Positions 1-64,000 of a DNA stretch of 64,000 bases are shown piece by piece. The stretch is from Bacteroidia bacterium. Its GTDB lineage: Bacteria; Bacteroidota; Bacteroidia; UBA4408. Below the pieces are notes generated by a model. It was given only the letters and a program-made list of their open reading frames with translations, was not told the origin of the DNA and searched no databases. How positions within the stretch are numbered: position 1 is the stretch's first letter; every line of letters starts with the position of its first letter. The stretch spans positions 118,678 to 182,677 of the forward strand of contig JADLFI010000030.1 in NCBI GenBank assembly GCA_020845635.1, in the 5' to 3' direction. The translations under genes were made by a program, and so were the position numbers.

Positions 1-2
1 AT

Positions 3-1169
3 TTTGATTTTTTCCCCAATAATCATCATCACATCAAAGCCGGTGTTTTGGCAATATCGCACCGTTTCAGACCAAGTGCTATTGTAGCCAAAAGTTCTGA
101 TATTTCGCAAAACACTTATAAAATAAACACCTTATACTCTCTTGAGTCGGGTGCTTATGTTGAAGACGACTGGAAAATGTCCGGACGAATAAGAACAAAT
201 TTAGGTTTTAGATTAAGTCATTATCTTTTTAAAAACAAGTCGTTCCTAAATCCTGAACCCCGTATTTCTACTAATGTATCAATAACGCCAACGTCTTCGC
301 TAAAAGCCTCATATAGTTTAATGAATCAGTATTTGCATTTAGTTAGCAGCACAGGAATAAGCCTCCCAACCGATTTATGGATACCCGCCACCAACAATAT
401 TAAACCCATGCAGTCGCAGCAATGGGCTTTGGGCTGGGCAAAAGAACTGCCTCAGGGAATGAACCTTACCATTGAGAGCTATTATAAAAAGATGAAAGAT
501 ATTTCTTACTACAAAGAAGGGGCAAGCTTTTTATTGATTGATGAACCTAATAGCACCGAAGCAGTTAACTGGGAAAGAAACATTACACAAGGCAAAGGAT
601 GGAGCTATGGTGGTGAAATATTGTTACAAAAAGAGCGTGGTAAATGGAATGGGTGGATTGGCTATACCCTCTCATGGACTTATGTTCAGTTTGACAGTAT
701 AAATTTTGGTAAAAAATTTTTTCCGCGATACGACCGCAGACATGATATATCTATTGTAAATATTTATAGAATAAACGACCATATTAAGCTTTCATGTACT
801 TGGGTGTATGGCACGGGTAATGCTATTACCCTGCCCTTAGGCGAATATAATGCTACTCCTCACAACCCTGCAATTATTGATGGATATAATAATGAATATT
901 ACACAGGCGGTTATTTAGATTTCAGAGAAGATTATGGTGAAAAAAACAGTTTTAGAATGGCCGCTTATCACCGTATGGATATAGGTATTCAGTTCGAGAA
1001 GAAAGAAAAAAAATATACCCGAATTTTTGAGTTAAGCGTATATAATGTTTACAATCGCTGGAATCCGTTTTTTTACTACATTGACTCAGATATTTTGGGC
1101 AACAGCAAACTCATGCAAATTAGTTTATTTCCTATTTTACCATCAGTATCATGGACATGGCAGTTTTAA
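3..1169 (+). CDS. TonB-dependent receptor, C-terminal part (cut by left edge)
   Basis: The frame is open from the window edge, so the start, signal peptide and plug domain lie outside; about 388 residues remain. A TTG at 48 is not a credible start because in-frame coding (NHHIKAG...) continues upstream of it. The remaining part looks like an outer-membrane beta-barrel: alternating polar/aromatic strands, a stretch 'RYDRRHDISIV' common in the last third of TonB receptors, and a terminal Phe (SWTWQF) as expected for BAM-dependent insertion. The next gene overlaps its end by 19 bases and encodes a DUF4249 lipoprotein, a pairing frequent in Bacteroidota, which supports the receptor call. The substrate cannot be inferred. 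Confidence 0.85.
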   Translation, partial: FDFFPNNHHHIKAGVLAISHRFRPSAIVAKSSDISQNTYKINTLYSLESGAYVEDDWKMSGRIRTNLGFRLSHYLFKNKSFLNPEPRISTNVSITPTSSLKASYSLMNQYLHLVSSTGISLPTDLWIPATNNIKPMQSQQWALGWAKELPQGMNLTIESYYKKMKDISYYKEGASFLLIDEPNSTEAVNWERNITQGKGWSYGGEILLQKERGKWNGWIGYTLSWTYVQFDSINFGKKFFPRYDRRHDISIVNIYRINDHIKLSCTWVYGTGNAITLPLGEYNATPHNPAIIDGYNNEYYTGGYLDFREDYGEKNSFRMAAYHRMDIGIQFEKKEKKYTRIFELSVYNVYNRWNPFFYYIDSDILGNSKLMQISLFPILPSVSWTWQF

Positions 1170-2044
1170 AAAAATTAGGGAGAAAAAAAGTAGAAATAAT
1201 GTTTTCCTTATTTTGCTTGCTAACGCTGGTGTCTTGCGAAAGGGAAGCAAATGTAAAATTACCCGAAACAGACCCTAAACCGGTGCTTGCTTGCTTAATT
1301 TCTCCGGAAGACACTTTAATACGTGTACATTTAACAAACTCCAGGCCTTTGTATGTAAAAAACAAAATACTATACCCTCTTCTAATAAATAATGCTGTTA
1401 TTACTATTAGCAATGGGGCAAGCAGTGTTTTAATACCTAGGATAAATGATTCTTTAGGATACCAACTTAGTACCCAATATTTTAATATTGAACCCGGAAA
1501 AACCTATTTTTTAGAAGCAAAGATTCCTGACGGAAGAGTAGTTAGTGCTCATTGTACAGTGCCAAACAGTGCTTTTCCGGAGTATGATTTTACCGTGCAG
1601 AAAGTAATTACCGATTCCAGTGAATCCGGTGTTCAGTACGAGTTGCTATTTGAATATGCTATTCATGATATTGCAGAAGAACAAAATTATTATCGCCTTG
1701 TAAACTATTATCTTCACACCGATAGTTTCCCAATATTACATACCAACGCAAGCATATCACATGAAGAATATATTTCAGACAAAGGAAATGATGGTTTAAC
1801 CCAAAAAGTTAAAGGAAATGTTTATGCCTTTACCCCTAACCCCAACAACCCCGGCATGCAAGATTCGAAGTTTATTACATATTTAATGATGTGTAACGAT
1901 TCATATTATCACTATCATAAAGATTTATACACCAACTCAGGTGGTAATAATCCTTTTTCGGAAGCTAAGATAAATTATTCAAACATAGTAGGCGGAATTG
2001 GTTGTTTTGGCGCCTATCGTATGGTAAGAAATAAATTCCAGTAA
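1151..2044 (+). CDS. DUF4249 family lipoprotein
   Basis: A 297-residue predicted lipoprotein. The N-terminus has a basic stretch (KKLGRKK), a hydrophobic core and a lipobox ending 'LTLVSC', so it should be a lipidated envelope protein. The body 'VLACLISPEDTLIRVHLT', the mid-section with paired Tyr residues and the C-terminal 'GGIGCFGAYR' match the DUF4249 family as I know it; no biochemical role is established for that family. It overlaps the receptor gene upstream by 19 bases, suggesting translational coupling and a receptor-plus-lipoprotein module. The start could be ATG 1151 or ATG 1157; ATG 1199 would remove the basic n-region and is less likely. It ends 13 bases from the convergent gene on the other strand. 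Confidence 0.85.
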   Translation: MDMAVLKKLGRKKVEIMFSLFCLLTLVSCEREANVKLPETDPKPVLACLISPEDTLIRVHLTNSRPLYVKNKILYPLLINNAVITISNGASSVLIPRINDSLGYQLSTQYFNIEPGKTYFLEAKIPDGRVVSAHCTVPNSAFPEYDFTVQKVITDSSESGVQYELLFEYAIHDIAEEQNYYRLVNYYLHTDSFPILHTNASISHEEYISDKGNDGLTQKVKGNVYAFTPNPNNPGMQDSKFITYLMMCNDSYYHYHKDLYTNSGGNNPFSEAKINYSNIVGGIGCFGAYRMVRNKFQ

Positions 2045-2057
2045 TATAAAAGATTCT

Positions 2058-5000
2058 TTATCTTAACAAGGTAACATTGCCGGAATACTTATAAGAAACT
2101 CCTTTAAAATCTTTTACCTCCATAATATAAACATAAGCTCCTTCAGGAGCCTCTGCGCTTCCTTTTGAATCGCCTTTCCACATTTTACTAATAGTGTTTG
2201 ATTGGAAAATTAATTCGCCCCAGCGGTTATATATCTTTAAATCATACTCATCAACAGCATTCCCCTTAATTTCAAAAACATCGTTTATTCCATCTCCATT
2301 AGGTGTAAAAGCATTTGGAATATACAAAGTATAGTATGGAGTAACAATTACTGTTTTTTCGGTTTCTGATTCACACCCTGTAACTGTATTTTTAACCTTA
2401 TAAGTTACGGTATAAGTTCCAGTATCGGTATAAGCGTGTAACGGGCTGTAATCTACAGAAGAACTGTTATCTCCAAAATTCCAATGATATTGGTAGTTTG
2501 TGCCTATGCTGCCATAGCTGTTAAACTCAATAGTAGGCTCAATAATACTTACTTCCTGAGGATTAGGATGAAACTCCGATTGAGGAGTTGGGTTAACGAT
2601 AACCTGTGTTGACGATGACTCACTGGAACAACCATTAGCTATTTTAATAATCTCGTAGGTTCCCGAATTAGAAGGAGTAGCATAACCTATAGCCGGTCTT
2701 CTTATTCCTGAGGTAAATCCTCCGGGTCCTGACCAAAAATAAGATGCATTAGGAAAACTATCGGTTTCTAGATATAATACCTGTCCCTCGCATATTGGAC
2801 TATTAGAGATAATTAATGGTGTTGGAGGAGTTGAATAAATTACAGCTAAGCTTGTTCCCGGAAGGCTTGGACAACCATCTACAATTATTGATAACTGATA
2901 CTCTCCTGAATCGGCAGAGGTTACGTTATTAATAATCGGATTCTGATCGGTTGAGTTAAATCCATTGGGCCCTGTCCATTGATATGTTGCATTCTGAATT
3001 GAAGTTGTAGAAAAGTTCAAAGTTAATCTTTCGCACATTGGCGAATTATTAGATATAAGAGGGGCAGTAGGATTAGGTTTTACCTTAATAGGTATTGAAT
3101 TGGTAAATGAACATACAGTGTTGTAAGTATAGGTAATAACATATAACCCCGGAGTGGCAACTGTTGGGTCAAAGGTTCCCTGCGAGGTATTAGTAATTCC
3201 TTGCCCCGACCAAACACCTCCCGGAGTAATTGCTTGCAAATTAACAGGTGCATCATTTTCACAGAAAGGACCGGCAGGAATAATAGAATCGTTAGGCTGA
3301 GCAATAACTGTAATAGATATAGTATCTTTTTCAATACAATTTCCTGTACCGAGGGTATAAATCAAATCATGCGTTCCGGCACCGGCCAATGATGGTGTAA
3401 ACAACCCGGCCGGAGTGGTTCCGGCACCTGTCCATGCCCCCCCGGCAACAGCTGTAGTTAACGAGATAGGCGATGATGATATACATACCTGCATATTGTT
3501 GGTAGTAGTAATTGTTGCATCAGGAGAGCTAACCACATCAAGATAAATAGTATCTGCCAAATAGCATGTTGGGTATGTCCCCATTATGTAAATTAATTGT
3601 TGGTTTCCTATTCCGGCCTGACTTGGAGTAAACACTCCGGCTGAATTGATTCCGTTTCCTGACCAGGTTCCTCCGGAACTAACCGTAGTTAAAGTTATAG
3701 CAGGGTCATTGACACAGTAATATGTTTGAGGAGGTAAGTTAATAGTTGGATCATCAGGAGCAGGCCCATTGGGAATAACAACCACAGAAGTGTCGCTACA
3801 CCCTCCGGCAATATCGGTTACAATTACCTGATATGAACTAGCTGACGGAAGCGTTGTAGTTGGGTTTTGGATATTTGGATTGCTCAATGAAGAAGCCGGT
3901 GTCCATTGGTAAGTGTAGTTTGCCGGATTGGCTGTTCCTCCACAATATCCAAATCTTATGTTTGGTCTGTTGGTTGATGTTGTTGGAGTACCACTATAAC
4001 ACACACTACTGTTATCTGCTCTATAGTATAATACAGAGTTAAAAGCTGTATTTGTATAAGTATTGGAGCAGTTGTTGGTATATGAGGAGTTATTAAAACA
4101 AGTTTCAATGATAAGATTAGAAACTCCGTCCCAGTCATATAATGAAGTAAATTGAATAGTATTCCAACCTAAGGTTACGGTATATGATTGAGCCGGAAAC
4201 ACTACTGACATCCCTGTTTCCCATGTGGCAAGGCTTGTTGCATTAGTACATTTCATTCGTACTTCAAAATTGTTATATTGACTAACACTGGTATTCATAC
4301 TTGAAACATTAAAAGCAATAGAAGAAATTTTGCCTCCTATAAAACCCATAGCGTTTAGCTCAGCAGCCGTAAATAGAATCTGATGCCGGGCACCCCAATA
4401 CCAATTTCCAAAAACAGCCGGATATCCTGTAGAACTGTTCGATGCTGTACCTGATCCTATAATTCCTGTTTGGGGTGTTCCCGAACATGGTGTATTTGTT
4501 GTGGCGCAAACCTGTGGTATTGTGCTGGCAAACTCAACATTTAATTGATTTGACATGCCTAAACAAACCGTATCAGATGTAGCGGTTACCACAGGTGCTG
4601 CACTTTGTGAAATGACAACTTGTAAGCTGTCTTCATAGGTGCAGCCAAGAGCACTTGTAACCACATTGTGAACCCAGTAGGTACCTGATGCTGTTGCGCT
4701 TAATACCGGATTGGCAATATTCGGATTGCTCATAAATGAAGCCGGTGTCCAATTATACGAATAGCTACCGGCAGGGTTAACCACACAATTCAATTGAATG
4801 GGTTGAAACAAACAAGCATTGTTGGTACTTTGCGACAAAGTAAAAGAAAAATCCGGAACTCTATTTATTGTGATAGTGTCAGAACTTATACAGTTTCCTA
4901 CCAAATCACTCTGTACTACATAAGTTGTGGTAGTGTTTGGTGATGCAATAGGATTGCTACATGGATTACAACTAAATTGCGCATTTACCGGAACAAGATT

Positions 5001-6260
5001 TCCGGAAAGGTCATACCAAGTAAAAACATTTCCTCCGGTAGCTTGTATTTGAGCCGTTTGGGTGCCACAAATGGTTTGGTCTGGACCTGCCATTGTTCTG
5101 TCTAATACATTGATATCATACACATAGGTTTGTAATCCTAAAATAGGACAGTTTCCATCAGTTATGGTAGCCACAAAGTTTGTATTTGCTCCTGCAGCGC
5201 CTTGAGGTACTGTCCAGGAATAAACTACTGTTAAGGGATTGGTGCCGCTTGCCGAATAGGTAGCGTTGGTAAGTACCGTTCCTAAGTTAGTTGTTATCGT
5301 TAAAACATCACCCACATCAGGGTCGGTATATACGGCTGTAAAGGAGAAAACCGACCCCTCACAGAGTTCAATAGACATAGGTCCTGTTTGTATGACACTC
5401 CCATTAATATTTGTAATAACCCCACTATTAACATCCGGTTGCTGGTTAGTACAATTCAACACCACAAACTGAATATCTCGCATGGTAGTACTTAAAAGCT
5501 GTCCTTGCTGATTATACTCGTTTACTTGTACTACTACAATAAAATTACCCAATTGGTTTGGCGTAAAATTAATATTTCCTGTTTGTGGATCAATTGATAT
5601 TCCCGGAATGGGAACACCTCCCGAATATCCTCCTCCATAGGTCAATGGAGTTCCACCAAAGCCCAATCCGCTAACGAAAGAATACACCAACGAGTCGCCA
5701 TCGGGTTCATATACTCCGTAGTTATAATTTACCGGTTGGTTTATACACACATAAGGGATAGGTTGAGAGGTAAAAGTGGGCGAGTTGTTCTGTGCAGCTG
5801 TTTGGCTATTCATGGTTGCCCTGATAATTATATCATCGCTTGAGCTGGTAGGTACATTAACTGTATTGTTTCTACAACATGTAGTCCATTCTAATGACCA
5901 AGTATCGCAAGCAGGGCTTAAATCAACAACAGCCTGATAAACATATAACTGCATTCCCGGGTAAGTTCCTGAATTGCATGTGCTCAACTGATTATTGCAA
6001 AGCTGGGATATCTCAGTTCCTCCAGGATTTGTAAGGTTTACCGTTATAGTGTAGGTAGCTCCGCATGTACTGGTTGCCGTTACAATTTCAGAAGTGCTCA
6101 TAGTTATACCTTCGCAATCACGAAATAGGTTTAGGGTTACTAAATATTGGTTAGCCCCCGGACCTACCCAAGTAAAACTCATATCTCCTCCACTTATATG
6201 CGATGCGTATATAGTTTGTCCAAAAAGAAAAAAGGCAAATAATAATAAAATTTTTTTCAT
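2058..6260 (-). CDS. Large multidomain surface protein with T9SS type B (gliding-motility-associated) C-terminal domain
   Basis: A 1400-residue secreted protein. It has a cleavable signal peptide (MKKILLLFAFFLFGQTIYA), then an N-terminal domain opening 'SHISGGDMSFTW' that is typical of giant Bacteroidota surface proteins. A series of Ig-like/PKD-like repeats follows, with recurring 'YQWTGP', 'PIICEG'-like and 'GVWSG.GI' motifs. A PKD domain lies at about 1229-1310 (WNFGDNSSSVDYSP). The end is a CHU_C/type B sorting domain from about 1314 (YIPNAFTPNGDGINDVFEI ... YNRWGELIF). Type B domains direct export by the T9SS. A block of about 190 residues (roughly 585-775) appears inserted within one Ig-like repeat. 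Role: probably an adhesin or surface structural protein, but no specific ligand is visible. It appears monocistronic. Confidence 0.85.
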   Translation of the reverse strand: MKKILLLFAFFLFGQTIYASHISGGDMSFTWVGPGANQYLVTLNLFRDCEGITMSTSEIVTATSTCGATYTITVNLTNPGGTEISQLCNNQLSTCNSGTYPGMQLYVYQAVVDLSPACDTWSLEWTTCCRNNTVNVPTSSSDDIIIRATMNSQTAAQNNSPTFTSQPIPYVCINQPVNYNYGVYEPDGDSLVYSFVSGLGFGGTPLTYGGGYSGGVPIPGISIDPQTGNINFTPNQLGNFIVVVQVNEYNQQGQLLSTTMRDIQFVVLNCTNQQPDVNSGVITNINGSVIQTGPMSIELCEGSVFSFTAVYTDPDVGDVLTITTNLGTVLTNATYSASGTNPLTVVYSWTVPQGAAGANTNFVATITDGNCPILGLQTYVYDINVLDRTMAGPDQTICGTQTAQIQATGGNVFTWYDLSGNLVPVNAQFSCNPCSNPIASPNTTTTYVVQSDLVGNCISSDTITINRVPDFSFTLSQSTNNACLFQPIQLNCVVNPAGSYSYNWTPASFMSNPNIANPVLSATASGTYWVHNVVTSALGCTYEDSLQVVISQSAAPVVTATSDTVCLGMSNQLNVEFASTIPQVCATTNTPCSGTPQTGIIGSGTASNSSTGYPAVFGNWYWGARHQILFTAAELNAMGFIGGKISSIAFNVSSMNTSVSQYNNFEVRMKCTNATSLATWETGMSVVFPAQSYTVTLGWNTIQFTSLYDWDGVSNLIIETCFNNSSYTNNCSNTYTNTAFNSVLYYRADNSSVCYSGTPTTSTNRPNIRFGYCGGTANPANYTYQWTPASSLSNPNIQNPTTTLPSASSYQVIVTDIAGGCSDTSVVVIPNGPAPDDPTINLPPQTYYCVNDPAITLTTVSSGGTWSGNGINSAGVFTPSQAGIGNQQLIYIMGTYPTCYLADTIYLDVVSSPDATITTTNNMQVCISSSPISLTTAVAGGAWTGAGTTPAGLFTPSLAGAGTHDLIYTLGTGNCIEKDTISITVIAQPNDSIIPAGPFCENDAPVNLQAITPGGVWSGQGITNTSQGTFDPTVATPGLYVITYTYNTVCSFTNSIPIKVKPNPTAPLISNNSPMCERLTLNFSTTSIQNATYQWTGPNGFNSTDQNPIINNVTSADSGEYQLSIIVDGCPSLPGTSLAVIYSTPPTPLIISNSPICEGQVLYLETDSFPNASYFWSGPGGFTSGIRRPAIGYATPSNSGTYEIIKIANGCSSESSSTQVIVNPTPQSEFHPNPQEVSIIEPTIEFNSYGSIGTNYQYHWNFGDNSSSVDYSPLHAYTDTGTYTVTYKVKNTVTGCESETEKTVIVTPYYTLYIPNAFTPNGDGINDVFEIKGNAVDEYDLKIYNRWGELIFQSNTISKMWKGDSKGSAEAPEGAYVYIMEVKDFKGVSYKYSGNVTLLR

Positions 6261-6318
6261 GCTTTATGTTTAGTAAAGTATATATTGGTTAACAAAAATA
6301 AACAAAAATCTTAATTCC

Positions 6319-7374
6319 CTACAAATTAATGCATTTTAAAAAAAATCTTTGCATAATAATTGGTTTGGGATATTTGTCTAAATCTTCCCATAATACGTTT
6401 AAAAGGTTTTTAACGTTAGTGCCTGAGGGAAATTTTACTTCAATAAACCTGTAAAAAATACTTTGATGGGTTAATTGGTGCTTACGATATTGCCCAATAC
6501 TTTGAATATCAACACTCTTGCCCTCTGTTAGTTTTCTCAAAAAATCTGAGTCAAGAAGTTCCTTTTTTGACAATAACCTTTTTGATTCAAGCAAAGGAAA
6601 CTCATATAATCCTGCCCAAATATCATTTTTTTCTCGCTTTTGTATATAGGTTTTATTGTTATTGGTAATTAATACAAAATAATTAAAATAGCGTTTAGAA
6701 ATTTTTGTTTTTTTGGTTTTAATAGGCAGTAATGTAACTTTTTGATGTAAATTGGCAAAGCAAGTTAGATTTAAAGGGCACACTTCGCAACAAGGTTTTT
6801 TAGGAACACATTGCAAGGCCCCAAATTCCATCAAAGCCTGATTATGTTTTCCGGCATCTGTTTTATTCAATAGCTCATTGGCCAACTGTTGGAATTTTTT
6901 CTGTGTTTGCGTGTTACTAATATCTTCTTCTATCCCAAAGTAACGCGACAATACCCGATAAACATTCCCATCAACTACCGCTTTTTTTTCATTCACACTA
7001 AATGATGCAATAGCAGCAGCAGTGTATGTTCCAACGCCTTTAAGTTGTATAAGTTCGTGATATGAAGTTGGAAATTTTGAGTGGTAATGGAGAACTATTT
7101 GTTGGGCAGTATAATGTAAGTTTCGAGCACGTGAGTAATAGCCCAATCCTTGCCACAACCTCAACACCTCATCTTCGGTAGCTTTAGCCAAGTATTTTAC
7201 CGTTGGGTATTTTTGAACAAACTTAATGTAATATGGCAAACCCTGTTCAACCCTGGTTTGTTGTAAAATTATTTCCGAAAGCCATATATAATACGGGTTT
7301 TTGGTGTTTCTCCACGGAAGCTCCCTTTTATTCTTTTGATACCACGAAATAATTATTTTACTAAAGTTTTGCAT
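6319..7374 (-). CDS. mutY: A/G-specific adenine DNA glycosylase MutY
   Basis: Removes adenine mispaired with 8-oxoguanine in base-excision repair. The 351-residue protein has the catalytic Glu region 'LSEIILQQTRV', the helix-hairpin-helix 'LKGVGTYTAAAIASF', the catalytic Asp in 'VVDGNVYRV', and an iron-sulfur loop with cysteines spaced C-x6-C-x2-C-x5-C (starting 'CVPKKPCCEVCP'). A NUDIX-like C-terminal domain that recognises 8-oxoG follows. The first ATG in a sensible place is at 7374; the longer frame begins with TTG at 7380 and adds only two residues. The gene diverges from pheT, with about 115 bases between them. Confidence 0.97.
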   Translation of the reverse strand: MQNFSKIIISWYQKNKRELPWRNTKNPYYIWLSEIILQQTRVEQGLPYYIKFVQKYPTVKYLAKATEDEVLRLWQGLGYYSRARNLHYTAQQIVLHYHSKFPTSYHELIQLKGVGTYTAAAIASFSVNEKKAVVDGNVYRVLSRYFGIEEDISNTQTQKKFQQLANELLNKTDAGKHNQALMEFGALQCVPKKPCCEVCPLNLTCFANLHQKVTLLPIKTKKTKISKRYFNYFVLITNNNKTYIQKREKNDIWAGLYEFPLLESKRLLSKKELLDSDFLRKLTEGKSVDIQSIGQYRKHQLTHQSIFYRFIEVKFPSGTNVKNLLNVLWEDLDKYPKPIIMQRFFLKCINL

Positions 7375-7457
7375 CAGCAAACCAACAAATCAAAAAAGAA
7401 AGTACAAATATGACCCTATAATAGTAAATACAAAAATGAATTTGCCTAAAAAAAGAC

Positions 7458-7465
7458 TACTTTTG
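7458..7465 (+). promoter_or_regulatory. -7 box of the pheT promoter
   Basis: TACTTTTG matches the Bacteroidota -7 consensus TAnnTTTG and ends 23 bases before the pheT start. A TTTG at 7441-7444 is too close (13-base spacer) to be a standard -33 box, so only the -7 element is claimed. Confidence 0.45.
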
Positions 7466-7488
7466 CACCCACTCAATGCGTAAAAATT

Positions 7489-9924
7489 ATGAAAATTTCG
7501 TACAATTGGTTAAAAGAATACATCAATACAGATTTACCATCAAGTGATGAACTTGCCCATTTACTTACCTTTTGTGGCTTAGAAGTAGAGTCAGTAGAGC
7601 TTTACGAAAGTATAAAAGGAGGACTTAACGGACTTGTAACCGGCAAAGTTATAAGCAAAGAAAAACATCCTGATGCCGATAAGCTAAGTTTGGTTACGGT
7701 TGATGTAGGACAAGCCGAGCTGTTAAATATAGTTTGTGGTGCACCAAATGTTGATAAGGGGCAAAAAGTTGTTGTTGCTTTAGTGGGTGCAAAATTGTAT
7801 CCAACAAATGGGGAACCGTTCGTGATAAAAAAATCGAAGATCCGAGGAGCTGTTTCAGAAGGAATGATTTGTGCTGAAGATGAAATAGGGCTAGGTACTT
7901 CGCATGAAGGTATTATCGTATTGCCCGAAGATACCCCTGTTGGTATGCCTGCCGGAGTGTATTTCAAAATAATAACTGATAGTATTTTTGAAATTGGGTT
8001 AACTCCAAATCGTGTTGATGCAGCATCGCATATTGGTGTGGCCCGTGATATAGCAGCTGTTTTAGCACATCAAAGTCAAAAAGAAATAGCTTTACAGTTG
8101 CCAAATACAGAGGATTTAATAATTCCTGACAAAAAGCCTGAAGTAGTTGTTGAAGTTCTCAACAACGAATATTGTGCACGCTATAGTGGTATTACTATTC
8201 ATAATGTTACCGTAGGCGAATCGCCCGATTGGTTAAAAAGCAGATTAAAAGCCTTAGGGCTAAACCCCATAAACAACATTGTAGATATTACCAATTATGT
8301 TTTACTTGAGTATGGGCAGCCATTGCATGCCTTTGATTTGGCTATGATTAAAGGGAATAAGATTGTTGTAAAGAAACAAGAGAGCAATCAAAAATTTGTT
8401 ACCCTTGACGGCATAGAAAGAGAAACAACGTCTGCCGATTTGATGATTTGCAATGCTGAGGAACCAATGTGTATTGCAGGGGTTTATGGTGGTCTTAATT
8501 CAGGAATCAACAATAATACAACCGCTATATTTTTAGAAAGTGCCCACTTTAATGCCGGCAGTATCAGAAAAACAGCCAAACATCATAACCTGAAAACAGA
8601 CGCTTCATTCAGATTTGAGCGAGGAACCGACCCCGATGCTACCATACCGGCTTTAAAAAGAGCCGCTTTGTTAATTATGCAGTTAGCCGGTGGTACTTTA
8701 AACAGTAGCATTGTAGATATTTACCCAAAAAAAATTAATCCTGCTGAAATTAAACTCAACTTAAAACGCTGTGCCGTACTTATAGGAAAAGAAATTCCGG
8801 TTTCGCAGATTACACATATTCTGAAACACTTGGGCATTGTTATAAAGGAACAAAGCGAGGATAGTTTATTGATTCAAATACCATTAAATAAAGTTGATGT
8901 ATTGCGTGAGGCCGATGTAATTGAAGAAATATTACGGATATACGGTTATAATAATGTTGAGGTTCCGGAGCAAATGCGTATTTCTTTAATCAATAAACCT
9001 AAAGTAAATATTGAAAAAATTAATTATGCAATCCGCAATCAATTAACCGGTATGGGTTTCCATGAAATAATGAACAACTCATTAACGGCTTCGTCTTATG
9101 CAGGCAAGTTTTTAAATTATACCTCTGAAAAAATAGTTGGGTTGCTAAACCCCTTAAGTTCTGAGCTTGACAGCCTTAGAGCATCAATGCTTTTTGGAAT
9201 GCTTCAAAGCATCAACTATAACAATAATCGCAAAAACAGTCGCTTAAAATTATTTGAAAGCGGTAAGGTATATCACAAAGCCGATGGTCAATTTATGGAG
9301 TCGGAAATGCTGGCAATAAGCATTAGCGGAAATCAAAATCCCGAATCATGGAATATCAATGAAGAAAAAGAAACCATTTATCGTTTAAAAGGTGTTTTGG
9401 AGGCTTTGTTTACCCGCTTAGGTATTTCCCCTGTGTTTAGTGTTCTTTCTGAAAACAGTTTGGTTTCGGGTGGTTTGCAAATAGAGTTAAACAAAACAAA
9501 TATTGGATATATAGGTAAAGTTAGCAATATATTGTTGAAAGCCTTTGACATCAACCATGAAGTATTTTATACTGAGATTGTTTTAGACCATATTTACAAG
9601 CCTGTTTCAAATTATAAAACAGAATATACCGAAGTGCCTAAGTTTCCTGAGGTAAGAAGAGATTTGGCTTTGGTTTTAAATGAAAATATAAGCTTTGAGC
9701 AGGTTGTACAAGTTGCACGTAAAACAGAAAAAAATTTAATTAAAGACATAAACTTGTTTGATTCGTATCAAGGAAAAAACATGGAGCCGACAATGAAATC
9801 GTATGCCATAAGTTTTACTTTACTTGATACTAAAGCCACCTTAACCGACAAACAAATTGACCATACTATGTCAAAGTTAATAAAGGCTTATGAAGAAGAA
9901 CTTGGTGCTACACTACGTAAATAA
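7489..9924 (+). CDS. pheT: Phenylalanyl-tRNA synthetase beta subunit
   Basis: The beta chain of the (alpha-beta)2 enzyme that charges tRNA-Phe; cytoplasmic. The 811 residues match the usual full length. In order there are: an N-terminal leader 'MKISYNWLKEYI', an EMAP-II-like tRNA-binding domain (about 40-150, 'ISKEKHPDADKL'), the B3/B4 editing domain with 'NNIVDITNYVLLEYGQPLHAFD', the B5 domain, the catalytic-like core and a C-terminal anticodon-binding FDX-ACB domain ('PKFPEVRRDLALVL'). pheS is not in the window, so the two subunits are encoded apart here. The gene is followed after 48 bases by tgt. Confidence 0.98.
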   Translation: MKISYNWLKEYINTDLPSSDELAHLLTFCGLEVESVELYESIKGGLNGLVTGKVISKEKHPDADKLSLVTVDVGQAELLNIVCGAPNVDKGQKVVVALVGAKLYPTNGEPFVIKKSKIRGAVSEGMICAEDEIGLGTSHEGIIVLPEDTPVGMPAGVYFKIITDSIFEIGLTPNRVDAASHIGVARDIAAVLAHQSQKEIALQLPNTEDLIIPDKKPEVVVEVLNNEYCARYSGITIHNVTVGESPDWLKSRLKALGLNPINNIVDITNYVLLEYGQPLHAFDLAMIKGNKIVVKKQESNQKFVTLDGIERETTSADLMICNAEEPMCIAGVYGGLNSGINNNTTAIFLESAHFNAGSIRKTAKHHNLKTDASFRFERGTDPDATIPALKRAALLIMQLAGGTLNSSIVDIYPKKINPAEIKLNLKRCAVLIGKEIPVSQITHILKHLGIVIKEQSEDSLLIQIPLNKVDVLREADVIEEILRIYGYNNVEVPEQMRISLINKPKVNIEKINYAIRNQLTGMGFHEIMNNSLTASSYAGKFLNYTSEKIVGLLNPLSSELDSLRASMLFGMLQSINYNNNRKNSRLKLFESGKVYHKADGQFMESEMLAISISGNQNPESWNINEEKETIYRLKGVLEALFTRLGISPVFSVLSENSLVSGGLQIELNKTNIGYIGKVSNILLKAFDINHEVFYTEIVLDHIYKPVSNYKTEYTEVPKFPEVRRDLALVLNENISFEQVVQVARKTEKNLIKDINLFDSYQGKNMEPTMKSYAISFTLLDTKATLTDKQIDHTMSKLIKAYEEELGATLRK

Positions 9925-9972
9925 AATACATTTAAATTAGGTCAAATCCTGAATACTGACCTCTGAAAAAAT

Positions 9973-11106
9973 ATGATGAATTTTAAAATAGAAGCACGCG
10001 ATGCTCAAAGTAAAGCCCGTGCAGGTATTATCAACACAGCACATGGTATTATTCAAACCCCTATATTTATGCCGGTAGGAACGGTGGCTTCAGTAAAGGG
10101 TGTTCACCAACATGAGCTAAAAGATGATATTAAGGCACGTATTATTTTAGGCAATACCTATCATTTGTATTTACGCCCGGGTTTACCTATTTTAAAACAA
10201 GCCAGAGGTTTACATCGCTTCATGGGTTGGGATAAACCTATACTTACCGATAGTGGTGGCTATCAGGTTTACTCCTTAGCCACACAACGTAAACTAACCG
10301 AAGAAGGTGTAAAATTTGCATCGCATATAAACGGAGCAAAGCATTTGTTTACTCCCGAAAACACTATAGATACCCAGCGGATAATTGGGGCTGACATTAT
10401 GATGGCTTTAGATGAGTGTACTCCATATCCTTGCAGTTATGAATATGCACAAAAGTCAATGGGTTTAACACATCGTTGGTTAGACCGCTGCTGTGTAAGA
10501 GCTGATGAAACCGAAGGACTATACGGGTACGAACAAACCCTGTTTCCCATTGTTCAGGGCAGCACTTACAAAGACTTACGTATGCAGTCTGCAGAATATA
10601 TTGCCTCAAAAAACAGAGAAGGGAATGCAATAGGGGGCCTTTCTGTGGGAGAGCCGCATGAAGTTATGTACGAAATGACAGAACTTGTGTGTAATATTTT
10701 ACCACAAGATAAACCACGCTATTTAATGGGAGTTGGTACACCGGTAAATATCTTGGAAAGTATTGCTTTAGGGGTTGATATGATGGATTGTGTAATGCCC
10801 ACCAGAAATGCTCGTAACGGTATGTTGTTTACCTCAAAAGGCATTATGAATATGAAAAATGAAAAATGGAAAGACGATTTTAGTCCAATTGACCCGGATG
10901 GCACCTCGTATGTAGATAAAGCATACAGCAAGGCTTATTTGCGACATTTGTTTGTTGCCGGTGAGCGTCTGGCCGGGCAAATTGCAAGTATTCATAACTT
11001 GGCTTTTTATTTGTGGTTAGTTACCGAGGCCCGAAATAAAATTGTAGAAAACACGTTTAATGCTTGGAAAAATAAAATGGTAAAAGAATTAGCGGTAAGG
11101 TTATAA
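9973..11106 (+). CDS. tgt: tRNA-guanine transglycosylase, zinc-cysteine-less form
   Basis: Exchanges guanine-34 for preQ1 in tRNAs with GUN anticodons, a step of queuosine synthesis. The 377 residues include the Asp/Gly substrate loop 'LTDSGGYQVYSL' (D93), the preQ1 pocket 'GGLSVGEP', the nucleophile region 'MDCVMPTRNARNG' (D272) and the zinc-region histidine in 'IASIHNL' (H341). The three zinc cysteines of the usual CxCxxC motif are absent: the aligned residues are G310, S312 and D315. Otherwise the enzyme is intact and full length. Two adjacent ATGs (9973, 9976) are possible starts. The LptF/LptG permease gene begins within 10 bases, so the two are probably one operon. Confidence 0.96.
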   Translation: MMNFKIEARDAQSKARAGIINTAHGIIQTPIFMPVGTVASVKGVHQHELKDDIKARIILGNTYHLYLRPGLPILKQARGLHRFMGWDKPILTDSGGYQVYSLATQRKLTEEGVKFASHINGAKHLFTPENTIDTQRIIGADIMMALDECTPYPCSYEYAQKSMGLTHRWLDRCCVRADETEGLYGYEQTLFPIVQGSTYKDLRMQSAEYIASKNREGNAIGGLSVGEPHEVMYEMTELVCNILPQDKPRYLMGVGTPVNILESIALGVDMMDCVMPTRNARNGMLFTSKGIMNMKNEKWKDDFSPIDPDGTSYVDKAYSKAYLRHLFVAGERLAGQIASIHNLAFYLWLVTEARNKIVENTFNAWKNKMVKELAVRL

Positions 11107-11115
11107 TTATTGTAT

Positions 11116-12192
11116 TTGAAAAAGCTTGATAAATATATAATTTCTAGATTTTTAGGCACTTTTATCTATGCTATACTTTTAATTGTGCTTATTGCCATTA
11201 TTTTCGATATTTCTGAAAAAATTGATGATTTTATTCAAAGTAAAGCTCCTGTAAAAGCCATTGTTTTTGAGTATTATTTTAACTTCATTCCTTTCTTTGT
11301 AAATCTTTTTAGCCCTTTGTTTACTTTTATAGCTGTGGTGTTTTTTACTTCAAAAATGGCAGGGAACACCGAAATTGTAGCTATCCTTTCCAGTGGTGTT
11401 AGCTTTAACCGTTTGTTAAGACCTTATATGTTGGCAGCAACTGTTTTAGCTTTTCTTTCGTTTTTCTTGAATAATTATGTTATTCCAAAAGCTAATGCCA
11501 AGAGGTTAAATTTTGAAAACACCTATATCAGAAATAAATATCGAAATTCTGACATTAATATTCACAGACAAATAAAACCGGGAGAGTATATATACTTTGA
11601 ACAATATAATAATTTTGATGATATAGGCTCACAATTCAGCTATGAAGTAATAAAGGACGGTAAATTAGTATATAAACTAATGGCTCGGCAAATAAGATTT
11701 GATACGATAACTCAAAAATGGAAGGTCATTGACTATACCATCAGAACCATTAATGGGTATAAAGAAAATTTAAAATCCGGTCATGAATTTGACACGATAT
11801 ATAATTTTACACCGGCCGATTTTGGTACTCGATTAAATAATATTGAAACCATGAATCGCTCAGAATTAAATGCTTTTATAAGCGAAGAAAAACTGAGAGG
11901 TTCTGACGAAATTCCGTTTTATGAATTAGAAAAACACCGTAGAGTCTCTATGCCATTTGCTACCTTTATTCTTACCTTAATTGGTGTAAGTATGGCCAGC
12001 CGTAAAGTACGTGGCGGAATAGGACTTCATATAGGGTTAGGTATGCTTATCAGTTTTTCATATATTTTGTTTTTGCAAGTTTCATCTACCTTTGCTACTA
12101 ATGGAAATCTTTCGCCAATATTAGCCGTATGGATTCCCAATATTCTTTATTTATTTATAGCTTTGGTATTATTAAAACTAGCTCCTAAATAA
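11116..12192 (+). CDS. LptF/LptG family lipopolysaccharide export permease
   Basis: An inner-membrane subunit of the LPS transporter, YjgP/YjgQ family. The 358 residues show three N-terminal membrane segments ('FIYAILLIVLIAIIF', 'FVNLFSPLFTFIAVVFF', 'PYMLAATVLAFLSFFL'), a large periplasmic beta domain (about 120-265) and three C-terminal membrane segments, which is the family plan. There is no ATG near the front. TTG 11116 gives 'MKKLDKYIISRFL', the normal N-terminus; TTG 11110 would add two residues. LptF and LptG cannot be told apart safely here. It lies directly behind tgt. Confidence 0.92.
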   Translation: MKKLDKYIISRFLGTFIYAILLIVLIAIIFDISEKIDDFIQSKAPVKAIVFEYYFNFIPFFVNLFSPLFTFIAVVFFTSKMAGNTEIVAILSSGVSFNRLLRPYMLAATVLAFLSFFLNNYVIPKANAKRLNFENTYIRNKYRNSDINIHRQIKPGEYIYFEQYNNFDDIGSQFSYEVIKDGKLVYKLMARQIRFDTITQKWKVIDYTIRTINGYKENLKSGHEFDTIYNFTPADFGTRLNNIETMNRSELNAFISEEKLRGSDEIPFYELEKHRRVSMPFATFILTLIGVSMASRKVRGGIGLHIGLGMLISFSYILFLQVSSTFATNGNLSPILAVWIPNILYLFIALVLLKLAPK

Positions 12193-12213
12193 TACTCTTG
12201 ATAAATTAATCTG

Positions 12214-12981
12214 ATGAAAAAAATAATTACTTATAACGTTAATGGAATTCGTGCCGCTTTGGGTAAAAATTGGATTGATTGGTTAAAAAACAGTGAAGCC
12301 GATATTGTATGTTTGCAAGAAATAAAAGCTGCGCCCGAACAGTTTGACACTTCCGTTTTTAATGATTTGGGCTTTCATCATTTTTGGTATCCTGCTCAAA
12401 AAAAAGGCTATAGCGGTGTTGCCATTCTTAGCAAGCAAAAACCCAACAATGTTGTGTACGGTATGGGTATAGAGAAGTACGATAACGAAGGTAGGTTTTT
12501 GAGATGTGATTTTGGTGATGTTTCAGTAGTTAGTGTATATATGCCATCAGGTTCGAGTGGTGAAGAAAGACAGGCATTTAAGATGCAATGGCTAAATGAT
12601 TTTACCCATTATGTAAATGATTTACGTAATAAAAGAAATAAATTAATTATTTGTGGCGATTACAATATTTGTAACAAACCCATAGATATTCATAATCCTA
12701 AAGCAAATGCAAACACATCAGGCTTTTTACCCGAGGAAAGAGCATGGTTTGATTCCTTTTTAGAAGCCGGATACATTGACAGTTTCAGGGTGTTTAATCA
12801 ACAAGCTCATCAATATACCTGGTGGAGTTTTCGAGCCAATGCACGAGCAAAAAACTTAGGTTGGCGTATTGATTATAATATTGTTACCGATAATCTTAAA
12901 TCGCAGTTAAAGAATGCCGAAATATTGGCCAATGCCGTTCATTCTGACCATTGTCCTTGTGTGCTTGATATTGACTTTTAA
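12214..12981 (+). CDS. xth: Exodeoxyribonuclease III / AP endonuclease
   Basis: A 255-residue member of the exonuclease-endonuclease-phosphatase fold that incises DNA at abasic sites. Hallmarks seen: 'ITYNVNGIRAA' with the metal-site Asn, 'DIVCLQEIKA' with the metal-binding Glu, 'YSGVAILSK', 'ICGDYNICN' with catalytic Asp/Asn, 'YTWWSF' and the final 'VHSDHCPC' with the catalytic Asp-His pair. It fits with mutY nearby as another base-excision repair gene, although it is not in the same operon. It starts 21 bases after the LptF/G gene and ends only 4 bases from the convergent rhomboid gene. Confidence 0.96.
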   Translation: MKKIITYNVNGIRAALGKNWIDWLKNSEADIVCLQEIKAAPEQFDTSVFNDLGFHHFWYPAQKKGYSGVAILSKQKPNNVVYGMGIEKYDNEGRFLRCDFGDVSVVSVYMPSGSSGEERQAFKMQWLNDFTHYVNDLRNKRNKLIICGDYNICNKPIDIHNPKANANTSGFLPEERAWFDSFLEAGYIDSFRVFNQQAHQYTWWSFRANARAKNLGWRIDYNIVTDNLKSQLKNAEILANAVHSDHCPCVLDIDF

Positions 12982-12985
12982 GCCC

Positions 12986-13867
12986 CTATTCTTCTTTGCT
13001 TATTTTAAAAATTGTTTCACGCTCTTCATGAGTAAGGCTATCGTAACCCGACTTTGAAATTTTATCTAATATAGCGTCTATAATTTCTTGTTTGGTTTTA
13101 TTATTTGATTTTGAGTTTGCTTTATTGGAGGTTTGCTTGTAAACAACTTTCATTTTACTTTCTCTTTTTCTCGAGAACAAATCACTAATTTTTGTTGTAA
13201 ATTTGTTAAAGTAGCTTGTAAAATCATAACCTCTTTTTAATCCGTAAACATATAAAATACCGAATAAAGCTCCTCCTATATGAGCTATATGACCTCCGGG
13301 GTTTCCTTTATCAATACTCAATAAATCAATTATAAATAGAAACAAAGCAATGTACTTTAGCTTAACAAAACCTAATAATATAAGCCCTACTTCATAATTA
13401 GGCAGGTAAGCTGCTATAGCAAAAAATATAGCCAGCACCGCTGCTGAGGAGCCTAATAACTGAGCACTAATATTAATATCGGCAAATACCGGCAAAGTGT
13501 TATATAACAACAAATATAAGAGAGCTCCCATAAGTCCTCCTCCAATATACATAGGAACTACACGACTATTGCCTAAGAAATCACTAAATATGCGTCCGCC
13601 AAAGTATAGCATAATCATATTAAACAAGATATGAAAAAAACCCTGATGAATAAACATATAGGTGAAAAGAGTCCAGGGATAGTGCAGCAAAACAAATGGT
13701 TTGGAAGGTAAACTTAAATAAGGTAAAAAATTTAAGTTTGTTTGCACTTTAAACAATACTCCTATAAGACTTAATAAACCAAGTGCAACAAACACAATGG
13801 CATTAATAAAAATAAGTTTTGTAATGTTATCTCCGGTTTTGTATTTATACTTTAATTCTTCAATCAT
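12986..13867 (-). CDS. Rhomboid family intramembrane serine protease
   Basis: A polytopic membrane protease that cuts transmembrane substrates. The 293 residues contain six or more hydrophobic segments, the loop-1 signature 'FIHQGFFHILFN' (H74, H79, N83), a catalytic serine motif 'LGSSAAVLA' (S141) and the catalytic histidine in 'GGHIAHIGGALFG' (H196). The serine motif reads GSSA instead of the textbook GASG; the dyad is still present, so I expect activity. The C-terminal 70 residues are soluble, charged and Ser/Asn/Lys-rich. Substrates cannot be predicted. The gene is convergent with exonuclease III, and the flavoprotein gene lies upstream on the same strand (67-base gap). Confidence 0.93.
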   Translation of the reverse strand: MIEELKYKYKTGDNITKLIFINAIVFVALGLLSLIGVLFKVQTNLNFLPYLSLPSKPFVLLHYPWTLFTYMFIHQGFFHILFNMIMLYFGGRIFSDFLGNSRVVPMYIGGGLMGALLYLLLYNTLPVFADINISAQLLGSSAAVLAIFFAIAAYLPNYEVGLILLGFVKLKYIALFLFIIDLLSIDKGNPGGHIAHIGGALFGILYVYGLKRGYDFTSYFNKFTTKISDLFSRKRESKMKVVYKQTSNKANSKSNNKTKQEIIDAILDKISKSGYDSLTHEERETIFKISKEE

Positions 13868-13934
13868 AATTTAATTTCAAATGCAAAAATATGGGTTCTG
13901 TTTTGTTTAATCATAGTATTTAATTTTTTTAACC

Positions 13935-15164
13935 CTACAATTCTTTTAGTTGTGCTGCTATATAAGCAGTTGTCCATGCGGCTTGAAAATTAAATCCTCC
14001 TGTTACACCATCAATATTAAGTACCTCTCCCGCAAAATATATTCCTTTTATTTTCTTGCTTTCCATAGTTTTAAAGTTTACCTCCTTTAAATCAACCCCA
14101 CCACAGGTTACAAACTCTTCTTTAAACGTTGTTTTTCCTTTAATATTATAATTGTTCTCGCATATTATACGGCAAAAGCTATTTAATAGTTTATTACTTA
14201 TCTCTGCCATTTTCTTATGAGGGTCTATTCCGCTTTTCGTTAAAAGGAAATCAATCAACCGTGAGGGTAATTGTATTTCTTTATAAATACTTCTAATCGT
14301 TATATTGCTCTTATTCTTAATCTGTAGTAGTTGTTGAAACAAGCTGTCCGTATGATGTTTACCTGTCCAATTAATAATAATGTCAAAATCATACTTACAG
14401 TCATATAAAAACTCGGCTGCTTTGGAAGACAGCACCAATACGGCCGGACCACTAAACCCCCAATGAGTTATCAATATAGGACCGTAATGACTATAGTTTG
14501 TTCCTGAAATTTTCACCTCAACCTCTGCAACACTTACACCCATGAGTTGGCAAACCTCTTTATTAGCTACATTGAACGTAAACAATGAGGGAACAGGATT
14601 TACAATATTAATTCTTAGGCAACTTAAAAAAGAATATGCCTCTTTTTGAAAATAGCCCCCGGTAGTTACAATAACATAATCGGCATAGTATTTTTCTTTC
14701 CCTTTTATTTGAATATCAAAGTGTGAACTGTTTTTTTCAATCGTTTGCACCTCAGCATTAAGCCATAATTTAATTCCAAGTTTTTTTATATTTTGCTCAA
14801 AGCAATCAATAATGCTTTGTGAGTTGTTGCTTGACGGGAACATCCGATTGTCGTGTTCTTTAACAAGTTGTACGCCCTGTTGTTTAAACCACGCTATAGT
14901 ATCTTTTACCGAAAAAACATGAAAAGCTTGCTGTAACTCCTTTTGTCCGCGAGGGTAATTTCTTGAGAGTAATGCATTATCTAAACAATAGTGGGTAACA
15001 TTGCAACGACCTCCTCCGCTTATCTTAACTTTTTGAAGGGTTTTGTTGCTTTTTTCAAGAATTGTAACTTGCGCTTCGGGGTAATTAAGCTTTGTATTAA
15101 TGGCAGCAAAATAACCTGCAGCACCGGCTCCTATTATAACTATGTTTTTATTAGCTGACATCAT
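13935..15164 (-). CDS. BaiN/HI0933-like NAD(P)/FAD-dependent oxidoreductase
   Basis: A soluble flavoprotein of 409 residues. The N-terminal Rossmann motif 'IVIIGAGAAGYFAA' binds FAD, the family motif 'KISGGGRCNVTH' is at about 47-58, and the C-terminal FAD segment 'IKGIYFAGEVLNIDGVTGG' precedes 'FNFQAAW'. These identify the YhiN/HI0933/BaiN family, whose substrates are mostly unknown, so no reaction is assigned. The start may be ATG 15164 or ATG 15161. The gene has a 489-base upstream region without another gene except the cold-shock terminator. Confidence 0.92.
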   Translation of the reverse strand: MMSANKNIVIIGAGAAGYFAAINTKLNYPEAQVTILEKSNKTLQKVKISGGGRCNVTHYCLDNALLSRNYPRGQKELQQAFHVFSVKDTIAWFKQQGVQLVKEHDNRMFPSSNNSQSIIDCFEQNIKKLGIKLWLNAEVQTIEKNSSHFDIQIKGKEKYYADYVIVTTGGYFQKEAYSFLSCLRINIVNPVPSLFTFNVANKEVCQLMGVSVAEVEVKISGTNYSHYGPILITHWGFSGPAVLVLSSKAAEFLYDCKYDFDIIINWTGKHHTDSLFQQLLQIKNKSNITIRSIYKEIQLPSRLIDFLLTKSGIDPHKKMAEISNKLLNSFCRIICENNYNIKGKTTFKEEFVTCGGVDLKEVNFKTMESKKIKGIYFAGEVLNIDGVTGGFNFQAAWTTAYIAAQLKEL

Positions 15165-15606
15165 AAATTAATGCTAACATAAATAAATCTTTATGGTTAT
15201 GCTTAATAATTTTTATTAATTAATATTAGCTGGGGTTATTAATCTTTAAGAATATTGAAATATTAAGAGTTGGTTTTTTGTTGTATCGTTAAACTTCTTC
15301 GTTTAGATTTGTTTAAAGATACAGTATTCAAATTTTCTATCCTTGTTTAATTTAATTGGTGATTTTGCTTAATCTATTCCAAGTTACGGAGAGCCATATT
15401 TACAACATTATTCATTGTTGAACTGTATAAAACAAACAAATTTATTACTTCTCGTTTCTGTAACAATTTTTGTACTCCTTTTACAGTCGTAATCTTCTTT
15501 AAAACGGTTTAGGATTTTATGAAGTTTTTTCAAATACTATTTATATAAGAAGTTAAACGTGTTATAAACCTTAATAACATCAAACTATTTCTCTCAAAAA
15601 CAAAAA
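15165..15606. other. Non-coding stretch between the flavoprotein gene and the cold-shock terminator
   Basis: AT-rich sequence without a credible gene. It must contain the promoter of the flavoprotein gene. The only clear structure is an imperfect inverted repeat: left arm 15282-15294, right arm 15311-15323, 13 bases with one mismatch and a 16-base loop. No run of T follows on either strand, so it does not look like an intrinsic terminator. Confidence 0.5.
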
Positions 15607-15630
15607 AGCTCCCGCTTTAGGGCGGGAGCT
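15607..15630 (-). terminator. Intrinsic terminator of the cold-shock gene
   Basis: A perfect 9-base GC-rich stem (15607-15615 with 15622-15630, AGCTCCCGC/GCGGGAGCT) and a 6-base loop. On the reverse strand it is followed by a run of T (complement of aaaaaa at 15602-15607). It lies 24 bases after the cold-shock stop codon. Confidence 0.9.
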
Positions 15631-15653
15631 GGTACTCGGGGCATTAAATATAT

Positions 15654-15845
15654 TTAAGCCTTTTTTACATTAACTGCATTGAGGCCACGTTTTCCTTCAG
15701 TAATGTCAAAGGTAACCTGATCGTCTTGCTTAATTTGATCTACTAAACCGCTTACATGAACAAACACTTCTTCGTTAGTAGCATCATCTTTAATAAAACC
15801 AAAACCTTTGGTGGCATTAAAGAATTTTACTTTTCCTGTTTTCAT
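15654..15845 (-). CDS. Cold-shock domain protein (CspA family)
   Basis: A 63-residue single-domain RNA/DNA-binding protein. The sequence starts 'MKTGKVKFFNATKGFGFI', containing the RNP1-type KGFGFI; RNP2 appears as 'EVFVHVSGL'. The length is typical for CspA-like proteins, which melt RNA structure and act as RNA chaperones. It is a single gene with its own promoter-like box upstream and a strong terminator downstream, the usual arrangement for csp genes. It is divergent from the riboswitch-controlled gene on the right. Cold induction is known for the family but cannot be read from this sequence. Confidence 0.97.
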   Translation of the reverse strand: MKTGKVKFFNATKGFGFIKDDATNEEVFVHVSGLVDQIKQDDQVTFDITEGKRGLNAVNVKKA

Positions 15846-15875
15846 AAATGATAATTAAATTAAATAAATAGGTCG

Positions 15876-15883
15876 CAAAGTTA
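15876..15883 (-). promoter_or_regulatory. -7 box of the cold-shock gene promoter
   Basis: On the reverse strand this reads TAACTTTG, matching TAnnTTTG, 30 bases before the start codon. No TTTG at the -33 distance was found. Confidence 0.45.
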
Positions 15884-15956
15884 ACATTTATCTTTAATAT
15901 TTTCTTTTTTATTTATAAAAATCAAATATTTATCTTTTCTTTTTCATCTTTTTTTG

Positions 15957-15964
15957 TACCTTTG
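15957..15964 (+). promoter_or_regulatory. -7 box for the riboswitch transcript
   Basis: TACCTTTG matches TAnnTTTG and lies just before the conserved core of the cobalamin riboswitch, so transcription would start at about 15970. No convincing -33 TTTG is present. Confidence 0.5.
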
Positions 15965-15969
15965 CCATG

Positions 15970-16135
15970 TATTGGTTTTCAAGATAATTCTTTATCAAGA
16001 AATTAAAAGGGAATACTGTGTAAATCAGTAACAGTTCCCGCTGCTGTAAGCTTTTATTGCAATTTTATTGACACACATGCCACTTTTATTAAGGGAAGGC
16101 GTCAATCTAAAGTAAGTCAGAAAACCTGCCATTAC
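15970..16135 (+). promoter_or_regulatory. Cobalamin (vitamin B12) riboswitch
   Basis: The conserved cobalamin aptamer core is visible in order. First comes a GGGAA block followed by CTGTGTAAATCAG at about 16010-16028. Next is the B12-box-like AACAGTTCCCGCTGCTGTAAG around 16030-16050. Then come GCCACT at 16079-16084 and GGGAAGGCG at 16093-16101. Last is the closing AAGTCAGAAAACCTGCC at 16114-16130. Such riboswitches normally turn genes off when adenosyl- or other cobalamins are plentiful. The only gene downstream is the DUF4465/T9SS gene at 16279, with a leader of about 145 bases after the aptamer. The exact 5' boundary is uncertain. Confidence 0.9.
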
Positions 16136-16278
16136 AACTATTTTTATGTATAGCTTCGGGAAGAAAGCGGTATATGAATTTGCTTAAAATTTTTATATTT
16201 TTCTGCAGGTTTCTTTTGTTTTTTTCCGGTTGTTTTTGATGATACAAATTATTAACCTAATATAAACAAAAAAAACAA

Positions 16279-17298
16279 ATGAAAAAAAAACTACAAACCC
16301 TCGCACTATCAGTGCTTTTATCGGCTACCGGCCTTCAAGCTCAAAATGTAATTTCCGATTTTGAAAATTTAGTTCTTCCGCCACCGCCTGCGGCTCAATA
16401 TTGGAATGGAAACGACCTCTCAGGTGGTTTTACCAATGGTGCCATGTATTTTAAAAACAACTATGATACCTCATGGGGAGGCCTTTGGGTGGGTGGTTTT
16501 GCCTACTCTGCTATGACAGATACCGTAACTTCAGGCTTTGGTAATATGTATTCGGCCAAAACAGGTTCAGGAAATAACGGTTCAACTATTTATGCAATAG
16601 GCCAACAAAATGCTGTTGTTCTTTTTGATTCTACTATTAATTTACAGGGATTAGCTGATGGTTTTTATGTTACCAACACCACTTATGCCTATAACAGTAT
16701 GCGTGATGGTGATATGTTTTCGCGTAAATTTGGGGATACAACCGGAACTAATAGTGGACTGCCACAAGGTTCATACCCCGACTTTTTTAAACTTACTGTT
16801 TTAGGATATAACAATGGTAGTATTACTGACAGTGTAGAATTTTATTTAGCTGATTATCGTTTTACAAATGATAGTTTAGACTATATCGTAAACACATGGG
16901 AATATGTTGATTGTTCACCATTAGGAATAATTGACAGTTTAAAATTTGTATTAACATCGAGCGATATGGGGCCATTTGGTATGAATACCCCTGCATTCTT
17001 TGGTATTGATGACCTTTCCATTACTCCTGATCTTGTTGGTATTTCTAACACTACAAGTAATAATCAATCTTTTATGCTGTATCCCAATCCAACATCAGGC
17101 AACTTCTATGTAAAATCAAATAATGAATCATTAACTCTTATGATTACTTTGTTTGACATTAATGGAAAAACAGTCTTCGAAAAAGAAAATATAAGAGCTA
17201 ATCAACCGGTTGATATTTCTACTTTAGCTGCAGGAATTTATACGGTTAAATTTACTTCTGAGAAAGGTACAGAATATACTAAGCTTATTAAAGATTAA
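16279..17298 (+). CDS. DUF4465 protein with T9SS sorting domain, under B12 riboswitch control
   Basis: A 339-residue secreted protein. It has a signal peptide (MKKKLQTLALSVLLSATGLQA), then a DUF4465 domain at about 25-250, opening 'ISDFENLVLPPPPAAQYWNG' with internal 'GGLWVGGFAYSAMTD' and 'FFGIDDLSI'. The end is a type A T9SS sorting domain from about 265 (YPNPTSGNFYV ... AAGIYTVKF). The riboswitch upstream implies a role in corrinoid acquisition. My recollection is that DUF4465 proteins occur in Bacteroides B12-transport loci and are related to the BtuH surface B12-binding proteins; I could not check this. Inference: a surface-exposed or released B12-binding protein. It is monocistronic, ending at a strong terminator. 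Confidence 0.88.
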   Translation: MKKKLQTLALSVLLSATGLQAQNVISDFENLVLPPPPAAQYWNGNDLSGGFTNGAMYFKNNYDTSWGGLWVGGFAYSAMTDTVTSGFGNMYSAKTGSGNNGSTIYAIGQQNAVVLFDSTINLQGLADGFYVTNTTYAYNSMRDGDMFSRKFGDTTGTNSGLPQGSYPDFFKLTVLGYNNGSITDSVEFYLADYRFTNDSLDYIVNTWEYVDCSPLGIIDSLKFVLTSSDMGPFGMNTPAFFGIDDLSITPDLVGISNTTSNNQSFMLYPNPTSGNFYVKSNNESLTLMITLFDINGKTVFEKENIRANQPVDISTLAAGIYTVKFTSEKGTEYTKLIKD

Positions 17299-17310
17299 TA
17301 TTTTACCTCC

Positions 17311-17350
17311 AATAAAAAGAGCCGAAACAATTGTTTCGGCTCTTTTTATT
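17311..17350. terminator. Bidirectional intrinsic terminator
   Basis: A perfect 40-base palindrome (20-base arms, 17311-17330 and 17331-17350) with core AGAGCCGAAAC/GTTTCGGCTCT and T-runs on both strands. It sits between the convergent DUF4465 gene and the endonuclease gene and can serve both. Confidence 0.93.
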
Positions 17351-17366
17351 TAGATTCAACAGAAAT

Positions 17367-19718
17367 TTATTCTTTAACTAGTTTTTGAGTAAACAAAACT
17401 GAGGCCGAACTTAATTTGACTTGATAAATACCGCTTTGTAAATTTTCAATATTTATAGAAACAATATTACTTCCTTCTAATATTTGGGTATTTCCTGTTA
17501 ATACTAGCTTTCCTGTAATATCAAAGACTTGATACGAGGCCTTTTCCTTTATTGAAGAATTGAAATATAAGTTAATATTTTGTGATGTAGGATTAGGTGA
17601 TATATATAAGTTAGAGACTGATGTACTAATATTAGAAACACCTAATGTATTACATGGTATAACAGGGTTTGCAATATAATTCATCGTATAAAAATCAATA
17701 TAACAAGCATATTCAGGATGATCTACAAACGGGTTACGATTGCCTTGCAAAGAGTCTAAAAAATCGTTACGTGCAATATCCCAATTGTTAGGAGGAAAGT
17801 TATAATGCCATTTTTTCAAAACATTTTGATCTTGCCCATAAAGAATACTATTACTAATAGGGTTTCTTAATTTCCAATTTTGAGGGTTTCCAAATGCATC
17901 ATTTAAATTATTATGCGCCACAGCCATATACATAATGGCTCTGGCAGCACGTCCTTTTTGTTCGTCTCGCGGTTCAAATACTCTATTTCCGTTAACATCT
18001 GTTCCAATTTTACAATCCAAGAATGTTTCTTCTACGTTTACCACCTCTCCCATTGGGTAATTGCTTCTAACAGCATTTACATCATCTTGGTTGGTTGGAT
18101 ATAAATTATGTTGGTCGTTGTATTCAGGGCGCTCTGTATTATTAGGTGTAGCTCCTGAACCATCAGCCGGGAAAGTAGGCATCCAGTTATGACAATATGT
18201 GTGTTCTCTGCTCATATACCCCCAAGTTATTGGTTCAGAATAGATATATTTTAACCCACTATAAACGCAAGTAGCTACTTTTTTCCCATTTAAAGTATCG
18301 GTAGCGGCAAATAGCTTCATCATAGTGCTGCCGTAGTTCCCATAATAAATTTTATTTCTTCCCGGAACATTAATAACGCTAGTTAAATCATTAACAAATG
18401 TTGATGATGATGTATTAATGGTGGCATATTCATTCATAGGCATCATACTGGCAGATGATGTAACATTACCCACTAACTCGGCTGCTTGGTTATAATTGCG
18501 AAATGTTCCGTTTCCGTTGTAGGCATAAATGGCAAAAGAATAATCGGTTGAGGCAACAATATTATTTACTATAAAATCTGTTGAGGTAAACGATCCCACC
18601 ACTTTATTATTTGTTCCAACAGTATCTCCTCTTAAATATACTTTTCCATCCATTGGGTAAGTAAATGGGGTATTATTAACTTGACGAACTACTAAATAGC
18701 CATCAGCACTTCCCGATGAAGTAAAGGAGCCATGAAGCCTATATGATTTAATATAATTGTTTCCCCCTGTAAATTCTAAATTGCTAAGTGTAACATTGGG
18801 TTCAGAAGCAATTGTTCCACCAATACCATCTAATTGAACCACAAAAACTCCTGCAGTGCTATCGTTTGAGTAAATAGATAAAGTTGCCGGACGACTACCG
18901 TTAGCTTGTGGATTAAATGAAATATCTAGATTTTGAACACTAGTGCCATTGGATGAGGCTGCAACAGTAATAGGTAAAGATGAAGTTATAGAATAGTCGG
19001 AAGCATAGGTTCCCGATATTGCTGTGCTATCATAAATTATTAAATCATTAGTATTACCATAGTTAGATATAGCCAATGATATGGTTATAGGATTACCTAC
19101 ACCCGTATTAAAATTAATAGTCTGATTATTAACAAGGTTTGTAGAATTATAATTTACCACCAATTGCGGGCCCGGACCAATAGCCGGTGCTGCAATACTT
19201 ATGTCATCTAGGCCAACATTGCAGCTAGACGTCTTTGAAGTAAAATACCATCTGATATATCTTGCTGATGGATCGGGGTTAAGTGTTTCCACAACATAAT
19301 TTCCTGTTGCCGGGAGCGCCCCTGAACCACTATAACTTTTAATTAAAGGCAAAGCCGTAAAATTAATACCATCAACCGATTGTTGAACGTCAAATGTGCC
19401 ACTCCAAGCTGAAACATTTCCAATATTTCCTCTTATAGAATAGGTTATGGGACCGGGTTCTGTGGCTGTATGTATCATAGCATACTGTCCGGTGCTTTGT
19501 AGTTTTAGTGAAGGGAAATTAGCCCCCCCTGAGTTTGCAGCATTATAAATTTCATTTCCTGTTGTTACGTTAGCCGTAAAGCCATTAGGAATAGCACAAT
19601 AAGGGTAGCTTCCGGTAGCATCGGAAAAGCCAAAATTTGGCATTGGAATAGCTACTTGTGCTTGTGTGTTAAGACTCCATATAGAAACTAAAAGAAGTCC
19701 AAAAAATAGTTTTTTCAT
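17367..19718 (-). CDS. Secreted endonuclease I family nuclease with T9SS sorting domain
   Basis: A 783-residue extracellular nuclease. The signal peptide (MKKLFFGLLLVSIWSLNTQA) is followed by a discoidin-like domain at about 20-175, a HYDIN/choice-of-anchor-like beta domain at about 180-300 and an FnIII-like domain at about 305-420. The endonuclease I domain (about 430-690) is unmistakable: 'SREHTYCHNWMP', 'YNDQHNLYPTNQDDVNAVRS', 'EPRDEQKGRAARAIMYMAV' and 'RNPFVDHPEYA'. These include the His/Asn/Glu metal-site residues of the EndA/NucM group. A type A T9SS domain closes it ('YISPNPTSQNINLYF ... GIYQVKL'). It is the last gene of a reverse-strand cluster containing a TonB receptor, suggesting use of extracellular nucleic acid. 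Confidence 0.92.
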   Translation of the reverse strand: MKKLFFGLLLVSIWSLNTQAQVAIPMPNFGFSDATGSYPYCAIPNGFTANVTTGNEIYNAANSGGANFPSLKLQSTGQYAMIHTATEPGPITYSIRGNIGNVSAWSGTFDVQQSVDGINFTALPLIKSYSGSGALPATGNYVVETLNPDPSARYIRWYFTSKTSSCNVGLDDISIAAPAIGPGPQLVVNYNSTNLVNNQTINFNTGVGNPITISLAISNYGNTNDLIIYDSTAISGTYASDYSITSSLPITVAASSNGTSVQNLDISFNPQANGSRPATLSIYSNDSTAGVFVVQLDGIGGTIASEPNVTLSNLEFTGGNNYIKSYRLHGSFTSSGSADGYLVVRQVNNTPFTYPMDGKVYLRGDTVGTNNKVVGSFTSTDFIVNNIVASTDYSFAIYAYNGNGTFRNYNQAAELVGNVTSSASMMPMNEYATINTSSSTFVNDLTSVINVPGRNKIYYGNYGSTMMKLFAATDTLNGKKVATCVYSGLKYIYSEPITWGYMSREHTYCHNWMPTFPADGSGATPNNTERPEYNDQHNLYPTNQDDVNAVRSNYPMGEVVNVEETFLDCKIGTDVNGNRVFEPRDEQKGRAARAIMYMAVAHNNLNDAFGNPQNWKLRNPISNSILYGQDQNVLKKWHYNFPPNNWDIARNDFLDSLQGNRNPFVDHPEYACYIDFYTMNYIANPVIPCNTLGVSNISTSVSNLYISPNPTSQNINLYFNSSIKEKASYQVFDITGKLVLTGNTQILEGSNIVSINIENLQSGIYQVKLSSASVLFTQKLVKE

Positions 19719-19736
19719 TGTTGAATTATTGAGTTT

Positions 19737-20477
19737 TTAGAAATGAGTGCTTAATCCTAAAGTAAAATTTAAACTGCTAACTTTTTGTGAGAATTTATAG
19801 GTATTGTAATTATAAGAATTATTGCCAAAGTCGGCTATTTTAAGATTATACCCTTTAACATTTGAATTAAGGCTGCTTATATTTAATACAAAACCGGTAT
19901 TTTGCGTAATTTTATAAATGAAGCCTAAATTTGCAGCTAAAGCTAAAGAAGAGTTCCATGTAGCATATACTCGGCTTGAGTATGAAACTTTGTCAATTAC
20001 TATCAATGTTTCAATCAGTGGATTTCGTAAAAATAAAACTCCGCCTTGTATATTTCCGTATATATTTAGTTTACTGTTAACATTCATGCCGGTTCCTATA
20101 CCTGCCGTTAGTGAATGTACGTTCCAGGTTCCGGCTGTTGCGTTGGTAAAGCTTACATTATTATTGGTTTGTTCAGTTGCCGTAGCACTATTTATATCGG
20201 CTAATTTATTGGTATTTAACTTGTTGTTTAGAAAATGGTAAGCGCCTGCAAATTCAATATTCTTATAAAACTTTATTTTGTATAAACCGGTAAGGCAAAA
20301 TCCATTTTTTGCAAAACCTCCATTGGTATTTGTTGTTGCATAATCTCCAACAGGGGCCGATAAACCGGCTGATACAAAGAAAGTTTGATTCAGGGTTTTG
20401 GTGCTGTCGTTTTGGGCGTACAAAGTACCCGAAACGAAAAACAAAACACAAAGAAGTATTTTAGTTTGAAAATGCAT
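19737..20477 (-). CDS. Predicted outer-membrane beta-barrel protein of unknown function
   Basis: A 246-residue protein with a signal peptide (MHFQTKILLCVLFFVSGTLYA), then alternating amphipathic strands rich in Gly/Asn/Tyr and a C-terminal Phe ('FTLGLSTHF'), the usual pattern of small outer-membrane barrels. I recognise no named family. It lies between the lipoprotein and the endonuclease genes, with gaps of 11 and 18 bases, so it is almost surely co-transcribed with the TonB receptor cluster. It could be an accessory pore or a structural barrel for that system. Confidence 0.75.
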   Translation of the reverse strand: MHFQTKILLCVLFFVSGTLYAQNDSTKTLNQTFFVSAGLSAPVGDYATTNTNGGFAKNGFCLTGLYKIKFYKNIEFAGAYHFLNNKLNTNKLADINSATATEQTNNNVSFTNATAGTWNVHSLTAGIGTGMNVNSKLNIYGNIQGGVLFLRNPLIETLIVIDKVSYSSRVYATWNSSLALAANLGFIYKITQNTGFVLNISSLNSNVKGYNLKIADFGNNSYNYNTYKFSQKVSSLNFTLGLSTHF

Positions 20478-20488
20478 GAATCTCTCTT

Positions 20489-21370
20489 TTAGGTCAAGTA
20501 TTTAATTTTTATGGTAATTACCGTTTTTCCATCATTACTCCTTAATTTTACTAATGAAATATCGGGATTACCTCCGGGATCGGCATATAAATTATTTCTA
20601 AAATAATCAACAAAAATAAATGGAATAGAAGCTATAAGTTGTAAATCTCCGTTGCTGTCTTTGTTGTATATCTTCAAGGTGTGTTCATCGAGCATACGCG
20701 AAAACAGAATATAGCGCAAGGCCGATGGATATTGCCAGGAAATAGGTGTTGAGTTAACATTCTCCAGAACCAAATTTGCAGGAGGAGTTGATGACCACCC
20801 ATATAGGTTTGAGTTTTGAGCTCGTCCTGTGGAGTCAACCCAAACCTGATGAATGTCGTAAAATTTATACAATACATTTGGCCCTCCTGAAACATTCCAA
20901 TTTCCTCCTGTTAGCGGATTAGTATAGTTTACCGAATCAAGAGTAATTGCTGTAATTTGTGCACTTTTGGGTTTTTCTTTTATTTCAATATTTAACGAAA
21001 ATGTGTCTGTCCCATATTTATTGGTAGCCACCAACGAAAGTTGAGCTGTTTGTAATTCATTAAAAATCAAGTACCCTATTTCTTTCTCTGATGAAACAAG
21101 TCCATTGGTGTTATTTGATACTAAATACCATTGATAATTAACCTCTGTCACCGGGCTAGAACTTGTATTTACAATTTTTATGGTATCGTTTTCATAAAAT
21201 GATTTAACCAAAGTAACAAATCTTGCCTTAGGCTTAGCTTGTTCGGGCAATACCCCTTGTGTTGGTACTAACGACCGAGAAGTTAAATCTTCATTTTTAT
21301 TACATGCTATGCTAAAAAGCAGTATCAATGTAAGAAACAAAAGATTAATATGAATGTTTTTTAGTCTCAT
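20489..21370 (-). CDS. Lipoprotein with a PKD/Ig-like domain, partner of the TonB receptor
   Basis: A 293-residue predicted lipoprotein with a lipobox at 'LLFSIAC' (Cys23). Residues about 50-130 look like a PKD/Ig-like fold ('YQWYLVSNN ... SLVATNKYGTDTFSL'). The rest has no domain I recognise. Its ATG overlaps the stop of the TonB receptor gene by one base (TAATG), so translation is likely coupled and the product may be a lid-like or accessory surface lipoprotein of that receptor, in the manner of SusD-type partners, though it shows no SusD sequence features. Confidence 0.75.
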   Translation of the reverse strand: MRLKNIHINLLFLTLILLFSIACNKNEDLTSRSLVPTQGVLPEQAKPKARFVTLVKSFYENDTIKIVNTSSSPVTEVNYQWYLVSNNTNGLVSSEKEIGYLIFNELQTAQLSLVATNKYGTDTFSLNIEIKEKPKSAQITAITLDSVNYTNPLTGGNWNVSGGPNVLYKFYDIHQVWVDSTGRAQNSNLYGWSSTPPANLVLENVNSTPISWQYPSALRYILFSRMLDEHTLKIYNKDSNGDLQLIASIPFIFVDYFRNNLYADPGGNPDISLVKLRSNDGKTVITIKIKYLT

Positions 21371-24174
21371 TAAAAAATAAATTTTGCAGAAATATTAAAC
21401 CTTCTTCCTTGACCAAAGAAAACCCCGGCTGACTCCGCATTAAAGCGATTTCCAATAGTTTTGCCACCAAATAAAGCCCTATTGCTTAATCCGTTATTTT
21501 GTGCGTCAGAAATGTATTTGGTGTTTAATACATTAATTACGTTAACCCCTAAACTTAATTTATACGATTTATAGATTTTAAAAGAGTAGCCTGAAAAAGC
21601 ATCTAAAGTTCCATAAGCCGGTATTTTCCAGCTTTCTCGGTCAGCATTTTCGTCTTTTAATGAGGTTGGGTCAAAACTGGCATAGTTTTTATCAAAGTAT
21701 GTATATCTCGCTTTAATATACAAACTTTTAATAGGTTCAAAATTTACTGTACCAGAATATTGTATTTGTGCAGCATTGCCTACATGTACACCAACAGCCG
21801 AGAAGGTTTGGATTCCATAGGGTTTTCCTGAATAGGGGTCAATAGCTGGATTTCCGTTGGCGTCAATAATATAATATTCGCGTTTTGAAGTATATCTCCA
21901 GTCGCCTATGGATATTAAGCCGTTAAAGCTCCATACTTTGTTTAACTTGTATGCTGCATCTATCTCTATTCCTTTATGTAATGCATCAAGTCCGTTAATA
22001 TTGTAATAAAGTACGGTTTCTCCTAAAATAGGATCATCTACTAATTTTGATGGGGTAAAATCGGGAGGCCTATTTTTCCATACCGTATAATAAGCATTTA
22101 CATTAACCGATAGCCCGGATGTGCGATAGCCATAACCTCCTTCAATAGCTTTAACATATTGATAATCAATATCGCCAAAGAGGCGATTATTTCTATCAAA
22201 TACATGAACAAATTTAGGAGCAAGTTTTAGATAACCGGCATTGATAAATACATTATGGTTCTCATTAATGTTATAATTACCTCCACTTTTAAAGGTATAT
22301 CCTAAAAAGTTTTTGCTTTCGGTTGATGCTGTTTGGGCCTCGGGCGACAGATAATTATAGGCTACCCCATTATGCACAATAGTATCGGCATATCCTAAAG
22401 CTGTTTTATAAGTAGTATCACTCAATACTAAATCTTTTTTAGCAAAATAATCTTTTCTTTGGTAATTACTTACAGATCCGGTAACATTAACAAAGGCACT
22501 AAACTTATCTGTTTTATATTCTAATTGGGTAAAAGCCCCTCCCCATTTAACAATACCATCATAGTAATAACCTATTTTGTCGCCTTGTTTCTTAATTTGA
22601 AACTCCTGATCATTAATTCCCTGCGGTTGATTATTATTACTGATATCATTTAAATAAGTGCCTCCTATTAAATCATACGCGGTTTGATAGTGGGTACCTC
22701 TGTAACTTCTCAAGTCGGCCCCTAACTGATAATTTAGGTTTTTTGTTATTTTATAATTAATAGAACTAAGTAGGCCATACCAAAAATGGTCGTTATAGCT
22801 AGTTCGTGAGAAAGTACTGGCATTTCCGGTTAAGGTATTTGTATTATATGAATTTTGATAGTTGTACTGCCCGGTGGTAGAGTCGGGATTGGCAGGCAAA
22901 TTCTGCATAGTGGTTCCGCCCCCGGTGCCTTTTGACAAGTAGGCAACGGTTGATAGGGTCAGATTACTGTTTATATTATAAAAATCTGATATAGAAATAA
23001 CCGGTTTTGAATAGAAATTAACTCTCTCATTTACTATTACTTCTTTTCCGTCTTTATCTATATATGTACCCCATTGCCTGTTATATCTTAATCCCTTATT
23101 TAAGCTTTTATCAAGCATTGACAGGGTGTCTGTAAATCCTTGCGACATTCCATGTTCTAGGCCATAACCAATATCATAAACCGCCATACTGTATTGCGAG
23201 TACCGTTGTGCATGTTTTTGAGTGGCGCCATTAATGGAGGCACTGATAAGATGTTTTTCTCCTACTCGCTTTTGAATCTTAAAAAAATAGGAATACGATT
23301 TTATCCAAGTCTGATCTACCCAACCATCTCCTGTTCTTTTTGAAAAGGCCGTTGTTATCCCCAATCCATTTTTCATAACCCCCGAATTGTATGAAACAGA
23401 TGTTCTTAAAGAGTTATTGTTTCCTATTTCTTGCTTTATTACTCCTTCGGCTTTTTGGTCTATTCCTTTGGTTAAAATATTTAGGGTGCCGCCAACTGAT
23501 GGTAAGGCAAGTTTTGAAGCCCCTAAACCACGCTGTACTTGCATACTTCCGGTAACATCTCCTAAGCCCTCCCAATTGCTCCAATATACTGCACCATTTT
23601 CCATATCATTAAAAGGAATTCCGTCTATCATTACTGCTACATTGCGTTGGTCAAATCCTCTAACATTAATACGAGCATCACCACTCCCCCCACCACTTTC
23701 TGTGGCATAAACTCCCGGGGTAGAATTAAGCACCATGGGTAAATCCCTGGTTCCTAACTCTTGTTGTAGTTGTTTTATTGGAATTGTGGAAAAGGCCACC
23801 GGAGTTTCGCGATTTCGGGCAACATCGGCAACAATTTCAATTTCTTTCAACACTGTTTTTGAAGCCAACTTTACATTTAAAACCATGTTGGCATTTACAT
23901 TAATTTCCATTTGTTGAGTTTCGTACCCAACATACGAAAAGGTTAACTTATGTTTCCCGGCATTCAATTGAATCTTAAAGTTGCCGTCTAAATCACTTGC
24001 CACTCCTTTGTTCTCTGCATATAATACACTAACTCCTATTAAAGACTCCATATTTTGTGCATCTTTAATAGTGCCGCTTACTTCAAAGGTTTGAGCTTGC
24101 AGATGATAGCAGGTAAGAAATAATAAAACCGAAAATACTCCGACTATATTTCTTTTTATCGAATAAGGAAACAT
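21370..24174 (-). CDS. TonB-dependent receptor with carboxypeptidase-regulatory-like N-domain
   Basis: A complete 934-residue outer-membrane transporter. The signal peptide lies within the first 28 residues (ending LQAQ), followed by a CarboxypepD_reg-like domain at about 30-115 ('VSGTIKDAQNMESLIGVSV', 'FSYVGYETQ'). The plug is at about 125-240 ('NVRGFDQRNVAVMIDGIPF', 'RGLGASKLALPSVGGTLNI'), then a 22-strand-type barrel ending in Phe ('FNISAKFIF'). Such receptors use TonB/ExbBD energy to import large or scarce solutes. The neighbours, a lamin-tail-like secreted protein upstream and a secreted endonuclease I downstream, suggest a nucleic-acid-derived or phosphate-containing substrate; this is inference. 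Confidence 0.93.
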   Translation of the reverse strand: MFPYSIKRNIVGVFSVLLFLTCYHLQAQTFEVSGTIKDAQNMESLIGVSVLYAENKGVASDLDGNFKIQLNAGKHKLTFSYVGYETQQMEINVNANMVLNVKLASKTVLKEIEIVADVARNRETPVAFSTIPIKQLQQELGTRDLPMVLNSTPGVYATESGGGSGDARINVRGFDQRNVAVMIDGIPFNDMENGAVYWSNWEGLGDVTGSMQVQRGLGASKLALPSVGGTLNILTKGIDQKAEGVIKQEIGNNNSLRTSVSYNSGVMKNGLGITTAFSKRTGDGWVDQTWIKSYSYFFKIQKRVGEKHLISASINGATQKHAQRYSQYSMAVYDIGYGLEHGMSQGFTDTLSMLDKSLNKGLRYNRQWGTYIDKDGKEVIVNERVNFYSKPVISISDFYNINSNLTLSTVAYLSKGTGGGTTMQNLPANPDSTTGQYNYQNSYNTNTLTGNASTFSRTSYNDHFWYGLLSSINYKITKNLNYQLGADLRSYRGTHYQTAYDLIGGTYLNDISNNNQPQGINDQEFQIKKQGDKIGYYYDGIVKWGGAFTQLEYKTDKFSAFVNVTGSVSNYQRKDYFAKKDLVLSDTTYKTALGYADTIVHNGVAYNYLSPEAQTASTESKNFLGYTFKSGGNYNINENHNVFINAGYLKLAPKFVHVFDRNNRLFGDIDYQYVKAIEGGYGYRTSGLSVNVNAYYTVWKNRPPDFTPSKLVDDPILGETVLYYNINGLDALHKGIEIDAAYKLNKVWSFNGLISIGDWRYTSKREYYIIDANGNPAIDPYSGKPYGIQTFSAVGVHVGNAAQIQYSGTVNFEPIKSLYIKARYTYFDKNYASFDPTSLKDENADRESWKIPAYGTLDAFSGYSFKIYKSYKLSLGVNVINVLNTKYISDAQNNGLSNRALFGGKTIGNRFNAESAGVFFGQGRRFNISAKFIF

Positions 24175-24193
24175 GATTATTTAATGTGGGCTG

Positions 24194-25189
24194 CTACTCA
24201 AATATAACTTTATTAATAAGAGTTTTTTTAGAAATTGTATGTGTTTTAATAAAGTATATTCCCTTAGGATAATTCTCAGTGTTAATCATAAAAATATCTT
24301 TATTGATATTCTGGAATGTGGCAGTTACTTGTCCCATAACATTAAACAGTTCAATATATTTAATGTTCTCGGAAGCAGATATAGTTAGTTGAGCGCTGGT
24401 TGGTACAGGATAAACTTTGGCTGATTGTAAAGCACCAATTTCGTTTATTCCGGTAAAACAATCGCAAGTATGTGAACCAAATAATGAAAATAAATCAAGG
24501 CTGTCAGCTTGTGTAGCGGTAGCCGGAAGTCTTGGTAAAGTATCCCATTGATCAAGCGGATTAAACTCGGTAATAGATGTTAAATCTCCGGCAACAGGCG
24601 GTATTCTTCCCCCTTTAACGGAGGCTTTTCTTTCCATCAAATAAAATCTAGTAATCCATTTTCCCATTCCTGAACCGCCACGATACGGAGCAATACTACT
24701 CCATGCGGTATTTACAGTGCAGTTTACCTCTCCAAAAACGTCAATAATTACGCCATCTTTTCTTAATACTAAACAGTCATTCCCTTTAAAATACATTGGC
24801 TGTCCAACATTTGCACCATGTGTTCCATAGAGTAAATCCAGTTGATCGGCTATTGCCTGAAAAGCCGGATTGGGTTGAGGACTTGATGGAGTTGAGTTGG
24901 CAGAATCTTGTCCGTTTACCAACACCCAAGTGCTATAGGGAGGCACAACGCCTCTTAAATACAAAGAATCATCCATTATGGCATCAATTGCATCTGTTTG
25001 GCTGTTTGATTTATAGCGCTCTATAGAGTATCTTCCCTGTGTAAGATCTATAGGATTGGCAGTTGGGTTGTAAAATTCAACACCCTTGGTATTTCCTTGC
25101 CCGCGCATATATTTTGAAATAAACAACTCATTACATTGAGCAAAAATATTAGATGAAGCAAGCGTAAATAGAAGTAAAAGTTTTTTCAT
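24194..25189 (-). CDS. Secreted lamin-tail-domain-like protein with T9SS sorting domain
   Basis: A 331-residue protein starting at ATG 25189 (MKKLLLLFTLASSNIFAQ, a signal peptide). A longer frame from 25216 would begin inside the promoter box, so I reject it. The mature start 'CNELFISKYMRGQGNTKGVEFYNP' and the following beta-rich region (to about 230) resemble the lamin-tail domain often attached to secreted nucleases and phosphatases in Bacteroidota. The C-terminal 70 residues form a type A T9SS domain ('VYPVPTSAQLTISA ... GIYFIKT'). Position 20 bases before the TonB receptor gene makes it the first gene of that cluster. Confidence 0.8.
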   Translation of the reverse strand: MKKLLLLFTLASSNIFAQCNELFISKYMRGQGNTKGVEFYNPTANPIDLTQGRYSIERYKSNSQTDAIDAIMDDSLYLRGVVPPYSTWVLVNGQDSANSTPSSPQPNPAFQAIADQLDLLYGTHGANVGQPMYFKGNDCLVLRKDGVIIDVFGEVNCTVNTAWSSIAPYRGGSGMGKWITRFYLMERKASVKGGRIPPVAGDLTSITEFNPLDQWDTLPRLPATATQADSLDLFSLFGSHTCDCFTGINEIGALQSAKVYPVPTSAQLTISASENIKYIELFNVMGQVTATFQNINKDIFMINTENYPKGIYFIKTHTISKKTLINKVIFE

Positions 25190-25213
25190 TGATTTGTTTT
25201 TGTAATTTGGCAA

Positions 25214-25221
25214 CAAATATA
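25214..25221 (-). promoter_or_regulatory. -7 box of the lamin-tail/TonB/endonuclease cluster
   Basis: Reads TATATTTG on the reverse strand (TAnnTTTG), 24 bases before the ATG at 25189 and between the upstream terminator and the cluster. It is a plausible promoter for the five genes ending at 17367. Confidence 0.5.
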
Positions 25222-25387
25222 AAGATTTTTTTGGGAGAGCTTAATAACATACTCACTATTTATTTTTTGATTATTTATAACTTCTTTGGTAAATATTTCT
25301 CCTAAGTTTGTTACCAAAAAGGTAAGAAAAAATCCCTTTAAGATGAGGTTTAGAGCAACCAATACCGCAAATATATCTCAACAAACA

Positions 25388-25424
25388 AATAATGCCAAGA
25401 AACCTGTGGTTTCTTGGCATTATT
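25388..25424 (-). terminator. Terminator after the CotH kinase gene
   Basis: A perfect 17-base stem (25388-25404 with 25408-25424, core CCAAGAAACC/GGTTTCTTGG) and a 3-base loop, followed on the reverse strand by the T-rich TGTTTGTTG. It separates the CotH/sulfotransferase cluster from the TonB cluster. Confidence 0.85.
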
Positions 25425-25463
25425 GTTCATTAATTTAAAGTGTATCGCTATTCCTTAAAATAA

Positions 25464-27317
25464 TTATCGTTGAATAATTATTTTATGAGAAAACTCTTCG
25501 CCATTTTGAGTAGCTTTCACGAAATAAATCCCTTCACTTAAATCAGATAGATTTATATCTGACTGCATACCGCTTGCCATAGTTTGGAGAACTTCATGAC
25601 CTAAAATATTATATATCTTAACAAGTTTCAAATCATTTGAAGAAGACTGAATAGTAATCTTTTCTTGTGCCGGATTAGGATAAACTATCAATTTTTGCCC
25701 TTGATTGGTTAGTGTGTTAACTCCTACTGTTACCGGATTTCCTGGCAAAGTATAAAATTCATGCTCTGCTCTTGCCGGAAAGAAAATTCCTGCATCATTA
25801 TTCTCTGTGTAAACATAATATTCAGTATAGTTAGAAGTTATGATTATACTGCCCCCATAAACAAAGTCTCCTGCCACACCATCATTGTGCAAGCCATCAT
25901 CATATAAAGTAATTGAAGTAAACTTTAATGTAGAATCACTACGATATGAAAACTGAACATAATCAGCATTTGTAACAGATACGGTAATATTTACAACATC
26001 GTTAATTGATGGAGTATAAGAGCTTAATTGTATAGCAGCCACATCAGGTGCAACTTTTATTATTTCCGAATCCGACTGTAAAAATGCAACACGGGCATCC
26101 ATTAAATTTGCAATTCCCGGAACTGTTCTACCATTAATGATTACATCTTGTGTCATTCCATTTTGAAATGCAGCATCAGAGAAAAACTTATTTGTATCTG
26201 CTATAACAGAGCTTTGTATAGTTGCCTGAAAATCGGCTGCTAGTGTTTTGTAAAAATCATTTGCAAACATTTCATTTAATATGGTTCTGTAATGTGCCAT
26301 GTATTTTCGTTTATACTGGTCATTTTGCATAATGATATTAATTAATGGCCAGTCGGTATGTGTGCTATGTGCTAAAGGCGATAGTGTCTGCATATCTGAA
26401 AGAGCAAGTGTCCCCATTCCGTTACTTGGCGAGCCTAAAAAGTTAAATCCGCCAAACGCCATATTTAAATCCCAAATAATAGGATTCCATATTCCGTTAT
26501 TATCTTTATAAATAAAATAATTTTGTGAAAACACGCCTATATAACTATCTAAGTTTACCAAGATATTATCAAAAGCAAGCATCCAAATTACTCTATCAAT
26601 ATCCATCACTCCGGCAAGTGATGAAGGGCTATTGGTAATAGTATCACAAAGGGCAATAAAATCAACCCATCCACTCGATCCGCTCGATTCTTTTTCATAC
26701 AAATCAGTATAAGAGGAACTGTTGTCATCAATGTATTTCAAATTAGCTTTCATTGCAGGTGATGCCAATGCAGGACTTGCTTTAAAAAATGGATTGGCAG
26801 AAGAATAAAAGTGTTTTAAGACAAAGCTTTTGTTTATATCCTCGTCATTTGAGTAAAGTCCAATCAATACATCATTTATGTAAATTTTGGCATAGTTACT
26901 TTGTGGGCAATGCATATAGTTTTTCAAAATAGAATATGCTAATACTTCTCTAATCATTGAAGGATCATCATAACAATTAGCCATTTTCAGGCTAGTGTAG
27001 CCCTGATAATTTTGCCCTGAAACAAATTTGTCAAATTTAATGGTAAACGGGTTTTTAACTTGGGTTGGGTCGTATGAGCTGTTTCCTTTATATTTAATGC
27101 CTACCGAGTCTAATTTCGTTCCGTTTACTATAACAGAATCTGCTTGAAGATATCCTAAATCATATAATTTTAGAGAGTCTAAAATATGATCCCAATCCGG
27201 CTCATGGAAATAAATCTTAATCTCCTGAACAACATATTGATCATACAATCCGGTTTGAGAAAAACTTTTGTTGCAAAATAATGCCAGAGAGAATAATAAA
27301 AGAATGGATTTTTTCAT
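25464..27317 (-). CDS. Secreted CotH-family protein kinase with T9SS sorting domain
   Basis: A 617-residue secreted protein with signal peptide MKKSILLLFSLALFCNKSFSQ. The CotH kinase-like domain covers about 28-380: 'VNGTKLDSVGIKYKGNSSYD', 'KNPFTIKFDKF', 'YINDVLIGLYSNDEDINKSF' and the metal/catalytic-type 'IIWDLNMAFGGF'. CotH proteins of spore-forming bacteria and fungi phosphorylate secreted proteins; that knowledge is transferred by family only. A linker beta domain (about 420-530) and a type A T9SS domain ('VYPNPAQEKITI ... GIYFVKAT') follow. It is last of three cargo genes and lies 13 bases behind the arylsulfotransferase gene. Confidence 0.9.
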   Translation of the reverse strand: MKKSILLLFSLALFCNKSFSQTGLYDQYVVQEIKIYFHEPDWDHILDSLKLYDLGYLQADSVIVNGTKLDSVGIKYKGNSSYDPTQVKNPFTIKFDKFVSGQNYQGYTSLKMANCYDDPSMIREVLAYSILKNYMHCPQSNYAKIYINDVLIGLYSNDEDINKSFVLKHFYSSANPFFKASPALASPAMKANLKYIDDNSSSYTDLYEKESSGSSGWVDFIALCDTITNSPSSLAGVMDIDRVIWMLAFDNILVNLDSYIGVFSQNYFIYKDNNGIWNPIIWDLNMAFGGFNFLGSPSNGMGTLALSDMQTLSPLAHSTHTDWPLINIIMQNDQYKRKYMAHYRTILNEMFANDFYKTLAADFQATIQSSVIADTNKFFSDAAFQNGMTQDVIINGRTVPGIANLMDARVAFLQSDSEIIKVAPDVAAIQLSSYTPSINDVVNITVSVTNADYVQFSYRSDSTLKFTSITLYDDGLHNDGVAGDFVYGGSIIITSNYTEYYVYTENNDAGIFFPARAEHEFYTLPGNPVTVGVNTLTNQGQKLIVYPNPAQEKITIQSSSNDLKLVKIYNILGHEVLQTMASGMQSDINLSDLSEGIYFVKATQNGEEFSHKIIIQR

Positions 27318-27330
27318 GAATAATAATAAT

Positions 27331-29010
27331 TTATCTATTAATAATTAGTTTGTTTGTTTTAACTCCATTATCAGTTGTAATAATGTGTATAGAGTAGATT
27401 CCGTTTGATAAGTTGTTTAAGTCTAATTGGGTTTGATTTTTAACTGAATATACTTGTTGACCTAAAGTATTAATAATTTCTACTTGAAATTCGTTTTGTG
27501 TAAAAGCTCCTTGAAGTGTTACAAACCCTGTTGTTGGATTAGGATAAATTTTTACTCCAACGCCTGCAGACAACTCAAATATATTTGTTATAGCTCCTGA
27601 GTATTTATAGCCTACAGAGTAGCTGTAAACACAACCATTATCATCGGTAACTCGTACCAGATAAATTCCATTAACGGTTGGGGTATAGTTTTGTGAAGTT
27701 GCTCCCGAAATAGCTTGTCCGTTTAAATACCATTGATAGGTTGTTGCAGAAGTAGAGGATAAGACACCGGAATTTTCTGTAATTGTTGGAATAGCCGGTG
27801 CAGGATTGTTGATATAACAATCGGAATAGCGATAGGCCTTTGAAACTGCACCTGAGGCTGTTTTAGTCCATAAATTTGTCCCGTTACTATTCGTTTCACT
27901 CATTACTCCCGACATACCGATAGTAATTAAATGATTTCCGTTAGGCAATTGTTGTGAGCCTCCTTGATTGTTCGTTTTACCTACACCTATAATACGGTCA
28001 GAATAAGTAGTAGGCATAAAGGCTTGCCCTGCCGTATAATCGTAAACATATCCATTAACAGGGGCATCAATAAAATCAACCGTTGACTTAGATGGTGTAC
28101 CTCCATTATTAAAACAAGCTAATCTACCTGCATTGGGCGAGCCTTCAGGTATCCAATGTGCATCATGCACTACATTCAGAGTTTTGGGTATTCCTGTTAT
28201 TCCGTAGGCTGCCGGGTTTCCCCAACGATACAAGATATCGCCACCTTTCCCTGAATTTCCGCCTGAATGTGAGGCTGCCTCAGCAGTTGTTGTGCTATGG
28301 TCAATAACATATATTTCATTTAGATTATGGCTGCTGAATGTAATTTGATCTAATATTGGATTATAGTCTATTCCATTCATGTGAATCCAGTCTTTTTGTG
28401 TATTGTAATTAATGTTTATCAATTCAGGATGGTCACTGATTGTGGTTGCGTAATTATCCTTTGATGGGTCATAATTTTGAACTAAATGATCCCAAAGGTG
28501 CCATTCCCAAACAACTGTACCGGTAGTGGCTCCGGTGGGCTGTACTTCTACAATTTTTTCCGACCATATTTCTATATTCTGCGAACAACCTGCCTGAGTA
28601 GCCTGGGCTGCTGTTTTTCTTTCGTAAGCTATCAGTAAAACATTCCCATTAGGCATAGGGCAAATATCGTGATGAGTACAGTAATTAGCGGTTGAGTAAA
28701 CAAAATCCCAAACAACATTACCATTATAATCAACTTTTTGTACCTCTCCACAAATGGGGCCGCCTGAAAATGAATTGCCGGAACGTGCTACCGTTCTAAC
28801 CAAAGTGCCTCCGGGTTCCATATAGGTAGAATAACCTGTTTTATAAGATGATGGGTGTGTCCATGTTTTTACTACAGTTCCTGTGGTATCGTACAAATAC
28901 GTTGCTGTACTGTTATTGGTGCTGTAAAGTGTTTTCCCATTCCACTTCTGTGCCATTGAAATTGTTGCAACACAAACAATGAGGCTTATTGCTAAAGCTA
29001 TTCTTTTCAT
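27331..29010 (-). CDS. Secreted arylsulfotransferase-family protein with T9SS sorting domain
   Basis: A 559-residue secreted protein with a signal peptide ending 'TISMA'. Residues about 20-390 form the beta-propeller of the arylsulfotransferase (ASST) family, with the His-bearing motifs 'YCTHHDICPMPNGNVL', 'DWIHMNGIDYNP' and 'SSHNLNEIYVID', plus 'RWGNPAAYG' and 'VHDAHWIPEG'. ASST enzymes move sulfate from aryl sulfates to phenols. An Ig-like segment (about 410-470) and a type A T9SS domain ('IYPNPTTGFVTLQG') follow. Its ATG overlaps the stop of the upstream gene by one base, so the two are translationally coupled. Acceptor and donor are unknown; the domain could also be a non-enzymatic propeller. 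Confidence 0.88.
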   Translation of the reverse strand: MKRIALAISLIVCVATISMAQKWNGKTLYSTNNSTATYLYDTTGTVVKTWTHPSSYKTGYSTYMEPGGTLVRTVARSGNSFSGGPICGEVQKVDYNGNVVWDFVYSTANYCTHHDICPMPNGNVLLIAYERKTAAQATQAGCSQNIEIWSEKIVEVQPTGATTGTVVWEWHLWDHLVQNYDPSKDNYATTISDHPELININYNTQKDWIHMNGIDYNPILDQITFSSHNLNEIYVIDHSTTTAEAASHSGGNSGKGGDILYRWGNPAAYGITGIPKTLNVVHDAHWIPEGSPNAGRLACFNNGGTPSKSTVDFIDAPVNGYVYDYTAGQAFMPTTYSDRIIGVGKTNNQGGSQQLPNGNHLITIGMSGVMSETNSNGTNLWTKTASGAVSKAYRYSDCYINNPAPAIPTITENSGVLSSTSATTYQWYLNGQAISGATSQNYTPTVNGIYLVRVTDDNGCVYSYSVGYKYSGAITNIFELSAGVGVKIYPNPTTGFVTLQGAFTQNEFQVEIINTLGQQVYSVKNQTQLDLNNLSNGIYSIHIITTDNGVKTNKLIINR

Positions 29011-30002
29011 TATTCAAATATTAATTTATAAGTAATTGATTCTTTTCCTTTTAGATTTAAAAAATACATTCCGGCATTAAAGTTGGCTTTCTCTACCTCA
29101 AGTTCTGTAGAAGTAATATTATCATAAAGTTGTATTGTTTTCCCTGTTATATCTTTTAATACTGCTGAGGTAAAATCCGAATTGTTAGTCCATTTTACGG
29201 TAATTCTATCTGTACTTGGATTAGGACTAATTGTTACCGCTAAATTTTGGGTTAATGATTTAATATTTGTAATAGTACAATTGGTACAAAATGAAAAACA
29301 TACTAAATCGAAAACACTGTCTGTACTTAGCTCTAAAGCTCGATTGCCATTAACAGCACAACCCGGTGGAACACTTTCTTCTTCGGTAATAGTAGCTCCA
29401 TTGAAAAACTTATATTCGTGCGATGTTCCTTGAGGAATAAAAACCAAACCCTCATAAACAGAATTGTTTTGCAAAGAAATAATTTGTGTTTTGGTTGCCC
29501 CCCAATTATTGAAAGTTCCCCCAATATGTACACCAGCAGTTGAAATACTTTCATTTTGCATATCTACAATAAGTCGGGCCATATACATATTGTCCGGTGC
29601 ATTTCCTCCAAATAATAAAGCCCCAATAAACGTAGTATCATTAGCTGTTGAATCTACATATATCCAACGATTATCAATAAAATCATATCCCACACGAGAT
29701 TCTACCGGAACAAATTCAACATCGTAGAATAAATTTCCGTTGGCAAATTTGTATTCGTATTTTTGAAAAGCAGGAATATCCACTACAATACTGTAAATAC
29801 TGGTACTTCCTTCTTGCAGCATTGGTGCTAAATAGGCAAAGTTTGTTCCTAATCCTGCTGCTTCTGTAAAATCGCCTACAACATGAACACCTCCGGGGTT
29901 TATGGTTTCGTTTTGCATATCTACCGCAAATTTTACTTTCTTAGCTTGGGAGGTAAATGATATTAGAACTAAGACAGTAATCAAAAAATTAATTTTACTC
30001 AT
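29010..30002 (-). CDS. Secreted protein with two E-set/glycan-binding-like repeats and T9SS sorting domain
   Basis: A 330-residue protein. ATG 30002 gives 'MSKINFLITVLVLISFTSQA', a good signal peptide; the longer frame begins with TTG 30008. Two homologous units, about 22-130 and 140-240, each open with 'VDMQNE-I---GVH' and contain 'VGDFTEAAG' or 'GGTFNNWGA', resembling the E-set domains of starch-binding and AMPK-type glycan-binding modules. The C-terminus is a type A T9SS domain ('ISPNPSTDRITVKW'). It is first in the cluster with the arylsulfotransferase and CotH kinase, and may bind glycan or simply display on the surface. No catalytic residues are apparent. Confidence 0.78.
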   Translation of the reverse strand: MSKINFLITVLVLISFTSQAKKVKFAVDMQNETINPGGVHVVGDFTEAAGLGTNFAYLAPMLQEGSTSIYSIVVDIPAFQKYEYKFANGNLFYDVEFVPVESRVGYDFIDNRWIYVDSTANDTTFIGALLFGGNAPDNMYMARLIVDMQNESISTAGVHIGGTFNNWGATKTQIISLQNNSVYEGLVFIPQGTSHEYKFFNGATITEEESVPPGCAVNGNRALELSTDSVFDLVCFSFCTNCTITNIKSLTQNLAVTISPNPSTDRITVKWTNNSDFTSAVLKDITGKTIQLYDNITSTELEVEKANFNAGMYFLNLKGKESITYKLIFE

Positions 30003-30132
30003 AATCAAAATTTTTATAATGAGCCAAATTAATTGAAAATGATGAAATTATTACAATAATTGCGATGAATAATTACTTTATGCAGAAGTTTTGTAATAAT
30101 GCAAGGAGAGAATAATTGTATTTAAACCCTAT

Positions 30133-31356
30133 CTATACCTTTGTGCCTCTGGTTCTTAAAGATGATAAATTAAGCAATATTAAACCTGCAAAAATTATTA
30201 ATGCGGCCACAAATAACATAATATTTGCCCAAGGAACCAAAGTATAAGTAAAAGAGGCTATTCCTTGTATTCCCAAAATTAACTCATTTAAAACTACCCC
30301 TATCAAAAATAGAAATAACCCTACCCTCACTTGTTTTGTGGATATTATTAATTGATTGATATAGCAATAACCTATTAAAAATACAGTAATAAATGCTAAT
30401 AAAGCTAAGTGCAGGTAGGCTATAACAATAGGACGAAAACCAAATGCAAACTTACTTATAGCCGGAACAATTGACCCTGCTTGTAGTGCGAACTTGGCAA
30501 TAAGCGCCACAGAAACACATATATACATGGCTTTTGAAATAGTATCTAAAGTTATTCTCTTAAATATTTTTGTTTCCAAAAATCTTGCTAAAAGCAAAAA
30601 CACAGCAAACGATTGAAATGTAGTTGCTATTACTACAATAATATAAAACCAACGTGGCAAATCCAACCATAATATGGATAAACCATAGGCCGGTACACAG
30701 GTTAAAGCAAATAATCTAAAAATTGAATCTTCTTGTTCTATAAAAATATCACGTTCATATAAATAGTTTATCAACAAACCCATACAAGCAAAGAAGAACC
30801 AACCATTGTACTGGAAATGTAAAGTCCAATACATTGAGGCTAAATATAAATGCTGGTCAAATTGACGTGTAACCATCATATACCCTAAGGAAATCATTCC
30901 AACGGTGGATAAGATATAAAATAATAAAGCCCCATTCATCCACTTAATACCGGGCAAATCGTCTAATTCCTTAAATTGAAAATATATTTTTATGCTAAAC
31001 CATATTGAAACAACAACATACAAACACGAGAATAGTACTGAAGCAACGCTAAATCCGGAATAAAGGTATGTAACAAGCATTCCATACGAAGAAAAAATAT
31101 TGGCCCATAATAGTTTATTAAATGACTTTGTTACTTCGGGTTCAACCTCATCTCTAATGCTGTATAGCATTAATACCATAAGGCATGTTGTTATCCATCC
31201 GCTTAAAGCAAAATTTGAGTGCGCCAATTGTAAGTGCTTTTGATCAAAAATAGGAAACTCAAACCCTATTTTATATCTCATTATTACTCCCAATAATGCA
31301 ACAATAAGCAAATTGATTAAACAAAAGCGAATCCAAAATTTATAATTCAGCTCCAT
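30133..31356 (-). CDS. Orphan polytopic membrane protein resembling heme-copper oxidase subunit I
   Basis: 407 residues with about 11-12 hydrophobic segments and almost no soluble part, so an integral inner-membrane protein. Histidines fall in oxidase-like places: 'QKHLQLAHSNFALSGW' (H41, H46), 'LHFQYNGWFFFACMG' and 'AYLHLALLAF'. This recalls a family of subunit-I-like proteins in Bacteroidota that lack partner subunits. I do not see a full set of copper and heme ligands, so oxidase activity is not claimed. No subunit II, cytochrome c or assembly gene is adjacent; alaS lies upstream on the same strand, more than 360 bases away. Alternatives are a heme-sensing or NnrS-like protein. Confidence 0.55.
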   Translation of the reverse strand: MELNYKFWIRFCLINLLIVALLGVIMRYKIGFEFPIFDQKHLQLAHSNFALSGWITTCLMVLMLYSIRDEVEPEVTKSFNKLLWANIFSSYGMLVTYLYSGFSVASVLFSCLYVVVSIWFSIKIYFQFKELDDLPGIKWMNGALLFYILSTVGMISLGYMMVTRQFDQHLYLASMYWTLHFQYNGWFFFACMGLLINYLYERDIFIEQEDSIFRLFALTCVPAYGLSILWLDLPRWFYIIVVIATTFQSFAVFLLLARFLETKIFKRITLDTISKAMYICVSVALIAKFALQAGSIVPAISKFAFGFRPIVIAYLHLALLAFITVFLIGYCYINQLIISTKQVRVGLFLFLIGVVLNELILGIQGIASFTYTLVPWANIMLFVAALIIFAGLILLNLSSLRTRGTKV

Positions 31357-31725
31357 TTATTAAAATATTTTTTGTTTAATAATATACGGTTTTCTTTGAG
31401 ATAAAAAAAGAAGCTACTCAAATAAAGATATAAAACACGGAATGAATGATGTGCAGACAAAAAGACATTACGGTGACTATTGATTGTTACATCAGATATT
31501 GCTTTAAATTCTGCCCTGAAAAGTGTTTTAGTGAACACCATAAACAAAAAAATCAATACGTATTCTGCTTTTACAAAAATAAGAAAAGCTTTTGGTTTTT
31601 GATGTATATTTTATACGATTTCTGGTGGTTTTTATGATTAATTATATAATTAACAAACTCGCCACACAGGATATTGAATTAGGCTTTCCGGTATTAGATT
31701 GATAACTTACAAAAGGACAAAACGG
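31357..31725. other. Non-coding stretch between the membrane protein gene and alaS
   Basis: 369 AT-rich bases. Short open frames (31347-31556 reverse, 31446-31637 forward) have no recognisable protein features and overlap each other. The region should hold the promoter of the membrane protein gene, but I see no TAnnTTTG box in a good place and no clear terminator for alaS. Confidence 0.5.
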
Positions 31726-34329
31726 TTAAAATAATTGTTTAAATAATTGAAAAACTTTTTCTGTTGACAGTATATTACCACTTGCAGTAGCGTATGCGGG
31801 ACTTCCTCCCCCTCCTCCTTTTATTTCTTCGGCAAGTTTTTTAACTATTTGTGCAGCGTTTAGTTTTTTATCATTTACTAAATCGTTACTCAGCGCCACA
31901 AATAATTGTATTTTATGGTGGGCAAAAGTTGCCAATAAAACCGCTGTATTATCAGTTTGCTTTAATTGAAAACATAAATCTTTAACAATATCTGCCGAGT
32001 TTAATTCTACTTCCGAAACAATAATATTTACCCCATTTATAGTAGTTCTTTGGGCTATTAACTCTGCCTTTATCGTCTTTGCTTTTTCACGTAACAGGGT
32101 TTCAATTTCCTTGTTTAGTTGAGCATTCTCAAGCAGTAAGTTTGATATACTCTTTACAATATCTTTTGGATTTTTTAAGCTTTCTTTTACAGCACCTAAA
32201 ATGTGCAAATTATCATTAAAATACTTTTCGGCAGCTCCAGCGGTTATGGCTTCAATTCTTCTTACTCCTGCCGCTACTGCTCCTTCCGAAACAATTTTAA
32301 ACATTCCTATTTTTCCTGTTTGGCTTACATGTGTCCCCCCACAAAGCTCAATACTATAGTTTTTATCAAAAGTAACTACCCTTACTTGCTCTCCATATTT
32401 TTCGCCAAACAAAGCCATGGCGCCCAATTTACGGGCATCCTCCAAATTCATGTATTTCACTTCTAAAGGAATATTTTCGCGAATTTTTTGGTTTACCATT
32501 TGCTCAATTTCTAAAATCTCCTCACTGCTTAATTTAGAAAAGTGCGAAAAATCAAAACGTAAGTATTCTTGATTTACCAAGGATCCTTTTTGCTCTACAT
32601 GTTTCCCTAAAATATTACGTAATGCTGCATGCATAAGGTGTGTAGCGCTATGATTATTTTCAGTATCTGCACGTTCAACAGCATTTACCTTCGCATAGAA
32701 CTTGCGTTCGGTGTTTTCAGGAAGCTTTTCGGTAATATGAATCGTTATTCCATTTTCTTTTTTTGTATCAACAACTTCAATAATTTCATTCTCAAAAATT
32801 AATTTCCCTGTATCGCCAACCTGCCCTCCGCTCTCGGCATAAAAAGGTGTAATACTCAACACCAATTGATATTGCTCTTTATTCTTGCTTTTTACTTTTC
32901 TGTAACGTATAATTTGTGTTTCGCTTTCAAGTTGCTCATATCCTATAAATACCGATTCTTGTCCCGGTAATAATTCTACCCAATCATTTGTATCAACTTG
33001 TGCTGCCGCACGTGAGCGTTCTTTTTGCTGCGCCATACATAAAGCAAATCCCTCCATATCAACACTGTAATTTTGTTCGCGTGCTATCAGTTGGGTTAAG
33101 TCTATCGGAAAACCATAAGTATCATAAAGTTCAAAGGCGAAGGCTCCGTCTATAATATTGTCTTTTATTTGAGAAATATGGTTATTAAATCTAATTATTC
33201 CGTTTCCTAAGGTTCGTAAAAAGGCTGTTTCTTCTTCTTTAATTACGTTCTCTATTAAAGCTTGTTGAGCTTTTAATTCCGGAAATACATCGCCCATCTC
33301 GTTAACCAGTATTTTAACCATGCGGTATAAAAACGGCTCTTTAACCTCCAAAAATGTATAATAGTATCTCACTGCTCTACGTAAAATTCTCCTAATAACA
33401 TAACCTGCTTTATTGTTTCCGGGTAACTGCCCATCGGCTATGGCAAAAGAAATTGCTCTAATGTGGTCGCTCAATACTCGTATTGCTATATCTGTTTTTT
33501 CATCTCTCCCATAAGTTTTCTCTGATTGCTGTGAAACGTAGTTAATTAATGGCAAAAAAACGTGAGTGTCATAATTGCTTTGTTTACCTTCAATAGCTCT
33601 ACACAAACGCTCAAATCCCATTCCTGTATCAACATGCTGTTTAGGTAGTTTTACCAAGCTGCCATCAGCTCTCCGCTCAAACTCCATAAATACATTATTC
33701 CATATTTCAATAACTTGAGGGTGATCATTGTTTACAAGTGTTTTTCCGTCTATTTTTTGTCTTTCTTCATCACTTCTCAAATCAATGTGAATCTCACTGC
33801 ATGGGCCGCATGGGCCGGTTTCTCCCATTTCCCAAAAATTATCTTTTTTATTTCCGTTTAAAATGCGATCCTTATCTATCCACTTAGCCCAATTATCGTA
33901 TGCTTCCTGATCAAAAGCCAGATTTTCTTTTTCATCTCCCTGAAAAACAGTTACGTACAATCTGTTTTTATCGAGTTTATAAACTTCGGTTAGCAGTTCC
34001 CAAGCCCAAGCAATGGCTTCAGTCTTAAAATAGTCACCAAAACTCCAGTTCCCTAACATTTCAAACATGGTGTGATGATAGGTATCAACTCCTACTTCTT
34101 CCAAATCATTATGTTTACCACTAACACGAAGACACTTTTGTGTGTTGGCAATACGAGGAAACTTAATGGGCGAATTCCCCAAAAATATATCTTTAAAAGG
34201 AGCCATTCCACTATTATTAAACATTAGTGTAGGGTCGTTCTTTACTACCATTGGAGCCGAGGCTACAATTTCATGTTGTTTTGATTTAAAAAAATCAAGA
34301 AATGTTTGTCTTACTTTACGTGATTCCAT
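31726..34329 (-). CDS. alaS: Alanyl-tRNA synthetase
   Basis: Charges tRNA-Ala; cytoplasmic class II synthetase. The 867 residues are full length. In order: the catalytic core opening 'RQTFLDFFKSKQHEI' with 'MFNNSGMAPFKDIFLG' and 'HHTMFEMLGNWSFGDYF', the motif 'GETGPCGPCSEIHID', the tRNA-recognition domain, the editing domain with zinc-site motifs 'HSATHLMH' and 'CGGTHVSQTG', and a C-terminal C-Ala/DHHA1-like domain with a Gly-rich 'GGGGGSPAYATA'. The start ATG is preceded by a likely promoter box about 100 bases upstream. It is divergent from the M23 peptidase gene. Confidence 0.98.
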   Translation of the reverse strand: MESRKVRQTFLDFFKSKQHEIVASAPMVVKNDPTLMFNNSGMAPFKDIFLGNSPIKFPRIANTQKCLRVSGKHNDLEEVGVDTYHHTMFEMLGNWSFGDYFKTEAIAWAWELLTEVYKLDKNRLYVTVFQGDEKENLAFDQEAYDNWAKWIDKDRILNGNKKDNFWEMGETGPCGPCSEIHIDLRSDEERQKIDGKTLVNNDHPQVIEIWNNVFMEFERRADGSLVKLPKQHVDTGMGFERLCRAIEGKQSNYDTHVFLPLINYVSQQSEKTYGRDEKTDIAIRVLSDHIRAISFAIADGQLPGNNKAGYVIRRILRRAVRYYYTFLEVKEPFLYRMVKILVNEMGDVFPELKAQQALIENVIKEEETAFLRTLGNGIIRFNNHISQIKDNIIDGAFAFELYDTYGFPIDLTQLIAREQNYSVDMEGFALCMAQQKERSRAAAQVDTNDWVELLPGQESVFIGYEQLESETQIIRYRKVKSKNKEQYQLVLSITPFYAESGGQVGDTGKLIFENEIIEVVDTKKENGITIHITEKLPENTERKFYAKVNAVERADTENNHSATHLMHAALRNILGKHVEQKGSLVNQEYLRFDFSHFSKLSSEEILEIEQMVNQKIRENIPLEVKYMNLEDARKLGAMALFGEKYGEQVRVVTFDKNYSIELCGGTHVSQTGKIGMFKIVSEGAVAAGVRRIEAITAGAAEKYFNDNLHILGAVKESLKNPKDIVKSISNLLLENAQLNKEIETLLREKAKTIKAELIAQRTTINGVNIIVSEVELNSADIVKDLCFQLKQTDNTAVLLATFAHHKIQLFVALSNDLVNDKKLNAAQIVKKLAEEIKGGGGGSPAYATASGNILSTEKVFQLFKQLF

Positions 34330-34426
34330 TTGGTTCCTTATCCTAATTCTGTTTTAAATTTAACTTTCTATAATTTATTTTGCTAAAAACCTCTAATTAA
34401 ATAATCCTTTGTTATTTTAAAGGTTG

Positions 34427-34434
34427 CAAATTTA
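34427..34434 (-). promoter_or_regulatory. Possible -7 box of the alaS promoter
   Basis: Reads TAAATTTG on the reverse strand (TAnnTTTG). It would give alaS a leader of roughly 90 bases. A reverse-strand TTTG at 34459-34462 is 24 bases away, longer than the usual spacer. Confidence 0.35.
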
Positions 34435-34484
34435 GTGTATTTGGTTTACTTTGGTTTCCAAAATAGTAAAATTGATAAAAAAAG

Positions 34485-35456
34485 ATGTCAAAAATTAAAT
34501 TCTATTTCAATACTAAATCGCTAACTTATGAAAAAGTTCAAGTTCGATTAAGGGATAGGGTATTAAAGGTAGCCAGCTTTTTACTTACAGGACTGGCATT
34601 TGCGGCTGTCACAATGTTTTTTGCATATCGTTATTTTGATTCTCCTCGAGAAAAACAGTTGGAGCGAGAGTTGGAAGCTATGAAATATCAATATGATATA
34701 CTTGATGGGAAGCTTAACCAAATGAATGTGGTTCTTGTTGATTTGCAAAATAGAGATGATAATGTTTATAGAATGATTTTTGAAGCCGACCCGATTCCTG
34801 CCGAAATACGTAATGCGGGATTTGGAGGGGTTGACCGCTATAAAGAGTTAGAGGGATTAAATAACAGCGATTTGCTTATACAAGCAAGTATGAAACTAGA
34901 TAAAATTGCCAAAAAAATGTATATTCAAAGTAAATCGTTTGATGAAGTAGTAAAGATGGCTAATAACAAATCTGTGATGCTTGCTAGTATTCCCGCTATT
35001 CAACCTATTAATAATAAAAATCTAAAAAGAGTTGCTTCGGGTTTTGGTTATCGTACTCATCCTATTTATAAAACATCACACTTACATTCAGGAATAGATT
35101 TTTCGGCTCCTGTGGGAACTCCTATTTATGCTACCGGTGATGGCATTGTTGAGGCTTCTGATAATCTCTCGCAAGGGTATGGAAACCACGTGGTAATTAA
35201 TCACAGCTACGGGTATAAAACGCTTTACGGGCACATGAGTCGTTTTGCCGTAAAAAAGGGGCAAAAGGTAAAAAGAGGCGATATAATTGGCTACGTTGGA
35301 AACACAGGGATGAGCACAGGTCCTCATTTGCATTATGAGGTTATCAAAAATAATTCAAAAATAAATCCTATCAATTTCTTTTATAATGATTTATCTCCTA
35401 CAGAGTATCAAGCTATGATAGATCAGGTTTCAAGAAATACTCAATCTTTCGACTAA
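34485..35456 (+). CDS. M23 family (LytM-type) peptidoglycan endopeptidase, membrane anchored
   Basis: A 323-residue envelope protein. A short cytoplasmic N-terminus is followed by a membrane anchor at about 32-50 ('ASFLLTGLAFAAVTMFFAY'), a coiled-coil-like stretch at about 55-90, and a C-terminal M23 domain at about 185-305. The domain shows the zinc ligands 'HLHSGIDFSAPVGTP' (H-x3-D) and 'GPHLHYEV' (HxH), plus 'GNHVVINHSYGYKTLYGHM'. With both zinc motifs intact it is expected to cut peptide cross-links in the cell wall, though some anchored members act as activators. It is divergent from alaS and appears monocistronic. Confidence 0.93.
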   Translation: MSKIKFYFNTKSLTYEKVQVRLRDRVLKVASFLLTGLAFAAVTMFFAYRYFDSPREKQLERELEAMKYQYDILDGKLNQMNVVLVDLQNRDDNVYRMIFEADPIPAEIRNAGFGGVDRYKELEGLNNSDLLIQASMKLDKIAKKMYIQSKSFDEVVKMANNKSVMLASIPAIQPINNKNLKRVASGFGYRTHPIYKTSHLHSGIDFSAPVGTPIYATGDGIVEASDNLSQGYGNHVVINHSYGYKTLYGHMSRFAVKKGQKVKRGDIIGYVGNTGMSTGPHLHYEVIKNNSKINPINFFYNDLSPTEYQAMIDQVSRNTQSFD

Positions 35457-35563
35457 TTTTTGTTTTGTAATAGTTTAGCCATTGGTTCGCAGAAATCAGT
35501 TTGTTTTTAATGGTTAATTATACTAACTTTATACATTATAGCATAAAACAAAGGAAAAAAAGG

Positions 35564-35571
35564 TAACTTTG
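35564..35571 (+). promoter_or_regulatory. -7 box of the aldehyde dehydrogenase promoter
   Basis: TAACTTTG matches TAnnTTTG and ends 19 bases before the ATG. No -33 TTTG is seen at the standard distance. Confidence 0.5.
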
Positions 35572-35589
35572 CATTAAAATTATTTTATT

Positions 35590-37143
35590 ATGGAAATAGC
35601 AGAAAAAAAATCTACCGAAATTGCAAAATTCCTCAACGAGCTAGGAATAAAAGAAGAAAATTTTGGTGCTTCAACCGGATTAAATAACCTGAAAACAACT
35701 GGTGCAATCATTAATTCCTACTCTCCGGTTGACGGAAGTTTGATAGGAAGAGTTCATTGTGCTACCGAAGCCGAGTATGAAAAAGTAATGGAAACTGCCA
35801 CTGCTGCTTTTAAAGTTTGGCGTAATATTCCTGCTCCTAAACGTGGCGAAATAGTTCGACAAATGGGCGAACAGTTTAGAAAGTATAAAGAGCCGCTTGG
35901 TCAGTTGGTTAGTTACGAAATGGGAAAGAGTTTGCAGGAAGGCTTAGGCGAGGTTCAGGAAATTATTGATATTTGCGATTTTGCCGTAGGTTTATCGCGT
36001 CAGTTATATGGTTTAACTATGCACAGCGAAAGACCTCAGCATCGTATGTACGAGCAGTGGCATCCATTGGGTGTAGTTGGGGTTATTTCAGCCTTTAATT
36101 TCCCGGTAGCCGTTTGGAGCTGGAACACAATGATAGCGTGGGTTTGTGGCGATGTGTGTATTTGGAAACCGAGTTCAAAAACTCCTTTATGCAGTATTGC
36201 CTGCCAAAATATTATCAGCGAAGTATTAAGAAAAAACAATGTTCCTGAAGGCGTAAGTAATATTGTTATTGGAAATGCAATGGGCGATTTGATTAATAAT
36301 GACCATCGTATTCCATTAGTATCTTTTACCGGCTCCACTAAAATAGGTCGCAGAGTTTCTGCAAAAGTTGCTGAAAGATTTGGAAAAAGTATTTTAGAAC
36401 TCGGTGGCAATAATGCCATTATTGTGTCAGAGCATGCCGATTTGAACATGGTATTGGTAGGAGCTGTATTTGGCGCAGTAGGAACAGCGGGGCAACGTTG
36501 TACCTCAACCAGAAGATTGATTGTTCATGAAAGTATTTATGATAAAACCATAGATGTACTTAAAAAAGCTTATGGTCAACTAAAAATTGGAAACCCTTTA
36601 GATAAAAACAATCATGTGGGTCCGTTGATTGACAAGGGAGCTGTAAATGAATACCTTAATGCCATAGAGGAGGCAATAAAAGAAGGAGGAAAAATAATTG
36701 TTGAAGGAGGCGTGGTTAATATCCAAGGATATGAAGGCGGCTGTTACGTTAAACCTTGCATTATTGAAGCAAAGAATAGTTTTAAGATTGTTCAGCAAGA
36801 AACCTTTGCTCCTATTTTGTATATTATGAAGTATTCAAAAATTGAAGAAGCTATAGCCATGCAAAACGGAGTACCTCAAGGACTATCATCATCAATATTT
36901 ACTTCTAATATGCGTGAAGTAGAGTTATTCCTTTCAGCAAACGGCTCTGATTGCGGTATTGCAAACGTAAATATTGGAACTTCGGGTGCTGAAATAGGCG
37001 GTGCTTTTGGGGGTGAGAAAGAAACAGGAGGCGGTCGCGAAAGTGGCTCCGATGCCTGGAAAGCATATATGCGCAGACAAACCAACACCATTAATTATGG
37101 TAGTGAGTTGCCTTTTGCTCAAGGAATTAAATTTGATTTTTAG
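35590..37143 (+). CDS. ALDH7-type aldehyde dehydrogenase (aminoadipate-semialdehyde dehydrogenase-like)
   Basis: A 517-residue NAD(P)-dependent enzyme oxidising an aldehyde to an acid. The cofactor and active-site landmarks are complete: 'SAFNFPVAVW', 'WKPSSKTPL', 'SFTGSTKIGRRV', the general base in 'LELGGNNA' (E270) and the catalytic thiol in 'GTAGQRCTSTRR' (C304). The sequence style, including 'QRCTSTRRLIVHE' and 'GGGRESGSDAWKAYMRR', matches the antiquitin/ALDH7 branch, which acts on alpha-aminoadipate semialdehyde in lysine breakdown. The substrate is inferred from that similarity only, since no other lysine-catabolism gene is in the window. It is monocistronic with its own promoter box and hairpin terminator. 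Confidence 0.93.
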   Translation: MEIAEKKSTEIAKFLNELGIKEENFGASTGLNNLKTTGAIINSYSPVDGSLIGRVHCATEAEYEKVMETATAAFKVWRNIPAPKRGEIVRQMGEQFRKYKEPLGQLVSYEMGKSLQEGLGEVQEIIDICDFAVGLSRQLYGLTMHSERPQHRMYEQWHPLGVVGVISAFNFPVAVWSWNTMIAWVCGDVCIWKPSSKTPLCSIACQNIISEVLRKNNVPEGVSNIVIGNAMGDLINNDHRIPLVSFTGSTKIGRRVSAKVAERFGKSILELGGNNAIIVSEHADLNMVLVGAVFGAVGTAGQRCTSTRRLIVHESIYDKTIDVLKKAYGQLKIGNPLDKNNHVGPLIDKGAVNEYLNAIEEAIKEGGKIIVEGGVVNIQGYEGGCYVKPCIIEAKNSFKIVQQETFAPILYIMKYSKIEEAIAMQNGVPQGLSSSIFTSNMREVELFLSANGSDCGIANVNIGTSGAEIGGAFGGEKETGGGRESGSDAWKAYMRRQTNTINYGSELPFAQGIKFDF

Positions 37144-37147
37144 ATTT

Positions 37148-37178
37148 ATAGCTACCTGATTAACTATTGGGTAGCTAT
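37148..37178 (+). terminator. Probable terminator of the aldehyde dehydrogenase gene
   Basis: A 9-base stem (ATAGCTACC 37148-37156 with GGTAGCTAT 37170-37178) and a 13-base loop, followed by a modest T-rich TTTATATTAC. It begins 5 bases after the dehydrogenase stop. It overlaps the upstream start alternative of the next gene. Confidence 0.7.
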
Positions 37179-37193
37179 TTTATATTACTATCA

Positions 37194-37748
37194 TTGAAAG
37201 CACTGTACCTTGTTGTTTGTGGGTTTATTTTGCTATTTATTGGGGCAGGTTGTAAGCAAAAACCAACCGTAACTCCTATTGAAAGCAATAACTTGATAAA
37301 TCCTGCAGTTGTAATTTCCAATCATCTAAAAGAATTTCAGTCATACCACTTATATAAGCATAGTAATGTTAACGGAAGGGTTGATTCCGTTATGATAAAA
37401 CACCCTGATTGGGAAAAAGAAATAGATATTATTGATAATCTGAATATTGATAAACCTGTTTATAAAGGTATAATTCAAATAGACTCTTCTTATGTTGCCG
37501 ACACCTTAATTTATAAAATAACTTGCCTTGAAGAAAAACTAAAATTAAAGGAAGTGAAATTGTCATATTTTCACAAGCAACTATTGCATATCAACGCTAT
37601 TATAGCCGAAAATAACTTTATTTATAGTGATAGTAAACAGGTATATTTTAACCCCAAAAAAGGGTATAAAATAAGCGGCAACCTACATACTGTTTTGTTT
37701 TTTAAATATGAATTAAGCTATGATATTGTCGGGGAAAAGACAATATAG
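37194..37748 (+). CDS. Hypothetical lipoprotein
   Basis: A 184-residue predicted lipoprotein of no recognised family. Starting at TTG 37194 gives 'MKALYLVVCGFILLFIGAGC', an ideal lipoprotein signal with lipobox 'IGAGC'. The longer frame from TTG 37167 starts inside the dehydrogenase terminator and adds residues before the signal, so I reject it. The mature part is Lys/Ile/Asn-rich with a predicted mixed alpha/beta character. No neighbouring gene gives a clue to its role. Confidence 0.65.
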   Translation: MKALYLVVCGFILLFIGAGCKQKPTVTPIESNNLINPAVVISNHLKEFQSYHLYKHSNVNGRVDSVMIKHPDWEKEIDIIDNLNIDKPVYKGIIQIDSSYVADTLIYKITCLEEKLKLKEVKLSYFHKQLLHINAIIAENNFIYSDSKQVYFNPKKGYKISGNLHTVLFFKYELSYDIVGEKTI

Positions 37749-37788
37749 TAGTTTGTAGGTCGCAAGCCGGACTCAGGTATGGTGTGGG

Positions 37789-37844
37789 TTAAGGGAACTG
37801 TTTAATATACTTACGCTTCTCTGTTTTCTATATTGTTCCCTTAA
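37789..37844. other. Structured intergenic element of unknown function
   Basis: Between two convergent genes. The arms TTAAGGGAAC (37789-37798) and GTTCCCTTAA (37835-37844) pair perfectly. Inside, AATATA (37804-37809) can pair with TATATT (37829-37834) across a 5-base bulge, giving a long hairpin with a 19-base loop. The right arm also begins the palindrome TTAAGATATCTTAA (37841-37854). Neither strand has a strong T-run after the stem. It may be a small RNA, a weak terminator or chance. Confidence 0.4.
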
Positions 37845-37963
37845 GATATCTTAATTCAACCTTGACGGTTTTCTTATAATATCACCCAATACTGAATTGT
37901 TGAGAAATTTAGCTCATAATAATGTTTACATCGCACAAAAATATCGAGTAGGAAAACTATTCC

Positions 37964-38695
37964 CTACTGTTCTTTCCACTCCACCAAATCGCGTATTACT
38001 ACCGAGGCACATACATAACCAAATACGGCCGGCAAATACGAAATAGTACCAAATGCCGATTTTTTAAAATTCGAGCCATCTGTTAGCATTAATGATGTTT
38101 TTAAAGCAGGCTCAGGGCTATAAACAGCTTTTATTCCTTTATACACACCCTGATAACGCAATCTTTTGCGAACAGCATAAGCCAAATTACAAATTTTTGT
38201 TTTACTTATATCGGTTACCCGTACTCTTGTGGGATCCATTTTCCCTCCTGCTCCCATGCTGCTTATTATTTTAAAGTTTTTATAATATGCTAAAGAAAGC
38301 AGGGTAATTTTAGGAGTTAAACTATCAATTGCATCAATAATATAGCTATATTTATACTGTAATATTTCTTCTATTTTTTCTGGCGTTAAAAAACTTTTAA
38401 TACTGGTTAGTTCAAGCTTCGGGTTTATGTCCATTAACCGTTGGTGCATAATATCGGCTTTGTATAAGCCTTCTGTAGAACTTAAAGCCGGTAGTTGTCG
38501 GTTTCTGTTGGTTTTATCAACAGTATCGCCATCAACTATAGTTAATTTTCCTACTCCGCTACGTGCTATACCTTCTGCGGCATAAGAACCAACACCTCCT
38601 AAACCTATAATTAAAACATGGGCGTTTTGTAGTTTTTCAATTCCTGCTTTTCCTACCAAAAGGGTGGTGCGTTCCAACCAACTTAAATCACTCAT
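37964..38695 (-). CDS. tcdA: tRNA threonylcarbamoyladenosine dehydratase
   Basis: A 243-residue ThiF/E1-like ATP-dependent enzyme that cyclises t6A to ct6A in tRNAs. Seen: 'WLERTTLLVGKAGIEKLQ' at the N-terminus (TcdA-specific), the nucleotide-binding 'VLIIGLGGVGSYAAEGIARSG', 'IVDGDTVDKTNRNRQLPAL' with the E1-type Arg/Gln motif, and 'SSMGAGGKMDPTRVRVTDI'. Length agrees with short TcdA proteins. Its start overlaps the end of the TatD gene by 8 bases, so the two are co-translated. Confidence 0.93.
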   Translation of the reverse strand: MSDLSWLERTTLLVGKAGIEKLQNAHVLIIGLGGVGSYAAEGIARSGVGKLTIVDGDTVDKTNRNRQLPALSSTEGLYKADIMHQRLMDINPKLELTSIKSFLTPEKIEEILQYKYSYIIDAIDSLTPKITLLSLAYYKNFKIISSMGAGGKMDPTRVRVTDISKTKICNLAYAVRKRLRYQGVYKGIKAVYSPEPALKTSLMLTDGSNFKKSAFGTISYLPAVFGYVCASVVIRDLVEWKEQ

Positions 38696-39356
38696 CTATG
38701 AATATATGCTTATAGTTATTATATATAATTTCTTTCATTTCATTCAACGAGCAATTATGTAATACTGCTGCTGCATTATAAACTTGCTCTATTGTAATGT
38801 TTGCGTCATCTGTTTCTAAAAATATTTTATGTGTGGGAATATGCTTAAACACGTCTATTATTTTTTTGTGTTTTATATTACATATTGCCTCTCCAAACGA
38901 TAAAAACAAACCACTGTTTATTAGCTGATGTGCCACTTGTATGTTTTTATTATAGCCATGAACTATAAATGCTACTTTGTGGGTATATTTTTTTGCCATT
39001 GAAATTAAAACATCATAAGCCCTTACACAGTGCACAATAACAGGCTTTCTTAATTGTATGGCATAGTTTATTTGCTGTAAAAAAATTGTTTTTTGAGTCT
39101 CTAAACCTATATCTATTTGTTTGTCAATCCCACACTCGCCAATAGCCATGCACCCGGGGAGTATTGCTTTCTCATATACCTGCTTTAGTTGTAACTCATA
39201 ATTATCTATATCAATATACCATGGGTGTAAACCGGCCGAAAATGCGGGAATTTCTGAGGTAGAAATATTGTGGTCAATTTTCGACAAGTCAACTATTTCA
39301 ATATTTTCTCCTTTATGCCGATTGTTATGGGTATGAATATTTACGAAAGGAATCAC
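38688..39356 (-). CDS. TatD family metal-dependent hydrolase
   Basis: A 222-residue TIM-barrel hydrolase, rather short for TatD (about 250-265). Metal-site motifs: 'NIHTHNN' (HxH), 'AIGECGID', 'VIVHCVRAYD', 'VHGYNKN' and 'LETDDANITIEQVY' in place of the usual ETDxP. Family members are metal-dependent DNases or proofreading hydrolases. The start is GTG at 39356; no ATG is suitable. It overlaps tcdA by 8 bases and lies 17 bases behind the SprE/PorW gene, so the three may be one operon. Confidence 0.88.
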   Translation of the reverse strand: MIPFVNIHTHNNRHKGENIEIVDLSKIDHNISTSEIPAFSAGLHPWYIDIDNYELQLKQVYEKAILPGCMAIGECGIDKQIDIGLETQKTIFLQQINYAIQLRKPVIVHCVRAYDVLISMAKKYTHKVAFIVHGYNKNIQVAHQLINSGLFLSFGEAICNIKHKKIIDVFKHIPTHKIFLETDDANITIEQVYNAAAVLHNCSLNEMKEIIYNNYKHIFIDE

Positions 39357-39373
39357 AAAATCAAAAGGAATAA

Positions 39374-41989
39374 TTACTCGAAGCTATAATTTTGAGCAAA
39401 AAACTCTACATATTTAGTGGTATCTTGTTCTTTAAACAAGATTGAATAATTTTCATCGCTAATAATAAAATAGGTAAAAGTATCAGGGATTAAATTATTA
39501 AATACTTCGTTATCGGACTGTATGGTTGTAAAGTAATTTATGGCTTCTTTACTGTTATTAAAAGAACGTATGGTTATCATTCCTTTGTTTTTACCAAAAG
39601 GCATATAGCTGTTGGTATAATTTTTCGATTCATAATATCTGGTATTAAAATCTGCTAAAGCTGTTTTTTGTTGTTCGGTATTCATTCCTTTGGTATCAAA
39701 AATTAATACAAAATAATGAGCCTTATCCAGCCCTTTTTTGTAAATAGATTTAGTGGTGTCGCTTTTATCTATTTCAGGACTTTTATCGCCTAATTTAATT
39801 TTATTAATTACAGCAAGTAGCTCGTTTGCTCTAATACTTACAGAATCTTTGGGATAATCAGCTATAACCTGCTTTAGGGCTATTTCAAAATCATCAACCG
39901 GTTTTAAATGCCCAACACATAATGATTTTAACAAGGCAAACTTTGGCTTAAATTTGCTTTTTGCAATTAGCGTATCGGCCGATATACAGCGACTTAAAGC
40001 TTCGGTATAGTTTCCGTTACTATAGGCCTCATAAGTAGTTTCATAATACGCCTCTATTTTATCTAATTTATTTTTTACACCTGCCGATTGTTGTTGGTTT
40101 TGAATGAGTGTAGCAAAATCAGAATTGGGATACTTAGAAAAGATTAAGTTTTTATACTTTTCGCTATTGGTTTGGTCTTTAAGTGTAACGTATATTCTGT
40201 ACAATTGGTAATAGCAGGTTGCCTCATATTTATTCCCCGGGTATTTCTGATTCAATGTTTCAAAGGCCCAAATTGCTTTATTAAAATCCATTAATTGTTC
40301 TTTAAAAACCAAGCCCAAATCATAATAAGCCTCAATAATTTTTAATTTAGAAGCCTCTACTTTTTCGGGAGTTGAAGGAATATTTTTTGTGTACCAGTAT
40401 TTACTTTTTGTTGGTCCTGATGTATCGGCATCTGCAACAATATTCCCTCCTAATGAGTCATTTTCGCCACTGAAATTAGTCATTACCTGCTTGTTGCTTC
40501 TACGCCAATTATCTTCTAATTTACGTATTCCCCATTTTTTTTGAAAATCGCTAAACCCAAATAATAGCTGTTGCTGATTGTAAAAATACCATGACGAACC
40601 ACTACCGCTTACACTCTTCAAAACATTCGCATTAATATCGCCCGAATTAGCGGCATTAAAAGCCATATTTTCTGCGGCTTCTTTCATTTTCTCTTCCTCT
40701 TCAACAGCCTTCTTTATTAGATTGTTTACCATTTTATCTAATTCTTCGGGGCTTAATTTAGCTATCCGCTGCAAACTGTCTTCGTTTTGAATTGTATTAT
40801 AGTTGTTAATCAATCGGTTTAAGCTATTTTTTTTATTCAATACTATTTCATAATCAGGGTAGTCTTTGGTTAAAAAAGTAGATGCGCTGTCATAATAAAT
40901 ACCGGCCTCGGGGTATTTTGGAACAGCAAAATATAAATCGGCTAAAGTAACGCTACTTATCCCTTTTTGTTGAGTATTGTTGGTACTACTTTTAATTGAT
41001 TTTTTTAATAACTCTTCGGCCTTGAGTTGATCGCCTTGTTTTAATGATATCTCGGCTAACCCAAAATAAATCTGGTCAAAATAATCAGTGTTTTTTGAAT
41101 CTTTCAACATTTTATTAAGTTGAGCCAATATTTGCCGACTATCACCCGATGAAGCATCATACATCTTGGCCTGAAATATTTTTGCATAAAAAGTTAACTC
41201 ATATTTTGGATTCATCTTTATCACTTTTCCATACAAATTGCGCGACAGGTCATATTTTTTAAGCCTCTGATACATTTGTGCCAGAATAAAAGTATATCGT
41301 GCTTTTGTTTTTTTTCGTTTGGTAAAACCTATAGCTCTGTTCAGGTACTTGGCGGCTTGTTCATAATTTTCTTGTTTACTGTAAAAGTCGGCTGTTACGG
41401 CAAGTAACTCACCTCTTAACTTGTATGGAAATCCCGGGTCGCTGTTAATCATATCAATATAACCCTGCGACTTGGTAAATGCACCTATTTCGTTATACGT
41501 TTTTATTAACCACAAAAGTGCTTCGTACTTGCTATCCTGCTTTTTATACTGAGCTATAATGTATTCAAAAACCTCAACTCCGGCAAAATATTCGTGTTTA
41601 TAAAAGTGGCTCTGACCTATCAATAAATATGCATCATCAATCCAACTGCAATACTCCTGATTTTTTATAAGCATACTATGGCGTTGAATAACAAATGATG
41701 CTTTTTTAAATACTTTTTCCATAGCCGGAGTAGCTGTTTTAGCGGCTTTTTGGTCGCCAAAGGTGTATATAGGCAAAACTTTAGAATAATCATCAACATA
41801 ATTATCCTCCATAGTGTTTACCGCTTCTTTTAAAGCTTCATTGCCATTATAATATCCATTAAATTTAGCATTAAGGTTATGATAGTTTCTATTTACCCAA
41901 GTATTTTTTTTTGTAGAACACCCTGCAAGGAATATTCCTACAAAAACACTCAGGCACAAAGCCAACAGAATATTATATCTTTTCTGCAT
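39374..41989 (-). CDS. sprE: T9SS-associated TPR lipoprotein SprE/PorW
   Basis: An 871-residue lipoprotein with lipobox 'IFLAGC' (Cys24) and the family-typical N-terminus 'STKKNTWVNRNYHNLNAKFN'. Multiple TPR units cover about 60-380, with 'YFAGVEVFEYIIAQYKKQ' and 'QENYEQAAKYLNRAIGFT' as examples, and again about 560-740, followed by a C-terminal domain. Length and opening match Flavobacterium SprE/Porphyromonas PorW, which links the inner-membrane motor ring and the outer-membrane translocon of the type IX secretion system. This fits with the eight or so T9SS cargo genes in the window. It sits ahead of the TatD and tcdA genes. The central region near 420-440 is Glu/Lys-rich. Confidence 0.9.
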   Translation of the reverse strand: MQKRYNILLALCLSVFVGIFLAGCSTKKNTWVNRNYHNLNAKFNGYYNGNEALKEAVNTMEDNYVDDYSKVLPIYTFGDQKAAKTATPAMEKVFKKASFVIQRHSMLIKNQEYCSWIDDAYLLIGQSHFYKHEYFAGVEVFEYIIAQYKKQDSKYEALLWLIKTYNEIGAFTKSQGYIDMINSDPGFPYKLRGELLAVTADFYSKQENYEQAAKYLNRAIGFTKRKKTKARYTFILAQMYQRLKKYDLSRNLYGKVIKMNPKYELTFYAKIFQAKMYDASSGDSRQILAQLNKMLKDSKNTDYFDQIYFGLAEISLKQGDQLKAEELLKKSIKSSTNNTQQKGISSVTLADLYFAVPKYPEAGIYYDSASTFLTKDYPDYEIVLNKKNSLNRLINNYNTIQNEDSLQRIAKLSPEELDKMVNNLIKKAVEEEEKMKEAAENMAFNAANSGDINANVLKSVSGSGSSWYFYNQQQLLFGFSDFQKKWGIRKLEDNWRRSNKQVMTNFSGENDSLGGNIVADADTSGPTKSKYWYTKNIPSTPEKVEASKLKIIEAYYDLGLVFKEQLMDFNKAIWAFETLNQKYPGNKYEATCYYQLYRIYVTLKDQTNSEKYKNLIFSKYPNSDFATLIQNQQQSAGVKNKLDKIEAYYETTYEAYSNGNYTEALSRCISADTLIAKSKFKPKFALLKSLCVGHLKPVDDFEIALKQVIADYPKDSVSIRANELLAVINKIKLGDKSPEIDKSDTTKSIYKKGLDKAHYFVLIFDTKGMNTEQQKTALADFNTRYYESKNYTNSYMPFGKNKGMITIRSFNNSKEAINYFTTIQSDNEVFNNLIPDTFTYFIISDENYSILFKEQDTTKYVEFFAQNYSFE

Positions 41990-42039
41990 GAAAAAAATTC
42001 TTAACCCAATATAACGAATAATCTAATTTTTTATTGTGT

Positions 42040-43440
42040 TTAAATATGAATAGCTCTGCGAGATGTTGTATCCAAGCATGCCTCTTTGAAACTTTCTGTA
42101 AAAGTTGGATGAGCATGGCAAATACGTGCTATATCTTCGGTCGATGCACGATACTCCATGGCTACTACCGCCTCGGCAATCATATCGGCTGCTCGTGGCC
42201 CTATCATGTGAACTCCTAATATTTCATCTGTTTGGGAATCGGCTAAAACCTTGATAAAGCCATCAGTATCCATGCTGGCTCTGGCACGTCCACTGGCTTT
42301 AAACGGAAAACTTCCGCTTTTGTAATTTATCCCCTTATTTTTTAATTGTTCTTCGGTAAAACCTATAGAAGCCACTTCCGGCCATGTATAAACCACTCCC
42401 GGTATAAGATGATAATTGATGTGCGGTTTTTCTCCTGCAATGGTTTCGGCAACAAAAACCCCTTCCTCTTCAGCCTTATGGGCAAGCATTGCACCTCTTA
42501 CAACATCGCCAATAGCATAAATACTTTCAACATTTGTTTGTAATTTATCATTTACCTCTATTTTACCTTGACTATCAACTTTAACGCCTGCATTCTCTAA
42601 TCCTAAATTTTCAGTATATGGTTTTCGTCCCAAAGCAACTAAACAATAGTCTCCTTTAAACTCTACTTTTTTTCCTTCTTTATTTTCGGCCTGAACCAAC
42701 ACTTCTTTGCTGCTTGTTTTGGCTCCGGTAACTTTATGACTCAAGAAAAACTCCATTCCTTGCTTGCTCAGTACTTTCTGCAATTCCTTACCTAAGGACT
42801 TATCCATAGTAGGGATTATGCTGTCGGCAAACTCTAACACCGATACTTTGCTTCCTAAACGAGCATAAACAGAGCCTAATTCAAGTCCTATAACTCCACC
42901 TCCTACAACTATTAAATGTTTAGGTATTTCTTTTAGTTCAAGAGCTTCGGTTGAAGTAATTATTCTTTTCTTATCAATAAGCACTGAAGGTAATGAAAAG
43001 GGTTTTGAGCCTGTTGCAATAATGGTGTTTTTTGTCTCAATTGTTGTTTCGCTTTTATCACCTTTAACTTTAATAGTGTTCTTTGAAATAAAACTACCAT
43101 GCCCTTGAAATACACTAACCTTATTTTTCTTCATTAAAAAAGTAATCCCGTCACAGGTTTGTTTTACAACATCAGCCTTTCTTTTTATCATTTGCTGAAG
43201 ATTAGCCTTCAAATTTTTTATTTCTATACCGTGTGCTGCAAAATTATGGCTTGCATTAAAAAAATGCTCTGAGCTGTCGAGCAAGGCTTTTGATGGTATG
43301 CAACCTACATTTAAACAAGTTCCACCAAGAGTTGAGTAGCGTTCGATTAATGCTGTTTTAAAACCAAGTTGGGCACAACGTATAGCGGCAACATACCCAC
43401 CCGGCCCTGAACCTATAATTGTTATATCAAATTTTTCCAT
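42040..43440 (-). CDS. lpdA: Dihydrolipoyl dehydrogenase (E3)
   Basis: The E3 flavoprotein of 2-oxoacid dehydrogenase complexes and the glycine cleavage system; it reoxidises dihydrolipoamide with NAD+. The 466 residues are standard. Seen: the FAD motif 'ITIIGSGPGGYVAAIRCAQLG', the redox disulfide 'GGTCLNVGCIPSKALL', the NAD motif 'IVVGGGVIGLELGSV', 'YAIGDVVRGAMLAHKAEEEG', and the C-terminal His-Glu pair in 'ICHAHPTFTESFKEA'. No E1 or E2 gene is adjacent, so it probably serves several complexes. Confidence 0.97.
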   Translation of the reverse strand: MEKFDITIIGSGPGGYVAAIRCAQLGFKTALIERYSTLGGTCLNVGCIPSKALLDSSEHFFNASHNFAAHGIEIKNLKANLQQMIKRKADVVKQTCDGITFLMKKNKVSVFQGHGSFISKNTIKVKGDKSETTIETKNTIIATGSKPFSLPSVLIDKKRIITSTEALELKEIPKHLIVVGGGVIGLELGSVYARLGSKVSVLEFADSIIPTMDKSLGKELQKVLSKQGMEFFLSHKVTGAKTSSKEVLVQAENKEGKKVEFKGDYCLVALGRKPYTENLGLENAGVKVDSQGKIEVNDKLQTNVESIYAIGDVVRGAMLAHKAEEEGVFVAETIAGEKPHINYHLIPGVVYTWPEVASIGFTEEQLKNKGINYKSGSFPFKASGRARASMDTDGFIKVLADSQTDEILGVHMIGPRAADMIAEAVVAMEYRASTEDIARICHAHPTFTESFKEACLDTTSRRAIHI

Positions 43441-43554
43441 AATAAATTATCTAGTTTGTTGTAAAAATACTGTTTGGGATATAACAATAGTTATTTATGT
43501 TCTCAAATAACAAGAAATACCCCTAAAATTGGTGTAAAGATATTGCAAATTATC

Positions 43555-45498
43555 TTAATAAATCCTCTTTAAATTCATTTCTCTTACCGGGGCTATTATT
43601 AATGGAACCTTTTCTATACTTACCGAACTGGTATCTAAACCAAACGCTTTTTCCTCCGAAAGGCTTATACTTTTAAGTAGAAAATATATTTTAAGCACAA
43701 TCCCTTCATAAAGAGGCAAATCATTTTCATTACTTAAAAACTTTTCCATTACAATAAATTTAAAGTCGCCTATTACATTATTTTTATTCAGAGATTCATA
43801 ACGGCTTGTAATATCCACTTCTTTATTTTTTACCATATCTTCAACCACTTTTCTAAACATCAAATTAATTCGTGGTGCAACTCTAAAGCCCAATTTAAAA
43901 TCAATTCTGATAATATCGTCTTTGATAACTTCTGTTACCTTATATTCCATAGTATGCGGCTCATCCATTAAATCAACATGTATAAACCAATATATATCGG
44001 CTCGTTTGGGTTGTTTTTGTAAAATACTGTAAATAATTTTCGATTCTATTTCATCTTTACGTCCGGCACTGGTTAGATACACCAAATGGGTGGCGTATTT
44101 TGGAATGCTCATATCTTTACTTAAATCGTAAATCTGACCCAGATAATCGTTTAGTTTGGTAAACTCTACATAGCTGTTTCTAATTTTCCATGAATCGTAC
44201 CAAACCCACATTACACAAATTAAAACAGTAGCAACCAATAAAGTAACCCAACCGCCATGAGGCAATTTTTCAAGATTGGCAACAAGGAAAGAAACCTCAA
44301 TAATAGAATATACCACAATATAGGCTAATATATATATTTTCTTATATCGTTTCAAAATCATATAAAAAATCAATAACGTTGAAGACATCAACATGCCAAT
44401 AATAATGGTAAGACCATAAGCTGCCTCCATATTACCCGATTCTTTGAAAAGCAATACTATGCCAATGCAACCAAACATTAACATCCAATTTACGGAAGGA
44501 ATATAAAGCTGTCCTTTTAGATTTGAAGGATAATGTATTTTTACCTTTGGCCAAAGATTAAGACGAATAGCCTCATTTATTAAAGTAAACGAACCACTTA
44601 TTAAAGCTTGGCTTGCCACAATAGTAGCAACTGTTGCAATAATAATACCTATGGGTAAAATTCTTTCCGGTATAATAGCGTAAAAAGGATTAACATTAAC
44701 CAACTGCTCGGGGGCGGCATTAATTAAAAAAGAAGCTTGTCCCATATAATTAAGTACCAAAGCTACTTTTACAAAAACCCAAGCGGCTCTTATGTTTTTT
44801 TTCCCACAATGACCTAAATCACTGTATAGAGCCTCGGCTCCCGTAGTACAAAGAAAAATAGCCCCCAAAAGCCAAAAGCCATTAGGGTGTTGGGTTAATA
44901 ATACGTAACCATAGTATGGGTTAAGAGCTTTTAATACTTCGGGGTGGTGCGTAATTGAAATAACCCCCATAACGGCAATAAAACTAAACCAAATTAACAT
45001 AATTGGGCCAAAAAACTGACCAATAAATTTTGTTCCAAATTGTTGAATAATAAATAACCCTGCAATAATTCCTATCACTATAGGTACTGTTTTTATATTT
45101 GGGTTAAGCTCTTGTAGGCCTTCAATAGCAGACGAAACAGAAATAGCAGGAGTAATAATTCCTTCGCCCAATAAAGCGCTTCCTCCAATTATAGCAGGTA
45201 TGAGCAACCACTTTACTTTGGTTTTTTTTACTAAAGTATATAATGCAAAAATTCCCCCTTCGCCTCTATTATCAGCTCGCAGCATTAAAACAATATACTT
45301 TAATGAAGTAAGTAGCGTTAGTGTCCAAAAAATGCAAGAAACACTTCCTAACACGATTTCAGGATTAATTTCTCCATCTCCTATTAATGCACGTAACACA
45401 TACAGAGGCGATGTTCCCAAATCGCCAAAAATTATTCCTAAGGTAACTAAGACTCCGGCCGAGGTAAGTTTTTGATGTGGATTTAACTCCGAGCTCAT
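43555..45498 (-). CDS. kup: KUP-family potassium uptake transporter
   Basis: A 647-residue K+/H+ symporter of the KUP/HAK/KT family in the inner membrane. It starts 'LTSAGVLVTLGIIFGDLGTSPLYVL', the first family signature, then shows about 12 membrane segments to residue 430, with 'RADNRGEGGIFALYTL', 'GALLYSDLGHCG'-type motif ('GAEALYSDLGHCGKKNI') and 'WMLMFGCIGIVLLF'. A C-terminal soluble domain of about 215 residues follows. K+ uptake is the known family role. Single gene; the 346-base upstream region is shared with the divergent ribosomal operon. Confidence 0.95.
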   Translation of the reverse strand: MSSELNPHQKLTSAGVLVTLGIIFGDLGTSPLYVLRALIGDGEINPEIVLGSVSCIFWTLTLLTSLKYIVLMLRADNRGEGGIFALYTLVKKTKVKWLLIPAIIGGSALLGEGIITPAISVSSAIEGLQELNPNIKTVPIVIGIIAGLFIIQQFGTKFIGQFFGPIMLIWFSFIAVMGVISITHHPEVLKALNPYYGYVLLTQHPNGFWLLGAIFLCTTGAEALYSDLGHCGKKNIRAAWVFVKVALVLNYMGQASFLINAAPEQLVNVNPFYAIIPERILPIGIIIATVATIVASQALISGSFTLINEAIRLNLWPKVKIHYPSNLKGQLYIPSVNWMLMFGCIGIVLLFKESGNMEAAYGLTIIIGMLMSSTLLIFYMILKRYKKIYILAYIVVYSIIEVSFLVANLEKLPHGGWVTLLVATVLICVMWVWYDSWKIRNSYVEFTKLNDYLGQIYDLSKDMSIPKYATHLVYLTSAGRKDEIESKIIYSILQKQPKRADIYWFIHVDLMDEPHTMEYKVTEVIKDDIIRIDFKLGFRVAPRINLMFRKVVEDMVKNKEVDITSRYESLNKNNVIGDFKFIVMEKFLSNENDLPLYEGIVLKIYFLLKSISLSEEKAFGLDTSSVSIEKVPLIIAPVREMNLKRIY

Positions 45499-45768
45499 AA
45501 TAAATTTTGTGGGTCAAAGGTAAATATTGTCCAATGCAAAAATACAGTGGCATAAAAAATATTTTTTGTGGTAAAAATTAGTTCGCCCCAACCAAAAATT
45601 TTATGTGTTTTGAACAATAAATATATTTTTTTGATGCCAAGATTTGGTCGAAATTATTGATAAAATGAATTTTTTCAACCAAATTGAATTTTATATATGC
45701 CTGTTTATGAGTACTTTTTAACTTATTAACAAAAAAGTGCTGTTTTCAACAAATTAATTGCGGGGATA
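45499..45768. other. Divergent non-coding region between kup and rplM
   Basis: AT-rich leader for two divergent transcription units. A hairpin (45710-45719 with 45732-45741, one G-U pair) lies upstream of the rplM promoter. No gene or clear box for kup was found. Confidence 0.5.
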
Positions 45769-45801
45769 TTTGGTTCAAACAAAAAAATATTATTACATTT
45801 G
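45769..45801 (+). promoter_or_regulatory. Bacteroidota-type promoter of the ribosomal protein operon
   Basis: TTTG at 45769-45772 (-33) and TACATTTG at 45794-45801 (-7, consensus TAnnTTTG) are separated by 21 bases, as expected for the Bacteroidota primary sigma factor. Transcription would start at about 45808, some 38 bases before the rplM start. This is the best promoter in the window. Confidence 0.75.
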
Positions 45802-45845
45802 CACCCCTCAATTTAGGAGAATATTAATTTTTTAAACATAAAATA

Positions 45846-46301
45846 GTGGATAGTTTAAGTTATAAAACCATTTCGGCCAATAGAGCAACAGTTAATAAAC
45901 AATGGATATTAATAGATGCTGAAAATGAAGTATTGGGTCGTTTGTCTTCAAAAGTAGCCAAAATTTTGCGAGGCAAAAATAAAACAGAATACACCCCACA
46001 TGTTGATTGTGGAGACAATGTAATCATCATAAATGCCGAAAAAGTAAAACTTACCGGTAATAAAATGTTGGAGAAACAATATATCAGACATACCGGTTAT
46101 CCTGGAGGTCAACGCTTTACCAGCGTTAGCGAAATGTTAGAAAAACATCCGGAAAGAATCATTAAAAAAGCTGTTCATGGCATGATTCCAAAAACAAAAT
46201 TAGGCGCTGCCTTAGAACGTAATTTATTTGTGTATGCTGGTACTCAACATCCTCATGAAGCACAAAAACCAACATTGGTTAAACTTAATACAATAAAATA
46301 G
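45846..46301 (+). CDS. rplM: 50S ribosomal protein L13
   Basis: A 151-residue large-subunit protein. It begins 'MDSLSYKTISANRATVNKQW', the usual Bacteroidota N-terminus, with 'WILIDAENEVLGRLSSKVAK', 'RHTGYPGGQRFTSVSEML' and 'AVHGMIPKTKLG' as family signatures. The start is GTG at 45846, with the preceding in-frame TAG overlapping it by one base; no ATG fits. It is first in the operon with rpsI (9-base gap). Confidence 0.98.
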   Translation: MDSLSYKTISANRATVNKQWILIDAENEVLGRLSSKVAKILRGKNKTEYTPHVDCGDNVIIINAEKVKLTGNKMLEKQYIRHTGYPGGQRFTSVSEMLEKHPERIIKKAVHGMIPKTKLGAALERNLFVYAGTQHPHEAQKPTLVKLNTIK

Positions 46302-46310
46302 TAAAAAATA

Positions 46311-46697
46311 ATGGACGTAACAAATACCATTGGAAGAAGAAAAACTGCCGTTGCTCGTATATATATGCAATTAGGCAAAGGTGAAATAACCATCAATAAT
46401 AGAGATTATAAAGAATACTTTAAAACAGAACCCTTACAAGCAAAAATCAATCAGCCCTTTGCTGTTTGCAACCTCGTTGGAAATTATGATGTAAAGGTTA
46501 ATGTTGACGGTGGTGGTATTACCGGACAGGCCGAAGCTGTACGTTTAGCCATTTCCAGAGCTCTTGTTGAAGTTAATAACGAAAATAGAGCGGCTTTAAA
46601 ACCTCTTGGTTTATTAACCCGTAACCCTAAAATGGTTGAGCGTAAAAAGCCCGGACAAAAGAAAGCTCGTAAGAGATTCCAGTTCAGCAAACGTTAA
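46311..46697 (+). CDS. rpsI: 30S ribosomal protein S9
   Basis: 128 residues with the N-terminal 'TNTIGRRKTAVARIYM', 'GGGITGQAEAVRLAISRAL' and the basic C-terminal tail 'KARKRFQFSKR' that contacts P-site tRNA. Full length. rplM-rpsI is a widely conserved pair; here rpsB and tsf follow on the same strand. Confidence 0.98.
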   Translation: MDVTNTIGRRKTAVARIYMQLGKGEITINNRDYKEYFKTEPLQAKINQPFAVCNLVGNYDVKVNVDGGGITGQAEAVRLAISRALVEVNNENRAALKPLGLLTRNPKMVERKKPGQKKARKRFQFSKR

Positions 46698-46738
46698 TAT
46701 TTATTTACTTTTTAATTTAATACGAATTTTTATAACTC

Positions 46739-47545
46739 ATGTCAAGAGCAAACTATAATGATTTATTAGAAGCCGGTGTACACTTTGGTCACTTGGCCCG
46801 CAAATGGAACCCTGCCATGGCTCCTTATATTTTTATGAAAAAAAATGGCATTCATATCATTGACCTTAATAAAACTGTTGTTAAGCTAGATGAAGCTTGT
46901 GATGCTTTAAAACAAATAGCCAAATCGGGCAAAAAAGTTTTGTTTGTTGCCACCAAAAAGCAAGCTAAAGATGTGGTGTCAAACAGCGTTAAAAATATCA
47001 ATATGCCCTACGTTACAGAAAGATGGCCGGGCGGAATGCTTACCAACTTTGCTACTATACGTAAAGCCATTAAGAAAATGGGTTCCATTGATAAAATGAA
47101 AACCGATGGTACTTGGGAAAATATAAACAAAAAAGAGCGATTGTTAATTACCCGTGAAAGAGAAAAACTGGAAAAAACCTTGGGTAGTGTTGCTGACTTA
47201 ACCAGGCTTCCTGCTGCTTTATTTATAGTAGATATCAGTAAAGAGCATATTGCCGTTTCTGAAGCACGCAAATTAAACATCCCTACTTTTGCTATTGTTG
47301 ATACCAACACCAATCCTAATTTAGTTGATTTTGCTATCCCTGCCAATGACGATGCGTCAAAATCTATCCAAATTATTATGGATACAGTAACTAAAGCAAT
47401 ACAAGAAGGATTGTCTGAAAGAAAAGTAGATAAAGATAAAGATGAAGATTCTGCCGAAAAGGATCATGAAGCTGCTGTTACTGAAGTAACTGCCGAAGAG
47501 GGTGGAGAGCAAGAAGAACGCAGAACCAAAAGACCTAGAAAATAA
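46739..47545 (+). CDS. rpsB: 30S ribosomal protein S2
   Basis: 268 residues; starts '[20 protein letters not shown]' and contains '[17 protein letters not shown]' and '[20 protein letters not shown]', both standard. After about residue 225 there is a charged tail of about 40 residues, acidic then basic ([16 protein letters not shown]), longer than in E. coli; similar tails are common in Bacteroidota. tsf follows after 28 bases. Confidence 0.98.
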
Positions 47546-47573
47546 TTTTATAAACTCAATTTAAATACACAAA

Positions 47574-48410
47574 ATGTCATCAACAACTGTAAATATAACC
47601 GCAGCAGAAGTAAACAAGTTACGTACACAAACCGGTGCCGGTATGATGGATTGCAAAAAAGCATTGGTTGAAGCTGAAGGTGATTTTGAAAAAGCCATTG
47701 ATATTTTAAGAAAGAAAGGACAAAAAGTAGCTGCTAACCGTGAAGACCGTGAGGCCAAAGAAGGTTATGTAATTGCAAAAATTCCTTCCGATAACAAGTT
47801 TGGTGCTATTATCTCCTTAAATTGCGAAACAGATTTTGTTGCAAAAAATGCTGATTTTGTTGCCTTTGCCGAAAAAATTATTGATGCAGCCATTACCCAC
47901 AAGCCAAGTGATTTAGATGCCTTAAAAGCTATTCAACTTGATGGAAGAACACTTGCTGACACCATTATTGATTATGTAGGGAAAATTGGCGAAAAAATTG
48001 AGTTGGGAAGATACGAATCTGTTTCGGCTGAATGTATAGTTGCTTATAATCATCCCGGAAACAGAGTAGCCAGCATTGTTGGTTTCAACAAGTGTGCAGA
48101 TACTCAAGTATTACGTGATGTTGCTATGCAAGTAGCAGCTATGGCTCCTGTAGCTTTAGATAAAGACAGCGTTGACGCCTCAATTTTAGAACGCGAAATA
48201 GAAATTGGTAAAGAACAAGCCCGTGCCGAAGGAAAACCGGAAGAAATGCTTGAAAAAATAGCTATGGGCAAGCTCAACAAATTCTATAAAGAAAGCACTC
48301 TGCTTAATCAGGAATTTATAAAAGATAATAAAAAAACTATTGCCCAGTATATGAATGACAGTGAAAAAGGGCTAACAGCAACAGGATTTAGACGAGTAGC
48401 CTTAGGTTAA
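47574..48410 (+). CDS. tsf: Translation elongation factor Ts
   Basis: The guanine-nucleotide exchange factor for EF-Tu. 278 residues with the N-terminal UBA-like domain '[20 protein letters not shown]', the EF-Tu-contact motif '[10 protein letters not shown]' and the C-terminal '[19 protein letters not shown]'. It follows rpsB, the classical rpsB-tsf pair. A strong hairpin with a T-run lies 17 bases after its stop. Confidence 0.98.
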
Positions 48411-48426
48411 TGGTCTATCAAACTTT

Positions 48427-48459
48427 AAAAAAGAGAGAAAATATTCTCTCTTTTTTTTT
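48427..48459 (+). terminator. Terminator or attenuator between tsf and pyrH
   Basis: A long stem AAAGAGAGAA/TTCTCTCTTT (left arm 48427-48439, right arm from 48444), 4-base loop and a run of nine T. It lies between the tsf stop and the true pyrH ATG at 48482. Transcription of pyrH-frr must read through it or start inside. Confidence 0.88.
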
Positions 48460-48481
48460 GAATATTAAAAATCAAAAACCA

Positions 48482-49192
48482 ATGAAATATAAAAGAATAC
48501 TTTTAAAACTAAGTGGCGAGTCTTTAATGGGCGACAAACAATTTGGTATTGATAATTTACGTCTTGAGCAATATGCTAATGACATAAAAGAGGTAGTTGA
48601 TAAAGGATTACAAGTTGCTATAGTTATTGGGGGCGGCAATATTTTTAGAGGAATTCAGGCCGAGGAAGGAGGAATGGACAGGGTGCAAGGCGATTATATG
48701 GGAATGTTGGCAACAGTAATAAATAGTATGGCTCTACAAAGTGCCTTAGAGCGTTTAGGTGTGCAAACCCGCCTTCAAAGTGCTATTAAAATGGAGGCTA
48801 TTTGCGAAGTGTTTATTAGAAGAAAAGCCGTAAGACATTTAGAAAAAGGAAGAGTGGTAATTTTTGGAGCCGGAACCGGAAACCCATATTTTACAACTGA
48901 TACAGCCGCTTCTTTAAGAGCTATAGAAATAGAAGCCGATGCCATACTTAAAGGAACGCGTGTTGATGGCATTTATACTTCTGACCCTGAAAAGGATAAA
49001 AACGCTGTAAAGTATGAAAATATTAGCTTTGACGAAGTATATCAGAAAGGGTTAAATGTAATGGATATGACAGCTTTTACCCTTTGTAAAGAAAACAGAC
49101 TGCCTATTATTGTTTTTGATATGAACAAAAAAGGAAATTTAAGTAAATTAGTGGAGGGCGAGAAATTAGGTACATTAGTAGAAATGCAGTAA
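48482..49192 (+). CDS. pyrH: Uridylate kinase
   Basis: Phosphorylates UMP to UDP for pyrimidine nucleotide synthesis. The start at 48482 gives 236 residues beginning '[17 protein letters not shown]', the universal UMPK N-terminus. An in-frame ATG at 48410 would add 24 codons that run through the terminator, so it is not used. Motifs: '[14 protein letters not shown]', '[21 protein letters not shown]', '[18 protein letters not shown]' and '[18 protein letters not shown]'. Order rpsB-tsf-pyrH-frr is a classic bacterial arrangement. Confidence 0.98.
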
Positions 49193-49218
49193 TTTTACAA
49201 ACTAAAAAGATAAATTTT

Positions 49219-49785
49219 ATGAGTTCAGAAAAAATAAAGGCTTGCCTGGATTCAACAGAAGTTGAAATGGGAAAAGCCATTAAACATCTTGAAGCAGAGC
49301 TTGCCAAAGTACGTGCAGGTAAAGCTAATCCCGCTATGTTAGACAATATTCAAGTAGAGTACTACGGAGCATTATCGCCAATCAGTAATGTGGCCAGCAT
49401 TAGCACTCCTGATGCACGAACTATTGTTATTCAACCTTGGGAAAAATCGAGCATTACACCTATAGAAAAGGCTATTATGGCTTCAAATCTTGGATTTAAT
49501 CCTCAAAATGATGGTGTGCTTATACGCATAATGGTTCCACCGCTTACCGAAGAAAGAAGAAAAGATTTAGTAAAAAAGGCTAAAGCAGAAACAGAAAACT
49601 GTAAAGTGGTATTACGCAATCTTAGACGCGATGCCAACGAAGTTCTCAAAAAACTGAATAAAGAAGGTACTCCTGACGATTTAATTAAAACCGCAGAAAC
49701 CAAAATTCAAAATATAATCAATTCTTTTACCGAAAAAGCCGATAAACACTTAGAGCAAAAGGAAAAAGAAATAATGACAGTTTAG
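49219..49785 (+). CDS. frr: Ribosome recycling factor
   Basis: 188 residues; with EF-G it splits post-termination ribosomes. Seen: 'MGKAIKHLEAELAKVRAGKA', 'YYGALSPISNVASI', 'IQPWEKSSITPIEKAI' and 'VPPLTEERRKDLVKKAK', all family signatures. It starts 26 bases after pyrH and is presumably co-transcribed with it. Confidence 0.98.
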   Translation: MSSEKIKACLDSTEVEMGKAIKHLEAELAKVRAGKANPAMLDNIQVEYYGALSPISNVASISTPDARTIVIQPWEKSSITPIEKAIMASNLGFNPQNDGVLIRIMVPPLTEERRKDLVKKAKAETENCKVVLRNLRRDANEVLKKLNKEGTPDDLIKTAETKIQNIINSFTEKADKHLEQKEKEIMTV

Positions 49786-49867
49786 CAGTTTGTTAAACAA
49801 GGGCACACTGTTTGATGCCTTATTATCAATAATTTAATATTTACTCAACTTAAACCTTGAATTTAAG

Positions 49868-50281
49868 ATGTATCCAGAACAACTTGTAAAACCAATGAAA
49901 GCCGAAATGACCAATGTAGGCTTTGAAGATTTAACCAGCGCTGATGCTGTTGAAAATGTTTTAAACCAAAAAAGCGGAACCGTTCTTGTTTTTGTAAACT
50001 CAGTATGTGGTTGCGCTGCCGGTGCTGCTCGTCCGGGTGTTATTCAGTCTATTAACAACGAAAAGAAACCTTCAAAATTAGTTACCGTTTTTGCCGGGTT
50101 TGACAATGAGGCTGTTGCCGCAGCAAGAAATTATATGTTGCCATATCCTCCGTCATCACCTTCTATTGCTTTATTTAAAGATGGTAAATTAGTGCATTTT
50201 GTAGAAAGACACCATATTGAAGGAAAAGGACCTCAGGCTATAGCAGATGGCTTAAAATTAGCCTATGATCATTTTTGCTAG
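49868..50281 (+). CDS. BrxA/BrxB-type bacilliredoxin (CGC motif)
   Basis: A 137-residue thioredoxin-fold protein. It begins 'MYPEQLVKPMKAEMTNVGFE', the characteristic YphP/YqiW opening, and has the active motif 'VFVNSVCGCAAGAARPG' (C47-G-C49). In Firmicutes these proteins remove bacillithiol from proteins; the enzyme's role here depends on whether the organism makes bacillithiol, which the window does not show. It is separated from frr by 82 bases and ends at a strong bidirectional terminator. Confidence 0.93.
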   Translation: MYPEQLVKPMKAEMTNVGFEDLTSADAVENVLNQKSGTVLVFVNSVCGCAAGAARPGVIQSINNEKKPSKLVTVFAGFDNEAVAAARNYMLPYPPSSPSIALFKDGKLVHFVERHHIEGKGPQAIADGLKLAYDHFC

Positions 50282-50299
50282 TACTTGTTTTCTTAACAC

Positions 50300-50330
50300 A
50301 AAAAAGGCTGACTATTAGTCAGCCTTTTTT
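50300..50330. terminator. Bidirectional terminator between bacilliredoxin gene and dxs
   Basis: Stem AAAGGCTGACT/AGTCAGCCTTT (arms ending 50313 and starting 50317) with a T-run on each strand. It serves the convergent bacilliredoxin gene and probably dxs, whose stop is about 75 bases away. Confidence 0.92.
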
Positions 50331-50405
50331 GTTAGTATTTCTTGCATCTTATTGCATAAATTATCTCAAGTAAAACCTTTAGGCTCTTTGCCTTAAAATT
50401 ATCAA

Positions 50406-52334
50406 TTAGCTTACCATAGCATTGTTTTTCTCTGCCAAAAGCTCCAATGCCGTATTATATATACCTTGGGCATCAAACCCACACTCAGCATACAATTCTT
50501 TTTGCTCTCCGTGATCCACAAAGCGATCCGGAATACCCAATCGTTTTACATGAGCCATATATCCATTATCAGCCATAAACTCTATTACCGCACTTCCCAT
50601 TCCTCCAATAATACAACCATCCTCAACCGTAATTACCTTATCAAACTTACCAAATACTTCATGTAAAATCATTTCATCCAAAGGTTTTGCAAACCGCATA
50701 TCATAATGTGCGGCTTCAATCCCTTTTTTCGATAAAGTATCACAAGCATCGGTAGCCATATTACCAATATGTCCAATACTAAGAATCGCTAGGTCTTTGC
50801 CATCGCGCAGCTTACGCCCTTTCCCAATAGGTATGGTTTTCATAGGTTTTTTCCAATTGGTCATTACCCCGTTCCCTCTCGGATATCTAATCGTGAAAGG
50901 ACCCATATTTTCTTGTTGTGCCGTAAACATAAGGTTTCTTAGTTCTTCCTCATTCATTGGAGCCGAAACTATCATGTTTGGAACACAACGCATATAGGCT
51001 AAGTCGTAAGCTCCATGATGTGTAGCCCCATCAGAACCGGCAAAACCACCACGATCTAAACAAAATATTACATTTAAATTTTGTAAGGCTACATCATGAA
51101 TTACCTGATCATAGGCTCGCTGCATAAATGATGAATAAATATTACAGAATGGAATTAAGCCCTGCGTAGCCATACCTGCCGAAAATGTAACTGCGTGCTG
51201 TTCGGCAATACCAACATCAAAAGCACGGTCGGGCATAGCTTCCAACATAAGGTTTAATGAACAGCCCGATGGCATGGCGGGTGTTACCCCTATTATTTTC
51301 TTGTTTTGTTCAGCTAACTCAACAATAGTGTGTCCAAAAACATCCTGATATTTAGGTGGTTGTGGTTGATTACCTCCTACTTTAATAATTTCTCCGGTTT
51401 CTTTATTAAACAATCCGGGAGAGTGCCATATTGTTTGATTTCCTTCTTCAGAAAATTTATACCCTTTACCTTTAACGGTAAGGCAATGCAGTATTTTAGG
51501 TCCGGGTATTTGCTTTAAATCTTTAAGTACTTTTGTTAATCTTACCACATCATGCCCATCAACCGGCCCAAAGTATCTGAACTTTAACGACTCAAACAAA
51601 TTACTTTGCTTTAACATAGCCGATTTTAATCCGCTTTCTATTTTTGAGGCAATTTCTTGTGCATTAGGTCCCAATTTGCTTATTTTCCCCAATAATTTCC
51701 ACACCTCATCTTTCACCTTATTGTAGGTTTGTGAGGTAGTAATATCTGTCAGATATTCTTTTAAAGCACCTACATTGGGATCAATACTCATACAGTTATC
51801 ATTCAAAATAACCAATAAATTGGTGTTTTCAACACCTGCATGATTAAGTCCTTCAAATGCCATACCTCCTGTAAGTGCGCCATCTCCAATTACTGCAATA
51901 TGTTGTTTCTGGTTTTCTCCTTTGTATCTGTCGGCTACGGCCATACCCAAAGCAGCCGAAATAGATGTACTTGAATGGCCTACCCCAAAAGCATCATAAA
52001 TGCTTTCTTTTCGTTTAGGAAATCCGCTAATACCTTTATAAATTCTATTGGTATGAAACTCTTTTCTGCGGCCTGTTAGTATTTTATGTCCATAGGCTTG
52101 ATGACCCACATCCCACACCAATAAATCGTTAGGTGTATTAAAAACATAATGCAATGCTACGGTAAGCTCAACCACCCCTAAACTTGCTCCAAAGTGACCG
52201 CCTTTTACCGATACTATGTCAATAATAAACTGTCTTAGCTCATTACATACTTGTATAAGTTGTTCCTCCTTAAGTTTCTTTAAGTCGTCCGGGTTTTCAA
52301 TGGCAGACAGTAATAAGCCTGTTTTAATTTCCAT
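50406..52334 (-). CDS. dxs: 1-deoxy-D-xylulose-5-phosphate synthase
   Basis: First enzyme of the non-mevalonate isoprenoid pathway; joins pyruvate and glyceraldehyde-3-phosphate with thiamine diphosphate. 642 residues, complete. Motifs: 'KGGHFGASLGVVELTVALHY', 'VWDVGHQAYGHKILTGR', the TPP-binding 'GDGALTGGMAFEGLNHAG', 'FRYFGPVDGHD', 'GIAEQHAVTFSAGMA' and the C-terminal transketolase-like domain. Two small envelope protein genes lie upstream on the same strand, 29 bases off for the nearer one. Confidence 0.98.
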   Translation of the reverse strand: MEIKTGLLLSAIENPDDLKKLKEEQLIQVCNELRQFIIDIVSVKGGHFGASLGVVELTVALHYVFNTPNDLLVWDVGHQAYGHKILTGRRKEFHTNRIYKGISGFPKRKESIYDAFGVGHSSTSISAALGMAVADRYKGENQKQHIAVIGDGALTGGMAFEGLNHAGVENTNLLVILNDNCMSIDPNVGALKEYLTDITTSQTYNKVKDEVWKLLGKISKLGPNAQEIASKIESGLKSAMLKQSNLFESLKFRYFGPVDGHDVVRLTKVLKDLKQIPGPKILHCLTVKGKGYKFSEEGNQTIWHSPGLFNKETGEIIKVGGNQPQPPKYQDVFGHTIVELAEQNKKIIGVTPAMPSGCSLNLMLEAMPDRAFDVGIAEQHAVTFSAGMATQGLIPFCNIYSSFMQRAYDQVIHDVALQNLNVIFCLDRGGFAGSDGATHHGAYDLAYMRCVPNMIVSAPMNEEELRNLMFTAQQENMGPFTIRYPRGNGVMTNWKKPMKTIPIGKGRKLRDGKDLAILSIGHIGNMATDACDTLSKKGIEAAHYDMRFAKPLDEMILHEVFGKFDKVITVEDGCIIGGMGSAVIEFMADNGYMAHVKRLGIPDRFVDHGEQKELYAECGFDAQGIYNTALELLAEKNNAMVS

Positions 52335-52363
52335 GGTTGTATATGATGTATTAATGCAAGTAT

Positions 52364-52834
52364 TTATTTTGAAATAATAACTTCGGGAGTTGAAATAATA
52401 TTGCTTTTATTTAAAGCCTTATCGGTGATATAAATTTCGTACTTAATAGTATCGTAACTCGAAAAAGGATCGTAGTAATACGGTTGAATTGCTACTTTTA
52501 TAACCCCTTGTATTTTTTTCTTTTTGCCACTACTATTAATTACCGGAATACGGTAGTTAAAATCGGCCGGAAGCTCACGATATACCCATTGTCCCTTTTG
52601 TTTTTCGATATAAGTAATAAATAAATTGTAGTTATTAGGGGGAATGGTATCGTTTTGGGTTAATCCTATATCGCCATCGCCATCAATAAAACCTATAAAT
52701 AAATTGGCCGAATCTTTATAAGTTACAATGTCCTTAAATTCTATTTCGGGAACGGGCGAGGCTGTTTCTTTTTTTAAACATGACAACCATGCAAAACTTA
52801 TCAGGCATATTATGAGTACAGATTTAGTTGTCAT
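52364..52834 (-). CDS. Small conserved-looking lipoprotein upstream of dxs
   Basis: 156 residues with a lipobox 'FAWLSC' near Cys19. The mature part contains 'VTYKDSANLFIGFIDGDGDI', an Asp/Gly-rich loop that recurs in Bacteroidota lipoproteins of unknown function, then beta-rich sequence. I do not know its role. It is spaced 29 bases from dxs and 42 bases from the T9SS protein upstream, so co-transcription with dxs is likely but functional linkage is not implied. Confidence 0.7.
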   Translation of the reverse strand: MTTKSVLIICLISFAWLSCLKKETASPVPEIEFKDIVTYKDSANLFIGFIDGDGDIGLTQNDTIPPNNYNLFITYIEKQKGQWVYRELPADFNYRIPVINSSGKKKKIQGVIKVAIQPYYYDPFSSYDTIKYEIYITDKALNKSNIISTPEVIISK

Positions 52835-52876
52835 TGCTGCATTATAAACAAACTCTTTTTAAAATAAGATTAACTG

Positions 52877-53848
52877 CTATTGCTTCAAAAACTTGATTGT
52901 TTCGCCATCTGTAGTTTTGATAAAATATATGCCCTTTGACAAATTATCGGTATTAAACTCTTTTCCGTAAACCGGTTTGGTAATTTGTTGCCCTAGCATA
53001 TCCACAACGGTAAAATGAACTGTTTTATTTAAAAATATTTTTCCGTTTATCACAGGGTTAGGATAAAGGCTAAGTGCCTTACTTTCGTTGGTGTTGGCAA
53101 TAGCTTTAGTAGGTATGTTATGTGTTACATTTATTTCATCAACACCCAAAATTGGTCTTGGTCCGCCATAGTTTTGAGCTGTTTGATGATACATCCAACG
53201 TATTTCAACTAAAGGCTGATTGTTACAAGTGTCGGGCAATAAGGATACTAAGGTATCTGCTGTTCCTAATACCTTGTAACTATTGGTATCGTTATTACAC
53301 AAAAATAAATAATTGCCCGGTAAATTGGTAAATGGGCCGCTGCTGCCTATTCGGTACTGGCAGGCTATGCCATAAAATCTAGAAACTTGATTTGGAGGAG
53401 GCGCGTAATTAAAGCTTGACAGCATGCGTCCAACCCAAGATATAGTTATATTTTGGCAATTAGTGGTATTTAAGGCCAAAGTAGCATCGCCCACAAATAC
53501 ATTAGCTCCTGTACCGTTAACTCTGCAATTTGTGTCTTGACTTGTGGTAATGTTTTTAAATGCAAAACCTAAAGCCCCTTCTCCTTTAAAGAAACAACCG
53601 TTTTGTAAATCATAAGAGCATGCCCAGTCGCCATTAGCTACTGCATTAACTCCCGGATCTTTGGTAGCCGTAGTATGAAAAATCATATTGGCCGGATAAG
53701 TTAATGGGGGGTTAATAGTGATACTACTGTCCCATTGGGTAAATGTGTAACTGCCACTCGACAAATCAAAAGCCGTAGGGCTTGTTTGGCTAAAACTTTT
53801 TATTGAAAAAATAGAAATAAGCAGAATAAGTAAAGTAGTTTTTTTCAT
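52877..53848 (-). CDS. Secreted protein with T9SS type A sorting domain, otherwise unrecognised
   Basis: 323 residues from ATG 53848, giving the signal peptide 'MKKTTLLILLISIFSIKSFS'; the longer frame from 53893 adds a nonsensical extension. The mature body (about 22-255) is a beta-rich domain with 'DLSSGSYTFTQWDSSITINP', 'GEGALGFAFKNI' and 'LVEIRWMYHQTA', reminiscent of jelly-roll modules in secreted Bacteroidota proteins, but no named family is evident. The C-terminus is a type A T9SS domain ('LYPNPVINGKIFLN ... GIYFIKT'). Confidence 0.75.
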   Translation of the reverse strand: MKKTTLLILLISIFSIKSFSQTSPTAFDLSSGSYTFTQWDSSITINPPLTYPANMIFHTTATKDPGVNAVANGDWACSYDLQNGCFFKGEGALGFAFKNITTSQDTNCRVNGTGANVFVGDATLALNTTNCQNITISWVGRMLSSFNYAPPPNQVSRFYGIACQYRIGSSGPFTNLPGNYLFLCNNDTNSYKVLGTADTLVSLLPDTCNNQPLVEIRWMYHQTAQNYGGPRPILGVDEINVTHNIPTKAIANTNESKALSLYPNPVINGKIFLNKTVHFTVVDMLGQQITKPVYGKEFNTDNLSKGIYFIKTTDGETIKFLKQ

Positions 53849-53923
53849 AAAAAAATATTGCTTTAATATGCAAATATATACTTTTTTATACAATTGTTAC
53901 TTATTCTACTTGTAAAGTTTATG

Positions 53924-56245
53924 TTAGTTGTTCTTATTTTTTGGGGCAATGTTAATTCTAAAACCGGCATAAATATTTCTACCCATAGCTGAGCCCCAAA
54001 TTAAAGAGGCATCAAAATTATTTCCAAAAGGATCAGAAGCCCCAATAATTAAAGGATGTTGCATTACATTTAGTAAGTTTTCGGCCCCTACGTAAATACT
54101 AAAAGCATCATTATTAAAACTCTTATTTATTTGTGTATTCATTAACCAAAAACTTGGTGATTTTCCTGAAACAACTACCTTTTTTAGGTGGTCGTCATAA
54201 TGTTGAGGCAAGCGCTTACTTCCCATCCATTGTACAGTATAATCAAATTTCCAATGATTATGTGTGCTAAAGCCCAAATTTAAAAATGCACGGTATGAGG
54301 CTATCAACGGTTTTTCTAATAATTGGCCGCTATAGGTTGTTTTAACATCATAAAAGCGATAAGCTAATCTAACATCAAAAAAACGTATAGGCTCATAATC
54401 TAACTGTGCCTGAATACTATGTGAATAGGACTTTCCGTTGAGATTATAAAAGTTTACCTCCCGGAATTTTTCAATATCAACTACTACTTGATTGGTAAAA
54501 TCAGTATAATAATAATCTAAACCAAATGTTCCATCACGATAATTAAGCATAAATTTTTGGGTGAAATTAACTCCCATATTCCAGGCTACTTCGGGGGCAA
54601 AAGGGTAGTTGTTTCTTGGATATTCGGTAATGCTGCTAAAATTTCGACTATTAATTAAGAAACTACGTGAACTTGCCATTAAACCCATATTTTCGGCAAT
54701 AAAATTAGCTGTTCGCTGAGCTCTTCCGGCTGAGGCTCTAAATGCCGTGTTTTGAGTAGGTGCATAGCGTATATGCAGCCGTGGTGTTACAAAAGTTCCG
54801 AATAGGTTATTATAATCGGCTCTAAGTCCTGCCACCAAATTAAACTTTTCGGTATGTTTCCACGAATATTCGGTAAACACACCGGGTACTATTTCGGTGC
54901 GGCTAAAATTAACGGTTTTAAAGCTCTCATAGTACTGATCAAATATAGCTGATGCCCCCATTTTAATAATATGGTTAGTATTATTAATGATTGACTGATA
55001 AATATAATTGGTGTAGAAGCTGCGTTGGTTTCCGTTATATGGTGTGGCACCAAATTGATTACTTTGGTCGTGGTAAATGCCCGATAGCTGAAGCCCCATA
55101 CTTTTATATGGTGTTTCTAAATTTACTTTCCCAATCTTAGCCCAGGTTTCAATACGGTCGGTTTTGTTTTGATAACCCCAGGGGCTGTTGCCCGATAGTT
55201 GCTCATCACCCTTTTTGTGGTTAAACTGTCCGCCATGAGTATTTAAGGCAATGGCCTTTACACCTCCCTGTATTTCCCATCCATTTTCGCCAAAATAAAA
55301 CCATCGGTTAGCACCTACAAAAACGGAGCCTAATGGGTTATCCAAAAATTTATCATTATTCATATCAACCTTTTTAAAATCTCCCCTGCCGTGCAGTAAA
55401 ACACTTGTTGAAAGGCGTTTATTGAAACTATGATTGGCTACGAAGTTTCCTTCGGAGCGACCTTGAACACTTTGGTATCCGTTAATAATAAACTGTGGGC
55501 TTTTGTCTTCAAATGGTTTAAACCACTCTACATTTATTTGTCCGGCTGTTCCTTCAAATCCATTTACCACACTGCCTGCACCCTTGCTCAGTTGAATACT
55601 TTCCACAAAAGTTCCGGGCGTAAAAGTCAATCCGGTAATAGCTGCCAAACCACGAATATCCGGTATATTCTCGCGTGTAAATGAGGTATAAGTGCCGGCC
55701 AAACCAAGCATTTGTATTTGTTTATAGCCGCTAACAGCATCGGTAAACCCAACATCAACCGAAGGAGTGGTTTCAAAACTTTCGCTCAAATTACAGCAAG
55801 CGGCTTTCATCAATTCACCAAGCCCAATTTTCTCGGTTTTGGCTATTCCTAAGGTGCTGATTGTGGTATTTGATTGACGACCTACTATAGTTGCTTCTTT
55901 AAGATTTATTCCTTTTGATTCGTTTAAATATATTCTGAGTGTATCGTTGGCAGTAGCATCAATAAGGGTAGTTTCGTATCCTAAATAACTTAGTTTCAGA
56001 CTTTTTACTGTATCCGGAACTTCCAAGTTAAAATAACCATGAAAATCAGTTACCCAAACATAAGTATTATTTAAACTTTGTACGGTAACTCCAATCATAG
56101 GCTCGTGCGAAACTGCATCATAAATATAGCCTTTTACATTTTTGTTATTATTAGTAACAACAGTGTCAGCATTTTGCGCCCAAGACATGTCCACTATAGT
56201 CAATAACAACACTATTCCCAAAAAGGGAAATAACTTTATTTTCAA
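53924..56245 (-). CDS. TonB-dependent receptor of a probable copper-related operon
   Basis: 773 residues, complete. It starts with TTG at 56245 and a signal peptide ending 'DMSWAQ'. A CarboxypepD_reg-like domain (about 35-110), a plug (about 135-250) and a barrel ending in 'NIAPKNKNN' follow. The plug opens 'GELMKAACCNLSESFETTPS' with vicinal cysteines C150-C151, a signature I recall from a large Bacteroidota receptor group next to heavy-metal-domain proteins. The HMA protein gene ends 10 bases upstream and the HYC_CC_PP gene lies further up, giving one operon. Copper or another soft metal is the likely substrate; this is inference. Confidence 0.9.
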   Translation of the reverse strand: MKIKLFPFLGIVLLLTIVDMSWAQNADTVVTNNNKNVKGYIYDAVSHEPMIGVTVQSLNNTYVWVTDFHGYFNLEVPDTVKSLKLSYLGYETTLIDATANDTLRIYLNESKGINLKEATIVGRQSNTTISTLGIAKTEKIGLGELMKAACCNLSESFETTPSVDVGFTDAVSGYKQIQMLGLAGTYTSFTRENIPDIRGLAAITGLTFTPGTFVESIQLSKGAGSVVNGFEGTAGQINVEWFKPFEDKSPQFIINGYQSVQGRSEGNFVANHSFNKRLSTSVLLHGRGDFKKVDMNNDKFLDNPLGSVFVGANRWFYFGENGWEIQGGVKAIALNTHGGQFNHKKGDEQLSGNSPWGYQNKTDRIETWAKIGKVNLETPYKSMGLQLSGIYHDQSNQFGATPYNGNQRSFYTNYIYQSIINNTNHIIKMGASAIFDQYYESFKTVNFSRTEIVPGVFTEYSWKHTEKFNLVAGLRADYNNLFGTFVTPRLHIRYAPTQNTAFRASAGRAQRTANFIAENMGLMASSRSFLINSRNFSSITEYPRNNYPFAPEVAWNMGVNFTQKFMLNYRDGTFGLDYYYTDFTNQVVVDIEKFREVNFYNLNGKSYSHSIQAQLDYEPIRFFDVRLAYRFYDVKTTYSGQLLEKPLIASYRAFLNLGFSTHNHWKFDYTVQWMGSKRLPQHYDDHLKKVVVSGKSPSFWLMNTQINKSFNNDAFSIYVGAENLLNVMQHPLIIGASDPFGNNFDASLIWGSAMGRNIYAGFRINIAPKNKNN

Positions 56246-56254
56246 GTAATAAAA

Positions 56255-56605
56255 TTAGTGTATTCCTACTTCCTTATAGGCGCAGCATTCAGGAAGTTTT
56301 TTATAATCATTAATGTTTGCTTTGGTTTTTCCGGCATCGTGTCCGGTGGCAGCAATATTTTTTTCTATTTCGCTTATTGAAGTTTTTTGACTGTTGTAAA
56401 CTACTTTCAATATTCCGGTATTTTTGTCCCAATCGGCACGTTTTACGCCTTTAATATAGGCTGCATCTACAATACGTTTTTCACACATATCGCATATTCC
56501 GCTAACATGTATGGTATCGGTTTGAATTTTTGCTTTGTTTTGTGCCTTTACAGAAACTATTCCTACAATAAGCACAGCTATGATTGTTAAAAATATATTT
56601 TTCAT
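56255..56605 (-). CDS. Secreted heavy-metal-associated (HMA) domain protein
   Basis: 116 residues with a signal peptide (ending 'SVKAQ'), so periplasmic. The HMA fold follows, with the metal motif 'ICDMCEKRI' (C38-x2-C41) and 'NIAATGHDAG'. A second feature is the terminal 'PECCAYKEVGIH' with vicinal C107-C108. HMA domains pass Cu(I) or similar ions. It is the middle gene between the HYC_CC_PP protein and the TonB receptor and may hand metal to or from the receptor. Confidence 0.9.
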   Translation of the reverse strand: MKNIFLTIIAVLIVGIVSVKAQNKAKIQTDTIHVSGICDMCEKRIVDAAYIKGVKRADWDKNTGILKVVYNSQKTSISEIEKNIAATGHDAGKTKANINDYKKLPECCAYKEVGIH

Positions 56606-56665
56606 GTTGATTTAAGTATATAAAGGTTTGTAATAGTTAGATTTTATTAAAAAATAAAAAAACTA

Positions 56666-57103
56666 TTATCCATAATATACTATTTTCCCGTAAATGCGGT
56701 AAAGGGGTTGGTTTTGCCAGTTTCCGTTAGGCGGAGCTTTATCAACAAAAAATGTTTTTTGTATTTCGGGTTGTTGAGCAGAAAATAAAAAATTATGCTC
56801 GGCTGTTAAGTGGAAAATAACAGGCAATTGTTTTTGAATTTGAACAATATTGCTGTTAATATAATTATCGAGTGTTGTTTTAAGGCTTATTTCAACATTG
56901 TTACAACAATTATCAGAATTGTTATCAGCAGGCATATCGGACATACATTCATCCTGAGCTTCGCTGCTGCAACAACAACTTTGTTCGTTATTACTTAAAC
57001 TTACCGACTCTAAATTATCGCTGCAATAATGCAATTGCAAAACCGACCCCGACAGGGAAAGGTTATACACAAAAAGCATTAATATAGCAATAACTTTTTT
57101 CAT
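56666..57103 (-). CDS. HYC_CC_PP family protein
   Basis: 145 residues. It has an N-terminal signal (MKKVIAILMLFVYNLSLSGS), then 'LQLHYCSDN' (H25-Y26-C27), a cysteine cluster 'SCCCSSEAQDEC' (C43-C45, C53) and 'DNCCNNVEI' (C66-C67), and a 'APPN' segment near the C-terminus. This order of HYC, CC and PP defines a small Bacteroidota family found beside heavy-metal genes; its function is unknown. Cysteines make metal binding likely. First gene of the operon, with a -7 box directly upstream. Confidence 0.88.
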   Translation of the reverse strand: MKKVIAILMLFVYNLSLSGSVLQLHYCSDNLESVSLSNNEQSCCCSSEAQDECMSDMPADNNSDNCCNNVEISLKTTLDNYINSNIVQIQKQLPVIFHLTAEHNFLFSAQQPEIQKTFFVDKAPPNGNWQNQPLYRIYGKIVYYG

Positions 57104-57114
57104 TCTATAAAGTA

Positions 57115-57122
57115 CAAAATTA
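57115..57122 (-). promoter_or_regulatory. -7 box of the cysteine-rich metal operon
   Basis: Reads TAATTTTG on the reverse strand (TAnnTTTG), only 11 bases before the ATG at 57103, so the transcript would have a very short leader. The match is good but the distance is unusual. Confidence 0.35.
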
Positions 57123-57170
57123 CTTAAACTTCTATATTATTAGTTAACAAAATCTATGCCTAAATATCTT

Positions 57171-57965
57171 TTATCTACCATCACCATCAAGCAAGTTGCC
57201 TAATCCTCCTAAAATACTGCCTTCTTCTTTACGATTTCCGGGTTGGCTATACTGTAAAATACGACTTGCCAATCTGCTAATTGGTAAAGACTGAATCCAA
57301 ACTGTTCCGGGTCCGGTAAGAGTTGCAAAAAACAATCCTTCGCCTCCAAAGATTGTGTTTTTAATGCCTCCTACAAACTGAATGTCGTAATTAACCATTG
57401 ATGTAAAAGCCACAATACAACCGGTATCAATTTTTAATGTTTCGCCAGGTCTCAAATCTCTTTGCAAAATATTACCTCCGGCATGAACAAAAGCCATTCC
57501 ATCACCTTCAAGTTTTTGCATAATAAATCCTTCGCCACCAAATAATCCGGTTCCTAATTTTCGTTGAAACTCAATACCAATACTTACACCTTTGGCTGCA
57601 CACAAAAAAGCGTCTTTTTGGCATATTACTTTACCTTGCATTTGAAACAAATCAAGCGGTATAATTTTTCCGGGATAGGGCGAAGCAAATGTGACATTTT
57701 TTTTCCCATTTCCTATATTAGTATAAGCTGTAACAAATAAGCTTTCTCCGGTAAGCAGTCTTTTCCCTGCCGAAAATAATTTTCCCATAATGCCCGTGTT
57801 TTGCTTGCTGCCATCGCCAAAAATAGTTTCCATTTTAACATCAGCATCCATCATCATAAAACTGCCGGGCTCGGCCACAACCGATTCTTGAGGGTCGAGT
57901 TCAATTTCAACACATTGCATTTCTTCTCCAAAAATTCTATAATCTATTTCGTGGTTTGTTTTCAT
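57171..57965 (-). CDS. TIGR00266/AIM24 family protein
   Basis: A 264-residue soluble protein made of a beta-sandwich repeated three times. Seen: 'MKTNHEIDYRIFGEEMQCVE', 'VVAEPGSFMMMDADVKMET', 'GKRLLTGESLFVTAYTN', 'SIGIEFQRKLGTGLFGGEGF' and 'GGIKNTIFGGEGLFFATLTG'. These match the TIGR00266 / AIM24 family. The yeast member is mitochondrial; bacterial function is unknown. The C-terminal 20 residues are Gly-rich (EEGSILGGLGNLLDGDG). It is monocistronic with a -7 box upstream. Confidence 0.92.
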   Translation of the reverse strand: MKTNHEIDYRIFGEEMQCVEIELDPQESVVAEPGSFMMMDADVKMETIFGDGSKQNTGIMGKLFSAGKRLLTGESLFVTAYTNIGNGKKNVTFASPYPGKIIPLDLFQMQGKVICQKDAFLCAAKGVSIGIEFQRKLGTGLFGGEGFIMQKLEGDGMAFVHAGGNILQRDLRPGETLKIDTGCIVAFTSMVNYDIQFVGGIKNTIFGGEGLFFATLTGPGTVWIQSLPISRLASRILQYSQPGNRKEEGSILGGLGNLLDGDGR

Positions 57966-58003
57966 TATGTATATTGTTATTCTGTTAATTCAATTATAAA
58001 AAG

Positions 58004-58011
58004 CAAATATA
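58004..58011 (-). promoter_or_regulatory. -7 box of the AIM24-like gene
   Basis: Reads TATATTTG on the reverse strand (TAnnTTTG), 38 bases before the ATG. No -33 TTTG was found. Confidence 0.4.
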
Positions 58012-58193
58012 TAATATAACTTTTTAATTTTTAAATTGAAATCTTGTGACTTAAATTATTACCAAGTAAAGATAAAAGTGCTGTATAAGCTGATGTTTTT
58101 TATGTTTTAAGGCGATAGTAATAAACCACAAATGGTTCAAAATTTCATAAATATTAATAAAGTAAAGCGTATTTTTTTAAGATTTTAATAAAA

Positions 58194-59738
58194 CTACTTT
58201 TCATTTATTGAGCTATCTTCCTCTTTAACTTTAAAACCATCAATTTTTACTTCTATATTATTGTTAAATTGGATAGTTGTGTATAGTAGGCCTTCGGTAT
58301 CGTATTTTTTCCAATTCCCTTCTTTGTTTCCCATCATATACTCCCCTTCTTCTTTTATTTTTCCGTTAATGTAATAAAAACGAAACTTGCCATTTGGTAA
58401 TCCTTCAATATATGAGCCCTCTTCGGCTAACTTACCGTTATTATTGTAATATATTTTCCAGAGACCACTTCGTAAACCATTTTTATATTCGCCTTCATAG
58501 CGCATATCGCCATCATTACTTAGCCAAAAACCTTCTTTTTCTCCATCTACAAAATGTCCTTTAGTAACTACCTGACTGCTGTCTGTATATTCAACCATTT
58601 CACCTTCGGCTCGGCCTCTCATAAACGTTTCGGTTCGTAATATGTTACCGCTTTCGTAATACCATTTCCAATCGCCTGTAGGTTTATTACTTTTATCGTA
58701 TTTGCCTCTTTGTTCTATTTTTCCATTTTGATAATAATAAACCCATTCGTTTATTTTTTTATCGTTTACATATTCGCCTTCAGCCTTTAGCTCACCACTT
58801 ATATAAAATTCTTTCCATTTGCCTTGTTTATAGCCTTTCTCATCATATATACCTTCACCAATTTTATAGCCGTCCTTGTATAGTTCACTGCCAATAATTA
58901 CACCTTCTTCGCTAAATCTTCTGGTAAAGCCCTCAGGAAAACCGTCTTTATATGTTCCGGAGCTTTTCTTTTTACCTGAATCATAGTAAGTAGTTACAAC
59001 ATCTAACTTTACCAATTCAGCAACATTTTGTTGTAATACTCCATCAACATATTTTTCAGCCTTTTGTAAATTTCCGTCCGGTTCAAAAATTTTAAGATAA
59101 CCATCCAGTTTATTATCTCTATAGCGCATTTCTTTATAAACAGCACCACTGGGGTAAAACTCTTTCCAAATACCTTGTTTTAAGTTCATTTTATCGGTAC
59201 GGTTTATTTTTTCATCGCGCGCTATAAATCCATTTTTATAAAGGGTAATACTTTGTATTAAACCATCTATTAAATATTCTTTACCAATACCATTTTCTTT
59301 ACCATTTTCAAATGGTATTTCCTTATATCTGTAATTATCTTTGTAATAATAAGCCATCCCTTGTCTTGTGTCATTCACAAAAGGCTCTTCAGATATTTTG
59401 TTATGGCTTTCCGTGTCATAAACAGTTTTATATCCGTTTTTTTTACCTTGTTTATATTCGTATGTTAGGGTAAGTTTTCCTTCTTCATTATAAAATTTCC
59501 ATAAGCTGTCCAGTTCGTTATTTTTTCTGTTTCCTTCACTTTTTAAAATTCCGTTCTCATAATAATTTTTCCAATAACCATCAGGTTTGCCGTTTTTAAT
59601 AAAACCCTCGCTGCTTACTTTACCATTAGGATAAGTATATTGTTTAAATCCATCACTAATTACATTATTTTGCGCTTGCAAAACAAAGATTAAGCCAAGG
59701 GTAAAAGTAAATATTAATAAGATTTTTTTTATTGTCAT
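58194..59738 (-). CDS. Secreted MORN-repeat (YwqK-like) protein
   Basis: 514 residues from ATG 59738 (a TTG at 59747 would add three residues). The signal peptide ends 'IFVLQAQ'. Nearly the whole protein is then a string of about 20 MORN-variant units of 21-24 residues, each like 'YENGILKSEGNRKNNELD', with Gly-x-Trp turns. Such YwqK-like proteins are often labelled 'antitoxin' by databases, but nothing here supports a toxin-antitoxin role: no partner gene and the protein is exported. Likely a repetitive surface or periplasmic scaffold. Confidence 0.85.
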   Translation of the reverse strand: MTIKKILLIFTFTLGLIFVLQAQNNVISDGFKQYTYPNGKVSSEGFIKNGKPDGYWKNYYENGILKSEGNRKNNELDSLWKFYNEEGKLTLTYEYKQGKKNGYKTVYDTESHNKISEEPFVNDTRQGMAYYYKDNYRYKEIPFENGKENGIGKEYLIDGLIQSITLYKNGFIARDEKINRTDKMNLKQGIWKEFYPSGAVYKEMRYRDNKLDGYLKIFEPDGNLQKAEKYVDGVLQQNVAELVKLDVVTTYYDSGKKKSSGTYKDGFPEGFTRRFSEEGVIIGSELYKDGYKIGEGIYDEKGYKQGKWKEFYISGELKAEGEYVNDKKINEWVYYYQNGKIEQRGKYDKSNKPTGDWKWYYESGNILRTETFMRGRAEGEMVEYTDSSQVVTKGHFVDGEKEGFWLSNDGDMRYEGEYKNGLRSGLWKIYYNNNGKLAEEGSYIEGLPNGKFRFYYINGKIKEEGEYMMGNKEGNWKKYDTEGLLYTTIQFNNNIEVKIDGFKVKEEDSSINEK

Positions 59739-59756
59739 ATAAAACAACAGTTTTTT

Positions 59757-60704
59757 TTATAATCCAAGTCGTGCTGAAATTTCAAGCATTTTTAAAATTG
59801 ATTTTTCTGCTTTTTTTCTGAGTGATTCTTCTATAATTATTTCGGGTTTTTCATTTTTCAAGCAAGCATATAATTTCTCAAGCGTATTTAGTTTCATGTG
59901 TGGGCAGTCATTACAGGCACAATTATTATTTGGAGGGGCCGGTATTAAAATTTTATCAGGGGCACGCTTTGTCATTTCATACAAAATACCGGGTTCGGTT
60001 GCTACAATATACTCTTTACTGTCATTGTTAACAACATATTTAAGTAGTGCTGATGTACTCCCTATAAAATCAGCCATATCTAAAACCACTTCTTCGCACT
60101 CCGGATGAGCTATTAGTTTGGCATTAGGATGTTCGTGCTGTAATTGGGTAATTTTTTTGGCTGAAAAAATTTCGTGTACCATACAACTGCCATTCCACAA
60201 CAACATATCGCGTCCGGTAAGTTTTTTAATATATTGACCTAAATTTCTGTCAGGAGCAAATATTATTTTTTGCTCCTTAGGTAAATCGTTAATAATTTGT
60301 ACAGCATTACTACTTGTGCAAACAATATCGGTTAAGGCTTTAATTTCGGCTGAGCAGTTAATATAACTGATAACTATATGATCGGGGTGAGCTTCTTTAA
60401 ATTTTCTGAAATCCTCAGTAGGGCAACTATCTGCTAAGGAGCAACCTGCATTTAGGTCCGGTAAAAAAACACGTTTTTGAGGAGAAAGTATTTTAGCAGT
60501 TTCGGCCATAAAGTGTACTCCTGCAAAAACAATAATATCAGCATTGGTTTTAGCTGCTTGCTGTGATAAACCCAAGCTGTCGCCTATATAATCGGCCACA
60601 TCTTGAATATCTCCTTCCTGGTAGTAATGAGCAAGTATAATAGCGTTTTTTTGTTTTTTTAGTTGTTTTATATCTTCAAAAATATCTGTTTCTGTAGTTT
60701 CCAT
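59757..60704 (-). CDS. nadA: Quinolinate synthase A
   Basis: Condenses iminoaspartate with dihydroxyacetone phosphate to quinolinate in NAD synthesis; iron-sulfur enzyme. 315 residues with '[19 protein letters not shown]', '[13 protein letters not shown]', '[13 protein letters not shown]', '[11 protein letters not shown]', '[11 protein letters not shown]' and '[19 protein letters not shown]', carrying the cluster cysteines. No nadB or nadC is in the window. It lies 9 bases upstream of the MORN-repeat gene on the same strand, and its own upstream region is the 655-base AT-rich gap. Confidence 0.97.
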
Positions 60705-61359
60705 GATTCATGATTTTTAAAAATAATGAAGTTCAAATATCTGTTTTTATTTTTTGTTTTTTCTAAAAATTAGTTTTCAAGAATCAACATTCTATATTAT
60801 CATAATTATAATTTTATTTTTTAAAAAAGTTTTGTTGTTATTATTAGCTTGTTAATAGTGTTTATAGATTTTTTGGTTTTAGCATGTAAATTTAACTTAT
60901 AAAATAATTATAACATATTTTTAACCATTATTATTATGATAAATTATTTAAAATCAATAATTATAGTAGGTTATTAACAGTTGTTAAGTATTATATTTAT
61001 TAATAACTTTGTTGTGTTTAGACAGATTTGTTTGTTAAAAATCAAACTTGAAAATGTCAGTATTTTTTAATGAAAAACAATTGCTTTTTTAAAATATTAA
61101 TACATACAAATTGTGTTATTTAAAATGCAACAATTTTTTTAAATTAATATGTTTAGTTATACACAATAATTCACATAGGCATTGTTTAAAATTTATTATA
61201 GATATTATTTTTATTATGTTTCAGCTCTAAACTATACAATATAAGATAGTTGATTAAATAAATAATGATGGTTAATATGTTTGTTGATAGTAATATTTTA
61301 ATAGGGTAAAGTTGGTTATATAGTACATTAATTTTGAAAAATATTTAATAATAATTTAT
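60705..61359. other. AT-rich divergent intergenic region with a DnaA-box-like site
   Basis: 655 bases without any credible gene, markedly richer in A and T than its surroundings. It separates a long reverse-strand block (50406-60704) from forward-strand genes (61360 on). TTATACACA at 61157-61165 matches the DnaA box TTATNCACA, and near-boxes (TTATTAACA type) occur. It also holds the nadA and rpiB promoters. An origin is possible, but one perfect box is weak evidence. Confidence 0.35.
61329..61336 (+). promoter_or_regulatory. -7 box of the rpiB promoter
   Basis: TAATTTTG matches TAnnTTTG and ends 24 bases before the rpiB ATG. No -33 TTTG at the proper distance. Confidence 0.4.
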
Positions 61360-61788
61360 ATGATTATAGCTATAGGTAGCGACCATGCAGGATTTGAAGC
61401 TAAAAGTATTATTATAGAATACTTAAAAAGTAAAAATATTGAATATAAAGATTTTGGTACTTATAGTACTGAAAGTGTTGATTATCCTGATATTGCACAT
61501 GCTGTTGCAAAAGCGGTTGAAAATAAAGAATTTACTATTGGTATATTAATTTGTGGAAGTGGTCAGGGCGTTAATATTACTGCCAATAAGTATGCCAAAA
61601 TACGCTCGGCACTATGTTGGAATACTGAAATTGCTACTTTAAGCAGGCAACATAACGATGCTAATATTTTAGCTTTACCCGGCAGGTTTTTAAAGAAAAA
61701 TGAATTACTTGACATTGTAGATATTTTTTTAAATACCTCATTTGAAGGTGGGAGGCATTTAAACCGAGTAAATAAAATATCTTGTTGA
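61360..61788 (+). CDS. rpiB: Ribose-5-phosphate isomerase B
   Basis: 142 residues; interconverts ribose-5-phosphate and ribulose-5-phosphate in the pentose phosphate pathway. Seen: 'IAIGSDHAGFEAK' at the N-terminus, 'VDYPDIAHAVAKAV', the catalytic Cys and phosphate loop 'ILICGSGQGVNITANK', and 'LSRQHNDANILALPGRFL'. Standard length and motifs for RpiB/LacAB. The LutB-like gene starts 15 bases after its stop and is likely co-transcribed. Confidence 0.97.
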   Translation: MIIAIGSDHAGFEAKSIIIEYLKSKNIEYKDFGTYSTESVDYPDIAHAVAKAVENKEFTIGILICGSGQGVNITANKYAKIRSALCWNTEIATLSRQHNDANILALPGRFLKKNELLDIVDIFLNTSFEGGRHLNRVNKISC

Positions 61789-61802
61789 TTTTAATAAAAA
61801 AC

Positions 61803-62996
61803 ATGAAAAAATATCAGGAATATATTGATAAATCAAAATTGCATATACTGCATAAAGATAAAATTACAGCACAAGATGAACATAATAAATTTATCAATAA
61901 ACGGGTAGAGTATGCCAAAACTTTTTTTGATAATTACGATTTGGCTACTATAAGAGCTTCGTATATTAAAAACAAGGCTTTAGAGAATTGCGATACATTG
62001 TTGGCTAATTTTGAATTTAATTTAAAAAATACTAGAATAAAAGTAATATGGGCTACTGATGCACAATATGCACTAACGGAAATTTCAGAAATATGTAAGC
62101 AAAAAGATTTACCGCTTTATATTGATGATAAAAAAATATTTCAGGAATTATGTAAAGGTAATGAAGAGTTGCTAAAAAACATACATCAAACCAATGAAAT
62201 TAATCAACCATACATATCAGTTACCGAGGCTAATTTTATAGTTGCTGACAGCAGCAGCATTGTGTGTTTTAATGATAATAATCAATCGGAAAAATTACAA
62301 GCTAATGCCCACTCGCAAATATTTGTGTGTGAAATAAATAATATTTTATCAAGTTTTAATGATATTGAGTTAATAGCCTCACTATATAGCACTAATAAAT
62401 TCGGGGAACCACTGCCTTCAAATATTTGTATTTATAATGGAAACAAAAATAATGATGATGATTTTTTAACTGATGATATATTTTTAATATTACTGGATAA
62501 TGGGCGTACCCATATTATGGCCGACCATGAACAACGCTCACTTTTAAATTGTTTACATTGCAATGCCTGTACAAGAGTTTGCCCTGTTACTTTATATGCG
62601 GGAGAGGATTCTTCGGGAACAATTTATACAGGGCCTTATGGTTCATTAGTTAGTTATGCTCTTGAAAAAAATGATGAATATATGCATTTGCCTTATGCAT
62701 CAACTGTATTTTCGGGTTATAATGAGGTTTGCCCTATGCATATTGATTTAACTTCATTATTATATTACAGTCGCAGAAACGCTTTCAACAATAAGCAATA
62801 CCCTAATAGTAATACTATATCTAACTATTTATGGAAAAAAGCAGTAATGAAAAGAAGCAATATGAACAAGTTTGGGCCTAAATTTAAAGGCTTTGTTTTT
62901 AAACAAATGATGAAAAAATCGTTAGGGAATAGTCGTGTTATGCCACAATTAGCTACAAAATCATTTAATGAACTATGGCGCGAAAGAAAAAATTAG
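61803..62996 (+). CDS. LutB-like iron-sulfur protein with a degenerate second cluster
   Basis: 397 residues from ATG 61803; the longer frame begins at TTG 61782 within the rpiB stop region. The N-terminal two-thirds look like the LUD/LutB domain ('FINKRVEYAKTFFDNYDLAT', 'ISVTEANFIVADSSSIV'). A ferredoxin-type segment follows, 'CLHCNACTRVCPV' (C250, C253, C256, C260). Where LutB has a second C-x2-C-x3-C-P, this protein has 'FSGYNEVCPMHIDL' (F303, Y306, C310), so two cysteines are missing. LutABC oxidises lactate; here lutA and lutC are absent from the window, so lactate use is not claimed. Confidence 0.8.
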   Translation: MKKYQEYIDKSKLHILHKDKITAQDEHNKFINKRVEYAKTFFDNYDLATIRASYIKNKALENCDTLLANFEFNLKNTRIKVIWATDAQYALTEISEICKQKDLPLYIDDKKIFQELCKGNEELLKNIHQTNEINQPYISVTEANFIVADSSSIVCFNDNNQSEKLQANAHSQIFVCEINNILSSFNDIELIASLYSTNKFGEPLPSNICIYNGNKNNDDDFLTDDIFLILLDNGRTHIMADHEQRSLLNCLHCNACTRVCPVTLYAGEDSSGTIYTGPYGSLVSYALEKNDEYMHLPYASTVFSGYNEVCPMHIDLTSLLYYSRRNAFNNKQYPNSNTISNYLWKKAVMKRSNMNKFGPKFKGFVFKQMMKKSLGNSRVMPQLATKSFNELWRERKN

Positions 62997-63041
62997 TTTA
63001 ATTTATTAAATTTACTATTTGTATTGGATTAAACATACCGC

Positions 63042-64000
63042 ATGAAGAAAATCATAATTCTGTTATTACTAATATTTATTGGAGTATTTCAAGGATATGC
63101 CCAATCTACCATTAGCGGTGTGCTAAAAGACGAAAAAAGTAATGAAGCGTTATATGGTGCAACTGTAGTTATAAAAGGAACTAATGAGGCAGCAGCTACC
63201 GATTTTGACGGTAAATTTAAAATTGTTACCAACCACGTTTTTCCCCTAACAATAAGTGTTTCATTTATAGGGTACAACAATAAAGAAATAGTTGTTAATA
63301 AAGCAAGCGAAAACTTGATAATTACCCTACAGTCAAACGAAACCATGTTAAAGGCAGTAGAAGTATCGGATATAAGAATTAGCGAAAAGCAAAAACAAGC
63401 AGCATTAACGGTAGAAGCTATGGATTTAATAGCTATAAAAGAAGTTGCAGCAGGCAGCTTTTATGAAGGCTTAGCCAATATGAAAGGAGTTGATATTAAT
63501 GCTGCTAGCCTTGGATTTAAAGTTATCAATACCCGAGGGTTTAACAGCACTTCACCGGTACGATCCTTACAGTTAATTGATGGAGTTGATAATCAATCGC
63601 CCGGATTAAATTTCTCTTTAGGAAATTTCTTAGGAACTTCTGAATTAGACGTTATGAAAGTAGATATTATTGCAGGAGCCAGCTCTGCGTTTTACGGACC
63701 TAATGCTTTTAATGGAGTAATTAATATGACTACCAAAAATCCTTGGCAGTTTAAAGGATTAAGTGCTATGGCAAAAGTAGGCGAAAGAAATTTGAATGAG
63801 TATGCTATACGCTGGGCCGATGTAGTTAAAAACAAAAAGGGAGAAGAAAAGTTTGCTTATAAATTTAATATTTACACTTTAAAAGCATATGATTGGGAAG
63901 CTACTAATTACAGCCCCACCATTGATTCAAAAACCGGTATAAACAATCCGGGAGGATATGATGCAGTAAATATTTATGGCGATGAAGCCTTAGGTGGAAG
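63042..64000 (+). CDS. TonB-dependent receptor, N-terminal part (cut by right edge)
   Basis: The frame opens at ATG 63042 and stays open to the window end, so 319 residues are visible. Signal peptide 'MKKIIILLLLIFIGVFQGYA', then a CarboxypepD_reg-like domain at about 22-105 ('ISGVLKDEKSNEALYGATVV', 'FDGKFKI', 'FIGYNNKEI'), then the plug domain at about 115-230 ('VINTRGFNSTSPVRSLQLID', 'IAGASSAFYGPNAFNGVINM'). The start of the barrel follows. Substrate unknown. It lies 45 bases after the LutB-like gene. Confidence 0.92.
   Translation, partial: MKKIIILLLLIFIGVFQGYAQSTISGVLKDEKSNEALYGATVVIKGTNEAAATDFDGKFKIVTNHVFPLTISVSFIGYNNKEIVVNKASENLIITLQSNETMLKAVEVSDIRISEKQKQAALTVEAMDLIAIKEVAAGSFYEGLANMKGVDINAASLGFKVINTRGFNSTSPVRSLQLIDGVDNQSPGLNFSLGNFLGTSELDVMKVDIIAGASSAFYGPNAFNGVINMTTKNPWQFKGLSAMAKVGERNLNEYAIRWADVVKNKKGEEKFAYKFNIYTLKAYDWEATNYSPTIDSKTGINNPGGYDAVNIYGDEALGG

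Follow-up and report, generated by a model that had tools for sequence, protein, structure and literature searches.

What would a bacterium gain from carrying a secreted nuclease and a TonB-dependent receptor in one operon? This question is raised by a locus in a 64,000-nt stretch of a Bacteroidia bacterium genome (contig JADLFI010000030.1; the whole stretch is referred to here as the window), in which five ORFs lie on the reverse strand from 25189 to 17367, with intergenic gaps of 19, −1, 11, and 18 bases. Their predicted products are a 331-aa T9SS-exported lamin-tail protein (25189-24194), a 934-aa TonB-dependent receptor (24174-21370), a 293-aa lipoprotein with the lipobox SIAC (21370-20489), a 246-aa outer-membrane-barrel-like protein (20477-19737), and a 783-aa T9SS-exported endonuclease I (EndoI) protein (19718-17367). 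On the same strand, a promoter-like box, TATATTTG, lies at 25221-25214; it is a predicted Bacteroidota −7 element and fits the sequence that we take to be the consensus, TAnnTTTG, while inspection of the sequence upstream of the box gave no obvious good candidate for a −33 element. The ORF list starts the lamin-tail gene at a TTG at 25216, which falls within this box, and the ATG at 25189 was used instead. We know of no tested Pho box consensus for Bacteroidota.

At its 3′ border, the operon ends at a bidirectional terminator, a perfect 34-base palindrome at 17347-17314 that would act on both strands. The 5′ border is set by a second terminator on the reverse strand, a 17-bp hairpin followed by a T-run (25424-25388), which closes the upstream unit. 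The earlier note had described five close-packed reverse-strand genes between a promoter-like box and a bidirectional terminator, and the coordinates and sequence bear out each of these elements. The upstream unit (25464-29010, reverse strand) encodes T9SS proteins, namely, CotH-kinase and arylsulfotransferase-like (ASST) proteins, and is co-directional with the operon but separated from it by this strong terminator. Convergent with the operon, at 15956-17298 on the forward strand, a cobalamin riboswitch (RF00174, 90 bits) precedes a gene for a T9SS-exported DUF4465 protein; this surface protein may be B12-linked and separate from the nuclease and receptor.

The nuclease matched the EndoI family in Pfam (PF04231, E = 1e-29) with 104 bits against a curated cut-off of 25, its kin in the PDB is Vvn (1ouo, 8e-7), and it retains the motifs of the Vibrio enzyme, REH at 504 and VNAVRSN at 547, which we take to be the catalytic Glu/His and the metal-binding Asn, respectively. 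By sequence, then, it is a member of PF04231 with its catalytic motifs kept, and the 3.05-Mb window genome has a single copy of this family. Its N-terminal part is F5/8-like and choice-of-anchor-D-like, and it ends in a T9SS sorting domain (PF18962, 9e-13). The same C-terminal domain occurs in the lamin-tail protein, in which Pfam detected PF00932 (6e-10) and Por_Secre_tail (7e-10); a model of this protein (pLDDT 82) matched T9SS tails and, weakly, the Ig folds of lamin B1 and A/C. The window genome also encodes the T9SS translocon SprA (3.5e-165). With both the sorting domain and a genomic T9SS present, the nuclease and the lamin-tail protein are predicted T9SS cargo.

The two genes between the receptor and the nuclease are of a different kind. 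The lipoprotein gave no match in Pfam, NCBIfam, or the PDB, and the 246-aa protein, a barrel as predicted from its sequence, gave none in Pfam or NCBIfam. Both were found again in one genome alone, a member of the same family as the window genome (G005, locus L092), with E values of 2e-5 for the lipoprotein and 9e-24 for the barrel-like protein. Tried as a marker for the whole system, the lipoprotein gave weak matches in 6 of 149 genomes, all in unrelated large proteins, and was dropped. These two proteins thus appear as lineage-specific accessories, and the earlier suggestion that the lipoprotein is a conserved partner coupled to the receptor did not hold.

The three remaining genes, for the lamin-tail protein, the receptor, and the nuclease, form the core of the operon. 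When 149 relatives were searched with the receptor, 52 genomes proved to have an orthologue at E ≤ 1e-80; the extended loci from this search were combined with 80 further loci, leaving 117 after removal of duplicates. The conserved order in this set is the lamin-tail protein, the receptor, sometimes a small lipocalin-like lipoprotein, and then the T9SS nuclease. In 112 of the 117 nonredundant loci, the gene immediately upstream of the receptor encodes a T9SS lamin-tail protein, and a T9SS nuclease lies downstream in 94 of the 101 that could be judged (7 had none, and a contig end intervened in 16); in G005, the closest relative, the cassette has no nuclease nearby. Carriers are labelled Flavobacteriales, Bacteroidales, Marinilabiliales, Chitinophagales, and Sphingobacteriales, and the cassette stays constant while its flanking genes vary. 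The earlier note had held that a gene order not conserved in relatives would speak against its reading, and the core passes this check. It is conceivable that the operon merely brings together unrelated surface proteins with no common function, since many T9SS surface proteins are encoded in the window and the co-directional CotH and ASST genes adjoin it. However, a cassette that is kept among varying flanks at 117 loci from several orders makes such a chance neighborhood highly improbable, and for the three core genes the conserved order excludes it.

Some genes near the cassettes were set aside as plain chromosomal neighbors: the glycosyltransferase and dihydroorotase genes 3′ of the nuclease in Bacteroidales loci and a deoxyhypusine-synthase-like gene adjoining several cassettes. 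In L057, a transposase-like 128-aa ORF is inserted between the receptor and the nuclease. The record for L111 (CP034120.1) is labelled Glaciecola amylolytica, a gammaproteobacterium, yet it contains SprA and T9SS-tailed proteins and so very probably derives from a Bacteroidota strain. This locus comprises lamin-tail, receptor, EndoI, and 5′-nucleotidase genes.

The downstream nuclease is not always of the same type. Among the 94 loci with a nuclease, 64 have EndoI and 30 have a PLD-type enzyme composed of two PLD domains and DUF5689, which is unrelated to EndoI. On the receptor tree (all trees were built with FastTree), at least 3 switches between types are forced by well-supported branches, and parsimony gives 8. 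Some Bacteroidales loci have a third layout, in which EndoI is fused to a DUF5689-like part, and 5 of these also have an EEP-type nuclease. Unrelated nucleases that share one substrate class and lie beside one receptor clade are what would be predicted if the substrate drives the association. On the other side, the PLD fold also occurs in enzymes whose substrates are phospholipids, and the cassettes with no nuclease nearby count against a nucleic-acid system.

We then asked what the receptor is related to. In Pfam it matched CarbopepD_reg_2 (1e-17, N-terminal) and Plug (2e-13), and it is one of 18 Plug-domain receptors in the window genome. Its nearest experimentally studied kin is RA0C_RS04915 of Riemerella anatipestifer, a duck bacterium. 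In the receptor tree, which includes all 18 receptors of the window genome and those of a second genome, a single clade with a support of 100 unites the lamin-tail-linked branch, a pgi-linked branch, and a DUF5689-linked branch that contains RS04915; all 34 background receptors fall outside it. The DUF5689-linked receptors had been selected for their neighbor rather than for similarity to the window receptor and so test the clade independently. A profile of the DUF5689-linked receptors scored the lamin-tail-linked receptors at 221 to 286 bits and 40 background receptors at no more than 49, whereas the reverse profile, made from the lamin-tail-linked receptors, gave no clean separation (137 to 278 bits for the DUF5689 branch versus 128 to 189 for three outside receptors). 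One candidate, L210, was removed from the profile because its neighbor is a different kind of TonB receptor. The pgi-linked branch consists of receptors beside the glucose-6-phosphate isomerase gene in L084 and L089; with no adjoining lamin-tail or nuclease gene, these were ruled out as cassette carriers and treated as a third branch. Both genomes also have a DUF5689-linked receptor.

A transposon screen in R. anatipestifer found two genes of one operon to be essential for natural transformation (PMC8459023): RS04915, whose product is an outer-membrane protein carrying a carboxypeptidase-like domain, and RS04920 (DUF5689). Loss of TonBA lowers transformation in this species without an iron defect (PMC8383284). 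We located the genome via the published comEC primer (PMC8383284) and assigned the two genes by their order beside recA and comEC, in agreement with the locus tags and with the published domains (PMC8459023). The order there is recA, comEC, an EEP nuclease, a 935-aa receptor, and a 467-aa DUF5689 lipoprotein. The two systems thus share the receptor clade, an adjoining secreted nuclease (EEP in R. anatipestifer), and a secretin-free genome with ComEC. They differ in that the partner in R. anatipestifer is a downstream DUF5689 lipoprotein, while here it is an upstream T9SS lamin-tail protein; that RS04915 has no significant Plug match, while the window receptor does; and that the known phenotype of the pair is transformation, not nutrition. 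In a sample of the class, DUF5689 genes likewise lie behind TonB receptors, with a divergent EEP nuclease in 13 of 20 loci and sometimes a PLD/DUF5689 nuclease.

The earlier note had proposed nucleic acid as the substrate, and the grouping of the window receptor with a transformation receptor, rather than with receptors of a known unrelated substrate, makes this well supported. An alternative is that the nuclease degrades extracellular DNA, from biofilm or prey lysate, while the receptor imports some other co-occurring compound, such as a metal or cofactor. Foldseek matched the AlphaFold2 model of the receptor (pLDDT 80) to TonB receptors in general, the best being PqqU/YncD at ~13% identity, and among solved receptors, transporters of siderophores and PQQ are the closest in fold. 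The pgi-linked branch without a nuclease would also fit, as would the role of EndoI and ExeM-type nucleases in shaping Shewanella biofilms (PMC6085458). Yet such fold matches at ~13% identity hold for any TonB receptor, so that the substrate is unreadable from the model, and separate cargo would leave unexplained both the kinship to a receptor tied to DNA uptake and the presence of one receptor clade beside unrelated nuclease families across orders. We consider this alternative unlikely.

Pairing a secreted nuclease with kin of a DNA-uptake receptor, the cluster probably pulls pieces of nucleic acid into the cell, and such import is better supported than its purpose. One possible purpose is natural transformation, in which the receptor would carry long DNA to a ComEA-like protein and ComEC, with the surface nuclease making ends or trimming the DNA, a part that nucleases play in other competent bacteria. 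The placement of the window receptor in the RS04915 clade is consistent with this, and the window genome encodes ComEC and an HHH_3 (ComEA-like, helix-hairpin-helix) protein. In most competent Gram-negatives, a secretin is the outer-membrane route; none was found in the four genomes checked, which include the window genome and that of R. anatipestifer. Lamin-tail-linked and DUF5689-linked receptors never co-occur (of 150 genomes, 46 have one kind and 26 the other; Fisher P = 2e-5, on hand-drawn lists and with a statistic that ignores phylogeny), and both kinds occur within families f3, f20, and f28, alternating as if they substituted for each other. On the other hand, ComEC is widespread and little informative, no DUF5689 was found in the window genome, which thus lacks the lipoprotein partner of the transformation type, and the operon's own secreted nuclease would degrade the very DNA meant for transformation. 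Moreover, 5′-nucleotidase genes follow in ten related loci, which points to nutrition; 8 have both halves (PF02872, 6.7e-17, and PF00149, 7e-20), and the other 2 are cut by contig ends. A 5′-nucleotidase would come next in such a pathway, splitting nucleotides into nucleoside and phosphate, although the window operon itself has no such genes. On balance, transformation as the purpose of this operon seems rather unlikely, though it is a serious contender.

The presence of a nuclease in the operon favors a nutritional purpose, as do the loci with 5′-nucleotidases and the regulation of related nucleases: in Flavobacterium johnsoniae, Fjoh_4721 and Fjoh_4723 (EndA1 and EndA2), secreted proteins with fn3, lamin-tail (LTD), and EndoI domains, are induced by Pi depletion (PMC8115612). 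With moderate confidence, we interpret the cluster as serving the cleavage of nucleic acid at the cell surface and the TonB-dependent import of the fragments, most likely for nutrition, with phosphorus as the gain. T9SS would export the nuclease, here EndoI, and the lamin-tail protein to the surface, where the nuclease would cleave DNA or RNA outside the cell and the lamin-tail protein would probably help to retain the nucleic acid or to anchor the nuclease there. The receptor would then carry oligonucleotides, presumably the imported form, through the outer membrane, and periplasmic enzymes would free phosphate and nucleosides, the supply of which we infer to be the main purpose.

How does this arrangement compare with known systems? 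The earlier note had likened it to polysaccharide utilization loci, and a TonB receptor does adjoin a secreted depolymerizing enzyme in SusCD-type loci, too. However, the window operon has no SusD-like lipoprotein, its receptor is not of the SusC kind, and Pfam identified no carbohydrate-active enzyme, the nuclease being the sole enzyme found among the five genes. Without a SusD partner, this is not a polysaccharide-type locus. We found no published description of the cluster in the open-licence literature, and an earlier description may exist. Its individual parts are known already: secreted EndoI, lamin-tail nucleases (ExeM), the loci of the Izemoplasmatales (former Tenericutes), and the Riemerella pair. 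The Izemoplasmatales DNA-degradation loci (PMC8289736) and Shewanella ExeM (PMC6085458) also join a lamin-tail domain with an extracellular nuclease, with DNA as the nutrient, but use other nuclease families and have no TonB receptor. EndA1 and EndA2 of F. johnsoniae are closer in that they are secreted and join a lamin-tail domain with EndoI; they differ in being single fused proteins, described as orphan and without a linked receptor (PMC8115612).

The four secretin-free genomes raise the question of the route by which DNA passes the outer membrane in Bacteroidota. We tentatively suggest, as a possibility that we rate somewhat below even, that an ancient family of Bacteroidota TonB receptors imports nucleic acid, as oligonucleotides or DNA, without a secretin, the DUF5689 branch serving transformation and the lamin-tail branch, with its interchangeable nucleases, nutrition. 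If both branches do import nucleic acid, one protein family would join DNA as food and DNA as genetic material, and the uptake of degradation products by Bacteroidota, which have been described as major degraders of DNA in sediments, would be explained. The lamin-tail and DUF5689 domains would also gain a testable role. DUF5689 recurs in secreted nucleases, both of the PLD type and as a DUF5689-like part of EndoI proteins, as well as in the Riemerella transformation lipoprotein (L202, L209, L148, L125, L162, and L316), and is a candidate nucleic-acid-binding domain.
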